In this document: positions 1-48,192 of the stretch, in pieces
Numbering within the stretch: position 1 is the first letter of the stretch
How the letters are laid out: each line of letters begins with the position of its first letter
NCBI GenBank assembly: GCA_947167855.1
Contig: CAMVJR010000005.1
Coordinates: 1-48,192, forward strand
DNA length: 48,192 nt
Source of the DNA: an uncultured Bacteroidales bacterium
Lineage (GTDB): Bacteria > Bacteroidota > Bacteroidia > Bacteroidales > UBA932
Direction: 5' to 3'
Position numbers and translations under genes: made by a program
Notes under the pieces: generated by a model
The model's database searches: none
What the model saw: only the letters and a program-made list of their open reading frames with translations
What the model was told of the DNA's origin: nothing

Positions 1-833
1 CCGATGCCCATATCTACGGCCCCGACAGCATTATGCTGGACCTGGAAGACTCCGTAACCATGGCCGAGAAGGACGCTGCCCGCCTGCTGGTGCACAACGC
101 CCTCAAGACCATTGACTACGGCAAAACCGAAATGGTGGTCCGCATCAACCCGCTCAACACCCCTTACGGAAAGAAGGACGTGGAAGCCGTGGTCAAGGCC
201 GGCGTGGACGTGATCCGCATGCCCAAGACCGAAACGGCCGAAGAAGTCCGCGAACTGGAAGCCGAGATCCTCAAAGTGGAACAGGAGATTGGCCGAGTAG
301 GGGAGACCAAGATCATGGCCGCCATCGAGAGCGCCCTGGGTATTGTGAATGCCTATGCCATTGCAACGGCTTCGCCCCGCATGATGGGTATCGCCCTGGG
401 AGCCGAGGACTACAGCGCCAACCTCAAGACCAACCGTACCCCGGGAGGCGCAGAACTCCTGCTGGCCCGTGAGCAGATTGTGGTGGCCGCCCGTGCCGCC
501 GGCATCTGCTGCTTTGATACGGTGTATTCCAACCTGGACGACATGGAAACCTTCCGCAAGGAGGTGGAACTCATCAAGACCCTGGGCTTTGACGGTAAAT
601 CCATTATCAACCCCCGTCAGATTGAGGTGGTGAACAGCGTATTCACCCCCACCGAGAAGGAAATCACCAAGGCCCGCGCCGTGGTGGCCGCCATCAAGGA
701 GGCCCAGGCCAAGGGTTCCGGCGTAATTGCCGTAAATGGTAAGATGGTAGACCGTCCGGTGGTCCTGCGTGCAGAGCGTACCATTGCTCTGGCCGTGGCT
801 GCCGGTGTAATCAGTGAGGAGGAAGCACTATGA
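1..833 (+). CDS. citE: Citrate lyase beta subunit CitE (5' end outside window)
   Basis: This is the citryl-ACP lyase subunit, which splits citryl-ACP into acetyl-ACP and oxaloacetate in the cytoplasmic citrate lyase complex. The reading frame is open from base 3 (DAHIYGPDSI then MLDLEDSV), so the ATG at 33 in the ORF track is internal and the true start lies upstream of the window. The HpcH/HpaI aldolase hallmarks are present: MLDLEDSV, RINPLNTPYG, a metal-site region around IALGAEDY, and DGKSIINPRQ near the C-terminus. It overlaps citF by four bases (ATGA), so the two are translationally coupled. citD, the acyl carrier gamma subunit, is expected just upstream but is not visible. The identification is firm. 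Confidence 0.95.
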   Translation, partial: DAHIYGPDSIMLDLEDSVTMAEKDAARLLVHNALKTIDYGKTEMVVRINPLNTPYGKKDVEAVVKAGVDVIRMPKTETAEEVRELEAEILKVEQEIGRVGETKIMAAIESALGIVNAYAIATASPRMMGIALGAEDYSANLKTNRTPGGAELLLAREQIVVAARAAGICCFDTVYSNLDDMETFRKEVELIKTLGFDGKSIINPRQIEVVNSVFTPTEKEITKARAVVAAIKEAQAKGSGVIAVNGKMVDRPVVLRAERTIALAVAAGVISEEEAL

Positions 834-2251
834 GAAACAGTAAGTTAGTGACCCTGGAAGAGGCCATCAAGCGTTCCGGCCTCCAGAATGGAATGACCAT
901 CAGCTTCCACCACCATTTCCGTGGCGGTGACAAGGTGGTGAATATGGTAGTGGACAAGCTCGCAGAGATGGGCTTCAAAGACCTCAAGCTGGCTGCCTCC
1001 AGCCTTTCGGACGTACACGCCCCGCTCATTGACCACATCAAGAACGGCGTGATCACCGGTATCTCCACTTCCGGTCTGCGCGGTGCCCTGGCCGATGCCA
1101 TCTCCCACGGCCTTCTCAAAGAGCCCGTGGTGTTCCGCTCGCACGGCGGACGCGGCAGCGCCATCGCCAACGGAGAGCTCAAGATTGACGTGGCTTTCCT
1201 GGGTGCTTCTTCGGCCGATGAACTGGGCAACGCCTGCGGCTATTCCCGCTCCGAGAATGCCAAATCCATCTGCGGCTCGCTGGGTTATGCCCTGCCCGAT
1301 GCCCGCTACGCCAAGCACGTGGTGGTAATCACGGACGACCTGGTGGAATATCCCAACATGCCCATGTCCATCTCTGCGGCCGACGTAGAGTCCGTCGTGG
1401 TGGTGGACAGCGTAGGTGACAGCTCCAAGATTGCCGCCGGCGCCATCCGCGACTCCAAGAACCCCCGCGATATTCTGCTGGCCAAGCAGGCCGCCAAGGT
1501 CATCATCAACTCCGGTCTCTTTGTAGACGGCTTCTCCATCCAGACCGGTACCGGCGGTGCTTCCCTGGCTGCCGTCAAGTACATCCGCGAGGAAATGATC
1601 AACCGCGGCATCAAGGCTTCCTTCGCCCTGGGCGGTATCACGGCCCACATGGTCAAGCTCCACGAAGAAGGCCTCATTGGCAAGCTCATTGACGTCCAGT
1701 CCTTCGATAAGGTAGCGGCCGAATCCATCAAGAACGACCCTACCCACCAGGAAGTATCGGCCGTGGAGTATGCCTCCGGCCAGCACCTGGGATCTGCTAC
1801 CCACGCTCTGGATATCGTGATCCTGAGCGCCCTGGAAGTGGATACGGACTTCAACGTGAATGTTCTGGTTGGTTCTGACGGTATTATCCGTGGCGCCATT
1901 GGCGGTCACCAGGATACCGCAGCCGATAGCGCCCTCAGCATCATCGTGTGCCCGCTCCTGCGCGGCCGCATCCCTTGCGTGGTGCCGCACGTAACCACTC
2001 TCATTACTCCCGGCAAGTCCGTGGACGTGGTGGTGACCGAGTACGGTATCGCCGTCAATCCGGGCCGTCCGGAGATTGCAGAAAAGCTCAAGGCTGCCGG
2101 TCTCAATATCGTGGATATCAAGGATCTGGCCGCCAAGGCTTCTTCCATCATCGGCAAGCCCGATGCCCTGCCTTTCGGAGACAAGGTGGTAGGTATTGTG
2201 ATGAACCGTGACGGTTCTGTCCTGGATAAAATCTACAATATCGTGGAATAA
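830..2251 (+). CDS. citF: Citrate lyase alpha subunit CitF
   Basis: This is the citrate:acetyl-ACP transferase subunit, which exchanges acetate for citrate on the CitD prosthetic group before CitE cleaves the citryl-ACP. The 473-residue protein is slightly shorter than the usual roughly 500. It begins within the region SKLVTLEEAIKRSGLQNGMT, has the family-typical SFHHHFRGGD segment near residue 25, and has glycine-rich CoA-transferase-fold stretches such as FSIQTGTGGASLA and VGSDGIIRGAIGGHQD. The start ATG overlaps the citE stop, and its own stop overlaps the citX start (TAATG), giving a tight citE-citF-citX unit. No frameshift or key gap is seen. Confidence 0.95.
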   Translation: MRNSKLVTLEEAIKRSGLQNGMTISFHHHFRGGDKVVNMVVDKLAEMGFKDLKLAASSLSDVHAPLIDHIKNGVITGISTSGLRGALADAISHGLLKEPVVFRSHGGRGSAIANGELKIDVAFLGASSADELGNACGYSRSENAKSICGSLGYALPDARYAKHVVVITDDLVEYPNMPMSISAADVESVVVVDSVGDSSKIAAGAIRDSKNPRDILLAKQAAKVIINSGLFVDGFSIQTGTGGASLAAVKYIREEMINRGIKASFALGGITAHMVKLHEEGLIGKLIDVQSFDKVAAESIKNDPTHQEVSAVEYASGQHLGSATHALDIVILSALEVDTDFNVNVLVGSDGIIRGAIGGHQDTAADSALSIIVCPLLRGRIPCVVPHVTTLITPGKSVDVVVTEYGIAVNPGRPEIAEKLKAAGLNIVDIKDLAAKASSIIGKPDALPFGDKVVGIVMNRDGSVLDKIYNIVE

Positions 2252-2922
2252 TGCCCGTCACCCTGGAGCAATTGCTGCAAAGCCGGGACAACCGTGCAAA
2301 GCATCAGAAGGACCTGCTGGGAGAATACCCTGGCAGGTCCCTCCTTTGCATGACGGTGCAATTGCCGGGGCCGGAAAAAAGGAACCGGACGTCACTGGCC
2401 ATTGCCAAGGCCGGTGTACAGGCCATCCGGGAGGCGTTTGAGCCCACGTACGAAGAGCTTAAGGACCTGGAGACCGGATACGAAGCCTATTTCCTGGTAG
2501 ATCTACCTGCTTTAGAAACCAAGAAAAGGGCCTGCCAGATAGAAGACACCCACCCTTTGGGCCGATTGATGGACATCGATGTCCTTACCCTACCGGTCTC
2601 AGAAAATTATTTTTCGGAAGGCTTTCCGAAAAACCAATTTTCCGAGACCTCCACAAATCCACCCTCCCGACCGGTTTCAGGAAATTATTTTTCGCAAGGC
2701 TTTGCGAAAAACCAATTTCCCGAAACCTCCACAAGGCCTGCGCGCGTAGACACTGTCAGTCGTTTAGACATTGGTCTGGAGGCCAGGAGGTGTCTGCTGT
2801 GTGATAATGAGGTACGGTATTGTATGCGTGCTAAGTTGCATACAAAAGAAGAGTTATTGAGTCGAATTGAACAAATGCTTAAGGAATATGAGCTACAAGC
2901 CCCTAACCCCCGAACAGATTGA
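2251..2922 (+). CDS. citX: Citrate lyase holo-ACP synthase CitX with two in-frame palindromic insertions
   Basis: CitX transfers the 2'-(5''-triphosphoribosyl)-3'-dephospho-CoA group onto CitD, activating citrate lyase. The family signature is split in this copy: HPLGRLMDIDV around residues 106-116, and RRCLLCDNEVRYCMRAKLHT near residue 180. Between them, where canonical CitX has only a short linker, about 52 residues are inserted as two tandem 26-codon units (PVSENYFSEGFPKNQFSETST and a diverged copy). The protein is therefore 223 residues instead of roughly 175-180. The insertions keep the frame and fall in a loop, so the enzyme may still work. The 3' end overlaps the next gene by 35 bases. 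Confidence 0.9.
   Translation: MPVTLEQLLQSRDNRAKHQKDLLGEYPGRSLLCMTVQLPGPEKRNRTSLAIAKAGVQAIREAFEPTYEELKDLETGYEAYFLVDLPALETKKRACQIEDTHPLGRLMDIDVLTLPVSENYFSEGFPKNQFSETSTNPPSRPVSGNYFSQGFAKNQFPETSTRPARVDTVSRLDIGLEARRCLLCDNEVRYCMRAKLHTKEELLSRIEQMLKEYELQAPNPRTD
2593..2655 (+). repeat. In-frame palindromic element, copy 1 (long form)
   Basis: A 55-base inverted repeat (2595-2649) lies inside citX and is followed by the family tail CTCCACA. The outer arms are GGTCTC/GAGACC, extended by GAAAATT/AATTTTC; the inner arms are TTTTTCGGAA/TTCCGAAAAA around a GGCT loop. It begins on a codon boundary and reads PVSENYFSEGF... without a stop. The same family occurs again 78 bases downstream and twice in the citC/citG gene. 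Confidence 0.85.
2671..2733 (+). repeat. In-frame palindromic element, copy 2 (long form)
   Basis: The second copy lies exactly 78 bases (26 codons) after copy 1 and has the same 55-base architecture. Its arms differ in a compensated way: GGTTTC/GAAACC replaces GGTCTC/GAGACC, and TTTTTCGCAA/TTGCGAAAAA replaces TTTTTCGGAA/TTCCGAAAAA. The tail CTCCACAAGGCCTGCGCGC matches the tails in the citC/citG copies. The reading frame is the same as in copy 1. Confidence 0.85.
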
Positions 2923-4870
2923 ACTGCTGGTTCAAAGAGGCTGCCGGGCCGATGACTGGTCCACGGTTTGCACCTCACATCCCGAATCCCTGAACTACGT
3001 GCGCAATGTCCGCTTTTCCGGCACCGTGCAGTTTGGGCGCTTTGAGGAAGTGTTTACCCTTCCCGGAGGCGTCCGCAAGCACTCGGGCCTGCGGAACGCG
3101 ACCCTGCACAACGTAACGGTAGGGGACAATTCCCTCATTGAGAACGTAACCAATTACGTGGCCAATTACACCATCGGCTCCCATACCTATATAGAGAATG
3201 TGGACCTGCTGGTGTGCGAAGGCCCCTGCCGCTTTGGCAATGGCGTAGAAGTGTCGGTGCTCAGTGAGACCGGCGGCCGGGAGGTCAAGATCTACGACCG
3301 CCTGAGCGCCCAGATTGCCTATGTGCTGGCTATGTACCGGCATCGGCCCGCCTTAATTGAGCGTCTGAATGCCCTGATTGAGGCGTATGCCGCCGGAAAG
3401 GAGACCAGCGTGGGCCGGATTGGGGATCACGTCTCCATCCGCAACACCCGCCATATCAATGGCGTGCACATTGGCGATCACGCCGTCATCAGCGGTGCCA
3501 GTCGTCTGAGAAATGGCACCGTCATCAGCAACGAGGCCGCTCCCGTGATCATTGCCCACGGCGTCATTGCCGACGACTTTATCATCTGCAGCGGCTCCCA
3601 TGTGGCCGACAATACCTCCCTGGAGCGCTGCTTCGTGGGCCAGTGCTGCCGGCTGGGACACGGATACAGTGCCTCCGATTCGCTCTTCTTCAGCAACTGC
3701 CAGGAAGAGAACGGAGAAGCCTGCGCCATCTTTGCCGGTCCGTTTACCGTTACTCACCACAAGAGCACACTCCTGATTGCCGGCATGTTCTCCTTCATGA
3801 ACGCCGGCAGCGGCTCCAACCAGAGCAACCACATGTACAAGCTGGGCCCCATGCACCAGGGCATCCTGGAGCGCGGCGCCAAGACTTCGTCGGACTCTTA
3901 TATCCTGTGGCCCTCCCGCGTGGGTGCCTTCTCCCTGGTGATGGGGCGCCATGTGACGCACTCGGACACATCGGCCCTTCCTTTCTCCTATCTTATTGAG
4001 CAGCAGAATACTACCTATCTGGTGCCGGGCGTTAACCTGCGCAGCGTGGGTACGGTCCGCGACGCCCAGAAATGGCCCAAGCGCGACGCCCGCAAGGACC
4101 CCGACCGCCTGGACTGCATCAATTACAACCTGCTGAGCCCCTACACCATCCAGAAGATGTTCAAGGGCATTCAGCTCCTCAGGAATCTGCAGTATTCGTC
4201 CGGCGAGCTCTCGGACGTGTACTCGTACCATAGCACCAAGATTCGCAACAAATCCCTCCGCAGCGGCATCCATTACTACCAGACGGCCATTGCCAAGTTC
4301 CTGGGCAATTCCATCATCAAACGCCTGGAGAATATGCCCGCCGGGGCTTCCGACGAGCAGATTCGCCAGCTCCTCAAGCCCACCTGCCCCATTGGAAAGG
4401 GACAATGGGCCGATGTGGCCGGTCTCCTGGCTCCCAGGGACTGCCTCACGGAGCTGCTGAACCGCGTGGAGAAGGGAGATGTGGACCTGGAGGCCTTCTC
4501 CAATGCCTTCCACCAGCTGCACAACCAGTACTACGATGCGGAATGGACCTGGGCCTACGACAAGTTTGGAGACTTCTTTGGCTATCCGCTGGAGAGCGTG
4601 ACCGCTGCCCAGGTGGAAGATATCGTCAAGCGCTGGAAAGAGGCGGTGATCGGCCTGGATAAGGAGCTCTACGAAGATGCCCGCAAGGAGTTCAACCTGG
4701 CCTCCATGACCAGTTTCGGGGCCGATGGAGACCGCGAAACCAAGGAGCGGGACTTCTCCGAAGTGCGCGGAGACTTTGAGTCCAACTCCTTTGTCAATGC
4801 CGTCCTGGAGCACATCCGCGTCAAGGAAGCCCTGGGCGATGAACTGCTGGCCCGCCTGCAAAGATCATGA
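2888..4870 (+). CDS. DUF4954 family protein, left-handed beta-helix-like
   Basis: This is a 660-residue protein of the DUF4954 family, for which I know no established function. Residues from about 60 to 330 contain hexapeptide-like repeats typical of left-handed beta-helix acyltransferase or sugar-nucleotide enzymes (IGDHVSIRNTRHINGVHIGD, FVGQCCRLGHGYSASDS), so transferase or carrier-binding activity is plausible but unproven. The C-terminal third is helical and charged. I chose the ATG at 2888 (MSYKPLTPEQIELL) rather than the TTG at 2867; it overlaps the end of citX by 35 bases. The stop overlaps the next gene. Its place in the middle of a citrate lyase operon is unexpected. Confidence 0.8.
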   Translation: MSYKPLTPEQIELLVQRGCRADDWSTVCTSHPESLNYVRNVRFSGTVQFGRFEEVFTLPGGVRKHSGLRNATLHNVTVGDNSLIENVTNYVANYTIGSHTYIENVDLLVCEGPCRFGNGVEVSVLSETGGREVKIYDRLSAQIAYVLAMYRHRPALIERLNALIEAYAAGKETSVGRIGDHVSIRNTRHINGVHIGDHAVISGASRLRNGTVISNEAAPVIIAHGVIADDFIICSGSHVADNTSLERCFVGQCCRLGHGYSASDSLFFSNCQEENGEACAIFAGPFTVTHHKSTLLIAGMFSFMNAGSGSNQSNHMYKLGPMHQGILERGAKTSSDSYILWPSRVGAFSLVMGRHVTHSDTSALPFSYLIEQQNTTYLVPGVNLRSVGTVRDAQKWPKRDARKDPDRLDCINYNLLSPYTIQKMFKGIQLLRNLQYSSGELSDVYSYHSTKIRNKSLRSGIHYYQTAIAKFLGNSIIKRLENMPAGASDEQIRQLLKPTCPIGKGQWADVAGLLAPRDCLTELLNRVEKGDVDLEAFSNAFHQLHNQYYDAEWTWAYDKFGDFFGYPLESVTAAQVEDIVKRWKEAVIGLDKELYEDARKEFNLASMTSFGADGDRETKERDFSEVRGDFESNSFVNAVLEHIRVKEALGDELLARLQRS

Positions 4871-5595
4871 TCCGACTCCTCCTTATACCGCTTTTGCTGC
4901 TACTGGGACATCCGGTCACGGTCACCGACCCCGGAGAGGAAACTTCCCTCTATGAGGTCCGGTTCCTCTATGGCTCCCTCAATACCAAAGTGGCCAAGGC
5001 AACCTTTACCCTTACCCCCACCGAGTGGGAAGGGCACGATGCCTACAAGAGCAATATCAGTGTGAGGGTACAGCCCATCTTCCGGCTTTTCCTGCATTCC
5101 CAGTACGTGGTGGAAGCCTTCTTTACCCGTCCCGGCATGGAGCCCCTGTATTACAGCACTTCTACCAATAAGGGAAGTGCCTGGTGCCGGTATTCGGAAG
5201 GGGAGGAAGGCATTGTATTCTGGCGGCAGTTTGGCAAGATGCCCGAGCCGGAAATCTTTCACCATCCCAACGACGGCCGCACCTTTGAAGTGGTGTCCCT
5301 GCTCTATTTTGCCCGGACCCACGATTTCGAAGAAGGTGTGCCCTTTGAGGTGACGGTGCTCATGGGAGGCCGAAAGATCCGTTCCACCCTTACCCTGGAA
5401 GGCTACGACACGGAAAAATACCCCGGTCACAAGGCCCAGCTCCTGCATCTGCACATGGTGGACAGAGGTATCATGGAAAACAAAAGCGGCCAGGACGTCT
5501 ACCTCTGGACCGACGCTGAAGGAACCCGTATCGTACTGGGTCTGGAGGTGGCTCTGAGCAAGAACGGAACCATGGTTTGCAATATCATCGAATAG
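4867..5595 (+). CDS. DUF3108 domain protein, predicted exported
   Basis: The 242-residue protein begins with a hydrophobic signal-like segment (MIRLLLIPLLLLLGHP), so it is probably exported to the periplasm. The rest is beta-rich and resembles DUF3108: a YEVRFLYGSLNTKVAKATF start, then FHHPNDGRTFEVVSLLYFAR in the middle and VYLWTDAEGTRIVLGLEVAL near the end. Function is unknown; in other Bacteroidetes such genes often sit beside envelope or LPS-related genes. It overlaps the DUF4954 stop by four bases and is followed by a 105-base gap holding the promoter of the citC/citG gene, so it ends the first transcription segment. Confidence 0.75.
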   Translation: MIRLLLIPLLLLLGHPVTVTDPGEETSLYEVRFLYGSLNTKVAKATFTLTPTEWEGHDAYKSNISVRVQPIFRLFLHSQYVVEAFFTRPGMEPLYYSTSTNKGSAWCRYSEGEEGIVFWRQFGKMPEPEIFHHPNDGRTFEVVSLLYFARTHDFEEGVPFEVTVLMGGRKIRSTLTLEGYDTEKYPGHKAQLLHLHMVDRGIMENKSGQDVYLWTDAEGTRIVLGLEVALSKNGTMVCNIIE

Positions 5596-5641
5596 TGCTT
5601 ATAATTTGTCACGATTTCTTGGGAAATCGATTAGAAATTGT

Positions 5642-5649
5642 TACCTTCG
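5642..5649 (+). promoter_or_regulatory. Putative Bacteroidetes -7 box upstream of citC/citG
   Basis: TACCTTCG differs by one base from the TAnnTTTG consensus. A TTG triplet lies 20 bases upstream (in TTCTTGGG), near the expected -33 spacing. It is the only promoter-like sequence in the gap after the DUF3108 gene and would give a leader of about 45 bases before the ATG at 5701. Confidence 0.5.
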
Positions 5650-5700
5650 CATAATGATTCCCTAACAGGCGGAACCGGGAGTATTGGAAAGCCTGTTTGG

Positions 5701-7404
5701 ATGATGCAAAGCTATAGTAAGCACAACATACAGGAACTGCCCCTAAGCAGTCAATTCTTCCGTAAAAAGGTGGAAAACTTCCTCGGAGACAATGGCCTCC
5801 GGATGGAAGATTTAGAAGTATATTGTGTGATAGAGAGTGAAGCCGGAGACATCCTGGCCGGCGCCGGTCTTTCTTCCGATATCATCAAATGCATAGCTGT
5901 CACCCCCGAAGCCCGTTCGGAGGGTTTGGTGGCACCGTTGGTGTCGCATTTGATTTCCCTGGCAGCCACCAAGGGCATTCTGGAGCTCAAGATTTTCACC
6001 AAGCCCGAGAATGAGGCCATCTTCGAAAGCCTGGGCTTCCACGTCCTGGCCCGCGCCCCCAAGGCCATCCTTATGGAAAACGGTCACGGCCTGGAAAGAT
6101 ACTGTCAGTATTTAAAGGGCTTCGCCCAGGAGGGCCGATGTGGCGTTGTAGTCATGAACGCCAACCCCTTCACCCTGGGGCACCTCTATCTCCTGCAACA
6201 AGCCTCCAGGCAGGTAGACCACCTTTACATCATTCCTGTAAAAGAAGACAAATCCCAGTTCTCTTACAATGAGAGACTGGAAATGATAAGAAAGGCCCTT
6301 CCGGTTGTGGAAAACACAACCTCCACAGCCCGACGCACCAGTGGGGAGGGGACGAATGTCTGTGTGTTAGAGGGCTCTGACTATCAGATTTCTGCGGCTA
6401 CTTTTCCTACTTATTTCTTGAAAGACTTGTCCGACGCGGCGGAAACGCAGATGCGTCTGGATCTTGACCTGTACGCCCGGTGGATCGCACCGGCCCTGAA
6501 CGCCTCCGTCCGGTTTGTAGGATCCGAACCTATGGATTCTCTGACTGCCCGGTACAACGTTCTCATGAAGGAACTTCTTCCCGAAGTCTTAGAAATTCCC
6601 AGATTCTGTCTTTCGGTTTCTCCTACCCTTCCGGTCTCATTTTCAGAGACCTCCACAGAACCTACGCACATAACTGCATCTGCAGTGAGGAAAGCGTTGG
6701 AGGAGGGGAGTTTCAAGAAGGCATCGGCCTTATGCCCTGAGTCAAGCTGGCCGTATCTGCTGGCAGAGCTGGCTCAGCGGGCGCTGCGGAAGGAGCTCGA
6801 TACGCCGGGAAAGCCTGGCCTGGTGGGCCCGGATTCCTGCGGGGCGCACAAGGACATGGATTACAGCACCATGCTCCAGGGGATTGCGGCCATTCGGCCG
6901 TTCTTCCCCAAGATGGTGCTGGCAACATCGGCCCATGCGTTGAAGCAATTGGGCATTGAGGCCGAAGAAGCCATGATGGCTGCCACCGGCGGCATCAATA
7001 CCCACCGCGGGGCTATCTTCTGCATGGGCCTGGCGCTGAACGCGCGCGGCGACAGCAAGCAGATGGCTGCTTTGGCCGAGCAGATCTGCGGAGACAATCA
7101 TTCCGTGGGCGCACGGACGATGGCCCTGAGCGGTTATCAGCAGCTGTTTGAGGAATGGCTTCCGTATTATGCTTCCGGGGCTGGGGAACTGAAGACGCTG
7201 CTGCGGATCATGAGCACGCTGGACGATACCTGCGTGGTGAAGAGGGCTGGGTTCGATAGAGCTCAGCAGGTGAAGCAGGAAGCATCAGAATTTTCTTCTG
7301 CTGTGAATGAACTGTGCGAGCGGTACGCTGCGGAGGGTATCTCTCCGGGAGGAGCGGCCGATATGTTAGCTTTGACAATTTTTATTCACTCAATCATCAT
7401 ATGA
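5701..7404 (+). CDS. citC/citG: CitC-CitG fusion: citrate lyase ligase and triphosphoribosyl-dephospho-CoA synthase
   Basis: The N-terminal part is [citrate (pro-3S)-lyase] ligase, which acetylates the CitD prosthetic group: a GNAT-like region, then the nucleotidyltransferase motif VVVMNANPFTLGHLYLLQQA and DYQISAATFPTYFLKD. The C-terminal roughly 200 residues are CitG, which makes the prosthetic-group precursor from dephospho-CoA and ATP: TPGKPGLVGPDSCGAHKDMD, TGGINTHRGAIF and a final SPGGAADMLALT. CitC and CitG are normally separate proteins. The ORF track starts at a TTG (5638); ATG 5701 (MMQSYSKHNI) is preferred because the likely promoter overlaps the upstream part. Two palindromic elements sit in loops of the CitC part. 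The stop overlaps the next start (ATGA). Confidence 0.88.
   Translation: MMQSYSKHNIQELPLSSQFFRKKVENFLGDNGLRMEDLEVYCVIESEAGDILAGAGLSSDIIKCIAVTPEARSEGLVAPLVSHLISLAATKGILELKIFTKPENEAIFESLGFHVLARAPKAILMENGHGLERYCQYLKGFAQEGRCGVVVMNANPFTLGHLYLLQQASRQVDHLYIIPVKEDKSQFSYNERLEMIRKALPVVENTTSTARRTSGEGTNVCVLEGSDYQISAATFPTYFLKDLSDAAETQMRLDLDLYARWIAPALNASVRFVGSEPMDSLTARYNVLMKELLPEVLEIPRFCLSVSPTLPVSFSETSTEPTHITASAVRKALEEGSFKKASALCPESSWPYLLAELAQRALRKELDTPGKPGLVGPDSCGAHKDMDYSTMLQGIAAIRPFFPKMVLATSAHALKQLGIEAEEAMMAATGGINTHRGAIFCMGLALNARGDSKQMAALAEQICGDNHSVGARTMALSGYQQLFEEWLPYYASGAGELKTLLRIMSTLDDTCVVKRAGFDRAQQVKQEASEFSSAVNELCERYAAEGISPGGAADMLALTIFIHSIII
6301..6338 (+). repeat. In-frame palindromic element, copy 3 (short form)
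   Basis: A short hairpin GGTTGTG-GAAAA-CACAACC (6303-6321) is followed by the family tail CTCCACAGCCCGACGCAC. It starts on a codon boundary with CCG GTT (P V), as copies 1 and 2 do. It encodes PVVENTTSTARRT between RKAL and VCVLEGSDYQIS, where CitC normally has a short turn. Confidence 0.75.
6631..6670 (+). repeat. In-frame palindromic element, copy 4 (short form)
   Basis: Arms GGTCTC/GAGACC flank a seven-base loop and are followed by the tail CTCCACAGAACCTACGCAC. It is again in the P-V-S-x reading frame (LPVSFSETSTEPTH) and sits between EIPR and ITASAVRKALEEG of CitC, in a loop before the conserved SAS-type motif. Confidence 0.75.
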
Positions 7405-9638
7405 TTACACTAAACCCCAATGGAGTTTATCTCCTCGATGGCAAGACCATCGCCAAGGACGCGGCTCTCGGTAAGGACGAGGCCCGTGAAAACACCATTA
7501 CCTACCAGATTCTGCGCAAGCACGACGTAGACGGTTCCAAGGGCAAAGACCTGCGCATCCGTTTCGACGCCATGGTTTCGCACGACATTACCTACGTGGG
7601 CATCATCCAGACGGCCCGCGCCAGCGGACTGGAGAAGTTCCCGCTGCCTTATGCTATGACAAACTGCCACAATTCCCTGTGCGCCGTGGGCGGTACCATC
7701 AACGAGGACGACCATGTCTTCGGCCTGTCGGCAGCCAAGAAGTATGGCGGCATCTATGTTCCGGCCAACCAGGCGGTTATCCATCAGTATGCCCGTGAGG
7801 CTCTTACCGCCTGTGGCAATATGATCCTGGGCTCCGACTCCCACACCCGTTATGGCTCCCTGGGCAATATGGGTGTTGGCGAAGGCGGCGGCGAGCTGGT
7901 GAAGCAACTCCTGGAGAATACCTGGGACATCAAGGCCCCCGAGGTGGTGCTGGTATGGCTGGAGGGCAAGCCCCGCCGCGGTATCGGCCCGCATGATGTG
8001 GCTATCTCCCTGGTGAAGGCCGTTTTCGAAAGCGGCTTTGTGAAAAACAAGGTGCTGGAGTTTGCCGGCCCCGGCGTAGCCAACCTGCCCATCGACTTCC
8101 GTAACGGTATCGATGTGATGACCACCGAGACCACCTGTTTGTCCTCCATCTGGATCACCGACGAGGAAGTGAAGAAATACTTTGAAATGCACAATCGTCC
8201 CGAGGCTTACAAGAAGCTGGAACCCGGCAGCGTGGCCTGGTACGATTCCATGATCACGATTGATCTGAGCAAGCAGGAGAGCATGATTGCTCTGCCTTAC
8301 CACCCGTCCAACGCCGTGACCATCCACGAACTGCAGGAGAACCCCGAGAAGGTGCTCAAGGCCATCGAAGAAGATACCATCAAGCGCTTTGGTGACAAGG
8401 TACACCCGGATCTGCTGAGCAAGATCAAGAACGGAAAGGTGTATGCCGACCAGGGCATCATCGCCGGCTGCTCCGGCGGTACCTACGACAACCTCTCCGA
8501 GGCTGCCACCATCCTCAAGGGCAAATCCATCGGCAACGATTACTTTACCATGAGCGCCTATCCCCAGAGCACGCCCGTGTATCTGGCCACCACGCGCAAT
8601 CACATTGCCGAAGAGCTCCTGGAGGCCGGTGTGGTTATTAAGCCCGCCTTCTGCGGCCCTTGCTTTGGCGCCGGTGACGTGCCGTCCAACAACGGCCTGT
8701 CCATCCGCCACACCACCCGCAACTTCCCCAACCGTGAAGGCTCCAAACCCGGTCAGGGACAGATTTCCATGGTGGCCCTGATGGATGCCCGTTCCATCGC
8801 AGCCACCGCTGCCAACGGCGGTGTCATTACCGCAGCCACGGACATTGAATACGAAGACACCCACAAGCCTTATCAGTTTGACGGCCGTATCTATGAGAAG
8901 CGCGTCTACAATGGCTACGGAAAGGCCCATACGGAGGAGCCGCTGCGGTACGGTCCCAACATCAAGGACTGGCCCGTCATGCCCGCCATGCAGGAAAACA
9001 TGCTGGTAGAACTGGCAGCCGTGATTCACGATCCCGTGACCACCACCGACGAACTCATCCCTTCCGGAGAAACTTCCAGCTACCGTTCCAACCCGCTCAA
9101 GCTCTCCGAGTTTGCCCTGAGCCGCCGCGTTCCCGAGTATGTGGGCCGCAGCAAGCGTATCCAGGCCGATGACCGTGCCCGCCGTGCCGGCGAGGTTACC
9201 GAAGACCTCCGCAAAGCCCTGGCTGTTGCGGGAACCACGGCCGAAAGTACATCCTTCGGCTCTTGTGTCTTTGCCAACAAGCCTGGCGACGGAAGTGCCC
9301 GTGAACAGGCTGCTTCCTGCCAGAAGGTGCTGGGCGGCGACGCCAACATCTGCTACGAGTACGCTACCAAGCGTTATCGTTCCAACTGCATCAACTGGGG
9401 TATTGTTCCTTTCACCATCAGCAAGGATACGCCCTTTGACTATGAGGTAGGGGACTATGTGTTTGTGCCCGGTATCCGCAAGGCCATCCTGGGCGGTGAA
9501 GAGCAGATCGAGGCTCGCGTGATTACGCGCGACGGCCGCTCCACGCCCATCACCCTTTATTTCCAGAACCTCACCGAAGACGAGCGCCAGATTCTCGCCG
9601 ACGGCTGCCTGATGAATTATTACAAAAACCGTAAATAA
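7401..9638 (+). CDS. Aconitase-superfamily hydratase (probable aconitate hydratase)
   Basis: This 745-residue Fe-S hydratase probably interconverts citrate and isocitrate, given its position between citrate lyase and isocitrate dehydrogenase genes. Cluster-ligand cysteines are visible at [10 protein letters not shown] and [12 protein letters not shown]. Substrate-binding stretches include [22 protein letters not shown] and [15 protein letters not shown]. The swivel domain is at the C-terminus ([25 protein letters not shown]-type end). The sequence looks like the YbhJ-type hydratase branch rather than classical AcnA or AcnB, so the substrate is inferred from context. ATG 7401 is chosen over the upstream ORF start at 7314, because the extra 29 residues lie inside citC/citG. 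The start overlaps the preceding stop. Confidence 0.85.
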
Positions 9639-9643
9639 AAACC

Positions 9644-10855
9644 ATGGAAAAAATCAAAATGACCACGCCGCTCGTAGAGATGGACGGCGATGAAATGACC
9701 AGAATCCTCTGGAAAATGATCAAGGATGAGCTCATCCTTCCCTTTGTGGACCTGAAGACCGAGTACTATGACCTGGGCCTCCCGTACCGCGACAAGACCT
9801 CCGACCAGGTTACCATTGACTCTGCCAACGCTACCAAGCGTCTGGGTGTGGCTGTCAAGTGCGCCACCATTACCCCCAACGTGCAGCGTATGAGCGAGTA
9901 CAACCTGCACCAGATGTGGAAGAGCCCCAACGGCACCATCCGTGCCATGCTGGACGGTACCGTGTTCCGTACACCCATCACCATCCCCAGCATCCATCCC
10001 GCTGTGAAGTTCTGGAAGAAACCCATCACCATTGCCCGTCACGCTTACGGTGACGTGTACCGCGACGTGGAAATCCAGACCACCGAACCCGGTGTGGCCA
10101 AGCTCGTGTTCGAAGGTGCCTCCGGTGAGCGCATCGAGGAAGTGATCCACGAGTTCTCCGGTCCCGGCGTGATCGAGGGTATGCACAACACGGATGCCTC
10201 CATCCGCAGCTTCGCCCACTCCTGCTTCAAGTACGCCCTGGATGTGAAGCAGACCCTCTGGTTCGCTACCAAGGACACCATCTCCAAGAAGTACGACGGT
10301 CGTTTCAAGGCCATCTTCGAGGAAGTGTTCCAGGAGTACAAGGACGCCTTTGAGAAGGCTGGCATCGAGTACTTCTACACCCTGATTGACGACGCCGTGG
10401 CCCGCGTTATGCGTTCCGAAGGCGGCTTCATCTGGGCCTGCAAGAACTACGACGGTGACGTGATGTCCGACATGGTCTCCACCGCTTTCGGTTCCCTGGC
10501 CATGATGACCTCCGTGCTGGTAAGCCCCGACGGCAAGTACGAGTATGAGGCTGCCCACGGTACCGTGACCCGCCACTACTACAAGTACCTGAAGGGTGAG
10601 GAAACCTCCACCAACCCCATGGCTACCATCTTTGCCTGGAGCGGTGCTTTCCGCAAGCGCGGTGAGCTGGACAACCTCCCCGAGCTGGTGAACTACGCCA
10701 ACCAGCTGGAGCAGGCCTGCTTCGATACCCTGAACGAAGGTCTGGAGACCAAGGACCTGGTGAACCTCTCCGAGGGCATCACTCCCAAGGGCCTTACCTC
10801 CCTCCAGTTCCTCCAGGAGATCCGCAAACGCCTGGAAGTTCGCCTGGGTGCCTAA
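9644..10855 (+). CDS. icd: NADP-dependent isocitrate dehydrogenase, eukaryotic-like homodimeric type
   Basis: It oxidatively decarboxylates isocitrate to 2-oxoglutarate. The 403-residue length and the sequence ([58 protein letters not shown]) place it in the type II family shared with eukaryotic cytosolic and mitochondrial enzymes. The GTVTRHY stretch is the NADP-binding region of that family. It lies five bases after the hydratase and is the last gene of the block, followed by a strong terminator. Together with citrate lyase and the hydratase it makes a compact route between oxaloacetate/acetate, citrate and 2-oxoglutarate. Confidence 0.96.
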
Positions 10856-10867
10856 CTGAAATATTAA

Positions 10868-10921
10868 GGGACGAATGGCCTGAAAAGCGTACTTTCGTCC
10901 CAAATTTGGGGCTTTCGTCCC
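10868..10921. repeat. Inverted and direct repeat GGGACGAA / TTTCGTCCC after icd
   Basis: GGGACGAA at 10868 faces TTCGTCCC at 10894-10901, and TTTCGTCCCAAA is repeated 20 bases later. Pairing with either downstream arm would be mutually exclusive. It may be part of the icd 3' UTR or a degenerate intergenic repeat. Confidence 0.5.
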
Positions 10922-10936
10922 AAAATTAACCTTTTG

Positions 10937-10973
10937 GTCACTTGTGTTCGTCACAGGTGACTTTTCTTTTTTT
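10937..10973 (+). terminator. Rho-independent terminator after icd
   Basis: The stem GTCACTTGTG/CACAGGTGAC (one G-U pair) has a TTCGT loop and is followed at once by TTTTCTTTTTTT. It closes the citrate/isocitrate block before the separate promoter at 10991. Confidence 0.85.
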
Positions 10974-10990
10974 GGGTGGGGAAGGCAGCG

Positions 10991-10998
10991 TACCTTTG
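10991..10998 (+). promoter_or_regulatory. Bacteroidetes -7 box TACCTTTG
   Basis: This is an exact match to TAnnTTTG, 17 bases before the ATG at 11016. A TTG lies 16 bases upstream, which is shorter than usual spacing and partly inside the terminator T-run. Confidence 0.6.
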
Positions 10999-11015
10999 CA
11001 TCAAACGAAAGAATT

Positions 11016-12293
11016 ATGATTGCATCCATCCCCGCCCGCCTCAGGCTCGACAATGCTGCCAATATTTATCCTGCTTCTATGTCCAAGCAGTATAGCTCCC
11101 TTTATAGAATCAAGGTAACCCTTAAGGAAGTGGTAGACGTGACCCTTCTTCAGGAAGCCCTCTTACGCGTAGCAGAGCGTATTCCTACGTTCCGCTGCAC
11201 GCTTAAGGCCGGCGCTTTCTGGTGGTATCTGGACCGCTGCCCGGTAAAGCCGGTGGTACGCGGACTCAAGCCGCTCAAGGATTTCCGCTTTGAAGACCAG
11301 GACGGCCTCTTATATCGCGTGAGCGCCCGCCGCTGCTGCATCTATCTGGATGTATTCCATGCGCTGGCCGATGGTACCGGCGCCATGACTTTCCTCATGA
11401 CCCTGGCTGGAGAATACCTCCGCCGCCGGCATGGGGTGGAGATCCCCTACAACCAGCTGGTGCTGGATCCCAAGGACCATCCCGTGTATGCCGAGGTGGA
11501 AGACAGCTTCAAGTCCGTCTTCAGCGGCCGACACGGCCAGCTGGAGAAGAATGTGGACGCCTACCACATCCAGGGCGAGGCCCTGCCTGATGCAGCCATC
11601 AAGGACGTGCGCGTGGTGGTTTCCTCCGACGACGTTAAGAACCTCTGCCGCCAGCACAACTGCACGGTGACCGAGTTCCTGACCGCCGCCATGATCTGGG
11701 CCCTGCAGGAAGAACACCGTGAGGATACCTCCCGCCGCAAACGTTCCGTTCTCAAAGTCTCCGTTCCCGTGAACCTGAGACCTTTCTACGGAAGCCGGAC
11801 CGTGCGCAACTTCTCTTCCTATGTGAACCTTGGCGTAGACGTGAAGGACGGCTACTTCTCTTTCCCGGAACTGGTAAAGGCCATCAAGGAACAGAAGGCC
11901 CACGACATGCAGCAGGACCGGCTGGAATCCAAGATTGCCGCCAATGTGGCCCTGGAAGAAATGCTGATTGTGCGGCTGCTGCCCCTCAAGATCAAGCATC
12001 CCATCATCGATATCATCAACCTCCTGCACGGAGACCGTTTCATCTCCCAGACGCTGTCCAATATCGGCCAGCTCAAAGTGCCGGAGGCCCTGTATCCTTA
12101 TATCCAGGACGTGGACTTCTCGCTGGGCCGTCAGCGCGGCAACAGCGGGGCCGTCTCCTGCCTGGGATACAACGGAAAACTCTATATCCACCTGACGCGG
12201 AAAATCGTCCGCAGCCATTTTGAGAATGCCTTTATCCGGCATCTCAAGGCTTTGGGCCTTTCTGCGGAAGTCTCTGTGGAGAATTTAGCCTAA
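11016..12293 (+). CDS. Condensation-fold acyltransferase (alcohol acetyltransferase-like)
   Basis: This 425-residue protein has the chloramphenicol acetyltransferase/condensation domain fold. The catalytic HxxxDG motif is visible as FHALADGTGAM near residue 115, and a second typical stretch is SVPVNLRPFYGSRTVRNFSSYV near 250. It probably transfers an acyl group from CoA or a carrier protein to an alcohol or amine; the acceptor cannot be read from the sequence. ATG 11016 is chosen because it follows a good -7 box; the ORF track extension to 10944 crosses the terminator and promoter. It is monocistronic and converges with the next gene, overlapping it by nine bases. Confidence 0.75.
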   Translation: MIASIPARLRLDNAANIYPASMSKQYSSLYRIKVTLKEVVDVTLLQEALLRVAERIPTFRCTLKAGAFWWYLDRCPVKPVVRGLKPLKDFRFEDQDGLLYRVSARRCCIYLDVFHALADGTGAMTFLMTLAGEYLRRRHGVEIPYNQLVLDPKDHPVYAEVEDSFKSVFSGRHGQLEKNVDAYHIQGEALPDAAIKDVRVVVSSDDVKNLCRQHNCTVTEFLTAAMIWALQEEHREDTSRRKRSVLKVSVPVNLRPFYGSRTVRNFSSYVNLGVDVKDGYFSFPELVKAIKEQKAHDMQQDRLESKIAANVALEEMLIVRLLPLKIKHPIIDIINLLHGDRFISQTLSNIGQLKVPEALYPYIQDVDFSLGRQRGNSGAVSCLGYNGKLYIHLTRKIVRSHFENAFIRHLKALGLSAEVSVENLA

Positions 12294-12815
12294 AGGGTAG
12301 TACAGATTGTCGTACCGGCTGTTCCAGCTGCGGTCGTAGTGCTTGCGGATGGTACGGGCGCTGGCAAAAGAATTGAAATTGTCCCACGCCTCCAGGAAGA
12401 GGACGGCAAAGTCTGTCCGGTTGTGGAGCGTCAGGGCAAAGAGGGTGTAAACGGCGGTGATGTATACGCACGCACGCTCGCGGTCGTCTGCCTGAGGTGT
12501 AGCCGGCGTGGCCAGGGTGAGCCGCTGGGACTGGGCAAAGGCCAGGTCTGCTATGGCATCGGCCAGAAGGGCCTCCTCTGCGGGCTTGTATAACTGCACG
12601 TCATAACGCTCCCGGGCATGTTTCTGCTCCTTGAGCTCTTCCTCCATCCCGGGGAAAGGATTGGGAAGGGCCGATTCGAAATACCGGCCAAAGTCTGCCT
12701 CTCCCTTGAGGAACTGCAGGGCCAGGACGCAGTAGTCTCTTACGCTGGCCTCGATGACCATGGCGTAAGGGGCTTTCTCGTCTATGCGGGCCAATATTTC
12801 CGTTATACTTGCCAT
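12285..12815 (-). CDS. Hypothetical protein, 176 aa
   Basis: I do not recognise this family. The protein is soluble, probably mostly helical, with a conserved-looking N-terminus (MASITEILARIDEKAPYAMV) and a Tyr/Trp-rich C-terminus (RSWNSRYDNLYYPLG). No signal peptide or membrane segment is seen. The ATG at 12815 lies nine bases from an exact -7 box, so the mRNA leader would be very short. It is divergent from the hydroxyacid dehydrogenase gene and convergent with the acyltransferase. Codon usage resembles its neighbours, which supports a real gene. Confidence 0.6.
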   Translation of the reverse strand: MASITEILARIDEKAPYAMVIEASVRDYCVLALQFLKGEADFGRYFESALPNPFPGMEEELKEQKHARERYDVQLYKPAEEALLADAIADLAFAQSQRLTLATPATPQADDRERACVYITAVYTLFALTLHNRTDFAVLFLEAWDNFNSFASARTIRKHYDRSWNSRYDNLYYPLG

Positions 12816-12824
12816 ATCAAGATT

Positions 12825-12852
12825 CAAATATACAAAAAATCTATTATTTTTG
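12825..12852. promoter_or_regulatory. Divergent promoter pair
   Basis: TATATTTG on the minus strand (12825-12832) serves the 176-aa gene, and TATTTTTG on the plus strand (12845-12852) serves the dehydrogenase. Both match TAnnTTTG and both leave leaders of under about 10 bases, so both messages may be nearly leaderless. Confidence 0.65.
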
Positions 12853-12857
12853 CGTTT

Positions 12858-13784
12858 ATGAAAATAGTATTCTTAGATGCCATTTCCATGGGAGATGCCT
12901 CCCTGGAAGAAATCGCCGCCCTGGGCGAGTTTACCTGTTATCAGTCCTCTACGGCAGAGGAAGCCCGGGAGAGGGTAAAGGACGCCGATGTGGCCATCCT
13001 CAACAAAGTGATCGTGGACCAGGCTTTCCTGGATGCCGCTCCCAAGCTCAAACTCGTGTGCGAAGCCGGAACGGGCATTAACAATATTAATGTCAAGCTC
13101 TGCGAAGAGAGGGGAGTGCTGGTCCGGAATGTGGCCGGTTACTCTACGGATTCCGTGGCCCAGACCGCCTGGATGCACATCCTGAACCTGGACGGTCGGG
13201 CTTTCCATTACCAGAACTTTGTGACCAGCGGGGCATACAGCAAGAATCCCGTTCACGTGGATTATGCCCATCCCTTCACGGAACTCGCCGGCAAAACGCT
13301 GGGCATCGTGGGCATGGGTGCTATTGGCCAGAAAGTAGCCCAGATTGCCACGGCCTTTGGCATGAAGGTCATCTATTTCTCCACCTCCGGAACGGGTCAC
13401 TGCAAGGATTATCCCTGCGTGGGCCTGGAAGAACTCCTCCAGCGCTCAGACGTGATCTCCATCCACGCACCTTATAATGAAAGAACCGCCGGCCTTATTG
13501 GCTATGAGCAGTTCAAACAGATGAAGCGCACGGCCTTCCTGGTGAACACCGGCCGCGGCGGAATAGCCGTAGAGGCCGATCTGGCCCGTGCCCTGGACGA
13601 AGGCCTTCTCTCCGGCGCCGCCCTGGACGTGTATGTGAAGGAGCCGCTTCCGCTGGACAGCCCGCTCATGCATCTGGTGCATCCCGAGCGCCTGCTCTTC
13701 TCGCCTCACATTGCGTGGTACTCCCACGAGGCAAGGGCCCGGCTGGTCCACGAGATGGCAGAAAATATTAAGAGGGGCTGGTAA
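12858..13784 (+). CDS. D-2-hydroxyacid dehydrogenase (glycerate dehydrogenase-like)
   Basis: This NAD(P)-dependent oxidoreductase has the D-isomer 2-hydroxyacid dehydrogenase fold, 308 residues. The Rossmann motif is GIVGMGAIGQKVAQIA near residue 150. Catalytic residues expected for the family are in NTGRGGIAVEADL (Arg), VKEPLP (Glu) and FSPHIAWYSHEAR (His). It most resembles HprA-type hydroxypyruvate/glycerate dehydrogenases, but substrate is uncertain. ATG 12858 (MKIVFLDAISMGD) is preferred over the long upstream ORF extension because the -7 box ends five bases before it and the extension is antisense to the neighbour. The stop codon lies in the loop of a terminator hairpin. Confidence 0.85.
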   Translation: MKIVFLDAISMGDASLEEIAALGEFTCYQSSTAEEARERVKDADVAILNKVIVDQAFLDAAPKLKLVCEAGTGINNINVKLCEERGVLVRNVAGYSTDSVAQTAWMHILNLDGRAFHYQNFVTSGAYSKNPVHVDYAHPFTELAGKTLGIVGMGAIGQKVAQIATAFGMKVIYFSTSGTGHCKDYPCVGLEELLQRSDVISIHAPYNERTAGLIGYEQFKQMKRTAFLVNTGRGGIAVEADLARALDEGLLSGAALDVYVKEPLPLDSPLMHLVHPERLLFSPHIAWYSHEARARLVHEMAENIKRGW

Positions 13785-13800
13785 GAGCCCCTCTTTCTGT
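13771..13800 (+). terminator. Terminator overlapping the dehydrogenase stop codon
   Basis: The stem AGAGGGGCT/AGCCCCTCT is followed by TTCTGTTT. The TAA stop lies in the loop. It may also serve the convergent GIN lipoprotein operon. Confidence 0.75.
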
Positions 13801-13827
13801 TTAACTAATTCATTCTTGTATCAACAC

Positions 13828-14523
13828 TTACTTGTTGTCTTTCTTCTTGGTCTCAATACTGGCAAAACCGCTCTTCCGGATGTTGGTGTGCTCCATCTCC
13901 AGTTCGCTGGCGTCAATGTCACCGGCTCCGGAAACGCTTAGGTTGGCCGTGTGGGCCTTGCCGGACAGATCCACGTCACCGGCACCGTTCACGCTCACCG
14001 TAAGGGTCTCTACATCCAGGTCGCTGGCGTCAATGTCACCGGCGCCGTTTACGGTAAAGGTGAGGGAAGGCACCTGGATAGAAGCCACTTCAAAGTCTCC
14101 GGCTCCGTTTACCATCACACTCAGGTCCTTGTCGGATTTGTAGTTGGAAATCTCGGCGTCGGCGGCACCGTTCACCAGGAGTTTCTCCAGGCAGGGGAGG
14201 GTGACGTACACCTTGAAGGTCTTGGCCACAATCTGGACATTGTCCTTGTTCTTGAGCACCAGGACCCCGTCAATTACTTCGTAGTCCAGGTAATCAAAGA
14301 CTTCTTCGTTGGCTTTTACGTTCACGGAATAGGTCTCACCCTGGTTGATGGTGATATCGGAAGATCCGTTGACGGTGATGCCGGTAAAGTCGGTAAAGTC
14401 AAAGGACTTGCTGGTTTCGGGGCCTTTGCAGACCACGCGCTTACCATTGCTAACGCCGTTGATGCTAAAGGTGCAGCTGCATACGAGGGCCAGCGTGCAC
14501 AGGGCAGTCAGTACTTTTTTCAT
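13828..14523 (-). CDS. GIN-domain (DUF2807) lipoprotein
   Basis: The 231-residue protein starts with a lipoprotein signal peptide ending in the lipobox LVCSC, so Cys17 is probably lipidated. The body is a GIN/DUF2807 beta-helix, with repeated VNGAGD-type turns at roughly 13-20 residue spacing (VMVNGAGDFEV, FTVNGAGDIDASDL, VSVNGAGDVDLS, LSVSGAGDIDAS). Function of the domain is not established; it is often called a putative adhesin head. It is the last gene of an operon with ABC ATPase, permease and GntR genes, which suggests envelope-stress or envelope-maintenance roles, by inference only. Confidence 0.85.
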   Translation of the reverse strand: MKKVLTALCTLALVCSCTFSINGVSNGKRVVCKGPETSKSFDFTDFTGITVNGSSDITINQGETYSVNVKANEEVFDYLDYEVIDGVLVLKNKDNVQIVAKTFKVYVTLPCLEKLLVNGAADAEISNYKSDKDLSVMVNGAGDFEVASIQVPSLTFTVNGAGDIDASDLDVETLTVSVNGAGDVDLSGKAHTANLSVSGAGDIDASELEMEHTNIRKSGFASIETKKKDNK

Positions 14524-14531
14524 GTCAGTTC

Positions 14532-14870
14532 TTATTGGTTAAATATACTTGCATCCAAACCCAGCAGTTCCATCTTGCGTTTGATGGCCGGGACTTCTTT
14601 TTCCAGGAATTCGGCCTTCTGGGCCTCCAGGATCCTTTCTCGGGCTTCGGCCGATACAAAGTATCCGATACCGCGCTTGTTGTAGATGATGCCGTCGGCA
14701 GTCAGTTTTTCGTAAACGCGCATGACGGTATTGGGGTTCACCCCAATCTCTGCGCCATATTCGCGGACCGACGGGATTCTGTCATCGGCCTTCAGCTGGC
14801 CGGACAGGATGTTCTCTGCGAACACGTCGGCTATCTGGAGGTAGATGGGTTTTTCTCCGTGAAAGTCCAT
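14532..14870 (-). CDS. GntR-family (YtrA-type) transcriptional regulator
   Basis: A short 112-residue regulator with an N-terminal winged HTH: KPIYLQIADVFAENILSG, IPSVREYGAEIGVNPNTVMRVYEKL and DGIIYNKRGIGYFV. It lacks a ligand-binding domain and has a short C-terminal helix, the YtrA arrangement. Members are usually encoded with the ABC transporter they control and autorepress the operon. A matching GTGTAnTAnT inverted repeat lies just upstream of the operon's first gene. Confidence 0.9.
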   Translation of the reverse strand: MDFHGEKPIYLQIADVFAENILSGQLKADDRIPSVREYGAEIGVNPNTVMRVYEKLTADGIIYNKRGIGYFVSAEARERILEAQKAEFLEKEVPAIKRKMELLGLDASIFNQ

Positions 14871-14874
14871 AATT

Positions 14875-15705
14875 TTAGTGTTTTAAGGTTTTGATTCTGT
14901 AGAAGATGCCACCGGCCAGGAGGATGGCAAAGATGCCCGTATAGACCGTGATGACATTAATCATGTGGCGGATGAACTGCTCTGCCTCGGCAAAATCGTC
15001 CAGCTCGACCGTGCTCTGGAGGCCCAGCCAGGTGCTGATCATGGAACCCACGATGGAGATGCCAAAGAGGACCAGGAAGGCGTAGAGCAGCTTGTGGCGC
15101 TTGAAGGTGACGCCGCAGCACAGGAAGTAGAGGAAGTTGCAGCAGAAGCCCACCAGGTAGGGGACCACCATGAAACCGAGGCTCCAGGTAGTGGTGTATT
15201 CCTCGTTGGCCAGGGCCAGGTTGGTCTGGAACTGGTCAACGACTTCGATGGCCGATCCCAGGAGCATCTTCCCGTAAGTGGGATCCACGATGCTCAGGAG
15301 GGCATCCGTACCAGCATAGGTAACGATAAAGGCTACCGGAATCACCACCAGGGTCATCAGGATCATGGAGAACCATTTTTCAAAGGCCGATGCGGGGATC
15401 ATGAGCCAGGCGGAACCTTTCCTCCGATTGGTGATATAGCCATAGGTGCGGATCTGGTACAGTTCCAGGGCAATGCTGGCAATGACGAAGATCACGATTC
15501 GGCCCCTGAAGTCGGGTGCCTGCCAGACGCCGTGGGAATCCCTGACCAGGCCCACGATGGCGTTGAAGCCAATGCCCAGCAGATAGTAGATGACGCCGGC
15601 AAAGCCAATGAGGATGGCGGCCTTCACGTGGATGCGCAGCGTCTGCATGAGGTCATATTTGAAATAGGTAAAGAAACGTTTACCGTTGAATACTTCGGAC
15701 TGCAT
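14875..15705 (-). CDS. ABC transporter permease-like membrane protein
   Basis: The 276-residue protein has about six predicted membrane segments, for example AILIGFAGVIYYLLGIGF, IVIFVIASIALELY, WFSMILMTLVVIPVAFIVT and the final YTGIFAILLAGGIFY. It is the membrane partner of the adjacent ATPase; no substrate can be inferred. ATG 15705 (MQSEVFNGKRFFTY) is preferred over the TTG-type start at 15732, which would overlap the ATPase gene. The gene continues into the GntR gene with a four-base gap. Confidence 0.75.
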   Translation of the reverse strand: MQSEVFNGKRFFTYFKYDLMQTLRIHVKAAILIGFAGVIYYLLGIGFNAIVGLVRDSHGVWQAPDFRGRIVIFVIASIALELYQIRTYGYITNRRKGSAWLMIPASAFEKWFSMILMTLVVIPVAFIVTYAGTDALLSIVDPTYGKMLLGSAIEVVDQFQTNLALANEEYTTTWSLGFMVVPYLVGFCCNFLYFLCCGVTFKRHKLLYAFLVLFGISIVGSMISTWLGLQSTVELDDFAEAEQFIRHMINVITVYTGIFAILLAGGIFYRIKTLKH

Positions 15706-15709
15706 AGGA

Positions 15710-16534
15710 CTACTGGAATAAAGCTTTAACAATATCTTTGTGGGAATGGACGGCGTTGAAGAGGGCTTCCAGGTTTACCTTGGACTCTTCGCCGGTGGTG
15801 TTGGGATACACCTGGATGGCGCCGGAGGGCGTATTCTCCAGGTAGAGGGCATCGGCCTTGATGGTGGAGCCGTAGTCAAAGAACAGCTTCTGGGTAATGG
15901 TTTCCAGGCTGGCGTTCAGCAGCACCTGTTCCTTGTCCAGGATGATGATGGGGTCGATGATCTCTTCCAGGTCGCGTACCTGGTGGGTGGAGATCACGAT
16001 GGCGCTTTCCTCACAGGTATACTTCATGATGGCCTTGCGGAACTGGGCCTTGGAGGGGATGTCCAGGCCGTTGGTGGGTTCGTCCATATAATAGTAGCGG
16101 GCGTTGCAGGCCAGGGCAAAGGCAATCCAGGTCTTTTTGAGCTGACCGGTGCTCATGGAATCCATGCGCTGCAGGGAGTCTACCTCGAATTCCAGGAGGA
16201 CGGTGAGGTATTTGTTCAGGTCAAACTTGGGCCAGAGAGCGCCCTGCTCCTTGCCAAAGTCGATGGCTTTGATGTGCAGGCCGGAAACCTCGTCCGGGAG
16301 GTAGAACTGCTCTGCCAGGAGGGAGGGCTGGCGGTCGAAGGGGTGGCGGCCATCGGTTTCGATGACACCGGTCTGGGGCTTCTTGAGCCCACAGAGGAGG
16401 GTGAGAAGGGTGGTCTTGCCCACACCGTTCTCTCCCAGGAGGCCATAAATGTTGCCTCCTTTGAGCTCCATGGTGATGTTGTTGAGCACCCGTTTGGAGC
16501 CGTAGCTGAAGGATAAGTCTTTGACGCTAATCAT
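15710..16534 (-). CDS. ABC transporter ATP-binding protein
   Basis: A 274-residue ATPase: Walker A GLLGENGVGKTTLL near residue 35, signature MSTGQLKKTWIA, Walker B YYYMDEPTNGLD, and the switch His in ISTHQVRDLEE. The signature begins STGQ instead of the usual SGGQ. The ATG at 16534 (MISVKDLSFSYG) is chosen because the upstream extension crosses the operator and promoter. First gene of the ATPase-permease-GntR-GIN lipoprotein operon; such four-gene sets are usually repressed by the GntR product until an envelope-acting signal is present. Confidence 0.9.
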   Translation of the reverse strand: MISVKDLSFSYGSKRVLNNITMELKGGNIYGLLGENGVGKTTLLTLLCGLKKPQTGVIETDGRHPFDRQPSLLAEQFYLPDEVSGLHIKAIDFGKEQGALWPKFDLNKYLTVLLEFEVDSLQRMDSMSTGQLKKTWIAFALACNARYYYMDEPTNGLDIPSKAQFRKAIMKYTCEESAIVISTHQVRDLEEIIDPIIILDKEQVLLNASLETITQKLFFDYGSTIKADALYLENTPSGAIQVYPNTTGEESKVNLEALFNAVHSHKDIVKALFQ

Positions 16535-16543
16535 ATCTTTGCG

Positions 16544-16565
16544 GTGTATTAGTTCATTAGTACAC
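16544..16565 (-). promoter_or_regulatory. Probable GntR operator
   Basis: An imperfect inverted repeat, GTGTATTAGT / CATTAGTACAC, covers the region just downstream of the -7 box and ten bases before the ATPase start. The half-site GTGTAnTAnT resembles operators of YtrA-type GntR regulators, and such a regulator is encoded in this operon. Confidence 0.65.
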
Positions 16566-16567
16566 TG

Positions 16568-16575
16568 CAAAGGTA
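16568..16575 (-). promoter_or_regulatory. -7 box TACCTTTG of the ABC-GntR operon
   Basis: This is an exact TAnnTTTG match on the minus strand, directly upstream of the inverted repeat, so a bound repressor would cover the transcription start. Confidence 0.7.
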
Positions 16576-16605
16576 AGAAGAAAATTCAAATCTCCAAAAT
16601 AATTT

Positions 16606-17046
16606 TCACTTTTTTCGCCATTCTTCCGGAGTAACCCCCGTAAGCTGCTTGAAACAGTGGGCGAAATTGCTGCGGTCGGAGATCCCGACGCGGCGGCTGA
16701 TGGTGGAAATGGGGGTCTGAGGCTCTGCCTTCATCTGCTCCATGGCATCCTGGAGCCGGAGCCGGGTGCGATAGGAACGGAGGTCATCACCCTGCGCCAG
16801 GAAATACCTATATAATATAGGGTAGGGAAGGCCGATGTTTTCTGCGGTTTCCGCCATGGTCTTGTGCGGAAGGCAGTATCCCTTGGCCTGGACCCAGGCG
16901 TCCAGCGCCCGGACCACCTTTTCCTCCTCCTCCTTGGAGAGCGTTTTGGCGCTGGGAGGGGGACAGAAAGAAGAAGGAGCCTGCTCTCTTTTGGGGAACA
17001 GGCTCCTGAAGTAATCTTTAATGGATTGCTTACCAGCCCAGGACAT
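16606..17046 (-). CDS. AraC-family HTH protein, short
   Basis: A 146-residue protein whose C-terminal 80 residues are an AraC-type double HTH: LRLQDAMEQMKAEPQTPISTISRRVGISDRSNFAHCFKQLTGVTPEEWRKK. The N-terminal part is basic and carries no recognisable sensor domain, so it may respond to a partner or simply to its own level. ATG 17046 (MSWAGKQSIKDYF) overlaps the end of the deoxyhypusine synthase-like gene by 17 bases in another frame, suggesting co-transcription with it. The longer ORF-track start at 17070 would increase this overlap. Targets cannot be inferred. Confidence 0.75.
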   Translation of the reverse strand: MSWAGKQSIKDYFRSLFPKREQAPSSFCPPPSAKTLSKEEEEKVVRALDAWVQAKGYCLPHKTMAETAENIGLPYPILYRYFLAQGDDLRSYRTRLRLQDAMEQMKAEPQTPISTISRRVGISDRSNFAHCFKQLTGVTPEEWRKK

Positions 17047-17998
17047 AGGCGAAAATAAGCGGTGCCACAATGGTGGCGTCCGACTCCACGATGAAGCGGG
17101 GAGTATCCGGGGAAAGCTTGCCCCAGGTGATTTTCTCGTTGGGAACAGCGCCGGAGTAAGAACCGTAGGAGGTGGTGGAGTCCGAAATCTGGCAGAAATA
17201 AGCCCAGAGGGGAGTGCCTTCCCAGCCCAGATCCTGTTCCATCATGGGAACGCAGCAGATGGGGAAGTCACCGGCGGTGCCACCGCCAATCTGGAAGAAG
17301 CCCACGCCGGGGGCGTTCTTCTTGTACCAGTCTACCAGGAACATCATAACCTCTACACCCTGGATGACCATGTGAGGGTCGTACTCACCGCGGATGACGT
17401 GGGCGGTGAAGATGTTACCGGTGGTGCAGTCTTCCCATGCGGGGCAGATGATGGGGATGTTCTTTTCGCAGGCGGCTACTACCCAGCTGTCCTTGGGGTC
17501 AATCTCGTAGTACTGCTTGAGGACACCGCTGCGGATCATCTGGTAGATGAACTCGTAGGGGAGGTATCTCTTACCTTCTGCCTTGGCCTTGTCCCAAACC
17601 TCTACCAGGTGCTTCTCCAGGCGGCGGAAAGCTTCCTCTTCCGGGATGCAGGTATCCGTAACACGGTTGTAGTGGTTGTTGATGAGTTCCTGCTCCTGAG
17701 CGGGAGTGAGGTCACGGTAACCGGGCACACGATAATAGTGGTTGTGGGCCACCAGGTTCATGATGTCTTCCTCCAGGTTGTTGGCGCTGCAGCAGACGAA
17801 GGAAATCTTGTCCTGGCGGATCATCTCGGCCAGGGAGAGGCCCAGTTCTGCGGTGGACATGGCACCGGCCATGGCCAGGAACATTTTACCACCCTTGTTC
17901 AGGAGGTCTTCATAGGCTTTTGCAGCATCTACCAGGGCTGCGGAATTGAAGTGACGGTAGTGATGGGTAATGAATTGAGAGATAGGTCCCTTTTCCAT
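17030..17998 (-). CDS. Deoxyhypusine synthase-family protein
   Basis: A 322-residue member of the deoxyhypusine synthase fold, which in eukaryotes and archaea transfers an aminobutyl group from spermidine to eIF5A. The NAD and active-site segments are visible: MAGAMSTAELGLSLAEMI, CCSANNLEED, FQIGGGTAGDFPICC, and the reactive-lysine region EKITWGKLSPDTPRF. Bacteria lack eIF5A, and bacterial members are often homospermidine synthase-like or of unknown role, so polyamine metabolism is an inference. The gene starts about 60 bases from a TAATTTTG box and shares its promoter region, divergently, with the polyene-type cluster. Confidence 0.85.
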   Translation of the reverse strand: MEKGPISQFITHHYRHFNSAALVDAAKAYEDLLNKGGKMFLAMAGAMSTAELGLSLAEMIRQDKISFVCCSANNLEEDIMNLVAHNHYYRVPGYRDLTPAQEQELINNHYNRVTDTCIPEEEAFRRLEKHLVEVWDKAKAEGKRYLPYEFIYQMIRSGVLKQYYEIDPKDSWVVAACEKNIPIICPAWEDCTTGNIFTAHVIRGEYDPHMVIQGVEVMMFLVDWYKKNAPGVGFFQIGGGTAGDFPICCVPMMEQDLGWEGTPLWAYFCQISDSTTSYGSYSGAVPNEKITWGKLSPDTPRFIVESDATIVAPLIFAYVLGW

Positions 17999-18059
17999 TT
18001 CTTTTAGCGGTTTCCCGCGGGCGAAGCCAGTCTGTGACTTCCAACCCGGAGATTGATTG

Positions 18060-18096
18060 CAAAATTAGGAAAAAAACGCGAGAAACGCTATATTTG
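18060..18096. promoter_or_regulatory. Divergent promoters for the DHS-like gene and the polyene-type cluster
   Basis: TAATTTTG on the minus strand (18060-18067) and TATATTTG on the plus strand (18089-18096) both match TAnnTTTG. The plus-strand box lies 17 bases before the methyltransferase ATG and is the only good promoter before the first 8 kb of the cluster. Confidence 0.7.
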
Positions 18097-18113
18097 CAAG
18101 TTATTTTAAGTGT

Positions 18114-19208
18114 ATGAACTTATTTCCTAACATTCAGAAGGCCTATACTCAAGATTCGTTGAGTGCCAAGGACGCCCAGCGCCTGGCAGAATTCATAGCC
18201 TTTGGCCCCATTGTATTCCAGGCCAGCCGTCTCATGATTAAATTCGGCATCCTGGATGCCCTCCGGGACAACCCCATGACCCTGGAGCAGGTGGCCCAGA
18301 AGGCCGGTATCAGCCAGTACGCAGCCAAGGTGCTCCTGGAAGCCTCTCTCTCCATTGGCACGGTCCTCATTGACCCGGAAAAAGATGAGTATCATCTGAC
18401 CAAGACCGGCTGGTTCCTCATCACGGACCCCGCCACCCGTGCCAACGTTGACTTTAACCACGACGTCAACTACGAAGGCTTCTTCCGCCTGGAAGAATCC
18501 CTCAAGGAAGGCCGCCCTGCCGGTCTGGAGCACTTCGGCCCCTGGCCCACCATCTACGAGGGCCTTTCCTCCCTGCCCAAGCAGGTGCAGGACAGCTGGT
18601 TTGGCTTTGACCACTTCTACAGCGACCATTCCTTTGACCTGGCGCTGCCCATCGTCTTTGCCAACAAGCCCCGCCGGATCATGGACGTAGGAGGCAATAC
18701 AGGCCGATTCTCCCAGCGCTGCGTGGCCTACGACCCGCAGGTGGAGATGACCATCGTGGACCTGCCCCAGCAGATTGGCCTGATGAAGGAAGCTACCAAA
18801 GATGATCCCAACGCCAGCCGCATCCACGGCTTTGGTACCAACCTGCTGGATCCCACGAACGGATTCCCGCAGGACGTGCATCCGGACGTAATCTGGATGA
18901 GCCAGTTCCTGGACTGCTTTAGCGAGCCCCAGATCCTGAGCATCCTGCAGCGTGCCGCCAAGGTGATGGACGCCAACACGCGCCTGCTCATCATGGAAAC
19001 CTTCTGGGACCGCCAGAAGTACGAGCCCGCCGCCTTCTGCCTTACCATGACCAGCCTGTATTTCACGGTCATGGCCAACGGCAACTCCAAGATGTACCAC
19101 TCCGACGACTTTGTCCGCGTGGTGCGGGAAGCCGGCCTGGAGGTGGTGACCATCCACGACGGCCTGGGCCAGGGACACAGTATTATGGAATGTAAAAAAT
19201 CTCTATAG
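18114..19208 (+). CDS. SAM-dependent O-methyltransferase-like protein
   Basis: This 364-residue enzyme has an N-terminal winged-helix dimerisation domain (FGILDALRDNPMTLEQVAQKAGIS) and a C-terminal class I methyltransferase domain. The SAM-binding glycine motif is IMDVGGNTGRFSQR near residue 190, followed by MTIVDLPQQI as the acidic loop. This architecture is typical of plant-caffeate/hydroxyindole-type O-methyltransferases. As first gene of an aryl-polyene-like cluster it could methylate the aryl head group, but the substrate is inferred from context only. It is followed two bases later by an ACP gene. Confidence 0.85.
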   Translation: MNLFPNIQKAYTQDSLSAKDAQRLAEFIAFGPIVFQASRLMIKFGILDALRDNPMTLEQVAQKAGISQYAAKVLLEASLSIGTVLIDPEKDEYHLTKTGWFLITDPATRANVDFNHDVNYEGFFRLEESLKEGRPAGLEHFGPWPTIYEGLSSLPKQVQDSWFGFDHFYSDHSFDLALPIVFANKPRRIMDVGGNTGRFSQRCVAYDPQVEMTIVDLPQQIGLMKEATKDDPNASRIHGFGTNLLDPTNGFPQDVHPDVIWMSQFLDCFSEPQILSILQRAAKVMDANTRLLIMETFWDRQKYEPAAFCLTMTSLYFTVMANGNSKMYHSDDFVRVVREAGLEVVTIHDGLGQGHSIMECKKSL

Positions 19209-19210
19209 CT

Positions 19211-19453
19211 ATGAGTATCGAAGAAATTAAAGAGAAAGTGACCACCTTCCTGGTGGAAGAATTGGAAATTGAAGAATCTAAGATTGCCGATAACGCCCGC
19301 CTCAAAGAGGACCTGGGTATTGATTCCCTGGAAGTGGTGGATGTAGTAGTGCTGGTAGAAGACGTTTTCGGTTACAAGATGAAACCGGAAGACTTCAAGG
19401 AACTCAAGACCCTGGAAGATTTCTGCCAGTTTATCCAGAAGAATATTGCCTAA
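19211..19453 (+). CDS. Acyl carrier protein 1 of the cluster
   Basis: An 80-residue acidic ACP. The phosphopantetheine serine is in the motif DLGIDSLEVVDVV near residue 37. It probably carries the growing chain or the aryl starter. It lies between the methyltransferase and an LpxL-like acyltransferase, whose likely TTG start overlaps its 3' end by eight bases. Distinct from the second cluster ACP (22344) and from the ACP beside plsX (34012). Confidence 0.95.
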   Translation: MSIEEIKEKVTTFLVEELEIEESKIADNARLKEDLGIDSLEVVDVVVLVEDVFGYKMKPEDFKELKTLEDFCQFIQKNIA

Positions 19454-20327
19454 GGCGGCCGCACATAAGAAGTGGAAGGGAAGCCTGGACGGTGCGCCCT
19501 GGATGCACCGTGCACTGATTTCCCTGGCCCACATTCTTCCCCTGCGCCTGCTGTATGGGTGCATGTCCCTGGCCATTCCTTTCTATGTCCTGCTGGACGG
19601 AAGGGGCCGGAGGGCCTCCTACTCCTTTTTCCGGAACCGGATGGGTTACGGACGCGTGAGGAGTTTCCTGCACGTGTTTGTGAACATGTACAACATGGGC
19701 AAGGTGGTCATAGACCGCTTTGCCGCCTATGCCGGCAAACAGTTCCGGATCAGCGGACAGGACCGCTACTTATACGACACCCTGGTTCCAGACGGCACCT
19801 ATATGATGCTGTCGTCCCATGTGGGCAATTTTGAGCTGTCCGGGTATATGATTCCCTCTCCCAGACCGGTCAAGACGCTGGTCTACGCCGGAGAGAACGC
19901 CCAGGTGATGGCTCAGCGCTCCCGGCTGTTCAAGGACTGCAACATAGAAATGGTACCCGTCAAGGAAGACATGTCCCATCTCTTTATCCTGAACGACGCC
20001 CTGCAAAACGGAGAGGTAGTCTCCGTGGCGGCCGACCGTTCCTTTGGCTCGTCCAAGACCGTCCTCTGCCCGTTCATGGGCCAGGAGGCGCCCTTCCCGG
20101 CCGGTCCCTTTACCCTGGCGGTGCGACGCGGCGCCAAGGTCCTGGCCGTGTTTGTGGTCAAGGAGGGAGTCCGGGATTTCCGGGCCATCGTAGAGGAATT
20201 ACAGGCCGATGGAACCGGTCAGGCCCGGGTAGAATCCCTGGCCAAGGCTTACGCCACCGTCCTGGAGCGGGTAACCCGGCAGTATCCGGACCAATGGTTT
20301 AACTTTTATGATTTCTGGGCCGCATGA
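19446..20327 (+). CDS. LpxL/HtrB-like acyltransferase
   Basis: A 293-residue member of the lauroyl/myristoyl acyltransferase family. The motif LSSHVGNFELSGYM near residue 125 is the HxxxxE catalytic region, and an N-terminal hydrophobic stretch (ALISLAHILPLRLLYGCMSLAIPFYVLL) anchors it to the inner membrane. The best start is the TTG at 19446, because the family-conserved KKWKGSLDGAPW segment precedes the first ATG (19503). Acyltransferases of this family in aryl-polyene clusters are thought to attach the polyene or fatty acid to a lipid, so this is the probable role. Start choice is the main uncertainty. Confidence 0.85.
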   Translation: MPKAAAHKKWKGSLDGAPWMHRALISLAHILPLRLLYGCMSLAIPFYVLLDGRGRRASYSFFRNRMGYGRVRSFLHVFVNMYNMGKVVIDRFAAYAGKQFRISGQDRYLYDTLVPDGTYMMLSSHVGNFELSGYMIPSPRPVKTLVYAGENAQVMAQRSRLFKDCNIEMVPVKEDMSHLFILNDALQNGEVVSVAADRSFGSSKTVLCPFMGQEAPFPAGPFTLAVRRGAKVLAVFVVKEGVRDFRAIVEELQADGTGQARVESLAKAYATVLERVTRQYPDQWFNFYDFWAA

Positions 20328-20755
20328 GCAGTTTCCACGATATTCCCATAGGTGAACTCCTTCCACAGCAGCCTCCGTTCCGCTTTGTGGACCACATCGA
20401 GTACTACGGAGATGGCGAGACCCGCGTGAGCTTTACGCCGGGCAGCGGCAACCTGCTCATGGAAGACGGCTGCCTGAGCGCCGCCGGTCTCATGGAGCAC
20501 ATGGCCCAGGCCAGTGCCACCCGCGTGGGCTATTACAGCAAATATATCCTGCATATCCCGGTAAGCATCGGCTACATTGGCCAGGTGCGCAAATGGACGC
20601 TGAATCGTCTTCCCAAGGCCGGAGAGCTGCTGGAAACCTCCGTATACCTGCGCCAGGAAGTGTTCAACATTTCCCTGGCCGATATAGAAGTGCGTACGGC
20701 CGCCGGCGAAGTGCTGGCTACCGCCTCCCTGAAAACCGCCCTCAAAGATGACTAA
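20324..20755 (+). CDS. Hotdog-fold dehydratase-like protein (ApeP-like)
   Basis: This is a 143-residue FabZ-like hotdog protein. The N-terminal segment IGELLPQQPPFRFVDHIEYY corresponds to FabZ LPHRxPFLLVD with His changed to Gln, and LMEHMAQASATRVGYY keeps the glutamate of the FabZ active site. The usual GHFPG histidine is absent (region reads GSGNLLMEDG). It may therefore be a partner subunit rather than a complete dehydratase; the 25145 hotdog protein retains the HFPG motif. It overlaps the acyltransferase and the ketosynthase by a few bases on either side. Confidence 0.8.
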   Translation: MSSFHDIPIGELLPQQPPFRFVDHIEYYGDGETRVSFTPGSGNLLMEDGCLSAAGLMEHMAQASATRVGYYSKYILHIPVSIGYIGQVRKWTLNRLPKAGELLETSVYLRQEVFNISLADIEVRTAAGEVLATASLKTALKDD

Positions 20756-21830
20756 GGTATACTGCATAGGCTGCGGCCTGGTAACGCCGGTGGGAAATAC
20801 GCCGGCGGAGGTCCTGGCTGCCGTCCGTGCCGGCAAGACGGCCTTCCGCCAATATGAAGGCTGGCCGGAACCGTATTACGCCTCCCTGCTGGACCGCAGC
20901 GGTTTCGAGGGTCCGTCGTTCTTTGATCACATTGTCCTCCAGGCGGCTCAGGCAGCCGTTCAGGAGGCGGGTATAGACGCATCTTCGGCCCGGGTGGGTC
21001 TGGTGCTCTCTACTATTAAAGCTAATATTGATAAAATAGACTCCGAGGATGTGTCTCTGGCTGCTGCCGCTGAGACGCTGGCCAAGAGTCTGGGTGTAAC
21101 TACGGCGCCTGTGGTGGTGTCCAATGCCTGTATCTCTGGATTAGCGGCCCTGTTGCAAGGGGTGCGGATGATCCGGAGCGGGGAGTTTGACCACGTCATC
21201 GTGGCCGGAGCCGAGGTGCAGAGCCGCTTCATCGTCACCGGTTTCCAATCCCTGAAAGCCCTTTCCCTTAACCCTTGTAAACCGTTTGATGCAGATAGAG
21301 AAGGATTAAATGTAGGTGAAGCGTCAGCAGCGATAGTATTATCTGCCCACGCCGACCGGCCATCTTGGGAGATTGTTGATGGAGCGGTGCGGAATGATGC
21401 CAATCATATTTCGGGACCGTCCAGGACGGGGGAGGGCAGCTACAATGCACTCCGATATGTGCTGGAGGGCGTGAAGGCCGATGAACTGGCGTTTGTGAAC
21501 GTGCATGGCACGGCAACAAGATACAATGACCAGATGGAAGCCATTGCCCTGAACAGGGCGGGTTTGCAGGACGTGCCGGTGAATGCCCTCAAGGGCATCT
21601 TCGGCCATACCATGGGAGCTGCAGGTATTCTGGAGTCCATCGTCTCCATGCAGGCCTGCGATGCGGGCATTGTCCTGCCCACGCAGGGCTTCTCCCGGAT
21701 GGGCGTGGAACCGGCCGTGAATGTATCGGCCCAGGAGAGAAAGACGGACAAGCAGGCTTTTGTGAAACTGCTGTCCGGATTTGGCGGCGTGAACGGAGCT
21801 TTGCTCTTTAGAAAAGGAGGTGCCCGATGA
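20748..21830 (+). CDS. Beta-ketoacyl synthase 1 (full length)
   Basis: A 360-residue KAS I/II-type condensing enzyme. All three catalytic residues are visible: Cys in VVVSNACISGLAALLQ near residue 128, His in FVNVHGTATRYND, and His in LKGIFGHTMGAAGILES. A C-terminal glycine-rich end (LLSGFGGVNGALLF) completes the fold. It is shorter than FabF (about 410), with a compact N-terminal part. It probably condenses malonyl-ACP units on the cluster ACPs, perhaps with the half-size protein encoded next door as partner. The gene overlaps both neighbours by 4-8 bases. Confidence 0.88.
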   Translation: MTKVYCIGCGLVTPVGNTPAEVLAAVRAGKTAFRQYEGWPEPYYASLLDRSGFEGPSFFDHIVLQAAQAAVQEAGIDASSARVGLVLSTIKANIDKIDSEDVSLAAAAETLAKSLGVTTAPVVVSNACISGLAALLQGVRMIRSGEFDHVIVAGAEVQSRFIVTGFQSLKALSLNPCKPFDADREGLNVGEASAAIVLSAHADRPSWEIVDGAVRNDANHISGPSRTGEGSYNALRYVLEGVKADELAFVNVHGTATRYNDQMEAIALNRAGLQDVPVNALKGIFGHTMGAAGILESIVSMQACDAGIVLPTQGFSRMGVEPAVNVSAQERKTDKQAFVKLLSGFGGVNGALLFRKGGAR

Positions 21831-22321
21831 AGCAAGTCAGTATTCCTTCCGGCGCTTCTTTGACGGCGCTGTACCGGGAGTGGGTAGGGGACTATCCCAA
21901 GTTCTTCAAGATGGATACCCTGAGCAAACTGGGCTTCCTTCTGACGGAAATGCTGGTGCACGATGAGCCGGATCGGTTCACGTTTAGGGAAGACCGCGCG
22001 GTGCTTGTTTTTAGCCGCGAAGGGTGCATTGCCAACGACAGACATTACGCCGAATCCATGCAGGATTTCCCTTCTCCGGCTCTGTTCGTTTACACGCTTC
22101 CCAACATTGTTTCCGGAGAGATTTCCATCCGCAACAAATGGGGTGGAGAGAGCTCGGCCTTTGTGCTGGAAAGCTACGATGAGGCCCGGATTTGGGCCCT
22201 GGTAAGGCAGGCTTTTCAGGATAAGTGCACCCAGTCCGCCTTGGTGGCCTGGATGGATTGTAAATCCGATACTGAGTGGGTAACTAACGCTTGGTTAGTG
22301 GATAAAACAGATATGTTATAG
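21827..22321 (+). CDS. KS-like half-size protein 1 (Ketoacyl-synt_2-type)
   Basis: A 164-residue protein that resembles the N-terminal ketoacyl synthase half found in aryl-polyene clusters: FREDRAVLVFSREGCIANDRH, SPALFVYTLPNIVSGEISIR and ALVAWMDC. No cysteine aligns with the catalytic nucleophile, since the nucleophile region reads NIVSGEIS, and the His-containing C-terminal half is missing. It is not an intact condensing enzyme. A chain-length-factor or scaffold role is plausible by analogy with APE clusters, but not shown. It starts four bases inside the ketosynthase stop. Confidence 0.7.
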   Translation: MKQVSIPSGASLTALYREWVGDYPKFFKMDTLSKLGFLLTEMLVHDEPDRFTFREDRAVLVFSREGCIANDRHYAESMQDFPSPALFVYTLPNIVSGEISIRNKWGGESSAFVLESYDEARIWALVRQAFQDKCTQSALVAWMDCKSDTEWVTNAWLVDKTDML

Positions 22322-22343
22322 TTGATAACAAAAATGTTAATAT

Positions 22344-22604
22344 ATGGAAAACTTAATTAATGAGCTTAAATTAAAGGTAATTGACGCCTTGAACCTGGAT
22401 GGGATGACCCCTGAGGATATTGAAGACAATGCTCCTCTGTTTGGAGACGAAGGTCTGGGGCTGGACTCCATCGATGTGCTGGAACTGATTGTCCTTTTGG
22501 AGAAGAATTATGGCATCCGCCTGGCTTCTCCCGCCCAGGGCAAAGAGGTCTTCCAGAGCGTGGCCGTGATGGCCGACTACGTGGCCAAGAATCGCGCCAA
22601 ATAA
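22344..22604 (+). CDS. Acyl carrier protein 2 of the cluster
   Basis: An 86-residue ACP with phosphopantetheine motif GLGLDSIDVLELIVLLE near residue 39 (Ser41). The start ATG at 22344 lies in an A/T-rich leader (AATGTTAATATATGG). Its 3' end adjoins the GTG start of the second ketosynthase without a gap. Two ACPs in one cluster suggest separate carriers for starter and extender or for two chains. Confidence 0.95.
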   Translation: MENLINELKLKVIDALNLDGMTPEDIEDNAPLFGDEGLGLDSIDVLELIVLLEKNYGIRLASPAQGKEVFQSVAVMADYVAKNRAK

Positions 22605-23759
22605 GTGAAGCCGGAACTGGTCATAACGGGTGCCGGCGTGGTGAGCGCCATTGGGGTGGGCAAGGCTGCCAACCTCGACAGTCTGCTGCATGCCCGACCG
22701 GGCGTGGAGCCGGTGCGCTTCCTGGCTACGGATCTCAAGGATTTCCCCGTGGGAGAGGTCAAGCTCTCCAACGAGGAGCTGGCCGCCCGTTGCGGTGCTC
22801 CCGCCAACTGGCCCCGGACCACGCTGCTTTCCATCTGCGCCCTGCAGGAAGCCCTGGAGCAGGCAGGACTGGCCGATGGAACCGGCATGCGTCTGATAGG
22901 TGGCACCACGGTGGGTGGAATGGATCTGACGGAAAAAGTATTCCCCAAGTATTCCCCCCATCACGGATGCGGAGCTTCCACAGACCTGGCCGCTCTCTTC
23001 ATTGGGGGCTTTGAAGACGCCACCACCTTGTCTACGGCCTGTTCATCGGCCGCCAATGCCTTTATCTTTGGCGCCAACCTCCTGCGCACCGGCCAGTACG
23101 AGCGCGTGGTGGTAGGAGGCAGCGAGAGCCTCTCCAACTATCACCTGAACGGTTTCAACTCCCTCATGATCCTGGACCGGGAACCCTGCCGTCCCTTTGA
23201 CGCCACCCGCGCCGGTCTCAACCTGGGAGAAGGAGCTGCCTATCTGGTGCTGGAAAGCCTGGAGAGCGCCCTCAAGCGCGGCGCCCAGCCGCTGGCCCGG
23301 CTCTCCGGCTTTGGCAATGCCTGCGACGCCTTCCACCAGACCGCCTCTTCCGAGAACGGAGAAGGCGCGTATCTGGCCATGCAGAAGGCGCTGAACCTGG
23401 CCGGCCTGCAGCCTTCCCAGATTGACTACATCAATGCCCACGGCACGGGTACGCCCAACAACGATGCCTCCGAGAGCACCGCTCTTAAGCGCATCTTTGA
23501 CGGGAAGGTGCCGCCCGTGAGTTCTACCAAGGCCTTTACCGGCCATACCACCAGCGCATCGGGTTCCATCGAGGCGGTCTTCTGCCTCCTGGCCCTGCAG
23601 CACGGCTTTATTCCTCCGCAGCTGAATTACAGCACGCCGGATCCCGCCTGTGTGATGCCTTGTACATCGGCCCTTCAAAAACCTCTCAAGCATATCCTTT
23701 CCAACGCTTTTGGGTTTGGGGGCAACGATTCTTCCTTTATCCTGAGTGTCTATGAGTAG
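22605..23759 (+). CDS. Beta-ketoacyl synthase 2 (FabF-like)
   Basis: A 384-residue FabF-like synthase starting at a GTG (MKPELVITGAGVVSAIG) directly after the ACP stop. Catalytic residues: Cys in TTLSTACSSAANAFIF near residue 145, His in INAHGTGTPNND, His in TKAFTGHTTSASGSIE. The C-terminal SNAFGFGGNDSSFIL is typical. It is likely the main chain-elongating ketosynthase of the cluster. An 8-base overlap with the next gene indicates coupled translation. Confidence 0.92.
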   Translation: MKPELVITGAGVVSAIGVGKAANLDSLLHARPGVEPVRFLATDLKDFPVGEVKLSNEELAARCGAPANWPRTTLLSICALQEALEQAGLADGTGMRLIGGTTVGGMDLTEKVFPKYSPHHGCGASTDLAALFIGGFEDATTLSTACSSAANAFIFGANLLRTGQYERVVVGGSESLSNYHLNGFNSLMILDREPCRPFDATRAGLNLGEGAAYLVLESLESALKRGAQPLARLSGFGNACDAFHQTASSENGEGAYLAMQKALNLAGLQPSQIDYINAHGTGTPNNDASESTALKRIFDGKVPPVSSTKAFTGHTTSASGSIEAVFCLLALQHGFIPPQLNYSTPDPACVMPCTSALQKPLKHILSNAFGFGGNDSSFILSVYE

Positions 23760-24282
23760 GGAAGTGTATATCCGCGCCGTTGTCAAGCTGGGGTCCCAGG
23801 ACCCGGACTTCAAGGAGGTGATTTCCCCCATGGAGGCCCGCCGCATGGGCCGTCTGCTCAAACGGGCGGTCTGGTGCTCCTCCAAGGCCCTGCAGGAAGC
23901 CGGCATTGTGATGCCCGACGCCGTGATTACGGCTACGGACTACGGCTGTATGGAGAATTCCGAGGCCTTCCTCCAGGGTGTTCTCAATCCCCAGGAAGGG
24001 GCCATGAGTCCCACCAAGTTCATGCAGAGTACCCACAATACCATTGGCTCCCTCATTGCCATCCGGCTGGGTTGCCATGGGTACAATGCTACCTATTCCC
24101 ATACCGGCTGCTCGCTGCGCAGTGCCCTGGAAGATGCCATGATGCAGCTCCAGCTGGGAGAAATTGATAATGCCCTCGTGGGCTGGTACGACGAGCGTAC
24201 CCCCGCCATGGATGCCATGCACCTTCCCGGTACGGAGCACGCCGTGGCCATCGTTTTATCTGTGAATCCCCAATCCAAGTAG
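23752..24282 (+). CDS. KS-like half-size protein 2
   Basis: A 176-residue protein resembling the N-terminal half of ketosynthases. It keeps a cysteine in YSHTGCSLRSALEDAMMQLQ, aligned with the STACSSA nucleophile, and the following LGEIDNALVGWYDE matches the KS core. The C-terminal half with the catalytic histidines is absent. ATG 23752 (MSREVYIRAVV) is preferred over the in-frame GTG six bases upstream. It might pair with a full KS as chain-length factor. Five bases separate it from the next gene. Confidence 0.7.
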   Translation: MSREVYIRAVVKLGSQDPDFKEVISPMEARRMGRLLKRAVWCSSKALQEAGIVMPDAVITATDYGCMENSEAFLQGVLNPQEGAMSPTKFMQSTHNTIGSLIAIRLGCHGYNATYSHTGCSLRSALEDAMMQLQLGEIDNALVGWYDERTPAMDAMHLPGTEHAVAIVLSVNPQSK

Positions 24283-24286
24283 ATAT

Positions 24287-24643
24287 ATGTTCAGACTCCT
24301 TTTCCTTTCGGTGATTCAGTCCATCCTGATGTGCAGCGCCCAGTCCCTGTTCAAGGTGGCCGCTACCCACATGGAGCCTTTTTCCTGGACCTGGACCTTT
24401 TTCCGGGACAGTGTTCTCCTGAACTGGTGGCTGGCGGCGGCCGGTGCCTGCGGCATAGCCGGCGTCATCGAGTGGATGTATATGCTCAAGACCTACCCCT
24501 TCAGCCAGGTATATCCGCTCTCTTCCATGAGTTTCCTCTTTGGTATGTTTGTTGCCATGATCTTCTTTAAAGAGACCGTCGTCTGGCAGCAGTGGGTGGG
24601 CGTATTCCTCATTCTGGCCGGTTGCGGTCTCATTGCACGCTAA
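24287..24643 (+). CDS. Small DMT/EamA-like membrane protein
   Basis: A 118-residue protein with about four membrane helices (MFRLLFLSVIQSILMCSAQ, LNWWLAAAGACGIAGVIEWMYML, YPLSSMSFLFGMFVAMIFF, VWQQWVGVFLILAGCGLIAR). Half-size EamA/SMR-type proteins act as dimers, for example as flippases of lipid-linked sugars or as small exporters. In this cluster a flippase for the lipid-polyene product or for a glycosyl carrier is plausible, but the substrate is unknown. The stop overlaps the LolA-like gene by one base (TAATG). Confidence 0.75.
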   Translation: MFRLLFLSVIQSILMCSAQSLFKVAATHMEPFSWTWTFFRDSVLLNWWLAAAGACGIAGVIEWMYMLKTYPFSQVYPLSSMSFLFGMFVAMIFFKETVVWQQWVGVFLILAGCGLIAR

Positions 24644-25143
24644 TGAAAAGAGGGCTTGCATATCTTCTGACGGCCGTTCTGGCCCTGACCTGTGCCTTGA
24701 CAGCACGGGCCCAGGAAGACGTATGGGCCAAGGTCAAGGAAGTGAACATGCCCAAGAAGACCCTTGCGGCCCATTGGAACCGGATTTACCGCTCTCCCAT
24801 GCTGCAGGAGGACCTCCTGAGCGAGGGTACGGTTTCGTTGGTACAGCCGGACCGTCTGCGCTGGGAAACCCTCAAGCCGGTGAACCGCGTAACGGAGCTG
24901 GACGGCACCCAGGATAAGGGCCGATTCCGTCTTCCGCAGGAGAAGGATTTCAAGGTGAAGGTGCTGGAAGGAGACACGTATTCCGTGCAGCTCACGCCCC
25001 TTAGAAGAGACCTCAAACAGCTGGTTGGTCAAATTGTATTAACGGTTGAGAAGAAGACGTATAAGCTTCTTAATGTTACCATATTAGGCGTTGATGGAGA
25101 TTGGACGCAAATCACTTTCTCCCAAGTAAAAATGGACGAGTAA
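24643..25143 (+). CDS. LolA-like periplasmic lipoprotein carrier
   Basis: A 166-residue protein with an N-terminal signal peptide (MKRGLAYLLTAVLALTCALTARAQ) and a short beta-rich domain of the LolA fold (SLVQPDRLRWETLKPVNRVTEL). It is shorter than canonical LolA (about 180 mature residues) and probably carries lipidic cargo across the periplasm. The ORF track starts at 24592; the signal peptide begins at ATG 24643. LolA-like genes are usual in aryl-polyene clusters. Confidence 0.8.
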   Translation: MKRGLAYLLTAVLALTCALTARAQEDVWAKVKEVNMPKKTLAAHWNRIYRSPMLQEDLLSEGTVSLVQPDRLRWETLKPVNRVTELDGTQDKGRFRLPQEKDFKVKVLEGDTYSVQLTPLRRDLKQLVGQIVLTVEKKTYKLLNVTILGVDGDWTQITFSQVKMDE

Positions 25144-25144
25144 T

Positions 25145-25465
25145 ATGCTGGAAGGATTCCTGTACAAGATAGTGGAAAAAGGAGACGGCTGCGCCCAGGT
25201 GCAGCTGCTTCCGGAGAGCCCCATTTATGCCGCCCATTTCCCGGGCTTTCCCGTTACGCCCGGCGTTACGCTGGTGCAGATGGGCCTGGAATTGATGGGC
25301 AAAAAACTCAAAAGCGCCAAAGATATCAAGTTCGTGGTGCCGGTGCTTCCTTCTGAGGAGGGCACGGTGCTCAAATACGAATGGACCGTTGCAGAAGACC
25401 GGGCCGATGTCTCCGTCTTCCTCTCCGACGGAACCCTCTGTGCAAAAATGGCCCTGGGCGTATGA
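25145..25465 (+). CDS. Hotdog-fold dehydratase-like protein (ApeI-like)
   Basis: A 106-residue hotdog protein. The stretch YAAHFPGFPVTPGVTLVQMGLEL matches the FabA/FabZ HFPG..PGV segment and keeps the catalytic His. The position of the FabZ glutamate is Gln in VQMG, as in ApeI-like proteins. Together with the 20324 protein it may form the cluster dehydratase. The stop overlaps the glycosyltransferase start (ATGA). Confidence 0.8.
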   Translation: MLEGFLYKIVEKGDGCAQVQLLPESPIYAAHFPGFPVTPGVTLVQMGLELMGKKLKSAKDIKFVVPVLPSEEGTVLKYEWTVAEDRADVSVFLSDGTLCAKMALGV

Positions 25466-26205
25466 ACGATACCCTGATCCTGGTTCCCACTTACAACAAT
25501 GCCGGCACGCTGGAAAACGTGCTGCAGCGTTGTCTGGAGCAGGGTTTGCCCGTATTGGTGGTAGACGACGGCAGCACCGACGATACCGCCCGGCTCCTCA
25601 AGGAGATGCCCGGTCAAGCCGGGCATGACGGAACGGATCGGCCATCCCTTCGGGTGATTACCCATCCGGTGAACCAGGGCAAGGGCCGGGCTTTGAAAAC
25701 GGGCTTTCAGGAGGCCCTGAAGCTGGGTTACAGCTATGTAATCACCATCGACTCCGACGGACAGCACTTCCCGGAGGATATCCCCACCCTGCTAGCCCAG
25801 AAAGGGGAGAAGACCCTGGTAGTGGGCAGCCGCTCGCAGATGGGGGCCGATGGAGGCAGCTCCTTTGCCAACCGCTTTTCCAATTTCTGGTTCCGGCTTT
25901 ATACCGGCGTGAATTTGCCCGACACTCAGACGGGCTTCCGGCTGTATCCCGTGAAGGCACTGCCTTCCCTCCGGATCCTGAGCGCCCGCTATGAGGCCGA
26001 GCTGGCCCTGCTGGTTTTCAGCGCCTGGAAAGGCCTGGAACTCAAGCCGGTAGCCGTTAGGGTGTCTTATCCGGAGGACCGGGTTTCCCATTTTAGGCCC
26101 GGCGCAGACTTCTTCAGAATCTCCATTCTCAATACGGTTTTGCTGCTCATCAGCCTGGTGTATGGCTGGCCCCGGACCCTGCTCAGACGAATCCTGGGAA
26201 AGTAA
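25462..26205 (+). CDS. Glycosyltransferase family 2 (with in-frame REP-like insertion)
   Basis: A 247-residue GT2 of the DPM1/DGD1 type: the N-terminal fold begins LILVPTYNNAG, then VVDDGSTDDTARLL near residue 33, and DxD-type IDSDGQHFPED near residue 95. The C-terminal part has a membrane-associated hydrophobic stretch (ISILNTVLLLISLVYGW). It probably adds a sugar to a lipid-linked product. A 21-base palindrome (25606-25626) lies in frame and encodes MPGQAGHDGT between DTARLLKE and PSLRVITHPVNQG, where GT2 proteins normally have a short loop. The start at 25462 overlaps the hotdog stop. Confidence 0.88.
   Translation: MNDTLILVPTYNNAGTLENVLQRCLEQGLPVLVVDDGSTDDTARLLKEMPGQAGHDGTDRPSLRVITHPVNQGKGRALKTGFQEALKLGYSYVITIDSDGQHFPEDIPTLLAQKGEKTLVVGSRSQMGADGGSSFANRFSNFWFRLYTGVNLPDTQTGFRLYPVKALPSLRILSARYEAELALLVFSAWKGLELKPVAVRVSYPEDRVSHFRPGADFFRISILNTVLLLISLVYGWPRTLLRRILGK
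25606..25630 (+). repeat. REP-like palindrome inside the GT2 gene
   Basis: Arms ATGCCCGG / CCGGGCAT around loop TCAAG, followed by GACG. It is in frame (MPGQAGHDG). A compensated variant, ATACCCGG/CCGGGTAT with loop TTAAA and the same GACG tail, lies between acpP and plsX at 34260-34284. Confidence 0.8.
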
Positions 26206-26230
26206 TCCTTCTTTTCTAGCCGGATTTTTA

Positions 26231-26249
26231 TTACATTTGTAAAATGTAA
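26231..26249 (+). promoter_or_regulatory. Palindrome overlapping a -7 box before the MMPL-PlsC gene
   Basis: TTACATTT/AAATGTAA with a GTA centre is an inverted repeat. Its left half contains TACATTTG (26232-26239), an exact TAnnTTTG promoter box. The arrangement suggests an operator placed on the promoter, 12 bases before the GTG start. Confidence 0.55.
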
Positions 26250-26261
26250 AACGACGATTCG

Positions 26262-29081
26262 GTGAGAAATCTAATCCTAAAACTGCACGATTTCCTGCGC
26301 GCCCATAAGGGCTGGGCAGTCCTTCTGCTGGTTGTGCTTCTCACCCTCAGCGTTTTAAGTGCCCTGCGCCTGCAATTCCAGGAAGATATCAGCGCATTTT
26401 TGCCGGAAGATTCCCGGGAACAGCTCCAGGAAACGGCCGGAGACGAGAAGATGGCCGTCTTCTTCCAGGGCGGTTCGCCGGAAGAAAGACAGGATGCCGT
26501 GTACGACTTCCAGGATCGTTGGGAGGAAGTGTTCCCGGAGATCGAGCTCTATGAAGGAGCGGCCGGGGAACAGGTGGCAGAAGTATTTGATTTCCTGAAC
26601 TCCAACTGGCCCTATTTCCTTCAGGAAAAAGACTACCGGAGAATGGATTCCCTGCTGGCTGTGCCGGGTTATATCGCCTCCAAATTACAGGAAGACAAGC
26701 TTTCACTAACTACGGGTAATCCTTTTACCAGCAGATATTTAAGAAGTGACCCGCTGGGCCTTTATTCACCCGTTCTGAACCGGCTGCAGGAGGCTCAACC
26801 CGCCTCGCTGCAGGATACGGAGATCCTCTTCTTTGACTCCCCGTACGGCAGCTCGGAGAGCGCTAGGAACGGGGAATTGCTGGCGGCCCTGAACAGCCTC
26901 AAGGAGGAATGTTCGAAGGCCCATCCTGCCGTCCAGATCTTCTCTACGGGCGGCCCCGAAGTGGCCGTTGAGAATGCCCGCCGCATCAAGACGGATTCCT
27001 TCCTGGCCCTGGCCTTTGCCCTGGTCCTGATCTGCCTGGTGCTGTGGTTCAGCTACAAGCGGGTGCAGGATGTGCTGTGGATCCTCATCTCCATTGCCGT
27101 GGGGGCCGTTTTCTCCCTGGGCATCATCGCCTGCTTCAAGGCCAGCGTGAGCATCATTGTGCTGGGAATAGGCTGTACGGTTATCGGCATTGCCGTCAAT
27201 TATCCGCTGCATTATATTGACCATCTAAAGTATTGCCCGGACCGGCGCCAGGCTCTGGCCGAGCAGATAGACCCGCTCCTTACCGGTAACATTACCACCG
27301 TGGGCGCTTTCCTGGGCCTGCTGCTGCTAAAATCCGAAGCCCTGCACGACTTTGGCTTCATCGGGGCCGTGATGCTGGTGGGTACCATCCTATTTGTGCT
27401 GGTGTTCCTGCCGGTATTTGTGCCGGTGTGTGAGGGGGAGAGAAAGGTGATCCAGCTGGATCCAGCTCGCTATTTCCATCCGGGTACCAAGAGCCGCCGG
27501 GCCATCTTCATGCTGTTCCTGGGCCTCACGGTGCTCTTTGCCTTTACGGGCAAGAAACTCAAGTTCGATTCCAATCTCCACAACATCAATTATATGACGG
27601 CCAGCCAGTCCCGGGGCTTTGCCCTGCTGGAATCCCTGTCCCTGGCCCCCGATGCTTTCCCCATCCCTTCCCTCGAAGAGCAGGAGGAGAGAATCGGCCT
27701 GTGGAATGCATTCTGGGAGCGGCATCAGGATGTTCCGGACCTTCTGATTGAGGAAGGCCTCAAGGCCGGCTTCACCGCCCATGGCTTCCAGCCTTTCTTT
27801 GATGCCCTGGATACCACCTGGGAGCCCCAGGAAAGGGCTTATTTCCAGCCGGTGGACTTTGCCCCGCAGGAGAACGTGGCCGGCACGCTGGTTAGCTCGC
27901 TGTCGCAGGATTTCGATACCATCGGCCTGGTTTGCAGTCTCATTGTCCTCATCTTCCTGTGGATCAGCTTTGGCTCGCTGGAACTGACGCTCATCGCCTT
28001 CCTGCCGCTGGCCGTAAGCTGGATCTGGATCCGCGGCATCATGGGCCTGACCGGCCTGGAATTCAATATCGTCAATATCATCCTGGCCACGTTCATCTTT
28101 GGTATGGGAGATGACTACAGCATCTTCATCACCGAGGGCCTGGAATACGAGTATAAGACCGGCAAAAAGATCCTGCACTCCTACGGCAATGCCGTGGTGC
28201 TGAGTGCCATCATCATGTTTATAGGCATTGGCGTGCTGGTATTTGCCAAGCATCCGGCCCTGCAATCCCTGGGCTTGGTAACGGTGATTGGTATGATTAC
28301 CGTGGTGGCCATGGCCTGCTACCTGCCGCCCATCGTGTATCGCTGGCTGCACTTCAAACACGGCGTCAAGCGCTCAGAACCGCTCACCATTGCCGGTATG
28401 CTGGCTACGGTGTACATTGCCCTCATGATGGTGATCTGGATGTCCCTGCTGACCCTTCTGGCCCTGTTTTTCCCGCAGGGGCCGGCCTACAACAAGGTGG
28501 TGCGCCGCGTAGCCAGCTGGGCCATCCACTTGATTCCCGGCTGCAAGTTCACCCTTAAGAACCCGTACGGAGAAGACTTCTCCAAGCCGGCCGTCTACGT
28601 GTGCAATCACCAGAGTCACCTGGATGTGCTGGCCCTGATTGCCCTCCAGCCCAAGCTCATATTCATGACCAACGACTGGGTCTGGAAGTTCCCGTTCTAC
28701 GGAGGCGTCATCCGCAAAGCCGGCTATTTCCCGGCCTCCTGGGGCCTGTCCGTCAATAGCGAGCATGTAAAGAAGATGGTGGCCGAAGGCTACTCCGTGG
28801 TCATTTTCCCGGAGGGAACCCGCACCCTGGATGGCAAGATAGGCCGATTCCACCGCGGAGCCTTCCTCACCGCCCGGGAGTTGGGAATGGATGTGCTCCC
28901 GCTCCTGATCCGAGGCTTCCACGAAGCCCTTCCCAAACACGATTTCTTCCTCCGTTTCCACCCTCTGACCCTGGAGATTGGGAAACGGGTACAGGTCCCC
29001 GAAGACGCCGATATAGCCGCCTTCACCCGTGATATGAGACACTTTTACGTTGAATGGTATGAAAAGCAGGAGGATAAATAA
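26262..29081 (+). CDS. MMPL-family exporter fused to a PlsC-type acyltransferase
   Basis: A 939-residue protein. The N-terminal roughly 730 residues are an RND/MMPL-type exporter with two blocks of membrane helices (FLALAFALVLICLVLWF, SVSIIVLGIGCTVIGIAVNYPLHY, and GLVCSLIVLIFLWISFGSLELTLIAFLP) and two periplasmic domains. From about residue 750 it becomes a 1-acylglycerol-3-phosphate acyltransferase-like domain: YVCNHQSHLDVLAL (HX4D) and VVIFPEGTRTLDGK. It begins with GTG behind its own promoter. MMPL exporters are typical of aryl-polyene and mycolate-like lipid export; the fused PlsC domain could acylate cargo at the membrane, an inference from the fusion. Confidence 0.85.
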   Translation: MRNLILKLHDFLRAHKGWAVLLLVVLLTLSVLSALRLQFQEDISAFLPEDSREQLQETAGDEKMAVFFQGGSPEERQDAVYDFQDRWEEVFPEIELYEGAAGEQVAEVFDFLNSNWPYFLQEKDYRRMDSLLAVPGYIASKLQEDKLSLTTGNPFTSRYLRSDPLGLYSPVLNRLQEAQPASLQDTEILFFDSPYGSSESARNGELLAALNSLKEECSKAHPAVQIFSTGGPEVAVENARRIKTDSFLALAFALVLICLVLWFSYKRVQDVLWILISIAVGAVFSLGIIACFKASVSIIVLGIGCTVIGIAVNYPLHYIDHLKYCPDRRQALAEQIDPLLTGNITTVGAFLGLLLLKSEALHDFGFIGAVMLVGTILFVLVFLPVFVPVCEGERKVIQLDPARYFHPGTKSRRAIFMLFLGLTVLFAFTGKKLKFDSNLHNINYMTASQSRGFALLESLSLAPDAFPIPSLEEQEERIGLWNAFWERHQDVPDLLIEEGLKAGFTAHGFQPFFDALDTTWEPQERAYFQPVDFAPQENVAGTLVSSLSQDFDTIGLVCSLIVLIFLWISFGSLELTLIAFLPLAVSWIWIRGIMGLTGLEFNIVNIILATFIFGMGDDYSIFITEGLEYEYKTGKKILHSYGNAVVLSAIIMFIGIGVLVFAKHPALQSLGLVTVIGMITVVAMACYLPPIVYRWLHFKHGVKRSEPLTIAGMLATVYIALMMVIWMSLLTLLALFFPQGPAYNKVVRRVASWAIHLIPGCKFTLKNPYGEDFSKPAVYVCNHQSHLDVLALIALQPKLIFMTNDWVWKFPFYGGVIRKAGYFPASWGLSVNSEHVKKMVAEGYSVVIFPEGTRTLDGKIGRFHRGAFLTARELGMDVLPLLIRGFHEALPKHDFFLRFHPLTLEIGKRVQVPEDADIAAFTRDMRHFYVEWYEKQEDK

Positions 29082-29964
29082 AATTAAACTGGGCGTAGCC
29101 CCGGAGGGTTTTGTACTATCTATCCTCCTGCTCCTGCTGAGCATTCCGGTGTTCTCCCAAGAGAGGATCTGGGAGGGAACAAAGTGCAAGAACCGGAGTG
29201 TGACTTTGACGGAGTATTTGCCGGAAGGGGAGCCCCGGGCTGCGATTGTTGTGTGCCCTGGAGGAAGCTATCACTGGCACGATATGGAGACCGAGGGGAC
29301 GAGTGTGGCTAAATGGCTGGCTTCGGAGGGATATGCCGCCTATGTTCTTAAGTACAGGGTGGCCGGCAAATTTGAGTTTGCTTCCAAGTATCGTACGATT
29401 ATTCGGGGCCATCGGCACCCGGATATGATCTGTGATATCCAGAGGGCTATCCAGCTGGTCAGAGAGCGTTATAACGGCCCTGTAGGGGCCATTGGCTTCA
29501 GTGCCGGCGGGCATCTGGTGATGAGTGCAGGGGAGTACTTCAACACCAACTTCCTGTCCAAGTACGGGATTGAGCCGGAAGTATCCCTTCGGCCCGATTT
29601 TGTGGCACCTATCTATCCGGTGGTGACCCTATCGGCCCCTCCGGTGCACAAGCGGTCCCGGCTGGGCCTTTTGGGAGAATGGACGGTGCTCAAGCAGGAG
29701 ATGCGTGACTCGATGTCCCTGGAGAAACACGTGAAGGCCGATACGCCCCCCGTGTTCCTGCTCAACTGCGTGGACGATCCCATTGTAGATTATCGGAATT
29801 CGGAACTGCTGGATTCGGCCTTAACCGCCAGGCAGATTCCCCATCTGTATACCCAATACGCTACCGGAGGACATGGCTTTGGAGCCAATCCGGAGAAACA
29901 GAACGAAGAGACCAAACAGTGGCAAGCACTGTTTATAGAATGGCTACATGAATATGGACATTGA
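29059..29964 (+). CDS. Alpha/beta hydrolase, exported esterase-like
   Basis: A 301-residue protein with an N-terminal signal (GFVLSILLLLLSIPVFSQ) and a serine-hydrolase fold. The nucleophile elbow is IGFSAGGHLV near residue 150; the oxyanion region CPGGSYHWHDMETEG and the later Asp (NCVDDPIVDYR) and His (TGGHGFGANP) give a plausible triad. Similar to BD-FAE/esterase-lipase proteins acting on carbohydrate esters, but the substrate is unknown. ATG 29059 overlaps the preceding gene by 23 bases. The 3' end overlaps the ligase gene. Confidence 0.82.
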   Translation: MKSRRINKIKLGVAPEGFVLSILLLLLSIPVFSQERIWEGTKCKNRSVTLTEYLPEGEPRAAIVVCPGGSYHWHDMETEGTSVAKWLASEGYAAYVLKYRVAGKFEFASKYRTIIRGHRHPDMICDIQRAIQLVRERYNGPVGAIGFSAGGHLVMSAGEYFNTNFLSKYGIEPEVSLRPDFVAPIYPVVTLSAPPVHKRSRLGLLGEWTVLKQEMRDSMSLEKHVKADTPPVFLLNCVDDPIVDYRNSELLDSALTARQIPHLYTQYATGGHGFGANPEKQNEETKQWQALFIEWLHEYGH

Positions 29965-31249
29965 GTTTAAGAAACCAGAAGAGATTAAGGCTTTTCAGGA
30001 AGGTTTACTGCACGATGCACTTGTTTACTTGAAGGAGAACTCCAAGTACTATCAGCGCATGTTTGAGAAGTACCACATCGATATTGAGAAGATCCGCACC
30101 ATAGAGGATCTGCAGAAGATTCCCTTTACGGAGAAGAAGGACCTGCAGCTGTTTAACGACGAGTTCCTCTGCTGCCCCAAGGAGAAGGTGGTGGACTATG
30201 TGACCACTTCCGGCACGCTGGGAGATCCGGTAACGTTTGGTTGCACGGACAAGGACCTGGAGCGCCTGGCCTATAACGAGAAGAAGAGCTTCGAGTGCGC
30301 CGGCCTGGGCCCGGGCAACATTGTGCAGCTCATGACCACCATCGACAAGCGCTTCATGGCCGGCCTGGCCTATTTCCTGGGCATCCGGAAGCTGGGCGCC
30401 AGCATCATCCGCGTGGGCAACGGCATCCCCGAACTGCAGTGGGATACCATCAACCGCCTCAAGCCGGACACCATCATGTGCGTGCCGTCCTTCATCCTGC
30501 GGCTTATCCAGTATGCAGAGGACCACGGCATCGACTATAAGAACTCCTCCATCAAGCGCATCATCGGCATTGGTGAAGGCATGCGGGACCAGAACTTTGA
30601 CCTGAACCTGCTGGGTCGCCGTATCAAGGAAAAGTGGGATGTGGAGCTCTTTGCCACCTATTCCTCCACCGAGATGGGAGCTACCTTCTCCGAGTGCCCC
30701 TACGGCTGCGGAGGCCACGTGCATCCGGAGCTCATTATTGTGGAAATCATTGGAGAAGACAACCTGCCGGTGCCCGACGGCCAGGTGGGTGAGATTGTGA
30801 TTACCACCCTGGGCGTGGAAGGCATGCCGCTGCTGCGTTTCCGTACCGGAGACATGGCGGCCAAGATTACCGAACGGTGCAAGTGCGGCCGCTACAGCTA
30901 CCGCCTTACGCCGCTGGTGGGCCGCAAGAACAATATGATCAAACTCAAGGGTACCACCCTGTATCCGCCGGCCGTGAACGATGTGCTGGACAATACCCCG
31001 TATGTAGAGAACTACGTGGTCATTGTGCAGGATTCCGAAGCCGGAACCGACGACGTGGTGGTGCAGCTGGGCCTCAAGTACCAGCCCGAGTTTGACCCCA
31101 TCAAGGACCTCAAGGACCGTTTCCGCTCCCGCATCCGCGTGGCGCCCACCATCGAGATCCTGCCCGTCCCGGAAGTGGCGGCCATCAACTTCCCGGCCAA
31201 GTCCCGTAAACCCGTGAAATTCATTGATAAACGCGCCAAACATGTTTGA
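29948..31249 (+). CDS. Phenylacetate-CoA ligase-like (PaaK-type) adenylating enzyme
   Basis: A 433-residue ANL ligase of the PaaK type. Motifs: VTTSGTLGDPVTFGCTDKD (phosphate loop), YSSTEMGATFSECPYGCGGH near residue 240, and RFRTGDMAAKI with a Cys-rich CKCGRYS segment, then a C-terminal subdomain. It probably activates an aryl or acyl carboxylate as an adenylate and transfers it to CoA or an ACP. In this cluster it is the best candidate for loading the starter acid, though the known E. coli aryl-polyene clusters use a different ligase subfamily. It overlaps both neighbours. Confidence 0.85.
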   Translation: MNMDIEFKKPEEIKAFQEGLLHDALVYLKENSKYYQRMFEKYHIDIEKIRTIEDLQKIPFTEKKDLQLFNDEFLCCPKEKVVDYVTTSGTLGDPVTFGCTDKDLERLAYNEKKSFECAGLGPGNIVQLMTTIDKRFMAGLAYFLGIRKLGASIIRVGNGIPELQWDTINRLKPDTIMCVPSFILRLIQYAEDHGIDYKNSSIKRIIGIGEGMRDQNFDLNLLGRRIKEKWDVELFATYSSTEMGATFSECPYGCGGHVHPELIIVEIIGEDNLPVPDGQVGEIVITTLGVEGMPLLRFRTGDMAAKITERCKCGRYSYRLTPLVGRKNNMIKLKGTTLYPPAVNDVLDNTPYVENYVVIVQDSEAGTDDVVVQLGLKYQPEFDPIKDLKDRFRSRIRVAPTIEILPVPEVAAINFPAKSRKPVKFIDKRAKHV

Positions 31250-32345
31250 CGATATTCGCCCCTACTACGATTCGGAGATCCCTGCCGCCATGCAGCGGAT
31301 CGTGTCCGACAAGTATTTCCCGCTGGTCTGTGACTTCCTGTTCCCGGACACCCCGGTGCAGGAGGTAGCGGTGCTGCTGGGCAGCTGCCGTACCGTGGAA
31401 GAGTTCCAGATGCGGGTGATGTACAAGGTCATTTATGCCATTGCCCACAAGACCACGGATGGCCTGTCCGTCTCCGGCATGGAGCGCCTGGACCCTAACA
31501 AGGACTACCTCTTCGTGTCCAACCACCGCGACATCATGATGGATGCCGGTTTCCTGCAGGTTCTGCTGACGGATGCGGGCCGAAGGACCTCCGAAATCAC
31601 CTTCGGAGCCAACCTCATGCAGGGACAGATGGTGATTGACGTGGGCCGGAGCAACAAGATGTTCCGCATCGAGCGGCCCACCACGGTCACATCGGCCCGC
31701 GATTTCCTGCTCAAGAGCCAGTATGTGTCCCAGTACATCCGCTACGCCATCACCGAGAAGAAGGAGAGCGTATGGATTGCCCAGCGCAACGGACGCACCA
31801 AGGACGGAAAGGACCTCACGGACCAGGGCATCATCAAGATGTTCAACCTCTCCGGCGGAGAAGACCGCGTAGCCAGCCTGGCAGAGCTGAATATTGCTCC
31901 ACTGGCCATCTCCTACGAATGGGAGCCCTGCGACGAATTAAAGGCCCTGGAGCTCTACGCCAAGAGTTCCGGCCAGCCGTATATCAAGAAGCCGGGAGAA
32001 GACCTGAACAGCATCCTCACGGGCGTTACCCAGCCCAAGGGCCGCGTGCACCTGGCCGTCTGCGAGCCCCTGCGCCGCGAAGAGCTGGAGCAGTTTGCCA
32101 ATGCCACCAATCCCGATTTTAACAAGGGTGTGGCCGATCTGATTGATGCCCGCATCAAAGCGGCCTACCGCCTGTATCCCAACAACTACATTGCGGCCGA
32201 CCTGCTGAGCGGAAAACGTGAGCATACCTACACGAACGCCGAAAAAGAGACGTTTGTGGCCCATGTAGATAAAATAACAAAAGAATATCCCCCGGAACTG
32301 AGAGATATCCTTCTGAAGATTTACGCCAATCCTGTACTGGGTTAG
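31242..32345 (+). CDS. PlsC-like acyltransferase
   Basis: A 367-residue acyltransferase. The HX4D motif is in LFVSNHRDIMMDAGFLQ near residue 92, and IDVGRSNKMFRIERP lies near residue 135. It is larger than PlsC and has a long C-terminal half; this type is found in Bacteroidetes, sometimes annotated as 1-acylglycerol-3-phosphate acyltransferase. ATG 31242 (MFDDIRPYYDSEIP) lies inside the end of the ligase gene. It is the last gene of the cluster strand and converges, with a four-base overlap, on the nucleoside kinase gene. Confidence 0.8.
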   Translation: MFDDIRPYYDSEIPAAMQRIVSDKYFPLVCDFLFPDTPVQEVAVLLGSCRTVEEFQMRVMYKVIYAIAHKTTDGLSVSGMERLDPNKDYLFVSNHRDIMMDAGFLQVLLTDAGRRTSEITFGANLMQGQMVIDVGRSNKMFRIERPTTVTSARDFLLKSQYVSQYIRYAITEKKESVWIAQRNGRTKDGKDLTDQGIIKMFNLSGGEDRVASLAELNIAPLAISYEWEPCDELKALELYAKSSGQPYIKKPGEDLNSILTGVTQPKGRVHLAVCEPLRREELEQFANATNPDFNKGVADLIDARIKAAYRLYPNNYIAADLLSGKREHTYTNAEKETFVAHVDKITKEYPPELRDILLKIYANPVLG

Positions 32346-34000
32346 CCTCCGATGAATTCCCGTAGCAGCGATGTGGCGGGAATTTCTTTATCCGGCACGG
32401 GGGTGAAATAGTGGATGAACTTGAGGAGGCGGTGGGCCTCGGCGTACTCTGCGCAGTTTTGGGGAACGCTGCGGAGGATGGGCTCCGCGTGGTTCTTGAG
32501 CACCGCAAACTCAATGAGGTAGGCACTGTTGAACATCACGTCCGCCGTTTCCTGGTAAGGATAGATCCACTTTTCCTCGGCATCCAGCACGTTCTGCCAG
32601 TTGGAGATGGACTGCCGGGCCGTGAAGGCACCGGCGTTGTAATCACGCACAATGCGCCGCAGGAGGCGGTTGTCGCTGGTAGGGATGCTGTTGTGGTCGT
32701 CCAGGAGGGTTCCCGTAAGGGTGTTGATGAAGATCTTGAACTTGGCGCTCTCGGGGATCTTGCGGGTCAGGTTGGGATTGAGGGCGTGGATGCCTTCGAT
32801 CAGGAGAATTCGGCCTTCTCCCAGCTTGAGCTTCTTTCCGTTGTATTCCCGGAGGCCTGTGGTAAAGTTGAATTCCGGCACGGACACCTCTTCTCCGGCG
32901 ATGAGCTTCATGATGTCGCTCTCCATCAGGTCGTGGTCCACGGTATCGAAGTTATCGAAGTCGTAGGATCCGTCGGGGAAGCGGGGCGTCTCTTCGCGGT
33001 TCACAAAGTAGTCGTCCGTACTTACGGTCATGGGATGCAGTCCGCAGGCCTTGAGCTGGATAGAAAGGCGCTTGCAGAAAGTGGTTTTACCGGAAGAGGA
33101 AGGACCGGTGATGAGCACCACCTGCAGGGGCGTATCCTTGTCGTTGTAGCGGCGCTCGATCTCTTCGGCAATCTGGACGATCTTCTTTTCCTGGAGGGCT
33201 TCCGCTATCTGGATGAGCTCGCTGGCGCGGCCGCTCAGAATGGCTTCATTGACGTCTCCTACCGTGCTCAGGCCCATGATGATGTTCCAGCGCAGGGCCT
33301 CCGTAAACATCTCGAAGGTACGGGGCTGGTCCACATAGTCGGCCACGCGGCTGGGGTCTTCCCAGGAGGGAATCTGCAGCAGCACGCCGTCGTGGTAGGG
33401 CTGGAGGCCCCAGACGGTGAGGTAACCGGTAGAGGGCACCAGCTTGCCGTAGTAGAAGTCGGCCGTATCTCCCAGCGTGTAGTAGTCCGTATAGGCTTCT
33501 CCGCTGGTTTCCAGCAGGCGCACCTTGTCTTCGAAACCGGCCTTCTTGAACTCCTTGATGGCTCTTTCCGTCTGCACGTCGTAGCGGTGGAAGGGAAGGT
33601 CCTTCTTCACCAGCTCCTGCATGCAGGCCGATACTTTCTGGATGTCCTCCGGAGTGATGGGGCTGTTATCGGCCTTTCTGATATGGCAGAAATAGCCGTG
33701 GGAGATGGGATGCTCCACATAGAGCTTGCTCTCCGGCAAGACATCGCAGCAGGCCTTGTAAAGCATGAAAAAGAGCGAGCGGCAGTACACGCGCATCCCA
33801 CTGGATTCGCGGACATCGATGAACTCGATGTCTTTGTTCTGGTAGACTTTGAACTTCAGGCCCTGGGACACATTGTTCACCTTGGCGGAGACAATGGGGT
33901 AGGGCCGATGGCAGTCAAACTCGGCAAGCATCTGCAGGAGGGAGGTGCCTTCCGGGAAGCGCTTGCTCTCTTTTGTGTTTTTACAATAGACCTGAACCAT
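32342..34000 (-). CDS. Nucleoside kinase with TGS/SAD-like N-terminal domains
   Basis: A 552-residue uridine/phosphoribulokinase-type kinase. The N-terminal part contains a TGS-like region (VYCKNTKESKRFPEGTSLLQML) and a tRNA-synthetase SAD-like segment (HPISHGYFCHIRK). The kinase domain begins near residue 290 with the P-loop ITGPSSSGKTTFCKRL, followed by TVSTDDYFVNREETPRFPDG and LLIEGIHALNP. It probably phosphorylates a nucleoside; the substrate is not fixed by the sequence. It is the last gene of the minus-strand fatty acid operon, eleven bases after acpP, so its presence there may be accidental linkage or co-regulation. Confidence 0.82.
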   Translation of the reverse strand: MVQVYCKNTKESKRFPEGTSLLQMLAEFDCHRPYPIVSAKVNNVSQGLKFKVYQNKDIEFIDVRESSGMRVYCRSLFFMLYKACCDVLPESKLYVEHPISHGYFCHIRKADNSPITPEDIQKVSACMQELVKKDLPFHRYDVQTERAIKEFKKAGFEDKVRLLETSGEAYTDYYTLGDTADFYYGKLVPSTGYLTVWGLQPYHDGVLLQIPSWEDPSRVADYVDQPRTFEMFTEALRWNIIMGLSTVGDVNEAILSGRASELIQIAEALQEKKIVQIAEEIERRYNDKDTPLQVVLITGPSSSGKTTFCKRLSIQLKACGLHPMTVSTDDYFVNREETPRFPDGSYDFDNFDTVDHDLMESDIMKLIAGEEVSVPEFNFTTGLREYNGKKLKLGEGRILLIEGIHALNPNLTRKIPESAKFKIFINTLTGTLLDDHNSIPTSDNRLLRRIVRDYNAGAFTARQSISNWQNVLDAEEKWIYPYQETADVMFNSAYLIEFAVLKNHAEPILRSVPQNCAEYAEAHRLLKFIHYFTPVPDKEIPATSLLREFIGG

Positions 34001-34011
34001 TGGTGGAGGAT

Positions 34012-34245
34012 TTATAATTTAACTTCCTGTTGTTCAAGATATTTGACCACGTCGCCCACGGTATTAAACTGGGCCAGGGCCTGGTCGGGGATCACAATTC
34101 CGTACTGGTCTTCGATACGCATCAGCAGCTGCAGGATATCCAGGGAATCGGCTCCCAGGTCTTTTTTGATTTGGGATTCGGGGGTAATTCTGGAAGCGTC
34201 TACGCGGAGCTGCTTGGCCAGAATGGTTTGTACTTTTTCAAACAT
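34012..34245 (-). CDS. Acyl carrier protein next to plsX
   Basis: A 77-residue acidic ACP. The phosphopantetheine serine is in LGADSLDILQLLMRI near residue 39. The N-terminus MFEKVQTILAKQL resembles the housekeeping AcpP family. It lies downstream of plsX, with a palindrome between, in an operon with FakA/FakB-like genes; it could supply or accept acyl groups exchanged with PlsX. A dedicated or housekeeping role cannot be separated from the sequence alone. Confidence 0.93.
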   Translation of the reverse strand: MFEKVQTILAKQLRVDASRITPESQIKKDLGADSLDILQLLMRIEDQYGIVIPDQALAQFNTVGDVVKYLEQQEVKL

Positions 34246-34259
34246 AGTTTAAAGAATAG

Positions 34260-34284
34260 ATACCCGGTTAAACCGGGTATGACG
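34260..34284 (+). repeat. REP-like palindrome between plsX and acpP
   Basis: Arms ATACCCGG/CCGGGTAT around loop TTAAA, followed by GACG. It ends directly before the plsX stop codon. It is the intergenic counterpart of the palindrome inside the GT2 gene. Its position in the operon could also stabilise or attenuate the mRNA. Confidence 0.8.
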
Positions 34285-35304
34285 TTAGTCGATATAATGT
34301 TCGTATTTAGCGATTTCGGTTTCAATTTTGCCGGAGAGCTGGCTCACTTCCATCTTGTAGGCCTGCTCGATGCACTTCTCTACGGCTACGGCCTTGGAGG
34401 AGCCGTGACCCTTGACCACTACCTTGGAGGTGCCCAGGAGCACGCTGCCGCCGTAGTTCTGGTAGTTCATGAACTCCTTGAGGTCCTTGAACATCTTCTT
34501 CATGAGTAGGGCCCCCAGCTTGTAGAGCGTGCGGCTGAAAATCTCTCCCTTGAGCTTTTTCAGGAGCTCCAGGGCGGTGCCTTCGGTGGTTTTCACCAGC
34601 ACGTTGCCGCTGAAACCATCGGCCACCACTACGTCGTAGCTGCCGCTCAGGAGGTCGCGGCTTTCCATATTGCCCACGAAGTTCAGGCCTTCCGTTTCCT
34701 GCAGCAGGCCGTAGGCCTCGCGGCGCACGTCGTCTCCCTTTTCGGCCTCTTTCCCTACGTTAAGGAGGGCTACACGCGGGTTCTTGACGCCATACACGTT
34801 CTCCATGTAGAGGGAGGACATGATGGCAAACTGACGCAGATGGGCGCTGGTGACCTCCACGTTGGCTCCGCTGTCGCAGATGCCCACGATGCCGCCGTCC
34901 ATGGTGGGAAGGATGGGGCAGAAGGCGGGCCGAATGACACCGGGAATGCGGCCCAGGCGCACCAGGGCGCCGGTGACCAGGGCTCCGGTGGAGCCGGTGG
35001 ATACCATGGCGGCAATGTCGTCCCGGTCCCGCAGCAGGATGATGCCCTTCATCATGGAGGAGTTGCGTTTGAGGCGCACCACGTCCGTGGGCTTTTCGTT
35101 GCAGCCAATCACTTCCGGGGCGTGCACAATCTCCACGCGGGAGGCGTCGTAGGTTTTTCCGGCGAGTTCCTTGCGCAGGATTTCCTCATCTCCGCACAGG
35201 ATTATATATAGGTCCGGATTCTTGGCCAAAGCCGCCAGGGCGCCTTCTACGGGTGCCTGCGGGCTGTGGTCGCCACCAAAGCAGTCAATCAATATCTTAA
35301 TCAT
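34285..35304 (-). CDS. plsX: Phosphate acyltransferase PlsX
   Basis: This peripheral membrane enzyme converts acyl-ACP and phosphate into acyl-phosphate for glycerolipid synthesis, or the reverse. The 339-residue sequence has the family start KILIDCFGGDHSPQAPVEGAL, then VEIVHAPEVIGCNEKPTD, VSTGSTGALVTGA near residue 100, and SYDVVVADGFSGNVLVKTTEG. Its start overlaps the GNAT-like gene stop (ATGA). In the FakA/FakB system acyl-phosphate is made from free fatty acids and used or exchanged by PlsX and ACP, and all these genes occur here together. Confidence 0.93.
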   Translation of the reverse strand: MIKILIDCFGGDHSPQAPVEGALAALAKNPDLYIILCGDEEILRKELAGKTYDASRVEIVHAPEVIGCNEKPTDVVRLKRNSSMMKGIILLRDRDDIAAMVSTGSTGALVTGALVRLGRIPGVIRPAFCPILPTMDGGIVGICDSGANVEVTSAHLRQFAIMSSLYMENVYGVKNPRVALLNVGKEAEKGDDVRREAYGLLQETEGLNFVGNMESRDLLSGSYDVVVADGFSGNVLVKTTEGTALELLKKLKGEIFSRTLYKLGALLMKKMFKDLKEFMNYQNYGGSVLLGTSKVVVKGHGSSKAVAVEKCIEQAYKMEVSQLSGKIETEIAKYEHYID

Positions 35305-36431
35305 ACCAGTTTCTTAACGTAAGCTCTGTACCGTTTGCATTCTTCGCTCTTGAAGCGACGCCACTGGTTCAGGATGGCGTAGTTGTCTTCCAGGTTCAGG
35401 TTGGTATCGGCCCATTTGACGCGCGGGTTGGTCTGCAGCATCTTCATGATGGACAGGGAGAGGGCGCCGGATACGCCGCGGTTCATGTATTCGGGATCCA
35501 CGCCAATCAGGCACAGGTCCAGGATGTTGGGGCGCTTGATGTAGTAGAGGAGCTTGAGGGCCGTGAGCGGCGTTAACTTTCCGCGGGTTCCCACCAGGGC
35601 GGGAGCCAGACCGGGGAAGGAGAGGCCAAAGCAGACAATCTTGTCGTTCTCGTCCAGTACCACGGCCGTAAACTTGGGGTTGATGACCATGGCAAAGTTC
35701 TCCAGCACCAGCTTGCGCATGCCCTCGGTAAAGGGAACCGTTCCGTACAGTCCCTCGTAGGAGGCGTCCAGCAGGTCAAAGAGGCCGCTGGCATACTTCT
35801 TCAGAAGCTGGGGACCGTTCTTGGCGGTACCGTAATGCAGCTTGTAGCGCTTGAAGATAAAGGCCTCCAGCTGCTCCATCTCTTCCATGGTTTCCTGGCT
35901 CTCGGGCCCGTACAGGCGGCTGGCGGTCCAGTCAATCTCCTTCTGGTAGCCCAGGGCCTCCACGTGGTCCTTGTAGTAGCTGAAGTTGTAGTTCTGCTCA
36001 AAGGTGGCGGGCTCTTCAAAACCCTCCACCAGCATGCCTTCGCGCTCCAGGTCGGAGAAGTTGAGAGGTCCCACCACGGTGTCCATGCCCTTTGCAAGAG
36101 CCCATGCTTCGGCCTTTTCAAAGAGTGCGCGGGAAACCTCCAGGTCGTTGATGGCGTCGAAGCGGGAGAAGCGGCAGCGCTTTTCCTTGTTCTTGGCATT
36201 GGCGTCCTTCTGGATGATGCACTGGATGCGGCCGGCGGGTTTGCCGTCCTTGTAGGCCATGAAGCAGGTCCAGTCGCAGCTGCTGTTGTAGACGTAGTCC
36301 TTGCCGAACATCTTCTTCTCGTCCATATACAGCGGCGGTACAAAGTACTTATTGCCTTTGTACAGGTCCAGGGCAAAGTTCAGGAACTGCTTCTGCTCCT
36401 TTTTGGTTTTGACTTCTCTAACTTCTATCAT
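35301..36431 (-). CDS. GNAT-like N-acetyltransferase-family protein
   Basis: A 376-residue protein with a GNAT-like fold. The segments FALDLYKGNKYFVPPLYMDEKKMF, MDTVVGPLNFSDLEREGMLVEGFEEP and DLCLIGVDPEYMNRGVSGAL are typical of a Bacteroidetes family annotated only as N-acetyltransferase. The acyl acceptor is unknown. Its place between FakB-like and PlsX genes suggests acyl-group work, for example acyl-ACP- or acyl-CoA-dependent N-acylation, but this is inference. Confidence 0.7.
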   Translation of the reverse strand: MIEVREVKTKKEQKQFLNFALDLYKGNKYFVPPLYMDEKKMFGKDYVYNSSCDWTCFMAYKDGKPAGRIQCIIQKDANAKNKEKRCRFSRFDAINDLEVSRALFEKAEAWALAKGMDTVVGPLNFSDLEREGMLVEGFEEPATFEQNYNFSYYKDHVEALGYQKEIDWTASRLYGPESQETMEEMEQLEAFIFKRYKLHYGTAKNGPQLLKKYASGLFDLLDASYEGLYGTVPFTEGMRKLVLENFAMVINPKFTAVVLDENDKIVCFGLSFPGLAPALVGTRGKLTPLTALKLLYYIKRPNILDLCLIGVDPEYMNRGVSGALSLSIMKMLQTNPRVKWADTNLNLEDNYAILNQWRRFKSEECKRYRAYVKKLV

Positions 36432-36433
36432 AA

Positions 36434-37300
36434 TTATCTATGAATGGCGTGGAAGCAGACTCCAACGCCGTTGGGGCCGCAATGACTGCCGGCGGTGGGG
36501 TTCACATACACATACACAATGTTCTGCTTGCCAAAGCGTTCCTCAATCATGCGGCCAATCTCCTGGGCAATCTCGGGGGCGTCGGTATGGCCGATGCAGA
36601 TGCGGTGCTTGTCAATGTTGTCTCCCAGTTCGGCCACCTTGTCTACCAGGGCCTTCATGGCGTTGGGACGGCCCTTGACGGTGCCGATGGATTCCATCTT
36701 GCCGGCCTGGCTCATGTGGATGAGGGGACGGACGCCGATGAGGGTGCCCATGGTGGCGGCAAGTCCGCTTACGCGGCCGCTGCGGCGGAAGAACTTGAGG
36801 TCATCGGCAAAGAAATACATGGCAAAGTGGTCTACCTCGGTCTTGGCCCATTCCAGGATCTCGTCCAGGGTCTTGCCGGCCTTGACCATGTCTCCCACCT
36901 CGCGTACGATGGCGTAGCTGATGGTGGTGATGCCCTTGGTGTCAATCTCCTCGAAGCGCACGCCCGGGTACTGGGCCTTGAGCTCGGCCACGGCCTGGTC
37001 CATGACGTCAAAGGTGTTGGTCATGGCACGGGAGAAATGCACGTACAGGATCTCGTTTCCTTCCTTGAAGTCTTCCTCGAAGTAGTTGATATACTGTTCC
37101 TTGGAAATAGCGCTGGTGGTGGGTAGGACGCCGCCGCGCAGCATGTCGTAGAAGGCGTGGCCGTCAAAGGTCTCGAAATCTACGTAAGGATAGGTGGTCT
37201 TGGCATCCACGCTGTAAGGCATGGAGATGAGTTTGTAACCGTATTCAGCCGCCTCAATAGGGGTGATGTCGGTATCGGAGTCTGTGTATATCTTTAACAT
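36434..37300 (-). CDS. DegV-family fatty acid-binding protein (FakB-like)
   Basis: A 288-residue DegV protein: it begins LKIYTDSDTDITPIEAAEYG, has the pocket-lining motif LPTTSAISKEQYINYF and the segment FFADDLKFFRRSGRVSGL, and ends with HCGPNGVGVCFHAIHR. DegV/FakB proteins hold a fatty acid while FakA phosphorylates it. Its gene overlaps fakA by seven bases and is followed by the GNAT-like and plsX genes, supporting this assignment. The chain type bound cannot be read from the sequence. Confidence 0.9.
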   Translation of the reverse strand: MLKIYTDSDTDITPIEAAEYGYKLISMPYSVDAKTTYPYVDFETFDGHAFYDMLRGGVLPTTSAISKEQYINYFEEDFKEGNEILYVHFSRAMTNTFDVMDQAVAELKAQYPGVRFEEIDTKGITTISYAIVREVGDMVKAGKTLDEILEWAKTEVDHFAMYFFADDLKFFRRSGRVSGLAATMGTLIGVRPLIHMSQAGKMESIGTVKGRPNAMKALVDKVAELGDNIDKHRICIGHTDAPEIAQEIGRMIEERFGKQNIVYVYVNPTAGSHCGPNGVGVCFHAIHR

Positions 37301-38898
37301 AGCACTAAAATATAATCGTAAACGGGTTGCCCGCCGTCCAGGAGGATGACCTCGGACAGGGGATAGGCTTTCTGGAGGGCGGCCTGCAGCTCCTGGGCTT
37401 CCTGGGCCGATGCATCGGCTCCCTGCAGGAGCATCACGATATCGGCATGCTGGGCCTCCAGCTTCTGGGCCAGGGTAATCACGGTGTCTTTTCTCTCAGG
37501 GCAGCAGCAGAGCACTTCTTTGCCGCTGAAGCCGATGTATTCTCCGGTGCGGGCGTCGGCGGTGTCGCGGATGGCCTTGGAGACGGAGCCGGTGATAACG
37601 GATGCGGCGGCCTGTTTGAGGACCTCGGTGAGCTCTTCCAGCGGCAGCTCGGCGTCCAGGTTGGCCATGGCGTAGTAGCCTTCTCCCAGCGTATGGGTGG
37701 GAATGACAACAATCTTGGATTTCTCGTACAGCTGGGCAGCCTGCTGGGCCGTGAGGATGATGTTGCTGTTGTTGGGGAACACCAGGATGGTATCGGCCCC
37801 TACCTCGTTAAACGCTTCCAGGAAGCGGTCCACCGGAGGATTCATGGTCTGTCCGCCTTCGATAACCGCATCGGCCCCCATGTCCCTGAAGGATTGGGTG
37901 AGGCCGGCGCCGGTGGCTACCGTGACAATGCCCAGGGCTTTTCCGGTGCGCTTGAAACGCTCGTCCATGTGGTTCTCGTGGTGCTGGAGGGTCATGTTCT
38001 CCACCTTGATGGTGAGGAATTCGCCCCATTCGCGGCACTTGGTGAGGACGGCGCCGGGATCCTTGGTGTGCACATGCACTTTGATGATGGAACCGTCGCG
38101 GAAGAAGACCAGGGAATCTCCCTGGGTTTCCAGCCAGTCGTGGATCACGGACTCGTCAAAGGAGTCCAGGTCCACTTTGCAGCGCTGCAGGCGGAGGAGG
38201 AATTCGGTGCAATAGCCAAACTCCAGCACGCTGTCTTCCGTGAAGGCGTTGAAGTCTACTTTGGGAGTAGATGGCCGATCGGTGTCGGCCATGACGGTAT
38301 CTCCGATCGGGGATCTTCCGTGCAGGGCGTCGCGCATGCCTTCTGCGATGCAGAGCAGGCCTGCGCCGCCGCTGTCCACCACGCCGGCCTTTTTGAGAAC
38401 GTCCAGCAGGTCCGGGGTGTGCTGCAGGCTCAGGTCCATGCCGGCAATCCAGAGGTCAAAGAACTCCTCGATGCTGGCCGATCCTTCGGCTGCCGCCACG
38501 CCTTCCCGCAGGACGGTGAGGATGGTGCCTTCTACGGGCTGGGAAACGGCGTGATAGGCTTCTTCCACCGCAGCCTTCATGGCGGCGTTGAACTGCTTGC
38601 TATCGGCCTGTTTGAGGCCCTGGAAGGCCTTTCCCATGCCGGCGAAGATGCGCGAGAGGATGACGCCGGAATTGCCGCGGGCGCCCAGCAGCATGCCCTG
38701 CGAAACGGCGGCGGCCATTTCTGAGAGCGTGTTTCCGGAAGCCTGCGTACCGGCTTCGATGGTCATGTACATGTTGTCCCCGGTGTCTCCGTCCGGAATG
38801 GGGAAAACATTGAGGTTATTGATATCCTGGCGGTTTTGCGCCAGGCGGGCTGTGCCGCCCTTGATCAGGTTCAGGTATAGTTGTGCGTCCAGGTTCAT
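37294..38898 (-). CDS. DAK2-domain fatty acid kinase (FakA-like)
   Basis: A 534-residue FakA-like protein. The N-terminal DAK2 kinase domain has LNVFPIPDGDTGDNMYMTIEAG near residue 30 and GMLLGARGNSGVILSRIF near residue 75, the nucleotide-binding motifs; the rest is the middle and C-terminal (FakB-interacting) domains with TILVFPNNSNIILTAQQAAQL. FakA phosphorylates FakB-bound fatty acids to acyl-phosphate. The start overlaps the MMPL stop by one base (TAATG), so exporter and kinase are in one operon. Confidence 0.9.
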   Translation of the reverse strand: MNLDAQLYLNLIKGGTARLAQNRQDINNLNVFPIPDGDTGDNMYMTIEAGTQASGNTLSEMAAAVSQGMLLGARGNSGVILSRIFAGMGKAFQGLKQADSKQFNAAMKAAVEEAYHAVSQPVEGTILTVLREGVAAAEGSASIEEFFDLWIAGMDLSLQHTPDLLDVLKKAGVVDSGGAGLLCIAEGMRDALHGRSPIGDTVMADTDRPSTPKVDFNAFTEDSVLEFGYCTEFLLRLQRCKVDLDSFDESVIHDWLETQGDSLVFFRDGSIIKVHVHTKDPGAVLTKCREWGEFLTIKVENMTLQHHENHMDERFKRTGKALGIVTVATGAGLTQSFRDMGADAVIEGGQTMNPPVDRFLEAFNEVGADTILVFPNNSNIILTAQQAAQLYEKSKIVVIPTHTLGEGYYAMANLDAELPLEELTEVLKQAAASVITGSVSKAIRDTADARTGEYIGFSGKEVLCCCPERKDTVITLAQKLEAQHADIVMLLQGADASAQEAQELQAALQKAYPLSEVILLDGGQPVYDYILVLC

Positions 38899-41384
38899 TA
38901 CTTTTCAGGTATACGGAATCCGCGCCGGAAGAAAGGAATCTTGACCAGCAGGCGGAAAAGGAATGGCTGTAAGGAGTAAGTGATCAGGATGGTGGAAGCC
39001 ATGCCGATCAGGGTAATCAGGCCGATGGAATGGATGGCCGGGTGACGGGCAAAGATGAGCGAGAAGGTCACGATGCACAGCACCAGGGCACTGAAGAAGA
39101 TGGCCACCTTGTGGTATTCCAGCATCTTGGTTTCTCCGTGGCGGGCTTCGGTGAGCAGACCCTCCATCACAAAGATGCTATAGTCTACGCCAATACCGAA
39201 GATAAAGGTGGAGATCACAATGTTGATGAGGTTGAATTCCAGGCCGAAGATGGCCATGTAGCCCTGCATCACATACCAGCTCACAAACATGGGGAAGAAG
39301 GCCAGCAGGGCGATCCAGATGTTCATGAAGCTCAGGAGCAGGACGATGAACACAAAGACACTGGAGATCCAGAGGGTGGTCTTGAAGTCGTCGTGGATGA
39401 TTTCCACCATGTCGCGGCAGTAGAAGAAGGGCTCCAGCACCAGCACGTGGTCTACGGAGGTGAGGGCCTTCCAGACCTTGTTCTGGTCTGCTATGTCGTA
39501 GGAGACTTCCGTGTACACCATGTATCGGCCGCTTTCCTGCTGCTCCACATAGTTGGAGAGCAGGCCTTCCGGTACGATGCCGGAGGTAACGATGTTGCCC
39601 GGCTCATAGGTGTTCTGGATGAGGTCCATGAAGGGGGCGTAGAAGCCGCTGGGCAGGCCGTATTGGTATTCGGCCTCGTAGAAGCGGCGGCGCATCTCCC
39701 GCACGCGGTCGCGGGTCCAGAAGTGGTTCCAGGCGTTGATGCGCATCTGCTGGTCCTGCGTGGAGTGCAGCAGCAGCTTGGCCACGGGGACGTAGCCTTT
39801 CACGAGACCATCGGCCTTTAACGAATCCAGGGCCTTGACCAGGCCTTTGTTGTATTCCAGGGCTTCGTCCAGGTTGTTGTCGTCCCAGGCGGCGAAGTAC
39901 TGGTGGGCGAAACCGTCGGCGCTCTTGCGGTTGTAGAGGTCCTGGCTTTCGCGAAGCTCGGCGTTGTCAAAGTCCAGGTTCATGAGATCGCTGTCAAACT
40001 TGACCTTGGGGCTGTAGCAGATGCCCACGATGATGGCAATGACCAGGGCGCCGATGAACCATTTGTTGCGGTCCCAGGGCAGGTTGTTGATGCGCTCGAT
40101 GAGCGGGAAACCGTGCGTATGTTTGTAGTGGATCTGCTCCGGCTTGAGGAAGTGGGGCAGGAAGATCAGGGCAAAGAGGGTATTGCCGATGAGGGCAAAG
40201 GTGGCAAACAGGCCGAAGTCGCTGAGCAGTTCGCTCTCCGTGAAGATGAGGCCCATGAAGGCACCGATGGTGGTGACGCAGCCCATGAATACGGGAGTGG
40301 ACTCTTCCCTAAGCATCTGCTCCGTGTCACTCACGTAGTAGTAGTGGATGAGCACGTGCAGGCAGTAGCTGATGGCCACGCCCAGGACGATGGCGCTGAT
40401 ACCCATGGCCATCAGGGACATGCCGCCTTTGAGCCAGTACATGCAGGCCATGGCGAAGAGGGTGCCGTACAGCACGGGAACCAACTGCTGCCACAGGAAA
40501 GCCACCCTGTGGAAGCTCAGGAGCATGATAACCAGGATGAGAATCAGGGACAGGCCGATGGACCACATGAGGTCCCGTTTGATGGTGCCGGCGTTGGAAA
40601 CGCTGCCCTGCGGATTGCCGTGGACCAGGATGCGGATCTCCGGATGCAGGGCCTCTACCTCGTGCTTGAGTTTGTCCATCATGTTCACCAGCTTGGTGCA
40701 GGCACCGGAGTTGGTGGAAGTGAAGGAAGGGGAGAGGAGGGCCAGAGCCACGGTCTTGTCCGGGGACAGGAGGTGACCGCCGTCAATGGTGATGCCGCCC
40801 ATGCTGGCGTCCTGTCCCAGGATTTCTCCCAGCAGGGCCGCACGCAGGTTGAGCGGATCCATGGAGACCAGTTGGGTATCGTCTCCGGTTTCGTCTTCCA
40901 TCACCAGCTCGTAGTTCTTGGCCATTTGCTCGGCAAAGGCCTTGGGCTCCAGGGCCTTCTCAATCTGGGCATACCAGGACGTATCAATGAAAGAGGGAAG
41001 ATGGTTCAGGCCGAAGTCCATGGCTCCCAGGGCCATGTCAATGTCCAGGGCCACCAGCACGCCCTTGAGGTAGTGCGTAGCGCTGTCCCGCTGCTGCAGG
41101 ATGTTGCAGTATTCTTCTGCGATGGCTCCCAGTTCGTCCGGACTTACCGGATTGAGGGTATCCCGCGACGTGACCTGGACAAAGATCTTGTCAATAAGGC
41201 CGATGTCACTGAAAGCGAGTTCGTTGGAAGTGGAGGAGCGGGGGAGCAGCTTGATAATGTCTTCCTCGTACTGCAACTTGGCTCCAAACCAGCCAAAGAC
41301 AACTGTGGTTGCGATCAAGATGGCATACATCAATGCCTTGTGCCCTTTGAAAAAATGGTATATGGGCAGAAAGATTCTGTGCAT
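38898..41384 (-). CDS. MMPL/RND-family transporter
   Basis: An 828-residue inner-membrane exporter with the MMPL layout: an N-terminal helix (ALMYAILIATTVVFGWFG), a first periplasmic domain, five to six helices around residue 280-420 (LMWSIGLSLILILVIMLLSF, MAMGISAIVLGVAISYCLHVLIHY), a second periplasmic domain, and a final helical block (LINIVISTFIFGIGVDYSIFVMEG). It has no PlsC domain, unlike the 26262 protein. ATG 41384 (MHRIFLPIYHFFKGHK) is chosen over the longer ORF. It heads the fakA-fakB-plsX operon and may export lipidic molecules; the substrate is unknown. Confidence 0.88.
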   Translation of the reverse strand: MHRIFLPIYHFFKGHKALMYAILIATTVVFGWFGAKLQYEEDIIKLLPRSSTSNELAFSDIGLIDKIFVQVTSRDTLNPVSPDELGAIAEEYCNILQQRDSATHYLKGVLVALDIDMALGAMDFGLNHLPSFIDTSWYAQIEKALEPKAFAEQMAKNYELVMEDETGDDTQLVSMDPLNLRAALLGEILGQDASMGGITIDGGHLLSPDKTVALALLSPSFTSTNSGACTKLVNMMDKLKHEVEALHPEIRILVHGNPQGSVSNAGTIKRDLMWSIGLSLILILVIMLLSFHRVAFLWQQLVPVLYGTLFAMACMYWLKGGMSLMAMGISAIVLGVAISYCLHVLIHYYYVSDTEQMLREESTPVFMGCVTTIGAFMGLIFTESELLSDFGLFATFALIGNTLFALIFLPHFLKPEQIHYKHTHGFPLIERINNLPWDRNKWFIGALVIAIIVGICYSPKVKFDSDLMNLDFDNAELRESQDLYNRKSADGFAHQYFAAWDDNNLDEALEYNKGLVKALDSLKADGLVKGYVPVAKLLLHSTQDQQMRINAWNHFWTRDRVREMRRRFYEAEYQYGLPSGFYAPFMDLIQNTYEPGNIVTSGIVPEGLLSNYVEQQESGRYMVYTEVSYDIADQNKVWKALTSVDHVLVLEPFFYCRDMVEIIHDDFKTTLWISSVFVFIVLLLSFMNIWIALLAFFPMFVSWYVMQGYMAIFGLEFNLINIVISTFIFGIGVDYSIFVMEGLLTEARHGETKMLEYHKVAIFFSALVLCIVTFSLIFARHPAIHSIGLITLIGMASTILITYSLQPFLFRLLVKIPFFRRGFRIPEK

Positions 41385-41410
41385 ACAGGTAGGTTCTAGG
41401 TTTAATCCAA

Positions 41411-41418
41411 CAAATATA
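41411..41418 (-). promoter_or_regulatory. -7 box TATATTTG for the MMPL-fak-plsX operon
   Basis: An exact TAnnTTTG match on the minus strand, 27 bases upstream of the ATG at 41384. No other promoter is seen before the seven genes that follow, so this may drive the whole operon. Confidence 0.65.
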
Positions 41419-41446
41419 CGCATTTTTCTTAGAAAAATGAATTGCC

Positions 41447-41784
41447 CGGCCGTCAGGACACCGAATAAGCCTTTTGGTGTCCGGATGCTTCATTTTCGGC
41501 CGTCAGGACACCGAATGGCGGTTTTGGTGTCCGGATGCTTCATTTTCGGCCGCCGGGACACCGAATGGCGGTTTTGGTGTCCGGATGAGTTTATTTCGGC
41601 CGCTGGGACACCGAATGGGCATTTTGGTGTCCGCACACTTCTTTTTCGGCCGTCAGGACACCGAATGGGCCTTTTGGTGTCCGGATGCTTCATTTTCGGC
41701 CGCCAGGACACCGAATGGGCATTTTGGTGTCCGCACACTTCTTTTTCGGCCGCCGGGACACCGAATGGCGGTTTTGGTGTCCGC
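41447..41784. repeat. Seven-unit array of a 50-bp palindromic repeat
   Basis: Seven units with an exact 50-bp period fill most of the gap between the MMPL and lipoprotein genes. Each unit has a 27-bp palindrome, GGACACCGAA...TTTTGGTGTCC (first 41456-41482, last 41756-41782), and a 23-bp linker of two main types, GGATGCTTCATTTTCGGCCG-like or GCACACTTCTTTTTCGGCCG-like. Linkers are near-identical, so this is not a CRISPR array. Two more units lie at 43284-43360 and two inverted units at 48020-48096. A probable RAYT gene lies between the first two sites. Confidence 0.9.
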
Positions 41785-41844
41785 ACGGAGACGTATTTCC
41801 TGGGGTGCCGTGTTTTAATCGTAGAAATGTTATAATTTGTAACT

Positions 41845-42342
41845 ATGAAAACGATCAAAGCCGTACTTCTTATTGCTGGTCTGCTTGCGCTGGCAGCTTG
41901 TGAAAAATACCCCGTGGAGGGCCTTCAGGGCTCGTGGTGTCCCGTTTATGCCAACGGGTCTTTCGAGAATTCTGTGTATGTCTACACTTACAATGCCCCA
42001 GTTGACGGGGCCGGACGCGTCCCCTATGTGTACGTGAGCAAAACCAATCCCGATGTGAAGTATGATGGATATATGATGGTCCCTTGTCTCCGCTTCTTCA
42101 AGGAGAAGGGTGAGGATGTATACACGTCTTTCTATAAAGACGGCTCTGGGGAAGAATCCGACGAACCGCTTCATTACTACATAAAAGACGGCAAACTCTA
42201 CCGAGAATATCCCTGGAATTACTTGGTTAACGATGACTACTATTACCCCGGCGCCGAATCCGATAAATACTACGAAGCCCCCATTCTCTTCCTGGACAAC
42301 GGTCAAGTCAAAATAGGTGACATCACCTACGAAAGGTACTAG
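41845..42342 (+). CDS. Small lipoprotein, unknown function
   Basis: A 165-residue protein with a signal peptide and lipobox (AGLLALAACEKYPVEG), so Cys20 is probably lipidated. The mature part is rich in Tyr and Asp and likely beta-structured (NSVYVYTYNAPVDGAGRVPYVYVSK, DDYYYPGAESDKYYEAP). I do not recognise the family. It stands alone between the 50-bp repeat array and the convergent RAYT-like gene, which ends three bases after it. Its looser A/T-richer codon use differs from the metabolic genes. Confidence 0.75.
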   Translation: MKTIKAVLLIAGLLALAACEKYPVEGLQGSWCPVYANGSFENSVYVYTYNAPVDGAGRVPYVYVSKTNPDVKYDGYMMVPCLRFFKEKGEDVYTSFYKDGSGEESDEPLHYYIKDGKLYREYPWNYLVNDDYYYPGAESDKYYEAPILFLDNGQVKIGDITYERY

Positions 42343-42344
42343 TG

Positions 42345-43262
42345 TTATTCTGCTTTCGGAAACATCCGGTCCACATCTGCTGCAGGTAAACGAAGTACAT
42401 GTGTTATTTGCCGATTTGAGGAAGCAAGGCGCTGTTTCATCATCTTGGCTGCATTCAAGCGCGCCTCGAGTTCAAGAGTACGGAGATTCTGCCCCTGAAA
42501 CCAGCTGCTGACTATCTGAAAAACTTCTTCGGTTGGAAGCTGAATCTTTTCACCCAGCTTGGCTGCTATCTCCACATCGGCCTCCCCCCTTCGTGTAAGG
42601 AGGGTAAAGTACTGATTGGCGCTGTTAAAAAGGGCTTCCGTTGCGTGATAATCCACAAAACTGCTTCTGAGTATCATTCCATCGCAAACGCGGTAATGAC
42701 TCGGCAAGTCTGTATCATGAGAACGGCAGATAATCCTTTTCTCCCGTCCTCCCACTTTGTCAAACGGAATTCCTTGATTCATGAGCCGCAAGTTCCCGTT
42801 GAAGAACAGACTGGCCGATCCCCATGGATACCCGGTGGGCATACTGTCCAGACGGGCGACATATGCGTTCCGGTCTGTATAAGCGATCCTGTTTCTAAAG
42901 GATTTCAGATCCAGCGTTTCATCTATCCTTATATTCCATTCTTTCAGTGCGGGCTTTTGCAGAGAACGCTGGTATTTCCGTTCATTTTCGTGAAGTATCT
43001 CTGCAAAACAACAGGCCTTATCGAATGATCCTGTGCCCATTATGTGATGATGGCTGTTCATCTGGATATCATCCAAAATCATAAAACCGGACCGGGCCGA
43101 CGCAATGGCAATTAGATTGGTCCCCACTATGAATTCCTCCGGATTATCATACAGTGTCCAGTCCAAATCCTCCGTGGAGATGAAATAATACGGTCCACCG
43201 GCCGCAAATAACCGTTCACACTCCCGTTCCCGGTCCCAGTAATCGTTCTTTTCGTATGCCAT
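42345..43262 (-). CDS. Probable REP-associated tyrosine transposase (RAYT/Y1-like)
   Basis: A 305-residue protein. The segment YYFISTEDLDWTLYDNPEEFIVGTNLIAIA, followed by DIQMNSHHHIMGTG near residue 68-76, resembles the IS200/RAYT Y1 fold, in which two histidines of an HxH motif bind the metal. Candidate catalytic tyrosines are downstream (RKYQRSLQK). The C-terminal half has no match I can name and ends in a helical, DNA-binding-like region (NAAKMMKQRLASSNRQITHVLRL). It begins 20 bases from two 50-bp palindromic units and is preceded across the lipoprotein by seven more, the expected neighbourhood for a RAYT. Confidence 0.55.
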   Translation of the reverse strand: MAYEKNDYWDRERECERLFAAGGPYYFISTEDLDWTLYDNPEEFIVGTNLIAIASARSGFMILDDIQMNSHHHIMGTGSFDKACCFAEILHENERKYQRSLQKPALKEWNIRIDETLDLKSFRNRIAYTDRNAYVARLDSMPTGYPWGSASLFFNGNLRLMNQGIPFDKVGGREKRIICRSHDTDLPSHYRVCDGMILRSSFVDYHATEALFNSANQYFTLLTRRGEADVEIAAKLGEKIQLPTEEVFQIVSSWFQGQNLRTLELEARLNAAKMMKQRLASSNRQITHVLRLPAADVDRMFPKAE

Positions 43263-43283
43263 AACTATTATCTTTATTGTTTC

Positions 43284-43360
43284 GGGCACCATTTCTCAGT
43301 TTTGGTGTCCGCATGCTTCATTTTCGGCCGCCAGGACACCGAATGGGCATTTTGGTGTCC
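43284..43360. repeat. Two further 50-bp repeat units beside the RAYT-like gene
   Basis: One degenerate palindrome (GGGCACC/GGTGTCC, 43284-43310) and one perfect one (43334-43360) keep the 50-bp spacing. They lie just upstream of the RAYT-like start and before the end of the HHH/barrel gene. Confidence 0.85.
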
Positions 43361-43370
43361 GCGGGGTGGG

Positions 43371-44999
43371 TCAGTAGGTGCACTGGAGCTGGAAGTTCAG
43401 GGTTGGGGTGGGGGCACGGCCCACGCGGAGCATGTAGGCGGCGCGGAGGTTGGCCTTGAAGGTGAGGCGCCAGAGGCGGAGCTTGTAGCCGGCCACCACG
43501 GAGCCGGAGAGGCCGGTGCCGGAATAGGCCGGAACGGAGAAGGTGCCGGGAGCATCGCGCTCGTAGCAGTAGATGCGGTCGGCCCATTCGGGGATGCGGA
43601 AGGCCGAAAAGCGCAGGTACGTGGACAGGACCTCGTTCTTATACCCGCCCTCCAGGTAGGTCAGAAGGCCCCAGGACTTGCAGCGGACAGCCTCCCCGCG
43701 AAGGACGGAAAGCCAGGGGCCGTGGGCAAAGCGGACATCGGCCCGAAAGTCCGTGCGGGGCGGCTCATAATTGCGGTAACGCTCTGTCAGGCGCAGGCTC
43801 AGCGACCAGGCCGAAAATACCTGCCAGTCAAAGTTCAAATATCCCCGAACCTGCAGGCGCCGGGGATCCACGCCTCCCACTGGTAACAGCGCGCCATCCA
43901 ATGTGATAGAGAGTTTATAGAAAGGAACGGATGAACCAAATCCGGTGCGGCCGGCGAGCGGCACCCATCGGCCACTGGACAACGCATAGCCGGCGGCCAG
44001 TCCGTATTCGCCGTTCTTTTTGCCGCTGAACTGAGAGGGCACCACACGCGCCTGCAGGGCCCATTTCCCCTGACTGCCGGCCTTCCATCGGGCCGATGCC
44101 TTCCCAGCCACCGAACGTTTTCGCCAGGCCGCTTCGGCCGTATAGTCCGCGCCCCGCAGGTTCAGCCGGGCATCAGCAGAGCCGGAAAGCCCATTAGAGC
44201 GGCTCCAGGCAAGGGTTCCGCCTACCTGGCCCCATCGGCCCGAATATTCTCCGCGCGTACCGAAAGCCAGCGCCAGTGTGCCCCAGGCCGATGCCCGCCA
44301 GTGCCGCCCGCCGTACTCATAGGCCAGGCCCCGGTGCACGGAGGAGGATGTGTAGGACCAGACCGGCGAGATGCCCGTGCTGCGGCGGATGAAGGCGTCC
44401 ACCGTGGACAGGCTCTCCATGGAGAAGCCGCTCCACTGGGCCAGGCCCTCGCCGTAGCGGACGTTGAAATCGCCCAGGACCAGGCGGCCCCAGCGGGTAT
44501 CGGCCTCGGCGTGCGCGGTCCAGTCAGGATTCCTCCAGGCGCCTCCAACCCGCCAGTTCTCGCCGGAAACCTTGGCCTTCACACCCACTTGCTTCAACGT
44601 GGTTCGCGCCAGGGCCTCGGCCCGGATACGGGGACTCCCTACAGCCCCCGGAAGCCGCCGGGACTCCAAAGACAGGAAAGGCTGCAGGGCTTCCACTGCT
44701 TCCCTGCCAAAGCCGTCCACCAGCATCAGCTCTTCCCAGGAGAGGATGTCCCCGGAGGTGGCCCGGTAATCGGCCAGGGCAGCTATCTGGTATTCCGTCA
44801 GAATGCCCGGGCGCAGGCGCTCGGAATTTACCCGGACTTTAAACACCATTCCTTCCAGGCGCTCAATCCAGTCCTGGTCCACTTCTTCGATGCTGGAAGC
44901 GCCCGACAGATAGAGCGCCGCCCGCAGGACGGAAGCATCCTGCGAGGCAGCCTCAAGGCTCAGCAAGGCCGCAACGGCCACACAAACAATATGTCTCAT
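43371..44999 (-). CDS. HHH-domain outer-membrane beta-barrel protein
   Basis: A 542-residue secreted protein with a signal peptide (MRHIVCVAVAALLSLEAASQ). An N-terminal helix-hairpin-helix region follows (ILTEYQIAALADYRATSGDILSWEELMLVDGFG), then a long alternating beta-strand sequence ending in Tyr (PTPTLNFQLQCTY), as in outer-membrane barrels. The motif RYGEGLAQWSGFSME is typical of Bacteroidetes HHH/barrel proteins. Their function is not established; DNA uptake or surface binding has been suggested for ComEA-like HHH domains. It is monocistronic; the upstream region to hpt is 116 bases with a divergent promoter. Confidence 0.75.
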   Translation of the reverse strand: MRHIVCVAVAALLSLEAASQDASVLRAALYLSGASSIEEVDQDWIERLEGMVFKVRVNSERLRPGILTEYQIAALADYRATSGDILSWEELMLVDGFGREAVEALQPFLSLESRRLPGAVGSPRIRAEALARTTLKQVGVKAKVSGENWRVGGAWRNPDWTAHAEADTRWGRLVLGDFNVRYGEGLAQWSGFSMESLSTVDAFIRRSTGISPVWSYTSSSVHRGLAYEYGGRHWRASAWGTLALAFGTRGEYSGRWGQVGGTLAWSRSNGLSGSADARLNLRGADYTAEAAWRKRSVAGKASARWKAGSQGKWALQARVVPSQFSGKKNGEYGLAAGYALSSGRWVPLAGRTGFGSSVPFYKLSITLDGALLPVGGVDPRRLQVRGYLNFDWQVFSAWSLSLRLTERYRNYEPPRTDFRADVRFAHGPWLSVLRGEAVRCKSWGLLTYLEGGYKNEVLSTYLRFSAFRIPEWADRIYCYERDAPGTFSVPAYSGTGLSGSVVAGYKLRLWRLTFKANLRAAYMLRVGRAPTPTLNFQLQCTY

Positions 45000-45086
45000 A
45001 CGGGGAAGTTAAGCAAAGCCGGCCGAAATCCCCGCGACCTGTTGAAAACTTGTGTTGTTTCAGATGTATTTTTGTGTGTTTTTTAC

Positions 45087-45094
45087 TATTTTTG
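45087..45094 (+). promoter_or_regulatory. -7 box TATTTTTG upstream of hpt
   Basis: An exact TAnnTTTG match 21 bases before the hpt ATG. A second candidate TAAATTTG at 45101-45108 is too close to the start codon to be the likely one. Confidence 0.6.
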
Positions 45095-45115
45095 CATAAC
45101 TAAATTTGCAAATCG

Positions 45116-45667
45116 ATGGATCCAAAAATTACCCTTCACGACAAAACTTTCAAACTCTTTATCCCTAACGAAGAAATCGAGAAGGCCATCGACGCCTTGG
45201 CAGAGCGCCTGAACGCAGACTACGCCGACGCCACCGACGAGGATCCCGTGGTGCTCCTGTGCACGCTCAACGGGGCCATCATCTTTGCGGCCGAACTCCT
45301 CAAACGCGTCAAATTCCCCCTGGTCCTCAAGGCCTGCAAGCTTTCCTCCTATCAGGGAACCCAGTCCACGGGCTACATCAAGACGGAAGTTCCCCTTCCC
45401 GCCCACCTGGAAGGCAAGAGAGTCATCATTGTGGAGGACATTGTGGATACCGGCAACACCATCGTGGCCATGAAGGACCTCCTGCAGGACGCCAGCGTCA
45501 GAGACTCCAAGGTATGCACCCTGCTGGTCAAGCCGGACGTGTACAAGAAGCACGTCAAACTGGACTACGTTGCCATGGAAATCCCCAACCGGTTCATCGT
45601 GGGCTTCGGCCTGGATTACGACGAGCTGGGCCGCAACATCAAAGATATTTACGTACTTGACGAATAA
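45116..45667 (+). CDS. hpt: Hypoxanthine phosphoribosyltransferase
   Basis: Salvages hypoxanthine (and possibly guanine) to IMP/GMP using PRPP. The 183-residue protein has the PRPP-binding motif VIIVEDIVDTGNTIVAMKDLL near residue 105 and the hood/flexible region KLSSYQGTQSTGYIKTE near residue 75. The C-terminal VAMEIPNRFIVGFGLDYDELGR is typical. It is followed 12 bases later by adk, a natural purine salvage pair. The identification is firm. Confidence 0.95.
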   Translation: MDPKITLHDKTFKLFIPNEEIEKAIDALAERLNADYADATDEDPVVLLCTLNGAIIFAAELLKRVKFPLVLKACKLSSYQGTQSTGYIKTEVPLPAHLEGKRVIIVEDIVDTGNTIVAMKDLLQDASVRDSKVCTLLVKPDVYKKHVKLDYVAMEIPNRFIVGFGLDYDELGRNIKDIYVLDE

Positions 45668-45679
45668 CCATTAAATCGC

Positions 45680-46252
45680 ATGAAATATTTCGTACTTTTT
45701 GGCCCTCCCGGTGCTGGTAAAGGCACCCAGGCCGGCGCTATGGTAGAGCGCTACAATCTCTGCCACCTGTCCACCGGAGAACTTCTCCGCAGTGAAATTG
45801 CCGCCGGCACCCCGCTGGGTCTGCAGGCCAAAGCCCTCATCGAGGCCGGCAGCCTGGTCCCCGACGAGGTAGTTGTAGGAATGATTGAATCCAAGTTCAA
45901 GAGCGTGAAGAATGTCAAGGGTTTCCTGCTGGACGGTTTCCCCCGTACCATTGCCCAGGCCGAGGCCCTGGACGCCATGCTGTCCAAGAACGGTGAATCC
46001 GTGACCGGCTGCATTTCGCTCATGATTCCTGACGACCTCATCCACGAGCGTATCGCCCACCGCGCCAACATAGAAGGCAGGGCCGATGACGCCCGCCCGG
46101 AGGTGGTTGCCAACCGCGTAAAGACCTACCACGACAAAACCGAACCCCTCATCGACTTCTACAAGAAAGCCAACCGCTACCACGAAATTGACGGCGTAGG
46201 CCTCATCGAAGAGGTTCGAGACCGGATCTTCAAAAAATTGGATTTGCTATAA
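45680..46252 (+). CDS. adk: Adenylate kinase (short form)
   Basis: Interconverts ATP, AMP and ADP. The P-loop FGPPGAGKGTQAGAMVE is at the N-terminus, the AMP-binding segment LSTGELLRSEI and DGFPRTIAQAEAL follow, and the LID is short (ERIAHRANIEGRADDARPEVV), as in the small adenylate kinases of Bacteroidetes. 190 residues is the normal length. The stop overlaps the convergent membrane-bridging gene by six bases. It is probably co-transcribed with hpt. Confidence 0.96.
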   Translation: MKYFVLFGPPGAGKGTQAGAMVERYNLCHLSTGELLRSEIAAGTPLGLQAKALIEAGSLVPDEVVVGMIESKFKSVKNVKGFLLDGFPRTIAQAEALDAMLSKNGESVTGCISLMIPDDLIHERIAHRANIEGRADDARPEVVANRVKTYHDKTEPLIDFYKKANRYHEIDGVGLIEEVRDRIFKKLDLL

Positions 46253-47377
46253 ATTAAAGCGTACACCAGCTGCCACTGTAAAGAAGAACGGATGCTGGCT
46301 GCGGTAAGTCATCAGGACCCGGCTGCCCGAAGGCACCGTCCAGCTAAGCTCCGGCTCCAGATACAGGCCGATGTGCCGGCTACAGTTGAACTGCACGCCG
46401 GCAGCTCCCAGCAGGGAGAAGCTGAAGCCGTCCCGCTGGATCTTCTCTCCGCTAAGCGAGGCCGCCACGCAGAAATCGCCCTCCATTCCGGCTCCCAGAT
46501 ACACATCCAGCCACTTGTTGGAAGCGATGCTCCAGTCCATCCGGACAGGGATGCCCAGATAATGGGCGCTCTGCTGTTTGACGCCGGTCATCGAATAGGT
46601 AAAGAAGGTCTTATACAGACTGTATTCAACTCCAGTGGTGAGTTTCCACCGCTTGCTTACCGGAATGCCCAGGGAAACGCCGCCCCGGATAAAAGGATAC
46701 TGCGTACGGGTATCGGTAAGCAGATTCACGTCCGGGACATAATAATGCTCACCAGGATCATTAGTCCCGGATCCGGAATCAAAAACCGGCGAGTTGCCAA
46801 ATCCAGTATCATAGCTCAGATTCCTACCCGAGCCCACCAGCGGCGTAATCACAGCCGCCAGAAGGCCTGCTCCAGCCACAATACCGGCCGCCGGAGCCAC
46901 CTTCATGCGCACAGGCTTAGCAGCAGCCTTGGGCTCCGGAATAAAGGGAGACCCCGCCGGCTGCTCCTCCTGGTTCACAGCTTCCTGGGGCTCGGCCTCT
47001 ACAGGCTCAGCTACTGGCAGGACCGGCTCGGCAGGCGCAACCGTCGTAGGCTTGGCCTGGGCCACCAGCCGAGGCTTAGGCGCCAGAACGGGCTCTGAGA
47101 ATTCCACCGAATCGGCCTCTTCCACTACTTCAACTACCGGCACCGGGGCCTGCTCTATCAGCTGCACACCTCCGTCCGTTTCCGGTACCGAAGGCCGATG
47201 CAGCAGCAGAAGGGCTGCCACAGCCGCCGCCACAGCGGGAACCGCCGCCCATATCCACAGGACGGGCTTCCGGGCCTGGCTGTTTTGCCGGGCGTGGAAT
47301 TGGGCCAGCACGCTGTCCGGAAGGGTTCCGTCGAACTCTTCCATCTTTTGCTTCACAATGTCTTCCCACTTTTTCAT
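46247..47377 (-). CDS. Membrane-bridging anti-sigma factor with outer-membrane barrel (Dma-like)
   Basis: A 376-residue protein. Residues 1-35 are cytoplasmic (MKKWEDIVKQKMEEFDGTLPDSVLAQF), followed by a transmembrane helix (PVLWIWAAVPAVAAAVAALLLLH), a Pro/Glu/Val-rich periplasmic linker of about 100 residues, and from about residue 200 a beta-barrel ending RSQHPFFFTVAAGVRFNL. Such dual-membrane-spanning anti-sigma factors (Dma) are described in Bacteroides. Its gene overlaps the upstream ECF sigma gene by four bases, the expected pairing. The overall arrangement is seen; the signalling role is inferred from the family. Confidence 0.8.
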   Translation of the reverse strand: MKKWEDIVKQKMEEFDGTLPDSVLAQFHARQNSQARKPVLWIWAAVPAVAAAVAALLLLHRPSVPETDGGVQLIEQAPVPVVEVVEEADSVEFSEPVLAPKPRLVAQAKPTTVAPAEPVLPVAEPVEAEPQEAVNQEEQPAGSPFIPEPKAAAKPVRMKVAPAAGIVAGAGLLAAVITPLVGSGRNLSYDTGFGNSPVFDSGSGTNDPGEHYYVPDVNLLTDTRTQYPFIRGGVSLGIPVSKRWKLTTGVEYSLYKTFFTYSMTGVKQQSAHYLGIPVRMDWSIASNKWLDVYLGAGMEGDFCVAASLSGEKIQRDGFSFSLLGAAGVQFNCSRHIGLYLEPELSWTVPSGSRVLMTYRSQHPFFFTVAAGVRFNL

Positions 47378-47922
47378 CGGCCTTGTTCCTTTAAGTATTC
47401 CTGAATCTTCTCCTTGAGCTGCTTTCGGGCCTTGGCCAGGGTGCTGGTGCTTCCTTTCTCACTGATTCCCAGCATCTTGCCAATTTCATCGTGCGAGTAT
47501 CCGTCCATGCAATACAGGTTAAAGACGGCTCTCCGCACGCCAGGCAGCGCTCCTATCCATTCCATCAGTTTTTCCTTGGGGATGCTTTCTACGTCTTCGG
47601 CCGACGGATCCGGAATCGTGTCCTGGGCCATCAGGTCCAGGGAAACCACTCTCCATCTCTGCCGCTTGATCTGGTTGATGGCCCGGTTGATCGCAATCCG
47701 GCTCATCCACCCGTACAGTGAACCTTTCCCCGTATACTTGTAGGTGCCAATCTTTTCGAGGGCCTGAATGAGAGTCTCCAACATGAGGTCCTTGGCTTCT
47801 TCCTCATCTCCCAAATAACGTCTGCAGAGTGCATTCAGCCGGGCTGCATATCTCCTATACAGTTCATCTCCCGCCATTCTGTCTTTTTGTGAGCAGTACC
47901 TGGCCAGCGTCTGCTCATCCAT
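47374..47922 (-). CDS. ECF RNA polymerase sigma factor
   Basis: A 182-residue ECF sigma factor. The region 2 segment is ELYRRYAARLNALCRRYLGDEEEAKDLMLETLIQAL with the GSLYGWMSRIAINRAINQIKR region, and region 4 is LPGVRRAVFNLYCMDGYSHDEIGKMLGISEKGSTSTLAKARKQLKE. ATG 47922 (MDEQTLARYC) is chosen; the GTG at 47934 is an alternative. It probably activates an envelope regulon and is held by the overlapping membrane-bridging anti-sigma factor. A weak -7-like TAACTTTA lies about 35 bases upstream of the start. Confidence 0.92.
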   Translation of the reverse strand: MDEQTLARYCSQKDRMAGDELYRRYAARLNALCRRYLGDEEEAKDLMLETLIQALEKIGTYKYTGKGSLYGWMSRIAINRAINQIKRQRWRVVSLDLMAQDTIPDPSAEDVESIPKEKLMEWIGALPGVRRAVFNLYCMDGYSHDEIGKMLGISEKGSTSTLAKARKQLKEKIQEYLKEQGR

Positions 47923-48019
47923 TTCCTTATACACTCTTACGGATGCGTTTGGCCCGTAAAGTTAACACACTTTTTGCTTCTATCCTATAAACACACGAAA
48001 GGCCGAAATACGTCTCCGC

Positions 48020-48096
48020 GGACACCAAAAGGCTCATTCGGTGTCCCGGCGGCCGAAAATGAAGCATCCGGACACCAAAAGGCTTATTCGGTGTCC
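48020..48096. repeat. Two inverted 50-bp repeat units beside the sigma factor
   Basis: Palindromes at 48020-48046 and 48070-48096 keep the 50-bp period but lie on the opposite strand from the 41.4-43.4 kb units. The linker GAAAATGAAGCATCC is the complement of the common linker. They fill the gap between the sigma factor and the LysM gene. Confidence 0.85.
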
Positions 48097-48124
48097 GGAT
48101 GGTGATTCGGAGGGGTAAAAACCC

Positions 48125-48192
48125 TTACCGCTTTCCGACCTTCAGGCGCTGGCCGATGGCGATGCGGTCGCTCTTGAGGTTGTTCCAGCTCT
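48125..48192 (-). CDS. C-terminal end of a LysM-domain protein (5' end outside window)
   Basis: The reverse-strand reading frame open at the window edge ends in SWNNLKSDRIAIGQRLKVGKR and a TAA. This is the closing pattern of a peptidoglycan-binding LysM repeat (WNNL....I..GQ.L.V). The rest of the protein, which may have further LysM repeats or an enzyme domain, is beyond base 48192. It is too short for the ORF track. Confidence 0.75.
   Translation of the reverse strand, partial: SWNNLKSDRIAIGQRLKVGKR

Follow-up and report, generated by a model that had tools for sequence, protein, structure and literature searches.

Which enzyme family does a 305-residue protein with an HHH motif belong to, and does it act on the palindromes lying beside its gene? 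These questions arise from a 48,192-nucleotide stretch of DNA (hereafter the window) of an uncultured Bacteroidales bacterium. An earlier note made from the sequence alone had described there a divergent RAYT-like protein with an NSHHHIMG segment and an unrecognizable second half, and had suggested either a distinct Bacteroidota RAYT branch or a domesticated enzyme acting on neighboring palindromes. RAYTs are the textbook example of a domesticated transposase; to our knowledge, the way in which they select and propagate their repeats has been worked out only for short members guided by GTAG. The gene and the palindromes of the window are as follows:

42345..43262, minus strand: gene for a RAYT-like Y1 HUH nuclease of 305 aa (intact ORF, family profile, tree, fold, dN/dS)
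43044..43052, minus strand: codons of the HUH motif H71-H72-H73 (HHH in the orthologue clade, HxH family-wide)
42879..42881, minus strand: Y128, the candidate catalytic tyrosine, within IAYTDRN, a motif of the class 2 Y---N type (Y in 82/84 homologues)
42348..42770, minus strand: predicted helical C-terminal domain, approximately residues 165-305, with a possible helix-turn-helix at its end and near-invariant Q285 (conservation, model)
41456..41782, plus strand: tandem array of seven palindromes (GGACACC-13 nt-GGTGTCC), exactly 50 bp from one to the next, on the far side of a small lipoprotein gene
43300..43360, plus strand: half unit (43300-43310) and full palindrome (43334-43360), directly upstream of the gene
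48020..48096, minus strand: detached doublet close to the end of the contig, its palindromes spaced by 50 bp

Family membership, active site and fold

The reading frame starts with the ATG at 43262 and stops at 42345; an alternative in-frame ATG at 43292 would yield 315 aa. NSHHHIMG spans residues 69-76 of the 305-residue protein. Used as a single query, the window protein retrieved no match in Pfam, NCBIfam or PDB sequence searches, nor in a PHROGs search; thus, its relationship to the RAYTs becomes visible only via the family alignment. A profile of 44 family members matches the ISDra2 TnpA in PDB (E 0.003), and individual members are matched by Pfam Y1_Tnp (13 of 44) and by NF047646, the REP-associated tyrosine transposase model (16 of 44, best 1.2e-10), the latter leaving the window protein itself unmatched. 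The Y1/RAYT resemblance claimed by the earlier note is borne out by the AlphaFold model of the window protein (pLDDT 89, pTM 0.75), for which the top Foldseek match in PDB is 4er8, the E. coli RAYT (TnpA_REP) with its REP hairpin (probability 1.00, E 1.4e-3, TM 0.61 on the target). The TnpAs of IS608 and ISDra2 are also among the matches, and none in this PDB search reached E 0.001. The fold evidence is by itself good, not overwhelming; combined with the motifs and the family profiles, the case for a Y1 nuclease of the RAYT type is convincing.

The 44-member alignment contains six invariant residues: M68, H71, H73, Y128, N132 and Q285. Conserved histidines and a catalytic tyrosine, to be looked for according to the earlier note, were indeed found across the family: HxH and the tyrosine, which lies in the expected Y-x-x-x-N helix, are retained in 82 of the 84 distinct homologues, both exceptions being short, truncated ORFs. 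N132 is present in 78 of the 84, and the proline of Y---NP in only a part of them, with the window protein having an alanine after the asparagine. The HHH triplet is present in the window protein as described earlier, but as a variant of HUH particular to the orthologue clade and not as a motif of the family: the middle histidine is conserved only among the close orthologues, and the paralogues mostly display V, L or F at this position, NHVH or NHLH being the majority forms. In a published survey, the residues given for the middle HUH position of class 2 are L, V, I, F, Y or M (PMC6006769), so that a conserved histidine is unusual. In a tree of the core domain, 81 of the 82 full-length members from the genus, along with one divergent member from the source genome, lie on one side of a branch with an SH-aLRT of 92, in agreement with the suggestion of a distinct Bacteroidota RAYT branch.

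The C-terminal half

The second half is indeed not recognizable, as described earlier: searches against Pfam, NCBIfam and PDB sequences retrieve no match for it. Even so, it is conserved across the family with a mean column identity of 47%. It is predicted to form a helical domain (pLDDT 81.5 in the model). In a more distantly related long Y1 protein, belonging to a different family of the phylum, the C-terminal end shows weak matches to HTH_1 and HTH_23 (E ~0.002), and members of the TnpA_Y1 subclass 2.1 carry C-terminal domains of the HTH type (PMC6006769). By analogy, the domain is possibly HTH-like, an assignment that we infer, because the domain searched alone gave no significant fold match or family sequence match.

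Distribution, synteny and selection

A scan of genome contigs recovered 15 orthologues at 58-98% identity, all in Bacteroidales/Bacteroidia assemblies, many of which bear the names of rumen or ruminant samples. More broadly, homologues were found in 22 of 24 genomes of the same genus, at one to nine per genome; at the same cut-off, 16 genomes from other families of the order returned no homologue match. As judged from these sequence searches, the family is genus-restricted, with several paralogues per genome. In the source genome, a protein search detected two additional copies with 24-25% identity to the window protein, and the family profile raised the number of members to eight, two pieces on one contig being counted once. 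The seven further RAYT-like genes (L151-L157) are on contigs C83, C103, C112, C38, C23, C67 and C106 of this genome (G000), and some are so divergent that the profile matches their catalytic domain only.

Pairs within orthologue groups have dN/dS values of 0.04-0.08; a single pair that is more diverged and close to saturation gives 0.13. The intact frame, the 15 orthologues, these values and the six invariant residues establish the ORF containing NSHHHIMG as a real gene under purifying selection. A ComEA/HPRT/Adk locus is common to the orthologues L033, L034, L037 and L038, and L035 shares ComEA/HPRT; the remaining orthologues occupy other loci, away from a ComEA-like neighbor. Genomes of the same genus were also searched for the ComEA locus in its empty state, but all ComEA relatives recovered were distant (36-57% identity).

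A lipoprotein-like ORF (41845-42342, 165 aa) with a lipobox-like N-terminus, LLALAAC, separates the array of the window from the RAYT gene. It is also found in RUG173 (L033) and is absent from L034, in which palindromes and an MMPL-like gene directly follow the RAYT gene; thus, this ORF has been inserted or lost.

Palindrome doublets at a fixed spacing flank about half of the genes

The neighboring palindromes mentioned in the earlier note exist: their pattern is matched 14 times in the window and never in shuffled sequences. The detached doublet at 48020..48096 lies upstream of a gene for an ECF-type sigma factor, with no adjoining RAYT, and folds as a single long imperfect hairpin (z -4.55); the two stretches adjoining the window gene fold unremarkably (z -1.3 and -1.5). 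The rest of the source genome contains only a few related palindromes; two of these, on contig C27, lie 50 bp from each other.

We then compared the 400-bp flanks of 84 homologues from the genus with 354 flanks of 185 other same-genus genes as controls. A repeat was found in 72 of the 167 homologue flanks versus 5 of the 354 control flanks. The best lag was 49-52 bp in 55 of the 72 repeat-bearing flanks and 100-105 bp in 5 more, with only 2 of the 354 control flanks showing a lag of 52 bp (Fisher p ~5e-31 for lags around 51 or twice that value). Counted by gene, the period occurs on at least one side in 41 of 84 and on both sides in 19. The window gene itself scored negative, its array lying more than 400 bp away behind the lipoprotein gene; its addition by hand brings the count to 42 of 84. 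These scans revealed no clear repeat for about half of the homologues. Among related Y1 genes in other families of the phylum, a 52-bp lag was seen at one flank only.

The repeats on the two sides of a gene are related to each other. Upstream and downstream flanks share sequence in 46 of 83 genes, against 1 of 83 mismatched pairs, and the shared blocks are directly oriented in 42 of the 50 decided cases (8 otherwise). Such a block is often 84-100 bp long, corresponding to two palindromes, and may be nearly identical on the two sides, as in L005 (90 bp at 98.9%) and L023 (95 bp at 98.9%). In 11 of the 12 pairs that could be measured, the hairpin centers lie 51-53 bp from each other, and several doublets fold far more stably than shuffled sequences (z -4.6 to -9.2 for the 48-kb doublet of the window, L005, L022 and L026). 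The clearest exception to the spacing of about 51 bp is L012 (G016:C4:197783-198610), which has long arrays with a 74-bp period on both sides. In one group of members (L022, L072 and L079), the two palindromes are separated by a spacer that is near-palindromic in its own right, e.g., GCATTTTAGGCCTATTTTGC.

Private, dispersed and changing copies

The doublets are private to each lineage of the family, in that the palindromes of two homologues are alike mainly when the proteins are above ~60% identical. They also occur away from the genes: palindromes cognate to two other members form gene-free groups of two to four, at 51-52 bp spacing, at 6 of 7 dispersed places examined in two genomes. In a third genome tested, every palindrome copy was local and none dispersed. 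The number of copies per genome is low, tens at most in these genomes, the majority of which are fragmented metagenome assemblies wherein repeats may be collapsed or lost. Classical REP families have hundreds of copies.

Copy number also differs between close relatives at the same locus. RUG173, whose protein is 98% identical to that of the window, has exactly one doublet on each side of the gene; in the window, seven units lie to one side of it and one and a half to the other. Thus, the copy number changed recently. The nuclease may have caused this change, but so may recombination between repeats.

Comparison with known systems

The closest parallels are the RAYT/TnpA_REP systems with REPINs or BIMEs of E. 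coli and Pseudomonas (groups 2 and 3). These share with the window family the Y1 HUH fold and Y---N motif, cognate flanking palindromes with a separate palindrome family for each gene, purifying selection, and dispersed gene-free doublets at a fixed spacing, which are here in low copy number. However, RAYTs of these systems are ~150-165 aa long, compared to ~305 aa with an extra C-terminal domain here; their doublets are inverted rather than direct; the spacing is, for instance, 71 bp in the GI REPIN of P. fluorescens (PMC3116915) as against 50-52 bp; and, unlike them, the window family has several divergent paralogues per genome. By inspection, neither a GT[AG]G foot was evident in the window units and the printed doublets of other members, nor a Trp/Gln guide-reading motif recognizable in the window family; recognition must therefore differ from that of the E. 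coli RAYT. The foot is not universal, being absent also from subclass 2.6 and class 3 (PMC6006769).

With regard to architecture, the TnpA_Y1 subclass 2.1 (RAYT group 1) and the TIRYTs are similar in their length, C-terminal domain, NHxH and Y---N motifs, and a motif of the YPW(S/G)S type following the core, with the TIRYTs additionally having terminal repeats adjoining the gene. In the survey that defined the subclasses, automatic or manual searches found no REP-like sequences beside subclass 2.1, and none were found beside 2.3, the other subclass with long C-terminal domains (PMC6006769); going by this published description, the window family is set apart by palindrome doublets beside about half of its members. 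The TIRYT repeats are terminal inverted repeats, some sharing GGGGWSAS (PMC3733652), whereas those of the window family are palindrome doublets in direct orientation at a fixed spacing. Subclass 2.6 (RAYT group 5) is likewise from Bacteroidetes and has atypical flanking secondary structures lacking the GT[AG]G foot, with copies elsewhere in the genome, but its typical member has 179 aa without the long C-terminal half (PMC6006769). Finally, the TnpAs of the IS200/IS605 group (IS608, ISDra2) share the Y1 HUH fold; in contrast to them, the window family is much longer, shows no sign of IS-like gene movement and has paralogue-specific palindromes. The combination of a long C-terminal domain with cognate repeats, no evident GTAG foot, direct doublets and a fixed spacing of 50-52 bp distinguishes the window family from the RAYTs described in the open-access literature.

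A probable domesticated nuclease and its doublets

We consider it probable that the window gene codes for a domesticated, chromosomal and vertically retained Y1 HUH nuclease of the RAYT type that acts on private REPIN-like doublets. The proposal of a domesticated enzyme acting on neighboring palindromes is thus supported by the cognate flanking doublets and the purifying selection, though the action itself is not proven. Counting against this reading are the missing GTAG foot and guide-reading motif, the low copy number relative to classical REP families, the homologues, about half, for which no clear repeat was seen, and the fragmentation of most assemblies. In the proposed mechanism, the Y1 core would recognize single-stranded hairpins, for example on the lagging-strand template, and cut beside the hairpin via a covalent 5'-phosphotyrosine on Y128, with H71 and H73 holding the metal. 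The basis for this chemistry is the activity of the E. coli RAYT, which cuts and rejoins single-stranded REP DNA (PMC8266576). Strand transfer would then copy or move doublets within the genome, and tandem arrays would thereby grow or shrink. The extra C-terminal domain may help bind or space two adjacent palindromes, a role that could explain the constant 50-52 bp spacing despite the paralogue-specific palindromes.

These features have to be weighed against a gene that moves together with its doublets as an autonomous IS200/IS605-like element, the doublets serving as its ends. The direct and often near-identical doublets on both sides of the genes, as at L005 and L023, and the several paralogues per genome, are what one would expect of such an element. 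Against it, the paralogues of the source genome share only 24-25% identity with the window protein, and the palindromes of different members are dissimilar below ~60% protein identity, so that nothing points to recent copying of the gene; moreover, orthologues are syntenic at the ComEA/HPRT/Adk locus (L033, L034, L037 and L038, with ComEA/HPRT in L035), and purifying selection is strong. In view of the highly divergent paralogues and syntenic orthologues we rejected autonomous mobility of the IS type, and regard this explanation as unlikely.

Similarly improbable is that the palindromes are mainly operators, bound as duplex DNA by the C-terminal domain in autoregulation or chromosome organization, with the nuclease incidental or vestigial. 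Such a function would be compatible with the conservation of that domain, a constant spacing close to five helical turns and the position of the window array in a divergent intergenic region, but it leaves unaccounted for the HUH and tyrosine residues, conserved as strictly as any, and the gene-free dispersed doublets; the HTH assignment it draws on is itself not significant. That ordinary tandem or terminator repeats lie near the gene by chance, unrelated to the protein, appears very improbable. Intergenic DNA of bacteria often contains hairpin repeats, and no repeat was detected for about half of the homologues; however, the excess over the control flanks (72/167 versus 5/354), the concentration of the lag at 50-52 bp, the near absence of the signature around related Y1 genes of other families and the privacy of the palindromes to each paralogue all speak against coincidence.

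Returning to a domesticated nuclease acting on its own doublets, we tentatively suggest a further possibility: the genus as a whole may harbor a RAYT radiation in which each paralogue has co-evolved with a private head-to-tail doublet, its spacing constant at about five DNA turns, and in which the nuclease and the C-terminal domain read this doublet as a two-site ruler. If true, this would be a RAYT/REPIN system with a recognition logic other than the GTAG-guided one. The genus offers dozens of nuclease-palindrome pairs in which the spacing is constant and the palindrome varies, and from whose comparison the recognition code could be worked out. It also opens the question of the purpose of the long C-terminal half, which has so far been linked to REP-less RAYTs.

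A second long Y1 lineage

The phylum contains a second lineage of long Y1 proteins of ~320-350 aa (L147, L149 and L185-L206), which is expanded in another family (f31). Its genes are often near contig ends and are without the 51-bp signature, and the two members scanned show weak C-terminal HTH matches.
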